Below, piece after piece: positions 1 through 38,224 of a stretch of DNA of 38,224 nt (positions are counted from its first letter, which is position 1; each line of letters opens with the position of its first letter). Source of the DNA: a virus. Under the pieces are notes generated by a model. It searched no databases. It was given only the letters and a program-made list of their open reading frames with translations, and had not been told where the DNA came from. Location: the IMG/VR virus record IMGVR_UViG_3300042467_001002, positions 1 through 38,224 of that record. One strand, 5' to 3'. A program made the translations under genes and the position numbers.

Positions 1-1322
1 TGTCTACCGCGACCGTTACGGCAGCGTTGAGGCGCTCAAGAACACCATTGCTACAGACCCCGTTGGCTTCGCCGCCGACGTGTCTACGCTAGCGGGCGCG
101 GGTGCCGTAGCGGCACCGGGACGTGCCGGTCAAGTGCTGGGCACGGTCTCCCGCGTTACGGACCCCACACGCGTCATTACGGCACCTGCGGCGGCGGCTG
201 GTCGCGCGGGTATTAACGCGCTGGAACGCGCTGCGATCGGCGGTAAGGCCAACGTGCTGCTTGAGGCTGCTGAAGGCCGCGCGCCGGAGATTATCAACGC
301 GTTGCGTCAGCAGCCTGAGATTGTGCCGGGCGCTACGCCGACGGCTGGCGAGGCCGCAGCGCCTGTAGGCGCGACGCGCTTTTCGGCGCTGCAAGAGTCG
401 GCAGAGAAGATTCTGCCGTCCGCGTACATGGCCCGTCGCCAGCAGCAGGACGCGGCTCGCGCGGCCTCTATCCGCGAGGTGGGCGGCACGCCGCTCCAGC
501 TTGAGACGGCTAAGAAAGTCCGCGACGCCACGGCTAAAACCAACTACGGCGCGGCAGGCAAGCAGCTCGTAGACGTGGACGATGTGTTCCGTGACTTGCT
601 GTCGCGCCCGTCTATGGACAAGGTGATGGCGCGCGCGGCAAACCTTGCTGCCGAGCGCAAGCAGCCGTTTGTGATCGGCAAAGACATGCCCGAGCAGCGC
701 ATCCCGTCGTCCATTCTTGGCCCCGGCGGCGTGCCTGCGCGCGAAGTAGTTGTTCCGGCTCAGGTCGCGCAGTACCCGGTGCAGAGCTTGCACCACGTCA
801 AGATGGCCTTTGACGACATGATCCGCGACCCCGCGACGTTTGGTATCGGCAAGTCCGAAGCCGCTGCGATCGCAGGCACTCGCGCGGAATTTTTGAATTG
901 GCTGGAAGGCAAGGCAAGCAGCTACAAAGGCGCCCGCGAGACGTTCGCGCGGCAGAGCGGCCCGATCAACCAGATGGAAGTTGGTCAATACCTTGAGAGC
1001 AAGCTGACTTCAGCGCTGCAAGGCGAGCAGAAGCTCCGCCCGGCAGCGTTTGCGGGTGCGGTTGAAGCTGCGCCGCAGACAATTCAGCGCGCTACCGTGG
1101 GCGCGCCGCGCTATGAAAAGCTCTCCGACGTGTTAACGCCGGGGCAGGTCAAGATCGTTGAGGACATCCGCAAAGACTTGGCGCGCCAGGCGCTCTACCG
1201 CGAGCAAGCTCGCGCGGCACGCCCGGCTGGCCCCAGTGCTGAGACGGCTGGCACGCAGCTCTTGGTCGAGGCGGCAGGCGGCGTGACGATGCCGACGTTG
1301 CTTAACCGCGTCACGACTGTGG
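1..1322 (+). repeat. Left copy of a diverged terminal repeat (allele of 36990-38224)
   Basis: Bases 1-114 are identical to 36990-37103, and bases 1196-1322 are identical to 38098-38224, exactly 127 bases up to the last base of the window. Between these are scattered substitutions and a strongly diverged central block (about 490-962 against 37479-37863) that is 87 bases longer here. The pattern looks like two population variants of one locus left at the ends of a circular assembly, not a true tandem duplication. Confidence 0.85.
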
Positions 1323-1576
1323 CCAACGCGATCCTAAAGCGCTTGGCTGGCAAGATTGACCGCAAGCTCGCTATTGAAATCGCCACTGACATGCTGCAAC
1401 CCGAGACGGCTGCGCTTGCCCTTGAGGCCGCGCAACGCCGCGCGGGGGCTGTGCAGGAGATCACCGGCGGTGTCCGTCGCGCGGGCGCAGCAGCGCAGCG
1501 CGCGGCAGCCCCGGCGGCTGTAGTAACAAACGCCCTCGCAGGCGCTGAAGCCCGTCAAAATCAATTAGCTCGATAA
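2..1576 (+). CDS. Putative DNA ejection (internal virion) protein, C-terminal part, allele A
   Basis: The reading frame is already open at base 2 and stops at 1576, so this is the 3' part of a gene whose start lies off the window; the GTG at 80 is internal. The protein is rich in Ala, Gly and Arg, largely helical and without cysteine. It closely matches the gene starting at 36658: joining 36658-36989 to base 1 keeps the frame and gives a 635-residue protein. Its place after two other ejection-type genes (34652 and 35429), reading round the circle, suggests it is the third and largest ejection protein, in the role of P22 gp16. That role is inferred from position and composition; no enzymatic motif is visible. 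A stop, then AAGGAG, leads straight into the lysis genes. Confidence 0.6.
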   Translation, partial: VYRDRYGSVEALKNTIATDPVGFAADVSTLAGAGAVAAPGRAGQVLGTVSRVTDPTRVITAPAAAAGRAGINALERAAIGGKANVLLEAAEGRAPEIINALRQQPEIVPGATPTAGEAAAPVGATRFSALQESAEKILPSAYMARRQQQDAARAASIREVGGTPLQLETAKKVRDATAKTNYGAAGKQLVDVDDVFRDLLSRPSMDKVMARAANLAAERKQPFVIGKDMPEQRIPSSILGPGGVPAREVVVPAQVAQYPVQSLHHVKMAFDDMIRDPATFGIGKSEAAAIAGTRAEFLNWLEGKASSYKGARETFARQSGPINQMEVGQYLESKLTSALQGEQKLRPAAFAGAVEAAPQTIQRATVGAPRYEKLSDVLTPGQVKIVEDIRKDLARQALYREQARAARPAGPSAETAGTQLLVEAAGGVTMPTLLNRVTTVANAILKRLAGKIDRKLAIEIATDMLQPETAALALEAAQRRAGAVQEITGGVRRAGAAAQRAAAPAAVVTNALAGAEARQNQLAR

Positions 1577-1586
1577 GGAGACGACT

Positions 1587-1793
1587 ATGCCCCCGTCAAT
1601 CAAAGGTGCGCTTAAATCCAAAACGGTGTGGTGGAACGTCATGCTGGCGTTGCTTGCTAGCATCGAAATGTTTGCTGGGCACCTGACGACGCTGTTCGGC
1701 CAAGATGTCGCGGCGTCAATCTTGCTGGTTGGTGCGGTCACGAACCTAGTGCTGCGTACGATTACGACGCAGGCGCTTGCCGATAAGAAGTGA
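1587..1793 (+). CDS. Small membrane protein, probable holin
   Basis: 68 aa. Two hydrophobic stretches are visible at about residues 17-35 and 43-60, separated by a short polar loop, with a basic C-terminal tail (ADKK). This size and topology fit a class II phage holin, which would permeabilise the inner membrane and release the endolysin. AAGGAG lies 9 bases before the ATG. It opens a run of overlapping genes that includes an M15 endolysin at 2193 and a nested Rz/Rz1 pair, which supports a lysis role. Holins are too variable for certainty; the membrane proteins at 1790 or 1969 are alternative candidates. Confidence 0.65.
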   Translation: MPPSIKGALKSKTVWWNVMLALLASIEMFAGHLTTLFGQDVAASILLVGAVTNLVLRTITTQALADKK

Positions 1794-1969
1794 CGGTCGA
1801 AACCAAGGACTTGCGCCTGCTGAAGACGGACTACGGCCACAAGGTCAAGTCCGTCGCAGACCGGGTAGCAAGACTAGAGAAACGGATTGATTGGGTCGAA
1901 AAGCTGCTGTGGCTATCGGCGGGAGCGCTGATTAGCTGGCTTGTCACCCTAGTGCTACGGAGCGTGTGA
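1790..1969 (+). CDS. 59-aa coiled-coil plus C-terminal membrane anchor protein (XhlA-like)
   Basis: A GTG start overlaps the TGA of the preceding gene (GTGA, 4 bases), a normal translational-coupling arrangement. The product has a charged, heptad-like N-terminal half (about residues 10-38, rich in Lys, Arg, Val and Leu) and one hydrophobic helix near the C-terminus (about 40-56, containing LLWLSAGALISWLVTLVL). This plan resembles the small XhlA-type proteins found beside phage holins. The exact role is unknown; it may assist or regulate the holin. It is short and starts with GTG, so it is easily missed by gene callers. Confidence 0.6.
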   Translation: MTVETKDLRLLKTDYGHKVKSVADRVARLEKRIDWVEKLLWLSAGALISWLVTLVLRSV

Positions 1970-2196
1970 TGGATGACGGGCAGATTCTCTTTAACATCAT
2001 CATAGGAATCGCTGGCTTGTTTGGCGGGTGGATTCTCAACAACATTAGCCGCAGCATCGAACGACTGGATCGTGACGTGCGTGCGCTGCCGTTGACGTAT
2101 GTGACCCGTGCCGACTATCGCGCTGACATCGACGAAATCAAAACGATGCTGATGCGCATAAACGACAAGCTGGACGACAAAGCGGACAAGCCGTGA
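1969..2196 (+). CDS. Small membrane protein with N-terminal TM and coiled coil
   Basis: 75 aa from the ATG at 1969, which overlaps the previous stop (TGATG); a GTG one codon upstream is an alternative start. Residues 5-25 form a hydrophobic segment containing a GG pair. The remainder is charged and heptad-like, with a YVTRADYRADIDEIK stretch and a Lys/Asp-rich tail. I recall similar proteins (short TM, then 'YV.ReDY..DI.EIK') in lysis regions of many environmental phages, with no proven function. A holin accessory or antiholin role is possible. Confidence 0.6.
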   Translation: MDDGQILFNIIIGIAGLFGGWILNNISRSIERLDRDVRALPLTYVTRADYRADIDEIKTMLMRINDKLDDKADKP

Positions 2197-2534
2197 CGTT
2201 AGGCCAAAAGCAACGTGTGTTCGCCCGTCTGGTGGCCAAACTGATTGAGAAGGCTTACGAGCTGGGTTATGAGGTCTCACTAGGCGACGCCTACAGAGAC
2301 CCCAGAGTCCACGGCGCTTTAGGCGTACGTAAGTCCTATAGCCATCCCAACAGCGCCCATAAGGTGCGTTTGGCTATTGATCTCAACTTGTTCCGAAACG
2401 GAGAGTTTCTGGAACAGTCCGAAGACCACAAACCGCTTGGCGAATGGTGGGAGCAACAGCACCCGCTTGCGCGCTGGGGCGGGCGGTTTGACGACGGCAA
2501 CCACTACAGTTTTGAGCACAATGGTGTAAAGTAG
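2193..2534 (+). CDS. Endolysin, M15-family (VanY/T5-endolysin-like) peptidase
   Basis: 113 aa, GTG start overlapping the preceding TGA (GTGA). The zinc-peptidase pattern of family M15 is visible: a GDAYRDP segment near residue 31, SAHKVRLAIDLNLF (first zinc His and Asp) around residues 53-66, and a C-terminal GGRFDDGNHYSFEH segment whose His fits the last zinc ligand. Members of this single-domain phage group cleave the peptide stem or cross-bridge of peptidoglycan. There is no signal peptide, so release must depend on a holin, and membrane genes lie immediately upstream. Length is normal for the group. Confidence 0.85.
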   Translation: MTLGQKQRVFARLVAKLIEKAYELGYEVSLGDAYRDPRVHGALGVRKSYSHPNSAHKVRLAIDLNLFRNGEFLEQSEDHKPLGEWWEQQHPLARWGGRFDDGNHYSFEHNGVK

Positions 2535-2995
2535 TGCCTTACTGGTTACTGAAGTACGCGCCGCATTTGATCTTGACTGCCGGGTTAGGGTTGCTGGCAG
2601 TCTACGCGGCACACACATTTCGGGAGCAAGGCCGTGAAGAAATCCGCCCTCAAGTGGAGCGTCTGGAAGCTGAACTACGGACCGAGCGTGCTAATCGCAT
2701 ACGCGCTGAAATGGCTTCGTCTGCGTACGCATCCGAATTGGCTAGTCTTGCTCGCCGCCCTGTTCGCAATACTCCTGTCCGGTTGTGCCGTGAGCCCGCC
2801 GCAGTGCCAGCCGGTAGCGCCGCCCAAGGAGCTGATGGAGCCGCCTCCACCACCGGGAGCAGTGCAGGATCGGCTGGAACAAATTTTGAACAAGGGCCAG
2901 ACATCGGGCCCGAGTTACGAGAGCTAGCCGCGCAATGCGACGCGCAAAACGCAAAGTTGCGTGCGCTGCAAAAGTGGGCACAACCGACGCCGTAA
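2534..2995 (+). CDS. Rz: Rz-like inner-membrane spanin (i-spanin)
   Basis: 153 aa, GTG start overlapping the endolysin stop by one base. A single N-terminal transmembrane segment (about residues 6-26) is followed by a charged coiled-coil region (about 30-70, EIRPQVERLEAELRTERANR) and a Pro/Ala/Ser/Gly-rich periplasmic stretch, which is the layout of an i-spanin. The whole of a lipoprotein gene in another frame (2634-2927) lies inside it, as in lambda-type Rz/Rz1. Together they would span the periplasm and fuse inner and outer membranes in the last step of lysis of a Gram-negative host. Confidence 0.75.
   Translation: MPYWLLKYAPHLILTAGLGLLAVYAAHTFREQGREEIRPQVERLEAELRTERANRIRAEMASSAYASELASLARRPVRNTPVRLCREPAAVPAGSAAQGADGAASTTGSSAGSAGTNFEQGPDIGPELRELAAQCDAQNAKLRALQKWAQPTP
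2634..2927 (+). CDS. Rz1: Rz1-like outer-membrane lipoprotein spanin (o-spanin), nested in Rz
   Basis: This is a second frame wholly within Rz. It encodes a hydrophobic helix ending in a lipobox (LLSGC), then a proline-rich mature part (PPPPPG) and a short charged tail, as in Rz1 lipoproteins. The open frame gives up to 97 aa from a GTG at 2634, but the leader before the lipobox would then be about 50 residues, too long for a signal peptide; the GTG at 2688 gives about 33 residues and may be the true start. The mature lipoprotein of about 45 residues would sit in the outer membrane and bind Rz. Confidence 0.7.
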   Translation: MKKSALKWSVWKLNYGPSVLIAYALKWLRLRTHPNWLVLLAALFAILLSGCAVSPPQCQPVAPPKELMEPPPPPGAVQDRLEQILNKGQTSGPSYES

Positions 2996-3291
2996 CGCGC
3001 GACGACGGTATCCCCCAGCGTTTTCAACTTGCTGGCCACACCATCAAGGTAAAAACCATTCCGCCTTCAAAGTGGCGGCATGGCAAGAATTGTGTTGGAA
3101 TGTGGCTTCCAGACAAATATGAAATTCATATTCTAAGTTCTTGTAAAGGCACGAATCGCCAACAGGTATGGGCTCATGAAGCAACTCACGCCATGCTTGA
3201 CGTGGCAGGGCATGATGACTTGTCCCGCGACGAACAGCTTGTGGATCGGCTTGGGCACTTGTTGCAGCAGATGCTTACAACGATGGAGTAA
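2935..3291 (+). CDS. HExxH zinc-metallopeptidase-like protein
   Basis: 118 aa from the ATG at 2935, overlapping the end of Rz; a GTG at 2974 is an alternative start. The C-terminal half carries WAHEATHAMLDVAGHDDL, a clear HExxH zinc motif, followed by SRDEQLVDRLGHLLQQ, where the downstream Glu/Asp could be the third ligand, as in the ImmA/IrrE-like or SprT-like gluzincin folds. A basic N-terminal stretch and a small beta-rich region (IHILSS) precede it. Its substrate is unknown. It ends 3 bases before the phosphoesterase gene, so the two are probably co-translated. Confidence 0.6.
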   Translation: MRRAKRKVACAAKVGTTDAVTRDDGIPQRFQLAGHTIKVKTIPPSKWRHGKNCVGMWLPDKYEIHILSSCKGTNRQQVWAHEATHAMLDVAGHDDLSRDEQLVDRLGHLLQQMLTTME

Positions 3292-3294
3292 ACG

Positions 3295-4368
3295 ATGTAT
3301 TCAAAAGCTACTGATGATGAAATTCTAAAGGCAGTACAAGACGCTAACGGCATCCGAGCAGTAGCCGCCGCTAAATTAGGGTTAAACGAACGAAGCCTAT
3401 TGATGCGGCTAAAAAAGATGACGGCCAAGGGGTACACAATTCCGAAGTCAACGTATCGTTCTAACTCCGTAAAACAGCCCGTTGAAAAGCCGGGGTACTC
3501 ATTTACGCCGCTGCCCGATGACGACGTACCCATTGAGCAGCTTATCGAGCATCGCAAACGGCAGTTTGCGCATAAGCGCGACCACGAAGAAGCCTCGAAA
3601 CTGATTCCAATTCGGATCAAAATACCCGGCGCCATAGGCATCCTGTTCTTTGGCGACCCGCACGTCGATGACGACGGCACCGACATTGAGGCGCTGGAGC
3701 GCCACACGCAGCTCGTTCAAGACACCGAAGGACTGTTCGCCGTCAACGTAGGCGATACCACGAACAACTGGGTGGGCCGTCTGGCCAAGCTCTACGGCGA
3801 GCAGAGTACGTCAGCGGCGCAGGCCTGGCGCCTTGCTGAGTGGTTCGTTGGCCGATGCAACTGGCTCTGGATACTCGGCGGCAACCACGACCTGTGGTCA
3901 GGCTCGGGCGACCCGATGCGTTGGATTGCCAAACAACAGGACGCGCTCTACAAGTCAAGCGAGGCGCGCATCGCGCTGCGCTTCCCGAATGGGGTCGAGG
4001 TGCGCGTCAACAGCCGCCACGACCACACGGGCTCGTCAATCTGGAACCCGGCACACGGGCCAATGAAGGCGGCGATTATGGGCACCCGCGACCACATTTA
4101 TGTCGCGGGGCACAAGCACGAATCGGCTTACTCGGTGCTCAAAGACCCGATTACGGGTATTGCGATGCACACGATGAAGGTCGCCAGTTACAAAGTGTTC
4201 GATCGCTATGCCAAGGAGCGAGGCTTCCGAGACAACGCGTTCAGCCCCTGCGCCCTAGTGACAATCAACCCGAGCCTACCGCCAGACCATCCCGATATGG
4301 TCAAGGTCTGGTGGACGCCCGAGGAAGGCGCTGAATACTTACGCTACCTGCGAGCGCGGGGCGAGTAG
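3295..4368 (+). CDS. Calcineurin-like metallophosphoesterase with N-terminal helix-turn-helix
   Basis: 357 aa. Residues about 8-42 (DDEILKAVQDANGIRAVAAA, then LGLNERSLLMRLKKM) look like a Fis/HTH-type DNA-binding segment. The rest carries the metallophosphoesterase signature in order: GDPHVDD (DxH), VNVGDTTNN (GDxxxN), LGGNHDLW (GNHD), a conserved His in NSRHDHTG, and VAGHKHES (GHxH). These ligands bind two metal ions and hydrolyse phosphoesters, possibly in DNA or nucleotides. ATG follows the upstream gene by 3 bases. The last 30 bases overlap the end of the convergent gene on the other strand. I infer a role in nucleic-acid processing; the substrate cannot be read from sequence. Confidence 0.8.
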   Translation: MYSKATDDEILKAVQDANGIRAVAAAKLGLNERSLLMRLKKMTAKGYTIPKSTYRSNSVKQPVEKPGYSFTPLPDDDVPIEQLIEHRKRQFAHKRDHEEASKLIPIRIKIPGAIGILFFGDPHVDDDGTDIEALERHTQLVQDTEGLFAVNVGDTTNNWVGRLAKLYGEQSTSAAQAWRLAEWFVGRCNWLWILGGNHDLWSGSGDPMRWIAKQQDALYKSSEARIALRFPNGVEVRVNSRHDHTGSSIWNPAHGPMKAAIMGTRDHIYVAGHKHESAYSVLKDPITGIAMHTMKVASYKVFDRYAKERGFRDNAFSPCALVTINPSLPPDHPDMVKVWWTPEEGAEYLRYLRARGE

Positions 4369-4536
4369 GGCCATCATCTCAGCCCGCTCGCGTGTCGCGC
4401 GCAGGGCGCAGTAACGCTGGTGCAGTCGCTCGACAAAGGTGACGCGCTGGCGGCCTGCCATCTCGGCGTCAAGAAGGGCTTTGACCTCAGTTTCGGCCAT
4501 CTGATTCAGTTGTGCGTTTAGTTCGCGCCAGTTCAT
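4339..4536 (-). CDS. Small conserved phage protein, unknown function
   Basis: 65 aa from the ATG at 4536, which overlaps the TGA of the SNF2-like gene (ATGA) with GGGAG just upstream; an upstream ATG at 4548 is less likely. The protein is entirely helical and charged, with MNWRELNAQLNQM at the start and a VERLHQRYCALRATRERAEM segment. I recall similar short proteins (RLHQRY..LRA.RER) in many phage genomes without known role. Its last codons overlap the 3' end of the phosphoesterase gene on the opposite strand. Confidence 0.65.
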   Translation of the reverse strand: MNWRELNAQLNQMAETEVKALLDAEMAGRQRVTFVERLHQRYCALRATRERAEMMALLAPRSQVA

Positions 4537-5870
4537 TTCAGCTCCCACATTGCTACGTCTGACATGGCGCGCTTGTCATGCAGCGCCGCCCAAATCTTCT
4601 CGTCAATCGTCTTGTCCGTTTGCAGGACATAGACCCATACGTCATGCCGCTGGCCGCTACGGTGCAGCCGTCCGATCGTCTGCTCGTACTCCTCTAGCGA
4701 CCACGGCAGCGACAGAAACACCATCCGACTGCCGCCGTGCTGCAAGTTAAGCCCGTGACCCGCCGACTTCGGGTGGATCAGCAGCAGCTCAATCTCGCCT
4801 CGGTTCCACGCGTCGATGACGCCCGGTTGGTCAATCGTCGCCGCTTTCGGATACCAACGCTTCAGCGCCTCCAGCTCGGCTTGGTAATTGTAAACAATTA
4901 TCGTATTGGCGTGTTGGTTTTCGTCTAACAAGTCTTCCAGCAACTCTAACTTGTGGTCAGAAAACCACACCGTCTTCTGCGTTACGTCAAACTTGCCGAG
5001 GCGATCGGATGCCGTGCGGGTCGTGTCGTAGACGAACCCCGAGGCCATCTGCTGCAACTTGGCCGTGACAGCCGCCGCGTTAGCTGCGATCGCCTGTGCG
5101 TCGGGAAATTCCACCATAAAGTCCCGCTTCATCTTCTCGTAGGGCTCGCGGTCAAGGAGCTCGCAACGTAGCGTTACGGTATGCAGCGGCGGCAGCTTGT
5201 CTTTGTACTCGCCAGGCTCTAGCACATAGGTCGCAGGCTTGATCCGTGCCATCACCTGCTGCAACGCGCCGGTAGCGGGTGTCCACTCGCCATACTCCCT
5301 GTTGAGGCAAATAAAATACTGCTGCAAAAAGGCGCCCTTGCTTCGCCCGAGTAGGCTTTGGTCGATGATCTTGCATTGCCCAAACACATCCTCTAGGCCG
5401 TTTGACGTAAAGCTGCCCGTCAGCCCCCACCGAATCTTGACTGGCTCCAGCGCCTTTAGAATCGCCTTGAAGCGAACGCCCGACGGATTCTTGAGGCGCG
5501 TTAGCTCGTCGAACACCACGCCGTCAAAATCCATTTTCTGTTTAGCCAGCCATTGCAAATTATCGTAATTCGTGACCACCACGCGGGCGTTTGACGCTAG
5601 CGCTTTGAGTCGCCAAGAGGGCGAGCCTACAGCGACGGATAAGGTCAAATCGGGTGTCCATTTGGTTGCCTCGACCGGCCAAACGTGTTGCGCCACACGC
5701 AACGGCGCCACGACGAGCCAACGCGTGACAACGCCGTCCTGTACTGCATCGCGCATCGCCGTAAGGGTAAGCGCGGTCTTGCCCGCGCCCACAGGCGCCA
5801 GCACCATCGCGCGGTCGTGCTCGTATAAAAAGTCAGCCGCTTGCTCTTGATACGGTCTCAACGAAAGCAT
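4533..5870 (-). CDS. SNF2-family DEAD-like helicase/translocase
   Basis: 445 aa. Visible superfamily 2 motifs: LRPYQEQAADF (Q-like) at residues 4-14, Walker A APVGAGKT (25-32), VVFDELTRLKNP (motif II, D121 E122), TGSF (motif III, about 151), SAGHGLNLQ (motif V, about 369-377) and QTIGRLHRSGQ (motif VI, 397-407). The last two are typical of SNF2 proteins. It would use ATP to move on duplex DNA. The compact form beside a VRR-NUC nuclease gene is common in phages, and roles in replication start, recombination or repair have been suggested. Its start overlaps the end of the nuclease gene by 38 bases. Confidence 0.85.
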   Translation of the reverse strand: MLSLRPYQEQAADFLYEHDRAMVLAPVGAGKTALTLTAMRDAVQDGVVTRWLVVAPLRVAQHVWPVEATKWTPDLTLSVAVGSPSWRLKALASNARVVVTNYDNLQWLAKQKMDFDGVVFDELTRLKNPSGVRFKAILKALEPVKIRWGLTGSFTSNGLEDVFGQCKIIDQSLLGRSKGAFLQQYFICLNREYGEWTPATGALQQVMARIKPATYVLEPGEYKDKLPPLHTVTLRCELLDREPYEKMKRDFMVEFPDAQAIAANAAAVTAKLQQMASGFVYDTTRTASDRLGKFDVTQKTVWFSDHKLELLEDLLDENQHANTIIVYNYQAELEALKRWYPKAATIDQPGVIDAWNRGEIELLLIHPKSAGHGLNLQHGGSRMVFLSLPWSLEEYEQTIGRLHRSGQRHDVWVYVLQTDKTIDEKIWAALHDKRAMSDVAMWELK

Positions 5871-6120
5871 CGACTTCCTCTATGGAATATATGACTTTGT
5901 AACGCTGGTTTGTCTGCGCCATTAAAGATGCAAACACTTTCTGTAGTGACGACAACCGCCCGCGCTCGGCCTTCAGCTCCACGAACCACGTCTGCCCGTT
6001 CGGCAGGCAGACGATGCGATCGGCGACGCCGCGCTGGCTCGGGCTTCTAAACTTGAACGTGACACCGCCTGCGCGCTCCACCGCCCAGGTCAGGTATTCC
6101 TCAATCGTCTTCTCTCTCAT
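5833..6120 (-). CDS. VRR-NUC domain nuclease
   Basis: 95 aa from the ATG at 6120, which has AGGA upstream; a longer frame to 6156 is less likely. It shows the minimal VRR-NUC (PD-(D/E)xK) core: helix EEYLTWAVERAGG, then SQRGVADRIVCLPNG with the metal-binding Asp, then WFVELKAERGRLSSLQ with the E-x-K pair and the downstream Gln, and a C-terminal YKVIYSIEEVDAF. Such stand-alone domains act as structure-specific DNA nucleases. It is the first gene leftward from the divergent promoter region at 6121-6207 and is translationally linked to the SNF2-like helicase, suggesting joint action on branched DNA. Confidence 0.85.
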   Translation of the reverse strand: MREKTIEEYLTWAVERAGGVTFKFRSPSQRGVADRIVCLPNGQTWFVELKAERGRLSSLQKVFASLMAQTNQRYKVIYSIEEVDAFVETVSRASG

Positions 6121-6149
6121 GTTGAGAATCCTACGTGATAAAACAATGC

Positions 6150-6178
6150 TTGACAAGCCAAACGCGCCGGTCTACGCT
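6150..6178 (+). promoter_or_regulatory. Candidate sigma70-type promoter for the replication block
   Basis: TTGACA at 6150-6155, a 17-base spacer, then TACGCT at 6173-6178, about 30 bases before the DUF2800 start. It lies in the 87-base gap between the leftward VRR-NUC gene and the rightward replication genes. The -35 is perfect and the -10 is weak (3 of 6). The spacer contains ACGCGC, shared with two other candidate promoters in this window. Confidence 0.5.
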
Positions 6179-6207
6179 TGCGCAAACACAGTAAAGGAGA
6201 GTCCTCG

Positions 6208-7332
6208 ATGAGTCATAGCAATATCGTTGGCGGGTCCACCGCCAAGCGCGTGATTAACTGCCCCGGCAGTGTCGCGCTCTGCCAGAAAGTCCCACCGAAG
6301 CCGAGCAGCAAGTACGCCGATGAAGGTACGTTGCTGCATAACGTCATGGCCGAGCTGTTGGGCTCCGACAAGGAGCTGCGTCATGTGCTCGACATGGAGT
6401 ACAACGGCATCAAACTCACCGGCGACCTGCTCGATGAGAAGGTTCGCCCAGCCATGGACGCCATCAATGAAATCGACCCTGAAGCCCGACTTGAATACGC
6501 CGTCGAGCAAACCGTCAGCTTTGGTGATCTTTTGCCGGGCGTATTTGGTTCTTGTGATCTTATTGGTCGCATTGGCGACCGCGCTATTGTACTTGATTGG
6601 AAGTTTGGCGACGGAGTGGCCGTCGAAGCTGAAGATAATCCTCAGTTATTATTTTATACGGCTGCGGCGATCCGCACGCCGGCGCTTGAGTGGGTCTTCA
6701 AAGATGCTAAAGAAATTGAGTGCATCATTGTCCAGCCGCCGAAAATCAAGCGCTGGGTGACATCGTTCGATCGCGTACGTCAGTTTGAGCGTGAGCTGGT
6801 CTATGCTGTCAAGCAGTCGGCCAAGCCTGACGCGCCGCTCAAGATCGGCGAGCATTGCCGCTGGTGTGCAGCCAAGCCCATCTGCCCGCTGATGACGGGT
6901 GCGGTCGATCGCGCCACGCAGACGCAGATCAAAGAGCTGGACGCCGAGCAGCTTGGGCAAATGCTGGAGCGCGCGGCAGTGCTTGAGGATTGGATCAGCG
7001 ACTTGCGCGCACTAGCGATGCAAGTGCTAGAGTCAGGTAATCCGGTGCCAGGCTACAAACTTGTAGCGAAGCGCGCCACACGCCAATGGCGTGACGAGGA
7101 GACGGCAAAAGCGGCGCTCTGTGCCCTGCTGCCGATCACAGAAGTGACCGAGACGAGTTTGATCTCGCCGGCACAAGCTGAGAAGAAGCTCAAAAAGCTG
7201 AAGCTCGGTTTGCCGGACGATCAGGTCATCTCGGTCTCAAGCGGTAACACGATGGCGCCGGAGAGCGATCCCCGTCCCGCCGTGTTGCAAATCGGGTCTC
7301 AGTTGACTGCGGCCCTTTCTAAACTAGTGTAG
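6208..7332 (+). CDS. DUF2800 Cas4/RecB-like nuclease
   Basis: 374 aa from the ATG at 6208, chosen because AAAGGAG lies just upstream; a longer frame from 6178 has no such site. A RecB/Cas4-type nuclease core is visible: INCPGSVALC near the N-terminus, YADEGTLLHNVMAELL (conserved helix with His), GVFGSCDLIGRIGDRAIVLDWKFGDG with the Asp and D-W-K active-site residues, then DNPQLLFYTAAA. A CRWCAAKPICPLM cluster towards the middle, with the first cysteine pair, could bind Fe-S. These features match the DUF2800 family of phage replication or recombination modules. It is the first gene of a rightward block with the polymerase and primase. Confidence 0.8.
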   Translation: MSHSNIVGGSTAKRVINCPGSVALCQKVPPKPSSKYADEGTLLHNVMAELLGSDKELRHVLDMEYNGIKLTGDLLDEKVRPAMDAINEIDPEARLEYAVEQTVSFGDLLPGVFGSCDLIGRIGDRAIVLDWKFGDGVAVEAEDNPQLLFYTAAAIRTPALEWVFKDAKEIECIIVQPPKIKRWVTSFDRVRQFERELVYAVKQSAKPDAPLKIGEHCRWCAAKPICPLMTGAVDRATQTQIKELDAEQLGQMLERAAVLEDWISDLRALAMQVLESGNPVPGYKLVAKRATRQWRDEETAKAALCALLPITEVTETSLISPAQAEKKLKKLKLGLPDDQVISVSSGNTMAPESDPRPAVLQIGSQLTAALSKLV

Positions 7333-7342
7333 GAGTAAAGTA

Positions 7343-7990
7343 ATGTCCAATATCACAGCGTTCGCAAAAGCAGGATTGCCTGCGGTAACTTCCCTGTCCA
7401 CCGCCCTTCGCAGCATCGAAGTGGATGTCGGCCCTGTCGGGTCGGCCATCCTCAAGATGGACAAGACGGGTCATTGGGTTTTTGGCGCGGATCAAACCGA
7501 AGCTGAAGCCGATAGCAAGTGGGCAGTCAACCCTTTCTCGTTCGTCCACGGCTTCATTGCCTGGGGCGACGGCGAGGTGCTCGGCGAGAAGATGGTGTCG
7601 GTGTCACAGCCGCTGCCTGAGCTCGACCCGGCGCCGCCGCAGAGCAAGAAGGGCTGGGAAACGCAGGTTGGCATGAGCTTGAAGTGCATCTCGGGTGAGG
7701 ACGCGGGCCTTGAGGCTCGCTACAGCACCACGTCGGTGGGCGGCAAGCGTGCCGTGCAGGCCTTGGCAGCAGCCATCGCCGCGCAGGTCGAGCGTGACCA
7801 GAGCAAGCCGGTGCCAGTCGTGCATCTGAAGAAGGAGCACTACCAGCACAAGAGCTATGGCCGCATCTACACGCCAGTCTTTGAGATTGTCGAGTGGGTG
7901 TCCATGGAAGGAGAGGCTACGAGCGAGCCTGAAGGTGGCGATGACACGCCGCCGCCAGCCGCTGCGGCCCGTCGGCGTCGCGCTGCGTAA
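7343..7990 (+). CDS. Replication-block protein, possible ssDNA-binding protein
   Basis: 215 aa, ATG preceded by AGGAG, 10 bases after the nuclease gene. The middle is beta-rich (GSAILKMDKTGHWVFGAD, FVHGFIAWGDGEVLGEK), and the C-terminus is acidic and then Pro/Ala/Arg-rich (after residue 195, ending AAAARRRRAA). Proteins of this type recur directly after DUF2800 genes and before polA in phages. In Firmicutes phages that slot holds DUF2815, which binds ssDNA. An SSB-like role is therefore an inference from position and from the beta-core-plus-flexible-tail design; no OB-fold motif can be proven by eye. Confidence 0.55.
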   Translation: MSNITAFAKAGLPAVTSLSTALRSIEVDVGPVGSAILKMDKTGHWVFGADQTEAEADSKWAVNPFSFVHGFIAWGDGEVLGEKMVSVSQPLPELDPAPPQSKKGWETQVGMSLKCISGEDAGLEARYSTTSVGGKRAVQALAAAIAAQVERDQSKPVPVVHLKKEHYQHKSYGRIYTPVFEIVEWVSMEGEATSEPEGGDDTPPPAAAARRRRAA

Positions 7991-8025
7991 AAGGAGCGGG
8001 GGCGCCTGCGGCCCCCGATCTTTCT
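7990..8025 (+). promoter_or_regulatory. GC hairpin between Shine-Dalgarno and polA start codon
   Basis: AAAGGAG (7990-7996) is directly followed by an all-GC 7-bp stem, 7997-8003 paired with 8011-8017, with a 7-base loop, and then 8 bases to the polA ATG at 8026. The linear Shine-Dalgarno-to-ATG gap of 29 bases is too long for initiation, but folding of the stem reduces the effective distance to about 8 bases, as described for T4 gene 38. The hairpin followed by ATCTTTCT could instead act as a weak terminator. Confidence 0.5.
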
Positions 8026-9981
8026 ATGGCAATACTTTGGTTAGACTTTGAGACCCGCAGCCGGTGTGACCTACCGTCAGCCGGCGCGTACAACTACGCC
8101 AAGCACCCGAGCACCGAAGTGCTCTGCATGTCCTACGCCTTTGACGATGGCGAGGTTGAGACGTGGTTGCCCAAGTACCCGTTCCCCGAGCGCATCGCTA
8201 ACTTCAAGGGCCAGATTCGCGCGCATAACGCAGCGTTTGAGCGGCTCATCTTTTGGCATGTGCTCGACATCCCGTTCGCGCTGGAGCAGTTCTACTGTAC
8301 GTCTGCACAGGCACGGGCCAACTGCCTGCCTGGCAGCCTTGAGGACATAGGCCGCGCGCTTTCGTCCAAGATGAAGAAGGACTACCGAGGCTCGCAGTTG
8401 ATCCGGCAACTGTCTATCCCGCGTGCCGATGGGACGTTCAACAACGACCCCGAGCTCATGGCCGAGATGATCGCCTACTGCGAGCAGGACGTGCGCGTCA
8501 TGCGCGAGATCAGCAAGGCCATGCGTAGCCTATCGGATACAGAGCTCGCCGATTACCACGTCAACGAGCGCGTCAACGATCGCGGCGTCGGCGTCGATGT
8601 GCCGCTCTGCGAGGCGGCGATCCGTCACGCGGAATCTGAATTACAGGACATCGAGCGCTTGGTATGCGAAATCACGCATAACGAGATTACGACCGTGCGC
8701 AGCCCCAAGATGCGCGAGTGGGTGCTCGCCCGCGTCGGGCCTGAAGCCAAGAAGCTGATGACCGTCTACAAAGACGGCGCGGCAAAGTTTAGTATTGACA
8801 AGACCGTGCGGGCCAACCTGCTCGCCATGGACAACCCCGATGAGCTCCCACCTGACGTGGCTGACGTTGTGCAGTGCGCGGATGACCTGTGGGCGTCGTC
8901 GGTCGCTAAGTTCAGCCGCTTGAAGCAGCTAGCCGGGGAGGACAGCCGTGTCCGTGGAGCCTTTATATTTGCTGGTGGAAGTGCCACCGGACGCGCATCT
9001 AGCTACGGCGCCCAAGTCCATAACTTTACGCGTAAGTGCAGTGCCGAGCCTGACGCAACCCGTCAAGCCTTGGTGCGAGGTCACAGTATCGTGCCCCGAT
9101 ACGGCAAACGCGTTACGGACGTTCTCAAGGGGATGCTGCGGCCCGCTCTCGTTCCCAAGCGAGACCATGTTCTCGTCGTGGCCGACTGGGCAGCGATAGA
9201 AGCCCGCGCGACGCCGTGGCTCTCCGCTGACCCGCTCGCCGAGCCCGTGCTCGATGTGTTCCGCGCAGGCGGGGACATTTACAAGCGTGAAGCGGCGGGT
9301 ATCTACAACACCACACCCGAGGCCGTGACGGGCGACCAGCGCCAAATCGGCAAGGTCGCCATCCTGTCGCTTGGCTTTGCGGGCGGCGTCGGTGCGTTCA
9401 GCGCCATGGGCCGCGCTTACGGCGTGCACATGAACGAGCACGAAGCGCAGCGCATCGTAGACCGTTGGCGCCGGGCAAACCCGTGGGCCGTGCGCTACTG
9501 GCAGAAGCTGGAGGACGCCTACACCCGCGCCATGCGAAATGTCAACCACGAATTCATTGTTGGCCGCGTGGCGTATATGTTTGACGGTCAGCATCTTTGG
9601 TACGCGCTGCCGTCAGGGCGCGTGCTATGTTACCCGTTCGCCCGTCTGGAGTCGGACGGTGTGAGCTATCTCAAGGCAGCATGGAAGCCTGCGCAGGACG
9701 CTAAAGAGTGGCCCCGCGCACGGTTATGGAAGGGGCTTGCCTGCGAGAACATCACACAGGCCACGGCCAATGATTTGTTGCGCCATAGCCTGCGCGAGCT
9801 GGATCGCATGGGGTTTGACGTTGTGCTGCATGTGCACGACGAAATCGTTATTGAGTGTGCGAGCGAGGCGGCAGAGTTCGTCGCCGAGCATTTGCATGAG
9901 GTTATGTGCACCACGCCTGATTGGGCTCAGGGCTTCCCGCTCAACGCCGAAGTCAAGGTGATGGAACGGTATGGTAAGTAA
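8026..9981 (+). CDS. polA: Family A DNA polymerase with 3'-5' exonuclease domain
   Basis: 651 aa. The proofreading exonuclease is at the N-terminus: LDFETRS (D7, E9), AHNAAFER (66-73) and YCEQDV (Y151, D155). The polymerase domain shows motif A VVADWAAIEAR (D387), motif B RQIGKVAILSLGF (R439, K443) and motif C HVHDEIVIE (H604, D605, E606). The residue at the position of E. coli Phe762 is Leu447. There is no 5'-3' exonuclease domain, as usual for phage replicative PolA. It sits between the nuclease/SSB-like genes and the primase-helicase and is surely the replicative polymerase. Its start has an unusual hairpin-bearing leader (7990-8025), and a hairpin follows its stop. Confidence 0.95.
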   Translation: MAILWLDFETRSRCDLPSAGAYNYAKHPSTEVLCMSYAFDDGEVETWLPKYPFPERIANFKGQIRAHNAAFERLIFWHVLDIPFALEQFYCTSAQARANCLPGSLEDIGRALSSKMKKDYRGSQLIRQLSIPRADGTFNNDPELMAEMIAYCEQDVRVMREISKAMRSLSDTELADYHVNERVNDRGVGVDVPLCEAAIRHAESELQDIERLVCEITHNEITTVRSPKMREWVLARVGPEAKKLMTVYKDGAAKFSIDKTVRANLLAMDNPDELPPDVADVVQCADDLWASSVAKFSRLKQLAGEDSRVRGAFIFAGGSATGRASSYGAQVHNFTRKCSAEPDATRQALVRGHSIVPRYGKRVTDVLKGMLRPALVPKRDHVLVVADWAAIEARATPWLSADPLAEPVLDVFRAGGDIYKREAAGIYNTTPEAVTGDQRQIGKVAILSLGFAGGVGAFSAMGRAYGVHMNEHEAQRIVDRWRRANPWAVRYWQKLEDAYTRAMRNVNHEFIVGRVAYMFDGQHLWYALPSGRVLCYPFARLESDGVSYLKAAWKPAQDAKEWPRARLWKGLACENITQATANDLLRHSLRELDRMGFDVVLHVHDEIVIECASEAAEFVAEHLHEVMCTTPDWAQGFPLNAEVKVMERYGK

Positions 9982-9983
9982 AA

Positions 9984-10008
9984 AAGCCCGGCGGGTTAGG
10001 CCGGGCTT
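9984..10008. terminator. Hairpin after polA, possible bidirectional terminator
   Basis: A perfect 9-bp stem, 9984-9992 paired with 10000-10008, encloses a 7-base loop, immediately after the polA stop. A run of A precedes it, which gives a U run only on the minus-strand transcript; the plus-strand side has only two T within the stem. It may reduce polA-to-primase read-through or stabilise the polA mRNA 3' end. Confidence 0.55.
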
Positions 10009-10032
10009 AAACACAGGACTGGAGATGTCACG

Positions 10033-12327
10033 ATGAAGTTCGCTGAATATATTAACAGTATCGCTCCCGAAGGGGAAACAATTTTATTCGTCCGTCAGGT
10101 GCCGATCGTCCGCAACGGCGAGCCTCTCATGCACAAGGACGGCACGCCGCGCTACACCTGGCCTGCGGGCCTCTACGGCAAGTACATGCGCAACCCGAAG
10201 GGCGCGTGGTACGCCAACACGGGCTGCTTCATCCTTGACCGCCTGACGGACAAAGTGTCGGCGTCGGCGCCTAACTGCGAGCGCGTGGCGTTCATGGTGC
10301 TGGATGACATCGGCACTAAGAGCAAGACGCCGCCCATCGAGCCAACGTGGAAGCTAGAGACCAGCCCCGGCAACTTCCAGTGGGGCTACACCTTTGGGCT
10401 TGACGATCAGCCGACCAAGGGCGAGTTCAGCGCGGCGATCAAGGCCATGGCCGAGGCGGGCTACACTGACCCCGGCGCGGTGAATCCGGTGCGTAATTTC
10501 CGCATCGAGGGCAGCGTTAACTTGAAGGAAGGCCGCGACAACTTCGCCGCCGTGCTGACTGAGTTCCACCCCGAGCGCGAGTTCTCTTTAACGCAGATCG
10601 TTAAAGCCTGCGGCGTCACGCCGGGCGAGGTCGATACGGCCTGTATCCACGGCATCGCCATCGAAGATGACGGCCTCGACAACGTGCTGGAGTGGATACA
10701 GGAGCGCGGCCTACTGCTCGCCAAGGCCAACCCCGAGGGCTGGTACGGCGTCGTCTGCCCGAACCACGCCGAGCACACCACAGCCGACGCGCAGGGGCGG
10801 TATCACCCCGTCACGCGCAGCTATACTTGCTTCCACGGGCATTGCAGCGACTGGAATAGTGAGAAGTTCCTACGCTGGGTCGAGGCCGAGGGTGGCCCCA
10901 AGACGGGCTACGGCCTGCGCGATGACCTGCTGGCTAAGAAGATGGAGGCTGCTTTGTCGAAGATCACACCGACCGAAGAATACCCAGACGAAGCCGCCGA
11001 GGTCATCAAAGAGGTCGAGCGCCGTGAGTTGGGGCGTGTAGAGAAATCCAAGTGGTACGAGCGTTTTGCTTACGTTGTGAGCGACGATGCTTATTTTGAC
11101 TTAGCCGAGCGCCATGAGATCGCCCGCACGTCGTTTAACGCCCTGTTCCGCCATGTGACGTGCCACAGCATCCACAACAACCGCCGCATCGAGGCGTCGG
11201 TCTGTTACGACGAGAACCGTCAGGCCATGGGCGCGCATGTGCTCGCAGGCGTCACGTTCGCAGCCGGCGAGTCCATCCTCGTTAGCCGTAACGGTGTCGT
11301 CTACGGCAACCGCTGGCGCGACGCTCGACCTACTGTCAGTGCAGGCGATGTCGGGCCATGGCTCGCCCACGCCGAGCGCATGATCCCAGACCCCGCCGAG
11401 CGCGAGCATGTGCTCGATGTGATGGCCTACAAGCGCCAGCACGCCAACCAAAAGATCAACCATGCCGTATTGCACGCCGGCAAGCCTGGCAGTGGTAAGG
11501 ACACGCTCTGGGCGCCGTTCTTCTGGTCTATCGGCGGCGATCAGCGCGTCAACGTCACCACGGTACGCAACGAGGAGCTCAACAGCCAGTGGGGCTACGC
11601 GCTGGAGTCTGAGGTCATCGTCATCAACGAGCTGCGACAGGCCGAGGCGCGAGACCGTCGGGCGCTTGAAAACAGCCTCAAGCCCATCATTGCTGCGCCG
11701 CCCGAGCTGCTCACGGTCAACCGTAAGGGCTTACACCCTTACGAGGCGCTCAACCGCGTACTGGTGGTGTCGTTTAGCAACGAGCGCGCTGCGATCAGCT
11801 TGCCGAGTGATGACCGGCGCTGGTTCGTCGTCTGGTCAGACGCCGATCGTATGCCGCCTGCCGAGGCGCGCGCGCTCTGGAGCTGGTACTACGCGGGCGG
11901 CTTCCAAGCCGTCGCCGCGTGGCTCGATGCCCGCGACGTATCGGCCTTCAACCCTGGCGCCGCGCCGCCGATGACCGAGGCCAAGCTCATTATGATCGAG
12001 TCGGCCATGAGTACCGCCGAGTCGTTCCTCGTCGAAATGATCCGCACGCGGCAGGGCGACTTTGCGCGCGGCGTCATCGCCTCGCCCTTCTACTCCATTT
12101 GCGACCGTCTGCAAGGCCTCGCGCCGTCTGGCGTCAAGGTCGTACAGGCGGCGCTCATGCACGCGTTGCGTGATGCGGGTTGGGTCGATTGCGGGCGCTT
12201 GCACTCGCGCGAGTTCCCAACCAAGAAGCACGTGTTTGCTCACCCGCAGTTTGCGAGCCTCGGCAAGTCAGAGCTGCGACGGATGGCCGAAGGCCTAGAG
12301 CCCGTGCTGTCAGTGGTCGGAAAATAG
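10033..12327 (+). CDS. Bifunctional primase-helicase (prim-pol plus SF3/D5-like helicase)
   Basis: 764 aa. The N-terminal third looks like an archaeo-eukaryotic-type primase (RepB/prim-pol): FMVLDDIGTK (D91, D92) and NFRIEGSVNLK (about 155-165). A zinc-finger-like set follows: C242 and H245, then C266 and C271 in TCFHGHC. The C-terminal half is a superfamily 3 AAA+ helicase: Walker A HAGKPGSGKDTLW (481-493), Walker B VIVINE (528-533), sensor VVSFSNE (578-584) and an arginine-finger-like DDRRWF (593-598), matching the DUF5906/D5 group. It would open the origin, unwind and prime. GGAG precedes the ATG. It is the last rightward replication gene and converges with the leftward early block. Confidence 0.88.
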   Translation: MKFAEYINSIAPEGETILFVRQVPIVRNGEPLMHKDGTPRYTWPAGLYGKYMRNPKGAWYANTGCFILDRLTDKVSASAPNCERVAFMVLDDIGTKSKTPPIEPTWKLETSPGNFQWGYTFGLDDQPTKGEFSAAIKAMAEAGYTDPGAVNPVRNFRIEGSVNLKEGRDNFAAVLTEFHPEREFSLTQIVKACGVTPGEVDTACIHGIAIEDDGLDNVLEWIQERGLLLAKANPEGWYGVVCPNHAEHTTADAQGRYHPVTRSYTCFHGHCSDWNSEKFLRWVEAEGGPKTGYGLRDDLLAKKMEAALSKITPTEEYPDEAAEVIKEVERRELGRVEKSKWYERFAYVVSDDAYFDLAERHEIARTSFNALFRHVTCHSIHNNRRIEASVCYDENRQAMGAHVLAGVTFAAGESILVSRNGVVYGNRWRDARPTVSAGDVGPWLAHAERMIPDPAEREHVLDVMAYKRQHANQKINHAVLHAGKPGSGKDTLWAPFFWSIGGDQRVNVTTVRNEELNSQWGYALESEVIVINELRQAEARDRRALENSLKPIIAAPPELLTVNRKGLHPYEALNRVLVVSFSNERAAISLPSDDRRWFVVWSDADRMPPAEARALWSWYYAGGFQAVAAWLDARDVSAFNPGAAPPMTEAKLIMIESAMSTAESFLVEMIRTRQGDFARGVIASPFYSICDRLQGLAPSGVKVVQAALMHALRDAGWVDCGRLHSREFPTKKHVFAHPQFASLGKSELRRMAEGLEPVLSVVGK

Positions 12328-12331
12328 CCAG

Positions 12332-12535
12332 TCAATCAGCACGGCGGCGGCGATAGTCAAGAGTAAGTAGATCACGCTGTTTTGCCTTTAGTTGATTGTA
12401 GCGGGCGCGTACTGTGGCCCGCGCGGTGAGCGGCGGCGGTCGGTTCCAGCAAGGCCGGCGCGCATCCTTGCGCGCAAGGTCGATCCATCGACCCAGCCGT
12501 CGTCTCCACCACTCAGTGACTGTTAGCCGTGCCAT
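12332..12535 (-). CDS. Small basic protein, unknown function
   Basis: 67 aa, very rich in Arg and Trp at the N-terminus (TEWWRRRLGRWIDLARKD), with a central proline-rich turn and a basic tail (DYRRRRAD). It is the last gene of the leftward early chain. Its ATG lies inside the end of the upstream gene (23-base overlap), and its stop is 4 bases from the convergent primase gene. I do not recognise a family; nucleic-acid binding is plausible from charge alone. Confidence 0.5.
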   Translation of the reverse strand: MARLTVTEWWRRRLGRWIDLARKDARRPCWNRPPPLTARATVRARYNQLKAKQRDLLTLDYRRRRAD

Positions 12536-12707
12536 CGTTCACGCGCTCCAGCGCGCGCCGTGCGATGGCGTGCGCGTCCTCGCAACGGTCGCGGCTCATG
12601 TTGGCGATGCTATGCAGCGCCGCTTCATAGTGCAGCAGCTTATACACGGCCTCGGTGTAGAGCTTGACTACACGCGAGAGCTCGTCACGGTCTACGGGCG
12701 CGCTCAT
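12513..12707 (-). CDS. Small helical protein, unknown function
   Basis: 64 aa, ATG overlapping the TGA of the DUF3310 gene (ATGA). The sequence is predicted wholly helical, with hydrophobic positions spaced for a helical hairpin (ELSRVVKLYTEAVYKLLHYE and CEDAHAIARRALERV). No motif is recognised. The coupling to its neighbours supports a real gene. Confidence 0.55.
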   Translation of the reverse strand: MSAPVDRDELSRVVKLYTEAVYKLLHYEAALHSIANMSRDRCEDAHAIARRALERVNDGTANSH

Positions 12708-13126
12708 GGGTCGATCTCTTGTATCAGTCGGTCGATGAACCAGCGCGCCTTTTTATACTCCTCGGCTCGCGCGGCGTCGTGGTCGCCGTTCTTATGCCCG
12801 ACGCGGCTTAGGTACTTGAGCGCCGACAGGCGCAAGTAACCCTCGAACTCCTCGGGCGTACTCTTAGCGCGCATATAGTCGATGGTCTCGATGCCGCCGA
12901 CCTTGTAGTGGTCGGGCTCGATGGCGTCGCCTACTGCGGGCGCGTGCTCAGGCGTACTGTGGCCCGCGTCGTACTCGCCCAGGATGGCACGCATCTCGTC
13001 CGTACTGAGCGTGCAGCGCGCGCGCTCAGGCGTTCGGTACATGGTCTCAGGGTCAATGGGCGGGTCAGGCGGTCGGCCTATGTCGCGCTCGAACTCGATA
13101 GCTTCTAACGTCGTCAAGTTGTGCAT
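12704..13126 (-). CDS. DUF3310 (SaV-like) protein
   Basis: 140 aa from the ATG at 13126, chosen because GAGGG lies 8 bases upstream; the frame extends further but overlaps another gene. The C-terminal half is a typical DUF3310 domain: IEPDHYKVGGIETIDYM, then TPEEFEGYLRLSALKYLSRVG, and KKARWFIDRLI at the end. The N-terminal 65 residues are a variable, proline-rich extension. DUF3310 is frequent in phage early or nucleotide-metabolism regions and is sometimes annotated as a nucleotide kinase-like protein, but no catalytic motif is established. Confidence 0.8.
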   Translation of the reverse strand: MHNLTTLEAIEFERDIGRPPDPPIDPETMYRTPERARCTLSTDEMRAILGEYDAGHSTPEHAPAVGDAIEPDHYKVGGIETIDYMRAKSTPEEFEGYLRLSALKYLSRVGHKNGDHDAARAEEYKKARWFIDRLIQEIDP

Positions 13127-13137
13127 ACTGTTACCCT

Positions 13138-13260
13138 CTACCAATAGTCGCCACCCCAGCGCCGACGTGAGCACGCCCAGTTGGGCGGCGGCACGCGGCG
13201 CCAGTCGTAGTCGTGTACGGCGCGCAGCCGGCGCCATACGCCGCGCAGCCAACGGATCAT
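13138..13260 (-). CDS. 40-aa Arg/Trp-rich small protein
   Basis: The ATG at 13260 overlaps the TGA of the preceding gene (ATGA), and the TAG at 13138 is followed 11 bases later by the DUF3310 start. The translation begins MIRWLRGVWRRLRAVHDYDW and ends in RRRWGGDYW: 10 Arg and 6 Trp in 40 residues, with a single Cys. It fills a gap that otherwise has no gene, and the coupling supports translation. Composition resembles cationic membrane-active or host-inhibitory peptides; this is speculation. Confidence 0.55.
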   Translation of the reverse strand: MIRWLRGVWRRLRAVHDYDWRRVPPPNWACSRRRWGGDYW

Positions 13261-13484
13261 ACTGCCACCGCCACATGCGGCGCGATGCGGAACGCGTCGC
13301 GGCCTAGGGGTGGCTCGGTCATGTCGCCGTCGATGTACGCCACGCGGCAGTCGCGCAGGTACTCATCAAGCGCGGCGCTGGCCTCGCCGTAGCTGTCGAA
13401 CGTCTCGGGCTCGTCGTCGATGCTCCAGACGTTTTCCCAGTGGTTGCCAATAAGGGTCAGCACCTCCCAGCGTTGCGGGCTCAT
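13257..13484 (-). CDS. Small acidic protein, unknown function
   Basis: 75 aa, ATG overlapping the TGA of the upstream gene (ATGA). It starts MSPQRWEVLTLIGNHWENVW, has a central acidic stretch (SIDDEPETFDSYGEASAALDEYL) and ends with a YIDGDMTEPPLGRDAFRI segment. I recall similar 'W.V.....W.N.W....F.t...A...l.' and 'DFRI' small proteins in many phage early regions, without a function. Confidence 0.6.
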   Translation of the reverse strand: MSPQRWEVLTLIGNHWENVWSIDDEPETFDSYGEASAALDEYLRDCRVAYIDGDMTEPPLGRDAFRIAPHVAVAV

Positions 13485-13738
13485 GCTGCACCCCCTGTGG
13501 CGCGTTCGATTGCGTCAAGTGCCGCTGCTAGCTCATGCCGGTTATCGTAGTTTTGCTGGGTGACAGCCACCAAATCGCGCAAAGCGGCGAGTAGCTCAGG
13601 CGCGGCGGCGATCAGGCGGGCGTTGGCACGGTTACGGGTTGCCGCGACGGTTTCCGGCGAGGGGTTGCCGTTCGGCGGGCCAAATACAGTCAGGCCCGCG
13701 TCACCAATGCGCCAAGGCGCGGGGGTATGGGCGCTCAT
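13481..13738 (-). CDS. Small early protein, unknown function
   Basis: 85 aa from the ATG at 13738, which overlaps the stop of the upstream gene (ATGA); the frame extends upstream, but that part lies inside the neighbour. The sequence has the HTPAPWRIGD start and NARLIAAAPELLAALRDLV centre that I recall from a widespread family of phage and prophage small proteins of unknown role. The second half is helical and ends AIERATGGAA. Confidence 0.65.
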   Translation of the reverse strand: MSAHTPAPWRIGDAGLTVFGPPNGNPSPETVAATRNRANARLIAAAPELLAALRDLVAVTQQNYDNRHELAAALDAIERATGGAA

Positions 13739-14031
13739 GCGGCCTCCGCGCGGTACGCGTGCATCATATTTTCGGCAATCTCGATCCAGTTGACATCGGC
13801 GAGGAACGCACGCGCCCATCCTTCGATGGTGCCGTTCGGCGAGGTGTCGTCTACATGGTCGCCGATAAAGTTAAGCGCGAATTCTTCAAGCTGTACGGCG
13901 AGGTCATAGGCGCTATCGCCCGCGACTTCTTGCGCCCACATGTCGCGCGGGTCGATGCCGTCGAACAATTCAAGGTTGACTTTCCATGTGGGAAAGTTTG
14001 TCCATCCGTTGTATCGGTTGTCGGTTGTCAT
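13735..14031 (-). CDS. DUF7249-like small phage protein
   Basis: 98 aa, ATG with AAGGA about 12 bases upstream. The start, NGWTNFPTWKVNLELFDG, is the hallmark 'NGWTN..TW.vnl' of a common family of small phage early proteins (I recall the number DUF7249 but could not check it). The centre is acidic and helical, and the C-terminus contains WIEIAENMM. Function is unknown. It begins a chain of coupled genes running to 12332. Confidence 0.65.
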   Translation of the reverse strand: MTTDNRYNGWTNFPTWKVNLELFDGIDPRDMWAQEVAGDSAYDLAVQLEEFALNFIGDHVDDTSPNGTIEGWARAFLADVNWIEIAENMMHAYRAEAA

Positions 14032-14070
14032 GGCGTAGTGTCCTTCAGTTTAGGTTAGTGGCTCGTCAGT

Positions 14071-14111
14071 ACGGGTCGCACCCGTAGACGTGCGGCCACG
14101 GGCGCCGCACG
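14071..14111. terminator. Two adjacent GC hairpins downstream of the clamp gene
   Basis: Stem 1 pairs 14071-14076 with 14080-14085 (6 bp, 3-base loop). Stem 2 pairs 14089-14096 with 14104-14111 (8 bp, 7-base loop) and is followed on the plus strand by TTT. They lie in the 90-base gap between the stop of the clamp gene and the start of the next leftward gene. They may attenuate transcription or protect the clamp mRNA; no U run follows on the minus strand. Confidence 0.45.
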
Positions 14112-14121
14112 TTTCGCCATG

Positions 14122-14802
14122 TTAGGCTGCGGCGGACACGGGCGCCGATGGGGACGTTTCCAGCCACGACGGATTGTCAAGCGCCGTTGCGTTGCCGTAT
14201 CGCATGGGCATGATGACGCCGATACCGCAGATAAGGTGGACACGGGCAGCGCCGCCGTCACCATCTGCGGCGCCATTGTGGGCGATGGCCGGCGAATACT
14301 TAGCACCTAACAGCTTATTGATTTTCCCGAACGTGCCAATGTATTCGGCGTCGAATTGCGAGACGATGCCCGACACCTCGAGCGGCACGACACGACGCCA
14401 GAATGGATACTGCGCATCGACCAGAGCGCCTGTCAGTTTAGTGCCGCCCGCATGGATCGCCACCGTCGGCGGATGCTTAACCGGCGTATCCGGGCGGATG
14501 GCGTCAAACGTGACGGGGTGGTGGATAATCTCAATAGTCACGTCCGCACCTTTATAGGCTGGCTTGACGGTTTCCAGCAGGTCACGCGGAATGATGTATT
14601 GGCCTGGCGTATACGGCACGTCGTCGGCCGTGCCGTCAGGCGCTATTGGAAGCGCCAACAATACGTGGCCGTCGGTTGCGACCAATACAGAATCGGACGG
14701 GCGCACATCCAGCAAGATGCTATTCAGATAATACCGCGTGTCGTTTTTACCAGCGGCCAGCAACAAAGCTTTGACGGTATTGTGGGGAATGGTGAATTTC
14801 AT
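14122..14802 (-). CDS. Beta sliding-clamp homologue lacking domain 1
   Basis: 226 aa. DTRYYLNSILLD (21-32) and VATDGHVLLALPI (41-53) match the middle domain of bacterial DnaN (E. coli DVRYYLNGML and VATDGHRLAVCSMPI); IIPRDLLETVK, LVDAQYPFWRRVVP (127-140) and VIMPMRY (197-203) match the rest of domain 2 and domain 3, up to the C-terminal MPMR. The start aligns with about residue 126 of E. coli DnaN, so domain 1 is missing, and a 23-residue Pro/Ser/Ala tail is added after MPMR. It would encircle DNA and tether a polymerase or other enzyme. With two domains per chain it would need a trimer for a six-domain ring, like PCNA or T4 gp45. AGGA precedes the ATG. Confidence 0.82.
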   Translation of the reverse strand: MKFTIPHNTVKALLLAAGKNDTRYYLNSILLDVRPSDSVLVATDGHVLLALPIAPDGTADDVPYTPGQYIIPRDLLETVKPAYKGADVTIEIIHHPVTFDAIRPDTPVKHPPTVAIHAGGTKLTGALVDAQYPFWRRVVPLEVSGIVSQFDAEYIGTFGKINKLLGAKYSPAIAHNGAADGDGGAARVHLICGIGVIMPMRYGNATALDNPSWLETSPSAPVSAAA

Positions 14803-14848
14803 GGCGATTAGTCCTATAGGTTAGTTTAGTGTATCGAACGAAATAATC

Positions 14849-14861
14849 TTACAGTCTGTAA
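14849..14861. promoter_or_regulatory. Perfect palindrome upstream of the clamp gene, operator-like
   Basis: TTACAG-T-CTGTAA is a perfect 6-1-6 inverted repeat. It lies in the 59-base gap between the clamp gene start (14802) and the end of the upstream gene (14862), about 47 bases before the ATG. Its size suits a dimeric repressor. No clear -35/-10 pair was found around it. Confidence 0.4.
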
Positions 14862-15014
14862 TCAATCGCCGCAAGCGTGCGAAATGACGGCGAATGCGGC
14901 GGCGAGCGTGCCAGCAAGGTAGACGGGCATGAACGCGTCAGCGTAGACCCATGGCGCGGCGATCAGTAGCGGCGCGGCGAGGGTGGCGAGTACGGTCGAG
15001 TAACGGTAGGTCAT
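14862..15014 (-). CDS. 50-aa membrane protein
   Basis: The ATG at 15014 has GGAG 10 bases upstream; the longer frame to 15152 overlaps another gene and is unlikely. Two hydrophobic segments are visible (about residues 6-22 and 28-44) with a short loop YADAFM, and a short polar C-terminus. It is an early inner-membrane protein of unknown role; small early membrane proteins of phages often block superinfection or alter host physiology, but nothing specific can be shown here. Confidence 0.6.
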   Translation of the reverse strand: MTYRYSTVLATLAAPLLIAAPWVYADAFMPVYLAGTLAAAFAVISHACGD

Positions 15015-15045
15015 GGCGTGGGGCTCCAGGTGAGGTGGCGGGCGC

Positions 15046-15246
15046 TTATGCGCCCACCAGGTTTTCAGCGTAGGCGGCCGCCTGGTCGACATCTTTAAAG
15101 ATGCGCGAGGGTTGCACGCGGCGGTCGCTATCGAGGTCGTCGAGGTGGACAATGTAAGCGGTGCCGATGCCGGGTTTGGTCGAGGTGAGCTGGTAGACCG
15201 ATGACATCATGGCCGTCTGATAATTGTAGAATTTGATAATTTCCAT
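15046..15246 (-). CDS. First leftward early gene, unknown function
   Basis: 66 aa from the ATG at 15246, preceded by GGAG 10 bases upstream; the frame continues upstream to 15309, but that part contains a promoter. It starts MEIIKFYNYQTAMMSSVYQL, has a central HLDDLDSD acidic segment and ends IFKDVDQAAAYAENLVGA. It has no recognised motif. Its position directly after a candidate promoter makes it one of the first genes expressed, so a host-takeover role is possible. Confidence 0.6.
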   Translation of the reverse strand: MEIIKFYNYQTAMMSSVYQLTSTKPGIGTAYIVHLDDLDSDRRVQPSRIFKDVDQAAAYAENLVGA

Positions 15247-15280
15247 TTGTGCTGTCTCCGTTTGCGTTGTCGATGGGTAC

Positions 15281-15309
15281 AGATTAGACGCGCGCGCGTA
15301 GGCTGTCAA
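15281..15309 (-). promoter_or_regulatory. Candidate early leftward promoter
   Basis: On the minus strand, TTGACA (15309-15304), a 17-base spacer and TAATCT (15286-15281) lie about 35 bases before the first leftward gene. The spacer contains ACGCGC, and the -10 region reads TCTA-N2-CT, exactly as in the candidate promoter at 6150. It probably drives the leftward early chain 15246-12332. Confidence 0.55.
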
Positions 15310-15352
15310 GGATTATTTTACAAATATTAGTGGCCGTCAGCGCGTAGCATTT

Positions 15353-15459
15353 TGTGGGCATTGTGGGTCATGGTGTGGGTCATGGAATGCGGCGAGATTG
15401 CCCACGCGCAAAGGTCTGAAAACATAGGGCGCGGGTGGAGTTGTGGGCATTGTGGGTCA
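15353..15459 (+). repeat. Left arm of 9-bp iteron-like repeats (TGTGGGCAT / TGTGGGTCA)
   Basis: Five plus-oriented 9-mers: TGTGGGCAT at 15353 and 15442, and TGTGGGTCA at 15362, 15374 and 15451; those at 15353/15362 and 15442/15451 are directly abutted pairs. A single oppositely oriented TTGCCCACG lies at 15398. They are the reverse complement, or nearly so, of the units in the right arm. Confidence 0.85.
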
Positions 15460-15490
15460 TCTTTTTCTTTTTAAGTCAGTAAAAAAAATA

Positions 15491-15510
15491 TACTGTATGG
15501 ATATACAGCA
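15491..15510. promoter_or_regulatory. LexA (SOS) box-like operator
   Basis: The 16-mer at 15493-15508 reads CTGTATGGATATACAG: CTGT and ACAG half-sites with an 8-base spacer. It matches the E. coli-type LexA consensus (CTGTATATATATACAG) at 14 of 16 positions, and the 20-base context at 17 of 20. It overlaps -10-like hexamers on both strands (TATACT at 15489-15494 plus; TATATT at 15492-15487 minus). LexA bound here could repress transcription in both directions until host SOS induction. Binding is not proven. Confidence 0.6.
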
Positions 15511-15566
15511 TACAGCGCGTAGCGCTCGCACCGTTGGAGCCGCGCCGATTTTTTTTCGATGACCAC

Positions 15567-15710
15567 ATTGCCCACATGACCCACAACACGACTTCGCGCG
15601 CCATGACCCACATTGCCCACAACATGACTTGTCGGCGCATTGCCCACATTGCCCACAACATGACTTGAAAACCGATTGCCCACATTGCCCACACCTGCTA
15701 GGCCGCGCGC
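15567..15710 (-). repeat. Four tandem 36-bp repeats built from 9-bp CCCACA units (right arm)
   Basis: Units start at 15567, 15603, 15639 and 15675 with an exact 36-base period. Each begins with two abutting 9-mers of type TTGCCCACA or TGACCCACA; in the first three units these are followed by ACAYGACTT and about 8 variable bases. The fourth unit has lost the ACAYGACTT part. Two more CCCAC sites follow at 15736 and 15745, and one opposite copy at 15728. The orientation opposes that of the left arm. These look like iterons for an initiator protein. Confidence 0.9.
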
Positions 15711-15849
15711 CACACCGCCGCGCGCCGTGTGGGCATAGCCCACGTTGCCCACCACGCCCAGGCTGAATGCAAACGGGAATCATTTGCAACTGAGGGGGGT
15801 GGGCCGGCCCGCGAGCTGGTGGTCATTGGGACAATGGGTTCGTGAACAA

Positions 15850-15868
15850 TTTTTTTTTTTTATTTTTT
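15850..15868. other. Poly-T tract T12-A-T6
   Basis: An uninterrupted run of 12 T, one A, then 6 T. It follows small imperfect hairpins (CATTG-GGA-CAATG and GTTC-GT-GAAC), so it could be a terminator for plus-strand transcripts leaving the repeat region, or an easily melted or bent DNA element of the putative origin. Confidence 0.4.
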
Positions 15869-15878
15869 CAGCAAACAA

Positions 15879-16100
15879 CTATTGCCTTACACGCCGCGCG
15901 CAACTATGCTCTCGCTGCGGTGTCTGACCAGGTGCGCTGGTAGCGACCGGGAGGAAGCTGAAGGCACAATCGTGCTGCATCACTAAGGCAATCTCCGCCC
16001 CGGCACACAGGCTCGACGGATGTTCGAGATCGCGGCCTCCCGGCAGGGGATCCTGCACATCGCTTGTCAATTCCTTACGCGCACGGTACTGTTGCGACAT
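15879..16100 (-). CDS. Doubtful 73-aa leftward gene overlapping the terminase start
   Basis: An ATG at 16100 with GGGAG 10 bases upstream opens a frame of 73 codons, starting MSQQYRARKELTSDVQDPLP and containing three Cys and a basic C-terminus. It would start divergently within the first codon of the TerS gene. It occupies otherwise empty DNA and has a plausible ribosome site, but no family is recognised and no neighbour supports it. It may equally be chance; the region could hold the packaging signal. Confidence 0.25.
   Translation of the reverse strand: MSQQYRARKELTSDVQDPLPGGRDLEHPSSLCAGAEIALVMQHDCAFSFLPVATSAPGQTPQREHSCARRVRQ
16064..16092 (+). promoter_or_regulatory. Candidate late promoter before TerS
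   Basis: TTGTCA (16064-16069), a 17-base spacer with ACGCGC, and TACTGT (16087-16092). Transcription would start near 16099, at the A of the TerS ATG, implying a leaderless mRNA; no Shine-Dalgarno sequence is visible before that ATG. Confidence 0.4.
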
Positions 16101-16581
16101 GTTCAAATCGCTCCCGTATGAGCCCCGCGAGTTAAAGGCCACTGAGGCCCGCCTTCAGGCGATTTATGACGCTGCCGCGCTCGGGCTGAAGGGTGATAGC
16201 CTTGCCTTGGCGGCGGGGATGTTGCCAGCGGAGTTCCGCCGACTATGCCAAATGGACCCCCTCGCCCAAATGGCGGAGGCTAAAGGTCGTGCAGACAGTG
16301 AGTTTGAGGCCGCGAACCAACTGCGTCTGGCGGCTCGCAATGGCGATTCAAAGGCTTCTTTGGCAATCCTCCAGCATGTGCACGGCTGGGTGGCGAAGCA
16401 GCAGGTGCAGGTTGATGTCAAGCAGCAAATCAGCGTCATCGCGGCGCTGCAAGAGGCGGAGTCTCGCGTCATCGAGGGCCGAGTGGTGTCAGATACACCG
16501 GCTGCACTGAGCCACAGCCCCGCACCCACCACCCGCGCGACCCCTGCGTTGACGGCAGAGTATGCAACTACCGATCTATAG
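16099..16581 (+). CDS. Terminase small subunit (TerS)
   Basis: 160 aa. The N-terminal part is helical and HTH-like (LQAIYDAAALGLKGDSLALAAGM, then LPAEFRRLCQ), the central part is a helical oligomerisation-type region (AEAKGRADSEFEAANQLRLAARNGDSKASLAILQHVHGW), and the C-terminal tail is Pro/Thr-rich and disordered. This matches the plan of phage small terminases, which recognise packaging sites and assist TerL. It ends 20 bases inside the TerL gene, the usual arrangement. No ribosome site is visible at the start, and a promoter may end right at the ATG. Confidence 0.75.
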   Translation: MFKSLPYEPRELKATEARLQAIYDAAALGLKGDSLALAAGMLPAEFRRLCQMDPLAQMAEAKGRADSEFEAANQLRLAARNGDSKASLAILQHVHGWVAKQQVQVDVKQQISVIAALQEAESRVIEGRVVSDTPAALSHSPAPTTRATPALTAEYATTDL

Positions 16582-18091
16582 CCCCGAGGACGAGCAGCTC
16601 TTGATGACTCGGCTCTGGTCGCCCGCGATCAAGGACGACCCCGAGGCGTTCGTGCTGTTCGCCTTCCCGTGGGGGCAGAAGGGTACGCCACTGGCGCAGT
16701 TCAGCGGACCGCGCAAGTGGCAGCGTGAGGTGCTGCGCAAGGTGGCCGCGCACATCGCCCGCAATAAGAACGCGACCGGGTATGAGGTGCTGCGCATGGC
16801 AACAGCCTCGGGGCGCGGCATCGGTAAGTCGGCGCTGGTGAGCTGGCTGATCCTCTGGATGCTAACGACGCGCATCGGCTCGACCATCATCGTCTCGGCT
16901 AACAGCGAGGCGCAGCTACGCTCGGTCACATGGGCCGAGGTGACTAAGTGGCTCTCACTGCTGCTCAACAGTCATTGGTTCGAGGTCAGCGCGACGCGGG
17001 TGATGCCAGCGAAATGGCTCGCGGAGATCGTCGAGAGAGACCTGAAGAAAGGTACGCGGTACTGGTCAGTCGAAGGTCGGCTGTGGTCGGAGGAGAACCC
17101 CGACGCGTACGCGGGCGTGCACAACTTCGACGGTGTGATGGTCATATTCGACGAAGCAAGCGGTATCCCAGACCCCATCTGGTCGGTGACGGCGGGCTTC
17201 TTTACGGAGAACACACCGAACCGCTTCTGGCTCGCCTTCAGCAACCCACGACGCAACGAGGGGTATTTCTATGAGTGCTTCAACGCGAAAAGGGAATTCT
17301 GGACAACGCAAAACATCGACGCCCGCCAAGTTGAAGATACGGATAAAGCCGTCTACGAGCAAATCATCGCTGAGTATGGAGCAGATAGTAGCCAGGCAAA
17401 AGTCGAGGTCTACGGAGAGTTTCCTTCAGACGGCGACGACCAGTTCATTGCTCCGCGAATTGTGGACGAGGCTATGGCGCGGTCACGGTACAAGGACGAG
17501 ACAGCGCCACGCGTTATCGGAGTCGATCCAGCGCGAAGCGGCGCAGACTCCACCGTCATCGTCGTCCGACAAGGGCGCGACGTGGTGGCGATCAAGCGCT
17601 ACCGGGGAGAAGACACGATGGCGACCGTTGGCCGAGTCATCGACGCGATTGAAGAATTTAATCCAGCGCTTACGGTCATAGACGAGGGCGGTCTCGGCTA
17701 CGGAATACTTGACCGGCTGAAAGAGCAGCGGTATAAGGTTCGTGGGGTAAACTTTGGCTGGAAGGCTAAGAACCCTGTGATGTGGGGCAACAAGCGCGCC
17801 GAGATGTGGGGCGACATGCGAGAATGGCTACGCACGGCGAGCATCCCGCATGATCGGCTACTCAAGTCGGACCTGTGCGGGCCGCACGTCAAGCCTAACT
17901 CGTCAGGGACGATCTTCTTGGAGGGTAAGAAGGAGATGAAGGCTAGAGGTCAAGCGTCGCCCGATGCGGCAGACGCCCTCGCCGTCACCTTCGCCTACCC
18001 GCTCGCTAGCCGTGAGGCCCGCGACGCGCCAAGACGAGTGGTCGCCCGGCAGGGCGGCAACGGCATGGCTAGCAGTTGGATGGGAGCCTGA
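16562..18091 (+). CDS. Terminase large subunit (TerL)
   Basis: 509 aa. ATPase domain: TASGRGIGKSAL (Walker A, about 81-92) and VMVIFDEAS (Walker B, D197 E198), with the segment FSNPRRNEGYF (about 226-236) following as the coupling motif region. RNase H-like nuclease domain: GVDPARSGADST (D322), VIDEGGLGYG (D374) and SPDAADALAVTFAYP (D468, D471). It would power DNA packaging through the portal and cut the concatemer. The ATG overlaps TerS by 20 bases, and its stop overlaps the next gene by one base. Length is normal for a phage terminase. Confidence 0.92.
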   Translation: MQLPIYSPEDEQLLMTRLWSPAIKDDPEAFVLFAFPWGQKGTPLAQFSGPRKWQREVLRKVAAHIARNKNATGYEVLRMATASGRGIGKSALVSWLILWMLTTRIGSTIIVSANSEAQLRSVTWAEVTKWLSLLLNSHWFEVSATRVMPAKWLAEIVERDLKKGTRYWSVEGRLWSEENPDAYAGVHNFDGVMVIFDEASGIPDPIWSVTAGFFTENTPNRFWLAFSNPRRNEGYFYECFNAKREFWTTQNIDARQVEDTDKAVYEQIIAEYGADSSQAKVEVYGEFPSDGDDQFIAPRIVDEAMARSRYKDETAPRVIGVDPARSGADSTVIVVRQGRDVVAIKRYRGEDTMATVGRVIDAIEEFNPALTVIDEGGLGYGILDRLKEQRYKVRGVNFGWKAKNPVMWGNKRAEMWGDMREWLRTASIPHDRLLKSDLCGPHVKPNSSGTIFLEGKKEMKARGQASPDAADALAVTFAYPLASREARDAPRRVVARQGGNGMASSWMGA

Positions 18092-18354
18092 TGGCACGCA
18101 AGTCGGTCAGTCTGTCGGTGGGACGAGGCGAGAAGCAGCCCGTGTCTAAGGGCGCAGGCTTGACGGCCAAGGGCCGAGCGAAGTACAACCGCGCTACGGG
18201 CAGTAAGCTCAAGGCGCCAGCGCCCAACCCCAAGACTAAGGCGGACGCAGGGCGTAAGAAGTCGTTCTGTGCGCGCATGAAGGGCGTGGTGGCTAAGGCC
18301 AAGGGGCCGGCTGAACGAGCAAGAGCGTCGCTCAGACGCTGGAAGTGTGGCTAA
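18091..18354 (+). CDS. Small basic protein 1 after TerL
   Basis: 87 aa from the ATG at 18091, which overlaps the TerL stop (TGATG). It is very rich in Lys, Arg, Ala and Gly, with GAGLTAKGRAKYNRATGSKL in the first half and a conserved-looking KKSFCARMKG, ending SLRRWKCG. I recall a frequent family with 'GLTAKGRAKYNR.TG.NLK' and 'SFCARM' in aquatic phages, sometimes described as DUF6321, with no known role. The charge suggests DNA or RNA contact. Confidence 0.7.
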   Translation: MARKSVSLSVGRGEKQPVSKGAGLTAKGRAKYNRATGSKLKAPAPNPKTKADAGRKKSFCARMKGVVAKAKGPAERARASLRRWKCG

Positions 18355-18509
18355 TGGCTAGTAAGAAAGGTCTTTACGCGAACATTCACGCTAAGCGGGC
18401 GCGCATCGCAGCCGGCAGCGGTGAGAAGATGCGCAAACCCGGTAGTAAGGGAGCGCCGACCGCCAAGGCGTTCCGTCAGTCGGCCAAAACGGCCAAAAAG
18501 AGGAAGTAA
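18354..18509 (+). CDS. Small basic protein 2
   Basis: 51 aa, ATG overlapping the previous stop (TAATG). It starts MASKKGLYANIHAKRARIAA, contains EKMRKPGSKGAPTAKAF and ends in TAKKRK. More than a third of its residues are Lys or Arg. I recall near-identical short proteins in many phage genomes, always uncharacterised. The tight overlap on both sides of the run argues for a genuine gene. Confidence 0.7.
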   Translation: MASKKGLYANIHAKRARIAAGSGEKMRKPGSKGAPTAKAFRQSAKTAKKRK

Positions 18510-18511
18510 GT

Positions 18512-18652
18512 ATGCCCCTTGTCAAGTCTGCCAGCAAAGGCGCGTTTCGCAAAAACATTAAAGCGGAAATGGCGCGTGGCAAGCCGCAGAAGCAAGCCGT
18601 GGCGATCGCGTATGCGGTCAAGCGTAAGGCACAAGGTAAGAAGCGCAAATAA
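18512..18652 (+). CDS. Small basic protein 3
   Basis: 46 aa, two bases after the previous stop and overlapping the portal start (TAATG). It starts MPLVKSASKGAFRKNIKAEM, contains RGKPQKQAVAIAYAVKRKAQ and ends in GKKRK. The 'GKPQKQAVAIAY' segment recurs in small phage proteins of unknown role. It is strongly basic, like the two genes before it. Confidence 0.7.
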   Translation: MPLVKSASKGAFRKNIKAEMARGKPQKQAVAIAYAVKRKAQGKKRK

Positions 18653-20820
18653 TGGCAAAAGACCCTACAGGGCTTAGAGGCGCCGCTCGCGTCGCCAACA
18701 CGCCGACCAACCGGGGCAAAGCCTCCCGCGACCCAGCCGATGTACTGGCCACGGCGCGCTCGCGCCTCACAATGGCCCTCTCGGCGTACTCTGACAGCCG
18801 AGAAGACGAGCTGGATGACCTGCGTTTCATGGCAGGATCGCCGGACAATCAGTGGCAGTGGCCCCAAGACGTGTTGGCGACGCGCGGCTCGGTGCAAGGA
18901 CAGACGGTCAACGCCCGTCCGTGCCTAACGATCAACAAGCTGCCGCAGCATGTGCGGCAAGTGACCAACGATCAGCGTCAGAATCGGCCTTCTGGCAAGG
19001 TCATTCCGGTCGATGACAAGGCGGATATTGAGGTTGCTGAGATATTTGACGGAATTGTCCGTCATATTGAGTATATTTCGGATGCGGATGTCGCATACGA
19101 CACGGCTTGTGACAACCAAGTCACCTACGGCGAAGGGTATTTCCGCATTTTGACGGAATACTGCGACGAAAACACGTTTGATCAAGACCTTCGCATAGGC
19201 CGCATCCGAAATAGCTTCAGTGTGTACATGGACCCGACCATCCAAGACCCTTGTGGTGCGGATGCGGAGTGGTGTTTCATCACCGAGGACATTCCGAAGG
19301 CGGATTTTGAGCGCATGTACCCCAACGCAGAGCCGATTTCGTCGGTTTTGCAGCGTGGTGTAGGCGATCAGGCGCTATCGCAGTGGATTAACGAGAATAC
19401 GGTCCGCATCGCGGAGTATTTCTACAAAGAACACACGCGCGAAACGCTGAATTTGTACGCCGGCAACCAAACGGCGTTTGAAGGATCGCCCGAAGCGCAA
19501 GAGCTGGAAATGCTTGGCCTTCAGCCAATCCGCAAGCGCGAAGTTGACGTAAAACGCGTCAAATGGGTTAAGACCAACGGCTACGAAATCCTTGAAGAAA
19601 GCGAGTGGCCGGGCAAGTGGATTCCGGTCATTCGTGTGATCGGCAACGAGTTTGAAGTTGAAGGCCGCATGTACGTGTCGGGCTTGGTGCGCAACGCCAA
19701 GGACGCCCAGCGCATGTACAACTACTGGGTATCGCAGGAAGCAGAGATGCTGGCCCTCGCGCCCAAGGCGCCGTTTATCGGCTACGGCGGTCAGTTTGAA
19801 GGCTACGAACAGCAATGGAAGACGGCCAATACAACAAACTGGCCGTACTTAGAAGTTAATCCCGACGTGACAGACGGTCAGGGCGCAGTCCTGCCGCTGC
19901 CACAACGTGCCCCGCCGCCGCTTGCCCAGACGGGCTTGATCCAGGCGAAGATGGGCGCTGCCGACGACATCAAGGCCGCAACCGGCCAGTACGATGCCAG
20001 CCTCGGTATGCGGTCCAATGAGCGCACGGGTCGGGCCATTTTGGCGCGTGAACGGCAAGGCGACACAGGCACATACCACTTTGTAGATAACCTAGCTCGG
20101 GCCATTCGCTATGGGACGCGCCAACTCGTTGACTTGATTCCGAAGATTTACGATACCCAGCGTATCGCGCGAATCATCGGCATCGACGGAGAGACCGCAA
20201 CGGTCAAGATCAACCCGATGCAGGCCGAGCCGGTCCGCCGGTTAATGGACGAGGCGGGTATTGTGATTGAGAAGATTTACAACCCGTCGGTTGGTAAGTA
20301 CGACGTGGCGGTCACGACCGGCCCGTCCTACGCGACCAAGCGTCAGGAAGCCATGGACGCCATGGGGCAAATTTTGCAGGCCAACCCGAACTTGTGGCAG
20401 GTGGCAGGCGATCTGTTCGTCAAGAACATGGACTGGCCGGGCGCTCAAGAAATCAGCAAGCGGCTCCAGAAGGTCATTGATCCGAAGCTTTTGGCGGACG
20501 AGGAAGACCCGGCGCTCCAGGCGGCCAACCAGCAGATGCAGGTTATGGCGCAGGAAATGCAGATGATGCAAGAGATGCTCCAGCGCGTGCAGCAGTCTAT
20601 GGAAGCCCGCGAGGTGCAGATCAAGGAGTTTGAGGCGGAGGTCAAGGCGTATAGCGCTGAGACCGACCGCATTAAGGCAGTCGAAAGCGGCTTGAATGAG
20701 CAGCAGATTCAGGACATCATAATGGGCACTTTGGCCGGTATGATGAGCAATGGCGAGCTTGTGCCGCCGACCGCCCAACGGACAATGCCTGAAATGGGCA
20801 CGGAGTTACCGCCGCAATGA
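18652..20820 (+). CDS. Portal protein, P22 type
   Basis: 722 aa, close to the 725 of P22 gp1. Features of the P22-type portal family: an N-terminal SAYSDSREDELDDLRFMAG and QWPQDV segment, RPCLTINKLPQHVRQV, DVAYDTACDNQVTYGEGYFRI, the central RNAKDAQRMYNYWVSQEAEM and KAPFIGYGGQFEG, and a long C-terminal helical, Gln/Met/Glu-rich barrel (about 620-700). The portal forms the dodecameric channel through which DNA enters and leaves. The start codon overlaps the previous stop. Confidence 0.9.
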   Translation: MAKDPTGLRGAARVANTPTNRGKASRDPADVLATARSRLTMALSAYSDSREDELDDLRFMAGSPDNQWQWPQDVLATRGSVQGQTVNARPCLTINKLPQHVRQVTNDQRQNRPSGKVIPVDDKADIEVAEIFDGIVRHIEYISDADVAYDTACDNQVTYGEGYFRILTEYCDENTFDQDLRIGRIRNSFSVYMDPTIQDPCGADAEWCFITEDIPKADFERMYPNAEPISSVLQRGVGDQALSQWINENTVRIAEYFYKEHTRETLNLYAGNQTAFEGSPEAQELEMLGLQPIRKREVDVKRVKWVKTNGYEILEESEWPGKWIPVIRVIGNEFEVEGRMYVSGLVRNAKDAQRMYNYWVSQEAEMLALAPKAPFIGYGGQFEGYEQQWKTANTTNWPYLEVNPDVTDGQGAVLPLPQRAPPPLAQTGLIQAKMGAADDIKAATGQYDASLGMRSNERTGRAILARERQGDTGTYHFVDNLARAIRYGTRQLVDLIPKIYDTQRIARIIGIDGETATVKINPMQAEPVRRLMDEAGIVIEKIYNPSVGKYDVAVTTGPSYATKRQEAMDAMGQILQANPNLWQVAGDLFVKNMDWPGAQEISKRLQKVIDPKLLADEEDPALQAANQQMQVMAQEMQMMQEMLQRVQQSMEAREVQIKEFEAEVKAYSAETDRIKAVESGLNEQQIQDIIMGTLAGMMSNGELVPPTAQRTMPEMGTELPPQ

Positions 20821-21179
20821 AACCAGCAGATTTTGTCGGGCATTTATTCCTAGCGCGGGATGTCACCCATTCGGTGCATCTTAATACGCGTAGTTATGCT
20901 AAGCACAAAGCTCTGGGATCGTTTTACGACAAGGTAATAGATTTGGCCGACACGTTCGCGGAAGCCTATCAGGGCCGTCATGGCCTAATCGGCCCGATTA
21001 CGTTGCAATCGGCCAAAAAAACCGGCAACGTGATTGAGTTTTTGCAGGAGTCTTTGGCTGAAATTGAAGCAAATCGCTACAAGTTTTGCGACGAAGATGA
21101 GACTGCAATTCAGAACATTATTGACGAAATTGTGGCTCTTTACTTGAGCACTTTGTACAAACTGCGCTTCTTAGCGTGA
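20817..21179 (+). CDS. DUF5856-like helical protein
   Basis: 120 aa, ATG overlapping the portal stop (ATGA). It is all helical, with the pattern LFLARDVTHSVHLNTRSYAK, HKALGSFYDKVIDLADTFAE and AYQGRHGLIG that I recall from a small family in myo- and podoviruses (DUF5856, remembered, not checked). Conserved His, Glu and Asp suggest a ferritin-like four-helix bundle. Its place beside the portal suggests a virion or assembly role, but none is proven. Confidence 0.65.
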   Translation: MKPADFVGHLFLARDVTHSVHLNTRSYAKHKALGSFYDKVIDLADTFAEAYQGRHGLIGPITLQSAKKTGNVIEFLQESLAEIEANRYKFCDEDETAIQNIIDEIVALYLSTLYKLRFLA

Positions 21180-21188
21180 GGGTAGAGC

Positions 21189-21491
21189 ATGGAACTTCTT
21201 AATCCGATGGCCGATGCCGTATACCCCGGTCGTACGGTAGCGTACACGGGCACGGCGGGCTCAACTGCGACGTGGCAGTCTGGCCCGCAGGGTGTCGTTG
21301 TGTGGTGTACGTCAGCGGCGTATGTGGTCGTGGGCGAAGGCGTCACTGCGACGACTTCCAGCACACCGATTCCGGCTAACACGCCGATCCCGTTCATTGT
21401 TCCACAAGGAACAGGCGCCCCGTGGCGCGTGAGCGCGATTCGCGTGGGGTCTGACGGCGACTTGTACGCCAAGCCCATCAACATCCGATGA
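21189..21491 (+). CDS. Small beta-rich virion protein, hypothetical
   Basis: 100 aa, ATG preceded by GAGGGTAGAGC. It is rich in Val, Thr, Gly and Ala with short strands (GVVVWCTSAAYVVVGEGVTA) and ends SDGDLYAKPINIR. Such sequences occur in head or tail accessory proteins of podoviruses. No specific family is recognised. Confidence 0.55.
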   Translation: MELLNPMADAVYPGRTVAYTGTAGSTATWQSGPQGVVVWCTSAAYVVVGEGVTATTSSTPIPANTPIPFIVPQGTGAPWRVSAIRVGSDGDLYAKPINIR

Positions 21492-21649
21492 GTTTCGGAG
21501 TTGGCTTGCGAAATGCGGTCGGGCTAGGGCTTGGCGGCATCGCTTCGTTTCTGACGGGCTACGCAAGCGACGTGATATTTGGCAATCTGGAAACCGAAAA
21601 CGGCGAAAACTTGGTGCAAGAAAACGGCGGCTTGCTGCTGCTGGAGTAA
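21488..21649 (+). CDS. 53-aa small protein, hypothetical
   Basis: The ATG at 21488 overlaps the previous stop (ATGA). It has a glycine-rich hydrophobic N-terminal half (GLRNAVGLGLGGIASFLTGY) and an acidic C-terminus of repeated E-N-G units (ETENGENLVQENGGLLLLE). I recall short phage structural proteins ending in such 'ENG..LLLE' repeats. It ends 3 bases before the tailspike gene. Confidence 0.55.
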   Translation: MSFGVGLRNAVGLGLGGIASFLTGYASDVIFGNLETENGENLVQENGGLLLLE

Positions 21650-21652
21650 GAC

Positions 21653-23848
21653 ATGGCAATTATCAAGATTTCTGAACTTCCTGTTGCGGATTCGCCGGTT
21701 TCGCCGTCGGATGTTTTGCCTGCGTTGCAAAATGGCGTTACAAAAAAAGCGGCTATTAATCAGTTTGGATTTTTGCCCGCAGGCGCTAACGCAGTAACGC
21801 GCACAATTCAAACTAAATTGCGCGAAACCGTCAGCGTAAAGGATTTTGGCGCGGTAGGCGATGGAGTGGCAAACGACACTGCCGCTATTCAAGCAGCTAT
21901 TGACAGCAACCAACCGATTATTGACTTGGTTGGTGCAACCTATTTATTAACCGCAAAGTTACTTTTTAACCAAGCCAACCAAACTTTTTGCAACGGTACA
22001 CTGTTGTTTAATGGTGCCAATACTGAAAGAATTGCCAACATTACGGCTAACAACGTAACTTTTGAAAACGTCATTTTTCACGGCAACGAAAAACAGCCTC
22101 GAAGCGCATTAGTCTGGGTTAACGATAATGTGCAACGTCCTGTCTTTAGAAATTGCACGTTTAAAAAAATTACTGGCAGAAACTGGGGTACAAGCGTTTT
22201 AAATCAAACGTATGCGGTGTTAATTAGCCCGTATGGCGTATTAAATTTTGAATTCCGCGACTGTTTGTTTCAAGACCTAATTAAATACAACGACGGCATC
22301 AACACGGTTCCCGTCACACCAGCGTTTGTGGGCGGTGGTTTCATAGGTGGGGTATGTTTTTTACCGGAAAACATGAATGCCGGTCCTGTCGCGCAAACGA
22401 TAGTTACTCAAGGCACCATTGAAGGCTGCACTTTTGACAACATTCAAACTATCCGCGCTACGGGGTTGAGCGTTGCCGACCAGATTGAATTTAATGACGC
22501 TGATGCGATCCGCACCTTCGGCGATGCTAACACGCCGGAAATACGCGTTCATGTTTCTGACTGCGTATTTAAAAATGTGTCAAAACGGTGTTTTAAGTTT
22601 CGCACATCTGGAGCGACGGCTTATGACAATGAATGTTATGCAGCCGACTTACCGTATCCAATGACAAGCCCGATTGACTTAACTAGCAACAGTAAGGTGG
22701 TCAATCTTAAAGTGTTTGCTTCGGCTGCAAAACCCGTTTACAACGGTATTACATGGACTCCTGGTCCCGATTACAACCGCGAAGCATTGGTTGAAGGTTT
22801 GTTTGTTTCCCATGCAACAAATGGATTATCGTTTTTTTCTACCAGTTCGTTTGATCCGTTGCGTAATTTTACGCTAAAAAATTGTTATTTTAATCAAGTT
22901 TACGACGCAGGAATTTTTTCTACCGGGCCTGTAGCAACTGATTACGAAAACATTGTTATTGACAATGTTCAAGTGTGGGGTGGCGCAAACAACACAATTG
23001 GAATTCAGTCTTTTGGGGGATCGTCTACTCAAAATTCTGGCTTGACACTAAAAAGCTCGTTTTTCAGTAATTGCAACGTTAATTGTACTGGTGTAGGAAA
23101 TTACATCTCAGATGTAATTGTCGAAGTTACGTCAAATAGTTGGGTCGGCGTTAACAACGGAACAAACTTGGTTCGGATTGGTGATTCAACACAGGCGAAT
23201 CAGTATGTTGATAATCTTGTAATCAACGCAAAAAATATCGTAACAACGTTTCCGACGGTTAATAGAACATTTCTTGTACTAAGCGGTTCTGGCGGCGCGT
23301 TTAGAAACATAGTTTTGCGGGTTCCACAGGCAACAGTTCAAACTTTTCGCCACGGTCAAATTGGCGGAAGCAATCTTTTATTGGACGGGTTTGTTTACGA
23401 CGGCCCCGGCTATTTTGATGTTGGCACGTCTGTCGCGTCTTCAGACCTTACCGTAATGAACGCTGTTCGCACCAAAAGCGGAGGGTCGGCGACTACAACG
23501 TCTTTTTTATTTACTAACAATGTTGGCTCCACTCGCATCACGTATCAGAACATTGTGGATTTCCGCGATCCAGGGGGACCGACGCCTTCCATAGAAGTAA
23601 ACGGCGGAACTGATATTGTTGCAATTAACGTAATATCTGCTGCGTCAGTAGCGGAGGTAGTAACTACGGGCAATCTGGTGGCAACCGTGGGATGTACCAA
23701 GTTCAGTACGCCAACACAAGCATACTCGCTCAGTAACGTCGCTACAAACCGAACGTTAGACGCCAACACTATTTCAACGGCAGACCTAGCTGATGTGGTA
23801 GGTACACTTATTAACGATCTCCGTGACCGGTTGATCGTGCGGTTTTAA
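21653..23848 (+). CDS. Tailspike with pectate-lyase-like beta-helix
   Basis: 731 aa. Residues 1-60 form a small anchoring module (KISELPVADSPVSPSDVLPA, similar to two other genes here). Then VSVKDFGAVGDGVANDTAAI and QAAID (about 61-85) is the signature of pectate-lyase/polygalacturonase-type beta-helix spikes. The long Asn/Thr/Val-rich repetitive body (85-650) with alternating strands fits a right-handed beta-helix that binds and usually cleaves a surface polysaccharide. The gene is clearly richer in A and T than its neighbours, suggesting horizontal acquisition. It lies unusually between the portal and scaffold genes. Catalytic residues cannot be assigned by eye. Confidence 0.85.
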   Translation: MAIIKISELPVADSPVSPSDVLPALQNGVTKKAAINQFGFLPAGANAVTRTIQTKLRETVSVKDFGAVGDGVANDTAAIQAAIDSNQPIIDLVGATYLLTAKLLFNQANQTFCNGTLLFNGANTERIANITANNVTFENVIFHGNEKQPRSALVWVNDNVQRPVFRNCTFKKITGRNWGTSVLNQTYAVLISPYGVLNFEFRDCLFQDLIKYNDGINTVPVTPAFVGGGFIGGVCFLPENMNAGPVAQTIVTQGTIEGCTFDNIQTIRATGLSVADQIEFNDADAIRTFGDANTPEIRVHVSDCVFKNVSKRCFKFRTSGATAYDNECYAADLPYPMTSPIDLTSNSKVVNLKVFASAAKPVYNGITWTPGPDYNREALVEGLFVSHATNGLSFFSTSSFDPLRNFTLKNCYFNQVYDAGIFSTGPVATDYENIVIDNVQVWGGANNTIGIQSFGGSSTQNSGLTLKSSFFSNCNVNCTGVGNYISDVIVEVTSNSWVGVNNGTNLVRIGDSTQANQYVDNLVINAKNIVTTFPTVNRTFLVLSGSGGAFRNIVLRVPQATVQTFRHGQIGGSNLLLDGFVYDGPGYFDVGTSVASSDLTVMNAVRTKSGGSATTTSFLFTNNVGSTRITYQNIVDFRDPGGPTPSIEVNGGTDIVAINVISAASVAEVVTTGNLVATVGCTKFSTPTQAYSLSNVATNRTLDANTISTADLADVVGTLINDLRDRLIVRF

Positions 23849-23862
23849 TTAAGGAGTCGTAA

Positions 23863-24657
23863 ATGGCCGACAAAAAAATTTCGCAGCTAACTAACGCCAC
23901 AACCCCGCTTGCGGGCACAGAAGTGCTGCCGATTGTGCAGTCGGGATCGACTGTGAAAGTGTCTGTTGCAAATCTTACAGCGGGTCGAACCGTAGATGCT
24001 ACAACTGTTAACGCGACGACCGTAGATGCCACCAACGTTGAAGTCACGAACATTAAAGCGAAAGACGGTACGGCTGCCGCTTCAATTGCCGATAGCACCG
24101 GCATTATTTCAACAAACGGCAATTTTCTGGTTGGCACAACCAGTAACGTTATTACGTCAGGACGAAGGTTAGGCGTTGTTGCTGCCAGTGGCGGGACTGC
24201 GGCGGCGTTTAAAAACGATAACATAGGCGAAACTATTAACATCTGGAGCGCAACTACTTCTGGCGACAATGTTTTTATTGATTTTGATACGGAAACAGCA
24301 GTTACAAGTCGCGGCTCAATCAGTTACAACCGCGTAGGCGGTCTGGTTGCTTACAACACGACCTCGGACTACCGCGCTAAGGACGTATACGGCCTGCTCG
24401 GCGACTCAGGCGCGACGATTGACGCGCTGAAGGTTTATCGCGGCAAGATGCACGGCGCGACGATGGAACGTCCGATGCTGATTGCTCACGAAGCGCAGAA
24501 AGTGGTGCCGTATGCGGTTAGCGGTGAAAAAGATGCCGTAGACGAAAATGGCAACCCAAAGTATCAAACGATGGATCATCAAATTTTTGTGCCGTTACTT
24601 ATTGCGGAAATTCAATCCTTACGTGCCAGAGTTGCCGCATTAGAGGCCGCACGATGA
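23863..24657 (+). CDS. Tail fibre protein with S74 intramolecular chaperone domain
   Basis: 264 aa; AAGGAG precedes the ATG. The N-terminus (MADKKISQLTNATTPLAGTE, then VLPIVQSG) matches the anchoring module of the tailspike and of the gene at 29483. A Thr/Val repeat region (about 40-65) follows. The C-terminal about 97 residues are a peptidase S74 chaperone: TTSDYRAKDVYG, with the Ser168-Lys173 pair at the spacing of the endosialidase dyad, LIAHEAQKVVPYAVSGEKDA, and a terminal trimeric coiled coil LLIAEIQSLRARVAALEAAR. The domain trimerises the fibre and then cuts itself off before Ser168. Confidence 0.88.
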   Translation: MADKKISQLTNATTPLAGTEVLPIVQSGSTVKVSVANLTAGRTVDATTVNATTVDATNVEVTNIKAKDGTAAASIADSTGIISTNGNFLVGTTSNVITSGRRLGVVAASGGTAAAFKNDNIGETINIWSATTSGDNVFIDFDTETAVTSRGSISYNRVGGLVAYNTTSDYRAKDVYGLLGDSGATIDALKVYRGKMHGATMERPMLIAHEAQKVVPYAVSGEKDAVDENGNPKYQTMDHQIFVPLLIAEIQSLRARVAALEAAR

Positions 24658-24688
24658 CCTTTGCAATAAAATTTGCGCTAAAAAACAA

Positions 24689-24716
24689 TTGACTCTTTTA
24701 CGCAACAGCATAAGAT
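24689..24716 (+). promoter_or_regulatory. Candidate capsid promoter
   Basis: TTGACT (24689-24694), a 16-base spacer and TAAGAT (24711-24716) in the 104-base gap before the scaffold gene; the -35 matches 5 of 6 and the -10 4 of 6. It could raise expression of scaffold and coat above the level of the upstream late transcript. Confidence 0.5.
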
Positions 24717-24725
24717 TTACCCGTA

Positions 24726-24758
24726 CTGGTGCGGCTCACCAGGGATTCATTAGGAATC
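24726..24758 (+). promoter_or_regulatory. Leader hairpins before the scaffold gene
   Basis: Stem 1 is CTGGTG/CACCAG (24726-24731 with 24737-24742, 5-base loop). Stem 2 is GATTC/GAATC (24744-24748 with 24754-24758, 5-base loop). The second covers part of the AGGAA ribosome site (24752-24756), so it could lower scaffold translation relative to coat. Confidence 0.4.
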
Positions 24759-24761
24759 ACA

Positions 24762-25538
24762 ATGTCTGAAACTGAAGTTATAGCGGAACAAGTACCCGCG
24801 CCGGAACCGGCAGCCACGGCGGCACCGGAACCCGAAGTAGTGGCCCAAGAGGCCGAAAAGCCGGAAGAAAAGCCTGCTAAGACGTTCTCCCAAGAGGAGC
24901 TCGACGCACTGGTAGGCAAAAGACTTGCACGGGAACGTCGCAAGTGGGAGCGAGAGCAAGCGCTAAAAGCGCCTGAGCCGCAAGCTCAGACGCCCGCCAC
25001 GCTGCCTGACCGGGACATTGACCCTGACGCTTATGCGGAAGCCCTTGCGGCCCGCAAAGCCGAGGAGTTACTGGCCAAACGTGAGGCAGATCGGCAGCAG
25101 CGCGAGCTGTTGATGGCCTATAAGGAACGTGAGGAAGCAGCTTTTGAAAAGTACGATGACTTTGAACAAGTCGTGTACAACAAAGCCTTGCCGATTACGA
25201 ACGTAATGGCCGAGACGATTCAGGCTTCAGAAGTTGGCCCCGACGTAGCATACTACTTAGGTTCCAACCCCCGTGAAGCTGAACGTATTTCCCGCCTGTC
25301 GCCCTACCTGCAAGCCAAGGAGATCGGTAAGATTGAGGTCAAATTGACCGACAATCCGCCGGTCAAACGAACAACCAACGCGCCCCCGCCGATTAAGCCT
25401 GTGACGGCTAAAACCGTAGGCGCGCCGGCCCGAGACACGACGGACCCACGCTCAGTCAAGGACATGAGCACGTCGGAGTGGATCGAAGCCGAGCGTTTGA
25501 GACAGATTAAGCAGTGGGAAGCGCGACGTAACCGCTAA
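24762..25538 (+). CDS. Scaffolding protein
   Basis: 258 aa from the ATG at 24762, which has AGGAA upstream; the longer frame from 24729 is unlikely. The N-terminus is acidic and Pro/Ala/Glu-rich (to about residue 45), followed by FSQEELDALVGKRLARERRKWE, a helix-rich stretch (residues 85-125) of alternating Lys, Arg and Glu, and a conserved-looking KYDDFEQVVYNKALPIT segment; the C-terminus is basic (QIKQWEARRNR), suited to binding the coat. Composition and position directly before the coat gene are those of phage scaffolds, which guide procapsid assembly and leave or are degraded. No protease motif is seen. Confidence 0.8.
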   Translation: MSETEVIAEQVPAPEPAATAAPEPEVVAQEAEKPEEKPAKTFSQEELDALVGKRLARERRKWEREQALKAPEPQAQTPATLPDRDIDPDAYAEALAARKAEELLAKREADRQQRELLMAYKEREEAAFEKYDDFEQVVYNKALPITNVMAETIQASEVGPDVAYYLGSNPREAERISRLSPYLQAKEIGKIEVKLTDNPPVKRTTNAPPPIKPVTAKTVGAPARDTTDPRSVKDMSTSEWIEAERLRQIKQWEARRNR

Positions 25539-25559
25539 CTTCTTTTTTGGAGATTTATT

Positions 25560-26771
25560 GTGGCTAATACACTTCTTACTATTGACATGATTACGCGGAA
25601 GGCTCTGGAAATTCTGGAGAACAACCTCGTAATCACCCGTAACGTCAACCGTCAGTACGACGACAGCTTTGCTGTCGAAGGTGCCAAGATCGGTTCGACC
25701 CTCCGCATCCGTCTGCCGGATCGCGCTCTTGTGACCGACGGCGCTGCGCTTCAGGTTCAGGACGACAACGAGCAGTTCACCACGCTCACCGTCGCCTCGC
25801 AGAAGCATATTGGCGTCAACTTCACCAGCGCCGAAATGGCTCTCCAGTTGGACGACTTCGCCGAGCGCGTGCTCAAGCCGCGTATCAGCCAGCTCGCCTC
25901 CAGCATCGACGCCGACGTGGCAAACTCGTACAAGAACGTGTTCCAGTCGGTCGGTACGCCTGGCGTCACCCCCGGCACCTCGCTCGTTCTGTTGCAGGCG
26001 CAGCAGAAGCTGAACGAAGCTGCCGCTGGCATGGCCCCGCGCTACGCCACCGTCAACCCGGCTGCCAATGCCGGCCTCGTCGAAGGCATGAAGGGCTTGT
26101 TCAACCCGGTTGACTCGATCAGCCGCCAGTTCAAGAACGGCATGATGGGCGAAGGCATCCTCGGCTACGACGAGATCAACATGTCGCAGTCAATCAAGCA
26201 GCACACCAACGGCTCGGCCTCGCGTTCGGACACCCCGATCGTGAAGACCACGCTTGTCAACGGTGCGACCAAGCTGACGCTTGACAACGTGACCGACGGC
26301 CTTACCCTTGTCCCCGGCGACGTGTTCACCATCGCTGGCGTGTATGCGGTCAACCCGCAGACCCGCGAGTCCACTGGTGCGCTCCAGCAGTTCGTGGTGC
26401 AGAACAGCGTGACCTCGGCCTCGACCGAGTTCGTGGATGTTGAGTTCCTGCCGGCTGTGTACGGCCCGACGCACGCCCTCGCCACGGTCAGCAAGCTGCC
26501 GACCGCCGGTGATGTCGTGACCTACGTGGGTGCCGCTTCTGGCCAGTACGCTCAGAACCTTGTGTACCACAAGGATGCGATCACGTTTGCCACCGCCGAC
26601 CTCCTGCTCCCGCAGGGCGTTGACATGGCGTCGCGTCAGGTTCACAACGGCATCTCCATGCGCGTTGTCCGTCAGTACGACATTAACAACGACCGTATGC
26701 CCTGCCGTATCGACGTGCTGTATGGCTACTCGGTGATCCGTCCGCAGATGGCCTGCCGCATCTGGGGCTAA
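25560..26771 (+). CDS. Major capsid (coat) protein, P22 gp5 type
   Basis: 403 aa (P22 coat is 430). It starts at a GTG with GGAG 8 bases upstream. The N-terminus MANTLLTIDMITRKALEILE followed by NNLVITRNVNRQYDD is typical of the P22-type coat family, followed by KIGSTLRIRLPDRALVTDGA and QKHIGVNFTSAEMAL and the C-terminal RQYDINNDRMPCRIDVLYGY. The HK97-like fold is inferred. Codon use is strongly GC-ended, suggesting high expression, and a strong hairpin lies after the next gene. Confidence 0.9.
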   Translation: MANTLLTIDMITRKALEILENNLVITRNVNRQYDDSFAVEGAKIGSTLRIRLPDRALVTDGAALQVQDDNEQFTTLTVASQKHIGVNFTSAEMALQLDDFAERVLKPRISQLASSIDADVANSYKNVFQSVGTPGVTPGTSLVLLQAQQKLNEAAAGMAPRYATVNPAANAGLVEGMKGLFNPVDSISRQFKNGMMGEGILGYDEINMSQSIKQHTNGSASRSDTPIVKTTLVNGATKLTLDNVTDGLTLVPGDVFTIAGVYAVNPQTRESTGALQQFVVQNSVTSASTEFVDVEFLPAVYGPTHALATVSKLPTAGDVVTYVGAASGQYAQNLVYHKDAITFATADLLLPQGVDMASRQVHNGISMRVVRQYDINNDRMPCRIDVLYGYSVIRPQMACRIWG

Positions 26772-26801
26772 TTTTTAACCTTATTCACGGAGTAACTAAA
26801 C

Positions 26802-27200
26802 ATGGCACTTCCTAATGGTTCTGGTGGTTATCAGGTTGGCGACGGCAACGTCGGCGAGCCGCTGTTTTTCCCGCAGGCCGCTCCTACGGCGCTCACTGCG
26901 GCGGCGACGGCGACTCCCGCTCAGTTGTGCAACGGTCTTTTTACCTTCAACGGCACGGCGGGCGACCTTACGCTCCCGACGGTTGCTGACCTTGAAGACT
27001 TCGTTTCGTCGGCCCAAAAGCCGAACGTGGCGTTTGACTTCTTTGTCATCAACATCGACGCGACGACGGACGACGTTACTGTCGCCACGGCGACGGGTTG
27101 GACGCTTGTCGGCAACATGAAGGTTGACGAGGCGACTTCGGGACACTTCCGCGCTCGTAAGACGGGCGACGGTACGTGGACCTGCTATCGCATCTCGTAA
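26802..27200 (+). CDS. Small virion protein downstream of coat, possible decoration protein
   Basis: 132 aa, ATG preceded by GGAG. It is rich in Thr, Ala, Gly and Val, with TFNGTAGDLTLPTVADLEDF, FDFFVINIDATTDDVTVATA and GDGTWTCYRIS. The pattern 'LP...G..F.I.N...V.V....G...TW' is like the C-terminal beta domains of several fibre proteins in this window. Its position between coat and a terminator-like hairpin suggests an abundant structural protein, perhaps head decoration. No defined family is recognised. Confidence 0.6.
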   Translation: MALPNGSGGYQVGDGNVGEPLFFPQAAPTALTAAATATPAQLCNGLFTFNGTAGDLTLPTVADLEDFVSSAQKPNVAFDFFVINIDATTDDVTVATATGWTLVGNMKVDEATSGHFRARKTGDGTWTCYRIS

Positions 27201-27207
27201 TGGCAAC

Positions 27208-27235
27208 GCCCCCTACGGGTTATACCGTAGGGGGC
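27208..27235 (+). terminator. Strong hairpin after coat and decoration-like genes
   Basis: An 11-bp perfect stem pairs 27208-27218 with 27225-27235 around the loop GTTATA. No U run follows on the plus strand (ACTTCA), so it is a factor-dependent or partial terminator, or a 3' mRNA-stability element that favours capsid messages over downstream tail genes. Confidence 0.6.
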
Positions 27236-27257
27236 ACTTCATACAGGAGTATTGACA

Positions 27258-27761
27258 ATGCCGAATACTAAGGCAGTTGGTGTTGCTTTCGCCGACCCTG
27301 AGTTTGAAAGCGTTACCGTAACGGGCGCTGTTTCTGCCGCAAGCGCGGCGGTGACGGGCGCCGTATCTGCGGCGAGCGTTTCGGCTTCGGGCGCAGTCTC
27401 GGGCGCAAGCGTGTCGGGCACGACGGTGACGGCTTCGGGCAGTCTTGTGATTAAGTCTGCTACGGTCGCTGCTGCGGGCAGCAACCAGGGTAACGCTGCC
27501 GCCATCACGGCGGGCTTTACGTTGGTAACGGACGCTAATGCCACGAAGGGCGTTGTCCTTCCGGCGGCGTCCGCAGGGCTTGTGGTAATTATTAAGAACG
27601 CCGACGCGGCGAACGCAGTGCTAAAGGTCTATCCGGCCTCTGGCGATGCAATCAATGCGCTGGCCGCGAACGCTTCTTACGATATGGCAGCAAAGACCTC
27701 AATGCTGCTTGTGGCGTATGATGCGACGACTTGGTACACCGTTCCGTTGCTCGCTTCGTAA
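27258..27761 (+). CDS. Small repetitive virion or fibre protein
   Basis: 167 aa from the ATG at 27258 with AGGAG upstream. The N-terminal half contains repeats of the type GAVSAAS/GAVSGAS (about residues 22-55), which would form a beta-strand ladder; the C-terminal half (TLVTDANATKGVVLPAASAG, then ASGDAINALAANASYDMA and ATTWYTV) looks like a small globular beta domain found at the ends of phage fibres. It could be a fibre or head accessory protein. Confidence 0.55.
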   Translation: MPNTKAVGVAFADPEFESVTVTGAVSAASAAVTGAVSAASVSASGAVSGASVSGTTVTASGSLVIKSATVAAAGSNQGNAAAITAGFTLVTDANATKGVVLPAASAGLVVIIKNADAANAVLKVYPASGDAINALAANASYDMAAKTSMLLVAYDATTWYTVPLLAS

Positions 27762-27764
27762 TTT

Positions 27765-27959
27765 ATGAACATATATCTTCGCCACCCGGTTCACGGGCTA
27801 AAAGTCGCCATCTCCGATATGGAGGCGGCTATGGACTACGAGCACGGTTGGGAGGAGTATGATCCTTTGGAGCCGGCGGCGCCGCAGGAAGAACCTGCTG
27901 CGTCGCCGGAGCCAAATCAGTTGAAGCGTCGCCGCAAGGCAGTAGCGGCTGAAGCCTAG
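27765..27959 (+). CDS. 64-aa small protein, hypothetical
   Basis: The ATG lies 3 bases after the previous stop. It has an N-terminal beta-like segment (MNIYLRHPVHGLKVAISD), a central acidic part (MDYEHGWEEYDPLEP) with Pro/Glu repeats and a basic tail (KRRRKAVAAEA). Similar short linker-like proteins with an acidic 'GWEEY' centre occur next to podovirus neck genes. Function is unknown. Confidence 0.55.
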   Translation: MNIYLRHPVHGLKVAISDMEAAMDYEHGWEEYDPLEPAAPQEEPAASPEPNQLKRRRKAVAAEA

Positions 27960-27970
27960 AGGGCTCCACA

Positions 27971-28687
27971 ATGGCTGTAACAGCCCAAAGCCTTATCAAC
28001 AAGTCGTTGCGATTGTTGGGCGTTTTGGCGTCTGGCGAAACCACGACGGCTGACGAAGCGCAAGATTCGCTCTACAGCCTGAACTCTATTATCGACTCGT
28101 TTTCGGCGAACCCGCAGTACTACTTCTGCACGCAGGCGGAACAATTCTTTCTTTCGCCGGGGCAAAGTACGTACACAATCGGAAACGATCCTGATACGTC
28201 CCCCGCAGCCAACTGGGTAACAGCCCGGCCTATTCGCATCGTTGGCGCGTTTGTACGCGCGTCGAATGTGGATACGCCTTTGGCACTGATTACCGAGCAG
28301 TATTGGACTAACATTGTTAATAAAGCGGTCACTGGCACGCCGACCAAACTGTTGTATCGGCCCAACATCCCTTACGGGCAAGTGTTGGTGTACCCCACGC
28401 CTGTAGCGCCGGCGCCTCAGATTTTTATTAAAGCCGAGCGCATGATTGGCAAATATGCCACGCTTGTGTCTACGCAGTATTTACCGCCGGGCTATCAGCG
28501 CTTGTTAGAACTTTCGCTTGCTATGGAGCTAGCACCGGAATACGGCTCACAGGTTAAACCTGAGATCATCGCCAACCTGCGCGCTGACCTTGACAGCTTA
28601 ATTCGTACAAACATCCAGCCGTTGCCGGTTAACAAGACCGATAACGTGCCGAATACGAACACGACGTTTAACATGCCCCCGATCTAG
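27971..28687 (+). CDS. Neck (head-tail adaptor) protein, P22 gp4-like, copy 1
   Basis: 238 aa. The N-terminus TAQSLINKSLRLLGVLASGE and ADEAQDSLYSLNSIIDSF is the characteristic helical start of the gp4-like family, whose members bind below the portal and close the head. It continues with a beta-rich middle (QSTYTIGNDPD, RPIRIVGAFV) and YLPPGYQRLLELSLAMELAP EYG near residues 170-195, also shared with the next gene. Gene order (coat, gp4-like, gp10-like) fits the P22 neck. Confidence 0.72.
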   Translation: MAVTAQSLINKSLRLLGVLASGETTTADEAQDSLYSLNSIIDSFSANPQYYFCTQAEQFFLSPGQSTYTIGNDPDTSPAANWVTARPIRIVGAFVRASNVDTPLALITEQYWTNIVNKAVTGTPTKLLYRPNIPYGQVLVYPTPVAPAPQIFIKAERMIGKYATLVSTQYLPPGYQRLLELSLAMELAPEYGSQVKPEIIANLRADLDSLIRTNIQPLPVNKTDNVPNTNTTFNMPPI

Positions 28688-28694
28688 GTGAACC

Positions 28695-29480
28695 ATGGCA
28701 ACTACCCGTGAGCTTTTAAGTGGTGCGCACCGTTTGTTGGGGCTTGTGAATTCGGGCAACGTATTGCCTGAAGCCGTTTACCAAGACAACCTCGTTGCGC
28801 TTAACCAGATGATTGATAGCTGGAGCACCGAGCGTTTGGCGGTGTTTTGCACGCAAGATCAAACCTACTACTGGGAAGCTGGCGCGCGGATTCGCACGCT
28901 CGGCCCTACGGGCGACTTTGTATACATTCTTGCTAACCAATCGGACACCCCGATTGTTACGCAAGGAGACGACTATATCGGCGTGGACGACGCGACTACG
29001 CAACGTCCGATTTTGCTGGAAGATTCAACCTATTTCCGCGACCCGACGACTAACGTGTCGTACGGCATTAAATTTATTAACCAGTTGCAGTACAACAATA
29101 TTGCGGTTAAAACGGTGCAAAGCACGTATCCGCAAGTGCTGTTTGTTAACAACACTTTCCCCAACATTACGCTGTCGGTATATCCAGTACCGAATCGTAT
29201 GCTGGAGTTTCACTTCATCTCGGTGCAGCCGTTGGCTAACCCGACAACGCTTGAAACGGACTTGGCGTTCCCGCCAGGCTATCTGCGAGCGTTTCGGTAC
29301 AACTTGGCCCTTGAGCTTGCGCCGGAGTTCAACGTGGAACCTCCTGCTGAAGTGCGTCGGGTTGCCATGTACAGCAAGCGCAACTTGAAGCGCATTAACA
29401 ACCCGCACGATCTCATGGCTATGCCGTACAGTCTCATGGCACGGCGCAACCGTTATAACATCTACGCCGGGAACTTCTAA
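28695..29480 (+). CDS. Neck (head-tail adaptor) protein, P22 gp4-like, copy 2
   Basis: 261 aa, ATG 8 bases after copy 1. The same plan is visible: helical start ELLSGAHRLLGLVNSGNVLP, NLVALNQMIDSWS, and later LAFPPGYLRAFRYNLALELAPEF at about 194-216. It diverges from copy 1 in the middle (residues about 60-170). The two tandem genes therefore look like paralogues that may form successive rings or a mixed neck. Confidence 0.7.
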   Translation: MATTRELLSGAHRLLGLVNSGNVLPEAVYQDNLVALNQMIDSWSTERLAVFCTQDQTYYWEAGARIRTLGPTGDFVYILANQSDTPIVTQGDDYIGVDDATTQRPILLEDSTYFRDPTTNVSYGIKFINQLQYNNIAVKTVQSTYPQVLFVNNTFPNITLSVYPVPNRMLEFHFISVQPLANPTTLETDLAFPPGYLRAFRYNLALELAPEFNVEPPAEVRRVAMYSKRNLKRINNPHDLMAMPYSLMARRNRYNIYAGNF

Positions 29481-29482
29481 TC

Positions 29483-30163
29483 ATGGCGACAAAAATCACC
29501 ATCAATAATCTTCCGGCTACGTCCTCGTCTTCGGGCGCGGACGAGTTTGTGCTGGTTCAGAGCAATCTGACCAAAAAGATTACTAACACCAACCTATTTA
29601 CAGGCGTTACGTTGACCAACCCCACGTTGGTAACGCCAGCGCTCGGCGTAGCTACGGCTACTAGCGTCAACAAGGTAGCAATCACCGCTCCGGCTACGTC
29701 GGCCACGCTAACGATTGCCAACGGCAAGACGCTAACCTGCAATAACTCGATTACGTTTGCGGGCACGGACGCGACGACGATGACGTTCCCGTCTACGAGC
29801 GCGTCAGTTGCTCGCACTGACGCTGCGCAGACGTTCACCGGCACGCAGACCTTTGCAGGCGCTGTGGTCGGCAGCGTGCAAGCGCTCTCTGGCCCCGGCG
29901 CCGTCAACGTCACGACGTTGACTACGGCGTTCACGTCCACGGGCACCGGCGACGCGCTGACGTTGGCGGACGGTGTGGCAGGACAGCTCAAGGCTATTGT
30001 CTATGTGGCCGAGACCGCTGGCGCTGACACGGGCGTGCTGACGCCGACAAACTTTGGCAACGGCACGACGATTACGTTTAACGCCGTCGGCGAAAGCGTT
30101 TTGTTACAGTTCCTCGGCACCGACTGGTGGATTGTGTCCAACAACGGCGCTACCGTCGCCTAA
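29483..30163 (+). CDS. Fibre-like protein with shared N-terminal anchor
   Basis: 226 aa, ATG 3 bases after the previous stop. Residues 1-40 (MATKITINNLPATSSSSGAD, then EFVLVQSN) match the anchoring module at 21653 and 23863. The middle (VNKVAITAPATSATLTIANG and TFAGTDATTMTFPSTSAS) is a repeat-like fibre segment I recall from many phage structural proteins, and the C-terminus (LLQFLGTDWWIVSNNGATVA) is a beta tip. It probably belongs to the tail or side fibres. Confidence 0.62.
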   Translation: MATKITINNLPATSSSSGADEFVLVQSNLTKKITNTNLFTGVTLTNPTLVTPALGVATATSVNKVAITAPATSATLTIANGKTLTCNNSITFAGTDATTMTFPSTSASVARTDAAQTFTGTQTFAGAVVGSVQALSGPGAVNVTTLTTAFTSTGTGDALTLADGVAGQLKAIVYVAETAGADTGVLTPTNFGNGTTITFNAVGESVLLQFLGTDWWIVSNNGATVA

Positions 30164-30166
30164 GCC

Positions 30167-31717
30167 ATGAAGACACCGATCCTCGGGTCATCGTATGTGG
30201 TGCGCAGCCCAAACGCGGCTGACGCGCGCATGGTCAACTTGTACCCCGAAGTCATTCCCGAGGGCGGCAAAGAGCCGGCATATTTGCAGCGTTGCCCTGG
30301 CATGGAGCTGATCGCATCTGTTGGATCAGGGCCGATTCGCGGGCTTTGGAACCGCGAGAACGACATCTACATTGCATCGGGCAATGAGCTGTTTAAGATG
30401 ACGCCGAACATTACGATCACTAAGCTCGGCGACATTACGGGCACGGGGCCGGTATCTATGGCCGACAACGGCTTGCAGCTCTTTGTAGCCTGTAACCCAG
30501 ACGGATACATTTACAATTTCACCACAGGCGTCTTTGCGCAGATTACCGATCCAGACTTCCCCGGTGCCGTCACCGTAGGGTATCTGGATGGGTACTTTGT
30601 TTTCAACGAGCCCGATAGCCAACGCGTTTGGGTGACAAAGCTGCTCGACGGTTTATCTATTGACCCGCTTGATTTTGCGTCAGCGGAAGGTTCGCCTGAC
30701 GGCCTTGTAGCCGTTATGATCGACCACCGCGAAGCGTGGCTTTTTGGCACTAACTCAACCGAAGTCTGGTACAACTCGGGCAATATCGACTTTCCGTTAG
30801 AGCGCATCCAAGGCGCCTACAACGAAGTCGGCTGCATCGCGCCGTACTCGGTCGCCAAGCTCGACAATACGATCTTTTGGCTTGGCGCGGATGCTCGCGG
30901 GCGTGGGGTCGTTTACCGCGCAAATGGCTACCAAGCCGTACGCGTATCAACACACGCCGTTGAGTTTGCTATTCAGCAATACAGCGATATGTCCGACGCG
31001 CTGGCCTACACGTACCAGCAGGACGGCCACGCGTTTTACGTGTTGATCTTTCCATCCGCCGATACGACGTGGGTGTTTGACGCCGCGACCGGCGCTTGGC
31101 ACGAACGTGCTGCGCTCGTCAATGGCGAGTACAAGCGCCATCGGTCTAACTGCCATGCGGCCTTCAATGGTTATCCGACGATTGGCGACTACCAAAACGG
31201 CAACATCTACCAGTTCAAACTGGACGTTTACTTAGATGCCGGTGTTGTGCAGAAATGGCTGCGCCGTTGGCGCGCGCTGCCAACCGGGCAAAACAATCTT
31301 ACCCGCACAATCCATCACCAGTTGCAGCTTGACTGCCAGACGGGTGTGGGCCTTTCGGGCGACGCGTCGTCGTCGGCGCTGGATTTGATTCTATCCACCG
31401 AGGGCGCTATAGAAATTGAAACCAACCAAGCTGTAGCGCCTAACACCACACCAAGCTCGCTCTATGCGCTGATTGGCCCAAACGTCGGCACCGATCCGCA
31501 GGTTATGCTGCGCTGGTCAGACGACGGTGGGCACACTTGGAGCAATGAATATTGGCGCGACATGGGGCCAATCGGCGCTACGCAAACCCGCGTCATCTGG
31601 CGCCGCCTCGGCGCGACGATGAAGTCGCGCGACCGCGTGTATGAAGTGTCGGGAACCGATCCCGTTATCGTAGCGATTATGGGAGCGGAGCTACAGCTTA
31701 GCCCGACGACCGCATGA
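30167..31717 (+). CDS. Packaged-DNA stabilisation protein, P22 gp10-like
   Basis: 516 aa. Typical features of the gp10 family: GSSYVVRSPNAADARMVNLY, RCPGMELIASVGSGPIRGLW, a beta-propeller-like body of repeated strands (TGPVSMADNGLQLFVAC, LDGYFVFNEPDSQRVWVT), HREAWLFGTNSTEVWYNSG, WLGADARGRGVVYRANGYQA and TWVFDAATGAWHERA. In P22 this protein binds below gp4 and seals the DNA-filled head. The gene is followed by a 4-base overlap (ATGA) with the next one. Confidence 0.85.
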   Translation: MKTPILGSSYVVRSPNAADARMVNLYPEVIPEGGKEPAYLQRCPGMELIASVGSGPIRGLWNRENDIYIASGNELFKMTPNITITKLGDITGTGPVSMADNGLQLFVACNPDGYIYNFTTGVFAQITDPDFPGAVTVGYLDGYFVFNEPDSQRVWVTKLLDGLSIDPLDFASAEGSPDGLVAVMIDHREAWLFGTNSTEVWYNSGNIDFPLERIQGAYNEVGCIAPYSVAKLDNTIFWLGADARGRGVVYRANGYQAVRVSTHAVEFAIQQYSDMSDALAYTYQQDGHAFYVLIFPSADTTWVFDAATGAWHERAALVNGEYKRHRSNCHAAFNGYPTIGDYQNGNIYQFKLDVYLDAGVVQKWLRRWRALPTGQNNLTRTIHHQLQLDCQTGVGLSGDASSSALDLILSTEGAIEIETNQAVAPNTTPSSLYALIGPNVGTDPQVMLRWSDDGGHTWSNEYWRDMGPIGATQTRVIWRRLGATMKSRDRVYEVSGTDPVIVAIMGAELQLSPTTA

Positions 31718-32424
31718 CCGTACCCAATACGACTAACATTCCGGCGCCTCGCGTGCCGTTTGTGGACGAGCGAACGGGCGTCATTTCGCGCGAGTGGTTT
31801 CGGTTTCTTAACAACCAGTTCCAACTGACCGGCGGCGGCACGACCGCCATCTCGCTTGCTGACCTTGAGTTAGCGCCGTACAGCGACGCCGCGACTGAGG
31901 CTGAGCTGACTGCTACGCAGGCAAGGGTTGAAGCGTTAGAGCTGCGCCCACCTCGGTTAGAGTTTACGCCTGTAAGTTTTGGGTCGTTCTTCTCTACGCA
32001 AACGCAAGCGGCGACCACAATCAACACTGCTAAGGCCATTACGTACAATAACGCCGATACGGCATACGGCATTTACCGCGACCCGGCTGACAACAGCAAA
32101 ATCAAGGTCTCGCGGCCTGCCATCTACAACGTGCAGTTTTCTATTCAGGTGGACAAGACTTCGGGCGGCAGCGGCAAGTTTTATATCTGGCCAGCTATCA
32201 ATGGCACAGCCGTCGCTAATTCAGGTTCGTTGATTCAAATTCAGGGTAATGACGCCGAACTTTTCTCCGCAGCAAACTATTTTTTGCCGCTATCCAACGG
32301 CGACTATTTTCAGCTATATTTTTCCGTTGACAGCCTTGACGTGCAGTTGCAGCACTTTGCGGCTTCTAGCCCTGTGCCCGCTATTCCATCCGTCATCTTA
32401 ACCGTGATGCAGGTGTACATATGA
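31714..32424 (+). CDS. Tail structural protein with C-terminal jelly-roll-like domain
   Basis: 236 aa, ATG overlapping the gp10-like stop. The start (PRVPFVDERTGVISREWFRF, LNNQFQLTGGG) is a recurrent N-terminal motif of podovirus tail proteins. A short coiled coil (ATEAELTATQARVEALELRP) follows, and the last about 140 residues (YNVQFSIQVDKTSGGSGKFY and FYIWPAINGTAVANS) look like a C1q/TNF-type jelly roll, which often binds receptors or trimerises. It overlaps the next gene by 4 bases. Confidence 0.6.
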   Translation: MTVPNTTNIPAPRVPFVDERTGVISREWFRFLNNQFQLTGGGTTAISLADLELAPYSDAATEAELTATQARVEALELRPPRLEFTPVSFGSFFSTQTQAATTINTAKAITYNNADTAYGIYRDPADNSKIKVSRPAIYNVQFSIQVDKTSGGSGKFYIWPAINGTAVANSGSLIQIQGNDAELFSAANYFLPLSNGDYFQLYFSVDSLDVQLQHFAASSPVPAIPSVILTVMQVYI

Positions 32425-33221
32425 CCGTGTTTCTCTCCCCGCTGGCCGGTGCCGGCGCGCAGTTTTTTGACGGTGCGGGCAACCCGCTTTCGGGCGGTCG
32501 CATCTTTACCTACACGGCAGGCACGACCACGCCCGAGGCAACCTACACCAGCATTGGTGGTGGCACTGCGCACCCTAATCCGATTGTGCTCAACTCTGAA
32601 GGGCGCGTACCGGCGGAGATTTGGCTAACGGAAGCGGTTAGCTATAAGTTTGTGCTGCAAAATGCCGCTGGCGTGCAGATCGGCACATACGACGACATTT
32701 CCGGCGTCAACGATTTGACGGTCTCGGGTATTAGTTGGTCTAACGTTTCAGGCACACCGACTACGTTGGCAGGTTATGGCATCACGGATGCGCTGTCCTC
32801 GGCGACCGCTGCTGCAACCTACGCACCGATTGCCAGCCCAACCTTTACCGGCACGGTGCTGATTCCCGACAACGCGCCGAGCAACACGAACTACCCGGTT
32901 GGATACCGTGAGGCGCCGCTTAACAGCCAAACGACGGGCTATACGTTGGTTGCTTCGGATGCCGGCAAAACTATCGTAATGAACGGTAGCAGCGTGACGC
33001 TGACCATTCCAGCCAACTCTGCTGTACCCTTTCCGACGGGAACGGTGTTTATTGTGATTAACGTCAACAGCACTGCGCTGTCGATTGCCATTACTTCTGA
33101 CACCTTGACGCTGGTTAACAGCACTACGACCGGCACGCGGACACTTGCGCGAAACGGCGTGGCGACCTGCATCAAGATCGGCGCGACTGCGTGGCTTATC
33201 AGTGGAGCGGGTTTGACCTAA
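32421..33221 (+). CDS. Tail fibre protein with tailspike-type head-binding domain
   Basis: 266 aa, start overlapping the previous stop. Residues about 10-95 (AGAQFFDGAGNPLSGGRIFT, YTAGTTTPEATYTSIGGGTA, HPNPIVLNSEGRVPAEIWL, YKFVLQNAAG) are a clear version of the P22 tailspike-like head-binding adaptor. The middle (TAAATYAPIASPTFTG) is a fibre repeat, and the C-terminus (TVFIVINVNSTALSIAI, WLISGAGLT) is a small beta domain as in other proteins here. It should attach to the virion and form a short fibre. Confidence 0.72.
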   Translation: MTVFLSPLAGAGAQFFDGAGNPLSGGRIFTYTAGTTTPEATYTSIGGGTAHPNPIVLNSEGRVPAEIWLTEAVSYKFVLQNAAGVQIGTYDDISGVNDLTVSGISWSNVSGTPTTLAGYGITDALSSATAAATYAPIASPTFTGTVLIPDNAPSNTNYPVGYREAPLNSQTTGYTLVASDAGKTIVMNGSSVTLTIPANSAVPFPTGTVFIVINVNSTALSIAITSDTLTLVNSTTTGTRTLARNGVATCIKIGATAWLISGAGLT

Positions 33222-33853
33222 TGAGCGGCGCTACTCTTGTTGCGTTTATCAACGGCAGCACCGGCGGCGCTGGGGCTGGCGTGTTCGATTTTTCTGAGCC
33301 AGGGTCGGGATCGGTTACGATTCCTTCGGGCGCGACGGGCGTAACAATTCAAGTCTGGGGCGCGGGCGGCGGCGGCGGGTACGGCTACTTAGGCGAAATC
33401 GCTCCCGGTGAGCCTGAAGTATTCCCCGGCGGTGGTGGTGGCGGTGGGGGCTACAGCAAAACCATTTTGGTGCTGGGCGGCGGCGACGCCCTCAAAACCA
33501 TCAATTATATTGTCGGCGCAGGCGGGATCGGCGGCACGGGCTTCTCGCCTAACGGCGAACCAGGCACGTTCTCCAACGTGTCAAGCGGCACGTATACGAT
33601 TACGACGATGACCGGCGGCGGCGGTAACGGCGGCGACTCGGGCCAGTTTGCTCAGCAAGGCACTGGCGGTACGGCTACGGGCGGCAACACGACGAACACG
33701 CCGGGTAATGGCGGAGCGTTCTTTACGCAAGCAGGCGCCACAGGTATTGCCGGCGATGCTAGCCTAACGGCAGGTGCAGGCGGTAACGGCGGGTTCTTCT
33801 TCGACGGCGACGTGGGGCTTTCGGGTCGCGTGCGGTTTGTCTTTACATTCTAA
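33221..33853 (+). CDS. Glycine-rich fibre tip protein
   Basis: 210 aa from the ATG at 33221, overlapping the previous stop (TAATG); the longer frame is a shadow. Start: MSGATLVAFINGSTGGAGAG. Then VTIPSGATGVTIQVWGAGGG and several poly-Gly blocks (up to 8 Gly) form the known 'glycine-rich' domain, comparable to polyglycine-sandwich adhesins of T-even phages. Together with the preceding gene it may form the receptor-binding end of a fibre. Confidence 0.6.
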   Translation: MSGATLVAFINGSTGGAGAGVFDFSEPGSGSVTIPSGATGVTIQVWGAGGGGGYGYLGEIAPGEPEVFPGGGGGGGGYSKTILVLGGGDALKTINYIVGAGGIGGTGFSPNGEPGTFSNVSSGTYTITTMTGGGGNGGDSGQFAQQGTGGTATGGNTTNTPGNGGAFFTQAGATGIAGDASLTAGAGGNGGFFFDGDVGLSGRVRFVFTF

Positions 33854-33861
33854 GGTGACGT

Positions 33862-34197
33862 ATGGCAGTTAGCGTAAGAGTCCTCATACCGGCAAAAATT
33901 GCCGAAAACAGCCAAACGACGCAGTACACGGCGACTAACGTGTCGGCCATCATTGACAAGTTTACTGCGACCAACTACAGCAGCTCGGCGGCCACGCTAT
34001 CGGTCAACCTCGTTACGGCCTTTGATAACGCCGGCAACCAGAACCTGATCGTTAAGACCAAAACGCTTCTGCCGTCTGAGACGTACACGTTTCCTGAGCT
34101 GGTCGGGCAGGTGCTTGCGCCGGGCGGGACGATTTCGACGTTGGCCGGCACAGCTACGGCCATCAACATCCGCGCTTCGGGGCGGGAGATTTCGTGA
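33862..34197 (+). CDS. Small tail-associated beta protein, hypothetical
   Basis: 111 aa. It starts MAVSVRVLIPAKIAENSQTT and has the regular strand pattern FTATNYSSSAATLSVNLVTA, then LIVKTKTLLPSETYTFPELV and AINIRASGREIS. I recall this Ig-like short protein ('lipa....tqYta....aiiDkfT..N') in fibre clusters of other podoviruses; it is probably structural. Confidence 0.6.
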   Translation: MAVSVRVLIPAKIAENSQTTQYTATNVSAIIDKFTATNYSSSAATLSVNLVTAFDNAGNQNLIVKTKTLLPSETYTFPELVGQVLAPGGTISTLAGTATAINIRASGREIS

Positions 34198-34652
34198 TCG
34201 TCCGTAACGCCATTGCTGAGGACTTGCCGCGTTACCTGCCACTCGCGCAGGCGTTTCATGCGGCGTCCCCGATGCACGGCGTTATCCCGTTTGACGTGGA
34301 CGGCTATTCAGACTTTTACTTACGCGCCATACACGACCCGTCGGTAGGTGTTTGGTTGGCCGAAGACGATGGCAAAATTATTGGCATCGCGGGCGCATTG
34401 TTCTACCCTATGTACTTCAGCCCAACCAATATGGTAGTGCAGGAGTTGTGGTGGTGGCTGACCCCCGAAGCGCGGGGCAAAGGAGCCGGCCAAGCCATGT
34501 ACGATACGATCGAATCGTGGGCAATCGCAAAAAACGCGACAGCACTTTTTATGATTGCCCTTGAAGATGACCGCGCAGGCAAGATGGCTAGCCTGTATGC
34601 ACGAAAAGGGTTTCGTCCTATGGAACGCACGTATATGAGAGAGGTGGCGTAA
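34194..34652 (+). CDS. GNAT-family N-acetyltransferase
   Basis: 152 aa, GTG start overlapping the previous stop (GTGA) with GGGAG upstream. It has the GNAT fold order: IVRNAIAEDLPRYLPLAQAF, VWLAEDDGKIIGIAGALFY, motif A LWWWLTPEARGKGAGQAMYD (the RGKGAG loop binds the acetyl-CoA pyrophosphate), ALFMIALEDDRAG and the C-terminal YARKGFRPMERTYMREV. The substrate is unknown. It sits between fibre and ejection genes, so it may modify a virion or host-envelope component. GNATs in this slot recur in aquatic podoviruses, as far as I recall. Confidence 0.85.
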   Translation: MIVRNAIAEDLPRYLPLAQAFHAASPMHGVIPFDVDGYSDFYLRAIHDPSVGVWLAEDDGKIIGIAGALFYPMYFSPTNMVVQELWWWLTPEARGKGAGQAMYDTIESWAIAKNATALFMIALEDDRAGKMASLYARKGFRPMERTYMREVA

Positions 34653-35425
34653 TGGCCATTGGAACCGCAGCAGCAATCCTTGGCAGCGCCGTTATCGGCG
34701 GCGTCGTCGCTTCTAAAGGCGCTAGTAAAGCGGCTAAAGCACAGACTCAGGCCGCTGAGCAAGCGGCACAAGTGCAGCGCGAGACGTTTGAACGGCAGGT
34801 AGAGCTTCAGGAGCCGTTCCGCCAAGCAGGCATTACATCGCAGAACGAGCTGATGCGTATGCTGGGGCTTAGCGGCGAGCCCGGCACCCCCGGCTACGGA
34901 TCAATCGGCGCGCCGTTTACGGCAGAGCAGATGCAAGCCGACCCCGGCTATGCGTTCCGTCTGGCCGAAGGCGAGAAGGCGCTGGAGCGTATGCAGTCGG
35001 CGCGCGGGCAATACCTTGGCGGCGGCGCTATCCGCGCCGGCGTGCGGTACGGGCAGGAAATGGGCTCGCAAGAGTACATGAACGCCTTTAACCGCGCACA
35101 GGCGCTGATGGGCACGCGCCTTGGCGCACTCGGCAGCCTCTACGGCGGCGGCATGGCAACAGCACAGCAGGTCGCCGGACAGGCCGGCCAAATGGGCTCT
35201 AACATCGGCAACCTAATGATGGGCGCCGGGCAGGCTCGCGCGTCGGGCTATCTCGGCCAAGCGAACGCACTTGCGCAGGCGCTGGGACAAGGCGCTATGG
35301 GATACGGCCTCTATCGGGGCGGGTACTTTGGCCCAACCGGCGGCACGCCGGGCGGCGGGCAGAATTTGGGCCCGTATGGCGGCTCTGCCATACCGTACAC
35401 CGGCCAATACGGTACGGGAGGCTAA
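34652..35425 (+). CDS. DNA ejection protein 1 (P22 gp7-like)
   Basis: 257 aa, ATG overlapping the previous stop (TAATG). It has an N-terminal Gly/Ala membrane-like segment (AAAILGSAVIGGVVASKGAS), then helices AAKAQTQAAEQAAQVQRETF and VELQEPFRQAGITSQNELMR, and a Gly/Met/Gln-rich C-terminus. This is the plan of small podovirus DNA transfer proteins (P22 gp7), which leave the head first and help form a channel across the envelope. It begins a set of three such genes. Confidence 0.72.
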   Translation: MAIGTAAAILGSAVIGGVVASKGASKAAKAQTQAAEQAAQVQRETFERQVELQEPFRQAGITSQNELMRMLGLSGEPGTPGYGSIGAPFTAEQMQADPGYAFRLAEGEKALERMQSARGQYLGGGAIRAGVRYGQEMGSQEYMNAFNRAQALMGTRLGALGSLYGGGMATAQQVAGQAGQMGSNIGNLMMGAGQARASGYLGQANALAQALGQGAMGYGLYRGGYFGPTGGTPGGGQNLGPYGGSAIPYTGQYGTGG

Positions 35426-35428
35426 GTC

Positions 35429-36655
35429 ATGGCAGTTATCGGTGCAACCCAGTTGGAGCCCGTCAATGTCCTTGGCCAATACGTGCAGGGGCTAGAAGCG
35501 GGACGCGCCGCAAAACGGCAACGCGCGGTGGACGAAGCGGCTATGGCCGAAGCCCAGCGTGCAGCCGAGCTGCGTAACTTTCTTTTGGCTACGCCTGACC
35601 TGACCACGGCTGAAGCGCAAAACCAGCTTATGCGATTTGGCAAGCCTGGCGCCGAGATGGCCGCCTCGTTTGCCGACATCGCAGGTAAGCGCGCCACGGC
35701 AGAAAAGACGGGCCTTGAGGTTCGCGGTCTTGAAGCCAAGCAGGCCGACGAAAACTATGGCCGGTTCCAGAAAACGCTTGGCGATTTGGCGTACGGCGAA
35801 GCGCCCCCAACCAAAGATCAAGTGCTTGACCAGTTAGACTTTATGATCGCGCAAGGCACCATCGTGCCGCAGTTCCGCGATTATGCTGCTAGCGCCTTGC
35901 CGGACGACCCTATGCAGCTTCAGGCTGCGCTGCGCGGCCAGTTCTTGTCGCAGATTCCGCCGGCTGAACGGGCCAAGCTGTTCATACCCATGTCGGCTGC
36001 GGTTGAGGCGCAAAAGGCTCGCATCGCTGGTGCGGGCGCGGCTCGCACCACGGTTAACCTACCGCCTGCCGGCAAAAAATTTAGCGAAACGCTGGGCGAA
36101 ACCGCCGGCAAGCGCTTGGATGACTTCCGCACTAAAGCAGAGTCGGCGGTGTCTTCGCTGCAAAACGCTGAGCAACTTGCGCCGTTGCTCAACGATCCGA
36201 AGTTTATTTCGGGCACGTTGGCTAACGCGCGTCTGGCTGTTGCTAAGGCTGTGGGTATTGACGTGTCGGCAACCGAATCATACTTTGCGGGCGTGGGCCA
36301 ACAGGTTGCCGAGCGTATTACGGCGTTTGGTGCCGGTACGGGCCTTTCGGATGCTGACCGTGAGTTTGCTAAGAAGATTGCGGCAGGCGAAGAAACGCTG
36401 TCGGTTGAATCCATTCGACGCATTATTCGCATCAATAACGAGTCGGCTGAAAATGTCATCAATCGCTACAACAAAGAACGCGATATGCTGGCTAAGAAAG
36501 AGCCTGAAGTGCTGGACTATTATCCCGAAGTTAAGTTTGAGCGCCGCGCGGCAGCGCAGTTGTCGCCGGCAGATCAAGAAGCTCTTAACTGGGCTAACTC
36601 CAATCCGCGCGATCCGCGCGCGGCGCAAATCAAGCAGCGACTTGGAGCACGTTAA
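35429..36655 (+). CDS. DNA ejection protein 2 (P22 gp20-like role)
   Basis: 408 aa, ATG 3 bases after the previous stop. The N-terminus (MAVIGATQLEPVNVLGQYVQ) is followed by a very helical Ala/Glu/Arg/Gln-rich region (to about 110), a middle part with QIPPAERAKLFIPMSAAV, a TVNLPPAGKKFSETLGE linker, and a helical C-terminus (LSVESIRRIIRINNESAENV and YYPEVKFERRAA). It has no enzymatic motif. The N-terminal plan recurs in podovirus internal virion proteins, and the gp20-like role is inferred from gene order. Confidence 0.62.
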   Translation: MAVIGATQLEPVNVLGQYVQGLEAGRAAKRQRAVDEAAMAEAQRAAELRNFLLATPDLTTAEAQNQLMRFGKPGAEMAASFADIAGKRATAEKTGLEVRGLEAKQADENYGRFQKTLGDLAYGEAPPTKDQVLDQLDFMIAQGTIVPQFRDYAASALPDDPMQLQAALRGQFLSQIPPAERAKLFIPMSAAVEAQKARIAGAGAARTTVNLPPAGKKFSETLGETAGKRLDDFRTKAESAVSSLQNAEQLAPLLNDPKFISGTLANARLAVAKAVGIDVSATESYFAGVGQQVAERITAFGAGTGLSDADREFAKKIAAGEETLSVESIRRIIRINNESAENVINRYNKERDMLAKKEPEVLDYYPEVKFERRAAAQLSPADQEALNWANSNPRDPRAAQIKQRLGAR

Positions 36656-36657
36656 CT

Positions 36658-38224
36658 ATGGCCTTTGATCCAGACGCGTATCTGGCGCAAAAGAAGCCAT
36701 CTACCGCACCGGCGTTTGACCCCGATGCGTACTTGGCTCAACAGCGTCAGGATGTCATGCCGACCGGGCGCACATGGTCGCAGGTCGGACGAGAAGCCAT
36801 TAGCAACATTCCCGAAAGCGGGATGCAAATGCTTAAAGGCTTGTACACGGCAGTCACGCGTCCGCGCGAGACGCTAGAAGAACTCGGCGAAGTGTTGACC
36901 GGCGCGTATGCTCGGTTTATTCCGCAAGAGTGGATGGCGCGACCCGACAAGGCTGCGGAGTTTATTGCAAAAGCCGATGCAGTCGGCGGTGTCTACCGCG
37001 ACCGTTACGGCAGCGTTGAGGCGCTCAAGAACACCATTGCTACAGACCCCGTTGGCTTCGCCGCCGACGTGTCTACGCTAGCGGGCGCGGGTGCCGTAGC
37101 GGCGCCGGGGCGTGCTGGTCAAGTGCTTGGCACCGTCTCTCGCGTTACGGACCCCACACGCGTCATTACGGCGCCTATTGCAATGGCAGGCCGTGCTGGT
37201 ATTAACGCGCTGGAACGCGCAGCAATCGGTGGTAAGGCCAACGTGCTGCTTGAGGCCGCTGAAGGCCGCGCGCCCGAGATCATCAACGCGCTGCGCCAGC
37301 AGCCTGAGATCGTACCGGGCGCCATACCGACGGCTGGCGAAGCCGCAGCGCCTGTAGGCGCAACGCGCTTCGCGGCGCTGCAAGAGTCGGCAGAGAAGAT
37401 TCTGCCCTCCGCGTACATGGCACGCCGACAAGCCCAAGACGCCGCTCGCGCGGCTTCTATCCGCGAGGTGGGCGGCACTGAGGCACAGCTTACGTCGGCT
37501 AGAATGGCCCGCGCGGCTGAAGCTAATTTGCTTTACGGGCAGGCTGGCGCCAAAGCCGTCGCCGAAGACGCTACGCTTAAAGCCTTGCAATCGCGTCCGT
37601 CAGTGAAAAAAGCGTTTGACCGCGCTAAAGACTTGGCGGCAGAAGAAGGCGCGTCGTTTGGTGCAAGCGGTAGTTATACCGCTGCCGACATGCACTACGT
37701 TAAAATGGCGCTAGATGATTTGGTGCAAAACCCCGCGACTTATGGCATTGGCAAAGTTGAAGCCAGCAAAATCGCCGGCACGCGCAAAGAGTTTATTAGC
37801 TGGTTAGAAGGCCAAGTGCCGGAATATGGCACGGCACGCAGCGCGTTTCAGGCGCGTAGCAAGCCAATTAACCAGATGGAAGTTGGTCAGTACCTTGAGA
37901 GCAAACTGACTTCAGCGCTGCAAGGCGAAGAAAAACTCCGCCCGGCAGCGTTTGCGGGGGCTGTTGAAGCCGCGCCGCAGACGATCCAGCGTGCTGCTGC
38001 GGGCGCGCCGCGCTATGAAAAGCTCTCCGACGTGCTCACGCCCGATCAAGTCAATATCGTCGAAAACATCCGCAAGGACTTGGCGCGCCAGGCAAAGTAC
38101 CGCGAGCAAGCTCGCGCGGCACGCCCGGCTGGCCCCAGTGCTGAGACGGCTGGCACGCAGCTCTTGGTCGAGGCGGCAGGCGGCGTGACGATGCCGACGT
38201 TGCTTAACCGCGTCACGACTGTGG
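36658..38224 (+). CDS. DNA ejection protein 3, N-terminal part (runs off the window), allele B
   Basis: The frame opens at the ATG at 36658, 3 bases after the previous stop, and is still open at the last base. It begins with two copies of FDPDAYLAQ (residues 3-11 and 20-28), a motif I recall at the start of phage internal proteins, then a helical region. From residue 112 it parallels the left-end gene. Continuing at base 1323 gives 606 aa in frame; the left-end allele gives 635. The central region (about residues 275-405) differs strongly between alleles. Function as the third ejection protein is inferred. Confidence 0.62.
   Translation, partial: MAFDPDAYLAQKKPSTAPAFDPDAYLAQQRQDVMPTGRTWSQVGREAISNIPESGMQMLKGLYTAVTRPRETLEELGEVLTGAYARFIPQEWMARPDKAAEFIAKADAVGGVYRDRYGSVEALKNTIATDPVGFAADVSTLAGAGAVAAPGRAGQVLGTVSRVTDPTRVITAPIAMAGRAGINALERAAIGGKANVLLEAAEGRAPEIINALRQQPEIVPGAIPTAGEAAAPVGATRFAALQESAEKILPSAYMARRQAQDAARAASIREVGGTEAQLTSARMARAAEANLLYGQAGAKAVAEDATLKALQSRPSVKKAFDRAKDLAAEEGASFGASGSYTAADMHYVKMALDDLVQNPATYGIGKVEASKIAGTRKEFISWLEGQVPEYGTARSAFQARSKPINQMEVGQYLESKLTSALQGEEKLRPAAFAGAVEAAPQTIQRAAAGAPRYEKLSDVLTPDQVNIVENIRKDLARQAKYREQARAARPAGPSAETAGTQLLVEAAGGVTMPTLLNRVTTV
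36990..38224 (+). repeat. Right copy of the diverged terminal repeat (allele of 1-1322)
   Basis: This is the counterpart of 1-1322: identical over its first 114 and last 127 bases, with a diverged and 87-base-shorter centre. See the left copy. Confidence 0.85.

Follow-up and report, generated by a model that had tools for sequence, protein, structure and literature searches.

A two-armed repeat array in podovirus-like phages: a probable replication origin whose word co-varies with one residue of the primase-helicase

Introduction

The alpha protein of satellite P4 is a primase-helicase that binds short repeats of the origin (ori/crr). The origins of PICIs and SaPIs consist of two sets of iterons around an AT-rich stretch and, according to the parts of the source that were available to us, this plan is common to PICIs and to no other known bacterial replicon (PMC6092414). 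The iterons of SaPIs are recognised by the C-terminal domain of Rep (PMC7581432), and for PLE and ICP1 it has been considered that an origin-directed nuclease may drive the co-variation of iterons and initiator (PMC8263062, PMC7145576); both statements are likewise limited to the accessible portions of these papers.

Here we describe an array of short repeats in a 38,224-base virus record, referred to in its entire length as the window, which corresponds to a podovirus-like phage with a P22-like portal. The repeat cluster is very probably the DNA replication origin of this virus, origin activity being inferred, and we consider it highly likely, on the grounds of sequence comparison, that this origin is bound and read by the wing of the phage primase-helicase. 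No account of the origin of the family, or of the residue-base pairing presented below, was found in searches of the open-licence literature (subscription papers were outside the scope).

Results

Structure of the array

The array was located in a gap with leftward small early genes on one side and rightward terS and terL on the other (Table 1), in agreement with the early/late divide at which the preliminary description had placed it. Terminase, P22-like portal and capsid-region proteins were all encoded in the window; the P22-like labels were based on an annotated match to Phage DSL-LC05, plus MW202483.

Table 1. Position of the array, its putative initiator gene and neighbouring features in the window.
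Feature	Position	Strand	Details
Primase-helicase (Pfam DUF5906), proposed origin-binding initiator	10033..12327	+	764 aa
C-terminal domain, predicted winged helix	11929..12324	+	residues 633-764
Wing codons 722-726	12196..12210	+	R722, H724, R726
Left arm, three 9-mers	15353..15382	+	TGTGGGCAT 15353-15361, TGTGGGTCA 15362-15370, TGTGGGTCA 15374-15382
Inverted site TTGCCCACG within left arm	15398..15406	-	
Inner doublet of left arm	15442..15459	+	TGTGGGCAT TGTGGGTCA
AT-rich core, candidate unwinding element	15460..15512		
Palindrome CTGT-N8-ACAG inside core	15493..15508		
Right arm, four abutting 9-mer pairs	15568..15693	-	eight 9-mers, period exactly 36 bp: 15568-15585, 15604-15621, 15640-15657, 15676-15693
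Outer sites	15728..15753		+ strand TGTGGGCAT 15728-15736, then degenerate inverted sites
G-rich stretch (GGGGGGTGGGCC) then T-tract	15790..15872	+	by eye
terS	16099-16581	rightward	
terL	16562-18091	rightward	

Five + strand 9-mers were found in the left arm (starts 15353, 15362, 15374, 15442 and 15451) and four abutting pairs in the right arm. All these sites had been correctly located in the preliminary description, which overlooked, however, the inverted TTGCCCACG site, kept in 20 aligned relatives up to its last bases. The right arm had also been presented as an exact 36-bp tandem repeat; the period was indeed exact whereas the units were not identical (3.6 copies, 80% matches, score 145 in Tandem Repeats Finder). 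Strict 9-mers amounted to 14 near 15.35-15.74 kb, as compared to a mean of 0.12 and a maximum of 2 in 1000 dinucleotide shuffles, and TGTGGG appeared 15 times on both strands of positions 14700-16099 (shuffles of the same kind: mean 0.91, maximum 5); none of the other 400-bp stretches, sampled every 20 bases, contained more than one strict 9-mer. The arms faced each other across the AT-rich core, as had been claimed, and the most AT-rich 50 bp of the window (78% AT) started there, at 15463, a level reached by 6 of 38,174 segments, all of them in the 15-kb block. The GC-skew switch that had been proposed as a check was not found near 15.5 kb, hence the skew gave no support to an origin. No Rfam match was obtained within 15200-16150 up to E 0.1, and a tRNA gene search found none.

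The palindrome of the core, which we presume to resemble a LexA box, could be a LexA-type operator or a hairpin; in other clades it was replaced by differing palindromes (CTGTATAAACATACAG, CTGTATAGGCGTACAG). The G-rich stretch and the T-tract recurred between array and terS, as judged by eye, even in relatives with quite different arrays.

Conservation of the array among relatives

The array is one example of an element spread over a large, mostly uncultured podovirus family. Comparison established that its place was conserved among relatives and its site grammar roughly conserved, whereas the words were different (CCCACA, CCCAAA, GCCAACA, CCTACA, TCCACA and CCCATA). At least 119 stretches were obtained in a scan for the doubled word, and 75 loci, with some contigs present twice, displayed at least five strict CCCACA-type sites; a terS match occurred in 57 of those 75, the array being the next element upstream of terS in 57/57. 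Site offsets of 0, 9, 21, 89 and 98, then 218 and 227, recurred among relatives. The 20 aligned relatives had in common the sites, the AT-rich core and the core palindrome, the sequence of the latter differing by clade. Spacing was kept almost exactly between loci with different words, such as L007 (CCCACA; -0 -9 -21 +42 -89 -98 +213 +222) and L234 (CCCAAA; -0 -9 -20 +45 -87 -96 +214 +223). The array word was TGACCCAAA in L227-L235, GCCAACA in L247, L254 and L258-L261, TTGTCCACA in L070 and L118, and CCTACA in L059 and L253.

Absence of the array in relatives sharing the replication genes had been put forward as a refutation of the origin. This absence was true for the literal word, since TGTGGG arrays were missing from most relatives of the portal scan, but the refutation was dropped once a de novo word search found that many of them have, at the corresponding position, arrays built from other words.

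Additional repeats were observed near some arrays. L239, L108 and similar loci presented six to seven palindromes of about 30 bp (AAGTTAGTG nn CACTAACTT) 130-450 bases before terS; in many relatives whose primase-helicase is about 60% identical, they are inserted after the right arm and ahead of the G-rich stretch. At least 14 copies of the 7-bp unit GGCTGAC adjoined the array of L008, about 360-450 bases before terS.

Primase-helicase relatives and predicted structure

The AlphaFold2 model of the primase-helicase, obtained with a 50-row alignment (pLDDT 84), showed a predicted wing at residues 724-731 flanked by strands 718-723 and 732-736; residues 722-726 sit in G-R-L-H-S-R. The best solved match in Foldseek was the helicase part of the NrS-1 primase-polymerase (6k9c, E 9.5e-16), with 13-14% identity in the structural alignment, and PriRep1 with dsDNA was in rank 33 among the structure matches. 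For the C-terminal domain alone, nothing at E 0.001 or better was found by Foldseek, and VIA-align gave weak matches, mostly winged-helix domains (best Z 6.1). In annotated phage records, considering the best 40 of 178 matches, the closest primase-helicase belonged to an environmental genome (52.5%) and the next one to a Vibrio phage (26.9%).

MW202483, whose primase-helicase was 52.5% identical, presented another wing (M, F, P), and its repeat TAYRTAAACA differed from the array words, no registration to them being achieved. In this record (L480) a dense TAYRTAAACA array preceded terS (10208-10580), and a small gene (7083-7379) was annotated as a DnaA-type helix-turn-helix protein.

Co-variation of the word with residue 726

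In a column-by-column comparison, the signal from word positions 4, 6 and 8 led to the C-terminal end of the primase-helicase. R726 was paired with C8, and K, G or F at 726 with A8. Wings unlike that of the window were exemplified by L235 (G726), L065 (F726), L479 (A726) and L475 (N724). Of 4816 column-residue tests run over seven proteins, the one for R726 gave the strongest correlation with C8 (phi 0.957, n=123; 2 exceptions in 123), the next strongest correlate reaching phi 0.797 (n=41). The 86 unique loci of the first set comprised 68 with R726 and C8, 13 with neither, and 5 exceptions (L012, L027, L028, L237 and L251, with 7-9 sites each).

Three predictions were noted after the wings had been read and before the words of 154 new loci. 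For residue 726 and position 8, the 46 unique held-out loci included 28 R/C and 18 non-R/non-C cases with no exceptions. After removal of seven loci that overlapped first-set contigs at about 10% or more, C8 was present in 24/24 loci with R726, and non-C8 in 16/16 loci with another residue; the words of three of these 40 (L339, L448 and L477) look wrongly registered, and without them the figures were 24/24 and 13/13. Concerning residue 724 and position 6, K, H or R724 was accompanied by C6 in 23/25 new unique loci, and small residues by non-C6 in 10 and by C6 in 5. Some columns of other proteins did about as well as this grouped rule, none of the individual residues at 724 came first in the position 6 scan, and position 6 appeared to track residue 724 loosely. 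The predicted pair R722/C5 failed both in the first set and in held-out loci.

Words were resolved in 111/150 loci of the first set (97/124 with R726, 14/26 without) and in 54/139 held-out loci (34/43 with R726, 20/96 without), 76 of the 85/139 unresolved held-out loci being non-R726. With 20/96 resolved, non-R726 lineages are therefore under-sampled, and words of unusual form may escape the registration template (T K R, A7, A9). The word region was noted beforehand as the 2.5 kb downstream of the gene and the one used was 300-5500 bases; the cut-offs, a registration score of 2.6 and a minimum of 7 sites, were fixed after a first look at the words.

An alternative is that R726 and C8 were co-inherited by chance in a few clades and that another factor, or pairing between inverted copies, sets the word. 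Several columns of the polymerase, SSB-like, DUF2800 and helicase proteins also split the words of smaller first sets without error, and L258 and L245 share the wing and differ in word, the primase-helicases of L258 (GCCAACA) and L240/L245 (TGACCYACA) being 97% identical with the same wing while position 6 differs. However, with more loci the other columns dropped to phi 0.80 or less, and the advance prediction was correct in 40/40 new unique loci. On a lineage tree of 91 rows from which the C-terminal part of the primase-helicase was left out, R726 changed 8 times and C8 10 times, and C8 followed R726 in 8/8 independent pairs (most of 200 pairings; sign test median p 0.008). We give chance co-inheritance only a small likelihood. 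The observed co-variation suggests that residue 726 recognises a single letter of the word and is exchanged along with it, the contact itself being inferred.

The primase-helicase had already been suggested as a binder, which fits with the co-variation, in the absence of binding data. Whole-protein distances gave no clear binder in Mantel tests. The SSB-like protein (Mantel r 0.757, n=14) was rejected, L240 and L246 sharing 97% with differing words, and a metallophosphoesterase with a possible N-terminal HTH (3295-4368) was found in only 9/30 records and was thus not universal. The protein encoded at 4339-4548, a 69-aa ORF on the - strand after the helicase gene, was present in 21/21 genomes compared; it was discarded as binder, since it hardly differed between L245 and L258. 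Comparison of these two genomes brought out no conserved variable DNA-binding gene.

A possible regulatory role of the region

The situation of the array at the divide of leftward and rightward genes, together with the CTGT-N8-ACAG palindrome of the core and the further palindromes of relatives, would also be in accordance with a region that is only regulatory, in which a phage repressor or the primase-helicase occupies operators on divergent early/late promoters. Nevertheless, the promoter scan revealed a single promoter-like site, with no excess over shuffles; with 10-20 sites, on either strand and surrounding the most AT-rich core, the array exceeds a usual operator, and the binder singled out is a helicase. 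A purely regulatory function is, in our opinion, improbable, although dual use of the array for origin and regulation is not excluded.

Linkage to the replication module

Six loci (L103, L111, L120, L151, L158 and L178) had a primase-helicase match and sequence extending 3.97-8.0 kb past the array, without any match to TerS, TerL or portal of the window. The five that were read (L103, L111, L120, L151 and L178) encoded a different terminase/portal set and yet carried TTGCCCACA or TGACCCACA arrays, which indicated that the array goes with the replication module. In the portal scan, an array above 20 shuffles was detected in 15/17 loci of records with the primase-helicase (L049 counted as holder), L015 and L019 having none above shuffles, and in 1/5 loci of records without it, corresponding to L074 with a palindromic CCCATTGGG repeat. 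DSL-LC05 belongs to the same portal family and has another replication module, with no primase-helicase match. Palindromic TGACCCA-S-TGGGTCA repeats of a different design were present beside terS in this phage (L481, 33441-33970) and are perhaps its own origin.

The adjacency of array and terS in 57/57 loci with a terS match could reflect a packaging site, pac or cos, whose repeats are bound by the terminase small subunit. Such a site should stay with its cognate terminase, a criterion that was not met: CCCACA-type arrays persisted with different TerS, TerL and portal in the five loci mentioned above, which argues that the array is not a TerS packaging site. In addition, TerS proteins 97% identical were accompanied by different words (L198 vs. 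L108/L276), and no TerS column was included in the 12 strongest correlates of position 8 (108 TerS), leaving this explanation very unlikely. An origin fired by host DnaA, with the 9-mers as diverged DnaA boxes, is hardly credible: the 9-mers have the same length and similar letters, and some relatives use TTGTCCACA, which we take to be a DnaA box form, but the window contains no TTATNCACA box, the words differ among relatives (CCCAAA, GCCAACA, CCTACA) whereas DnaA boxes are, to our knowledge, nearly universal, and a host protein leaves unexplained why a phage protein should have a residue, 726, that goes along with the word.

Discussion

The array had been proposed as a candidate replication origin, and this interpretation is now well supported because the array follows the polymerase/primase-helicase module when the terminase/portal module differs, because the word co-varies with one residue of the predicted wing of the primase-helicase, and because two iteron sets flanking an AT-rich stretch are the published PICI/SaPI plan, as stated in the portions of the source available to us (PMC6092414). 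In the mechanism that we infer, copies of the primase-helicase would bind the 9-mers directly through the wing of the C-terminal winged helix, R726 would read the G opposite C8, and residue 724 would bias position 6. Protein copies occupying both facing arms may then melt the intervening AT-rich core and load as helicase, and the fused primase would start synthesis together with the family-A polymerase of the phage; melting, loading and origin activity are all deductions.

A more general recognition code, in which residue 726 sets position 8, residue 724 biases position 6, and wing residues re-specify the word while the grammar stays, is possible but remains tentative. If it were true, the relatives would fall into numerous replicon groups, each deaf to the words of the others, and origin-directed nucleases, satellites or co-infecting relatives might keep them separate, as has been put forward for PLE and Odn. 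With many natural word/wing pairs at hand, initiator-origin specificity can be tested directly on domains that occur in nature, and origins could be found and assigned to their initiators from the sequence alone. The family also lends itself to the question of why origin words change so rapidly when the replication proteins of these phages otherwise resemble one another.

Several described systems share some of these traits; what is said of them here is restricted to the sections of the cited papers to which we had access. The NrS-1 primase-polymerase, the closest solved structure of the helicase part, reads a short template word, which differs in being the primer start site on single strands (PMC8718748). 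In PLE RepA and ICP1 Odn, origin iterons and the initiator DNA-binding domain co-vary between relatives, as in the phages studied here, but RepA is a RepA_N initiator without helicase or primase, acts with three iterons of about 30 bp, and whole domains rather than single residues are swapped (PMC8263062, PMC7145576). Cch2 of SCCmec is a self-loading helicase whose isolated C-terminal domain binds operon-adjacent repeats, with the differences that its iterons are few and of 5 nt and that a separate CCPol-MP pair primes (PMC7581432). The likeness with the Rep-ori of PICIs and SaPIs lies in the two iteron sets flanking an AT-rich stretch; the initiator there is a helicase, in many cases with a fused primase, and its C-terminal domain recognises the iterons (PMC6092414, PMC7581432). 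The co-variation of residue 726 with word position 8 supports such recognition in the window as well, by inference only. In contrast with these satellite islands, the window is a complete phage with portal, capsid and terminase, and its origin is not immediately 3' of the initiator gene, 3,026 bp with leftward genes in between separating the stop codon of the primase-helicase from the first array site; it is therefore not classed as a PICI. The abutting 9-bp words and the co-variation of a single residue also set the array apart. A PICI-like origin plan would thereby extend to a family of complete phages for which metagenomes are almost the only source, and the best reading, by analogy, is that the element works like PICI/SaPI Rep origins, although the phage is complete and the initiator gene lies 3 kb away.
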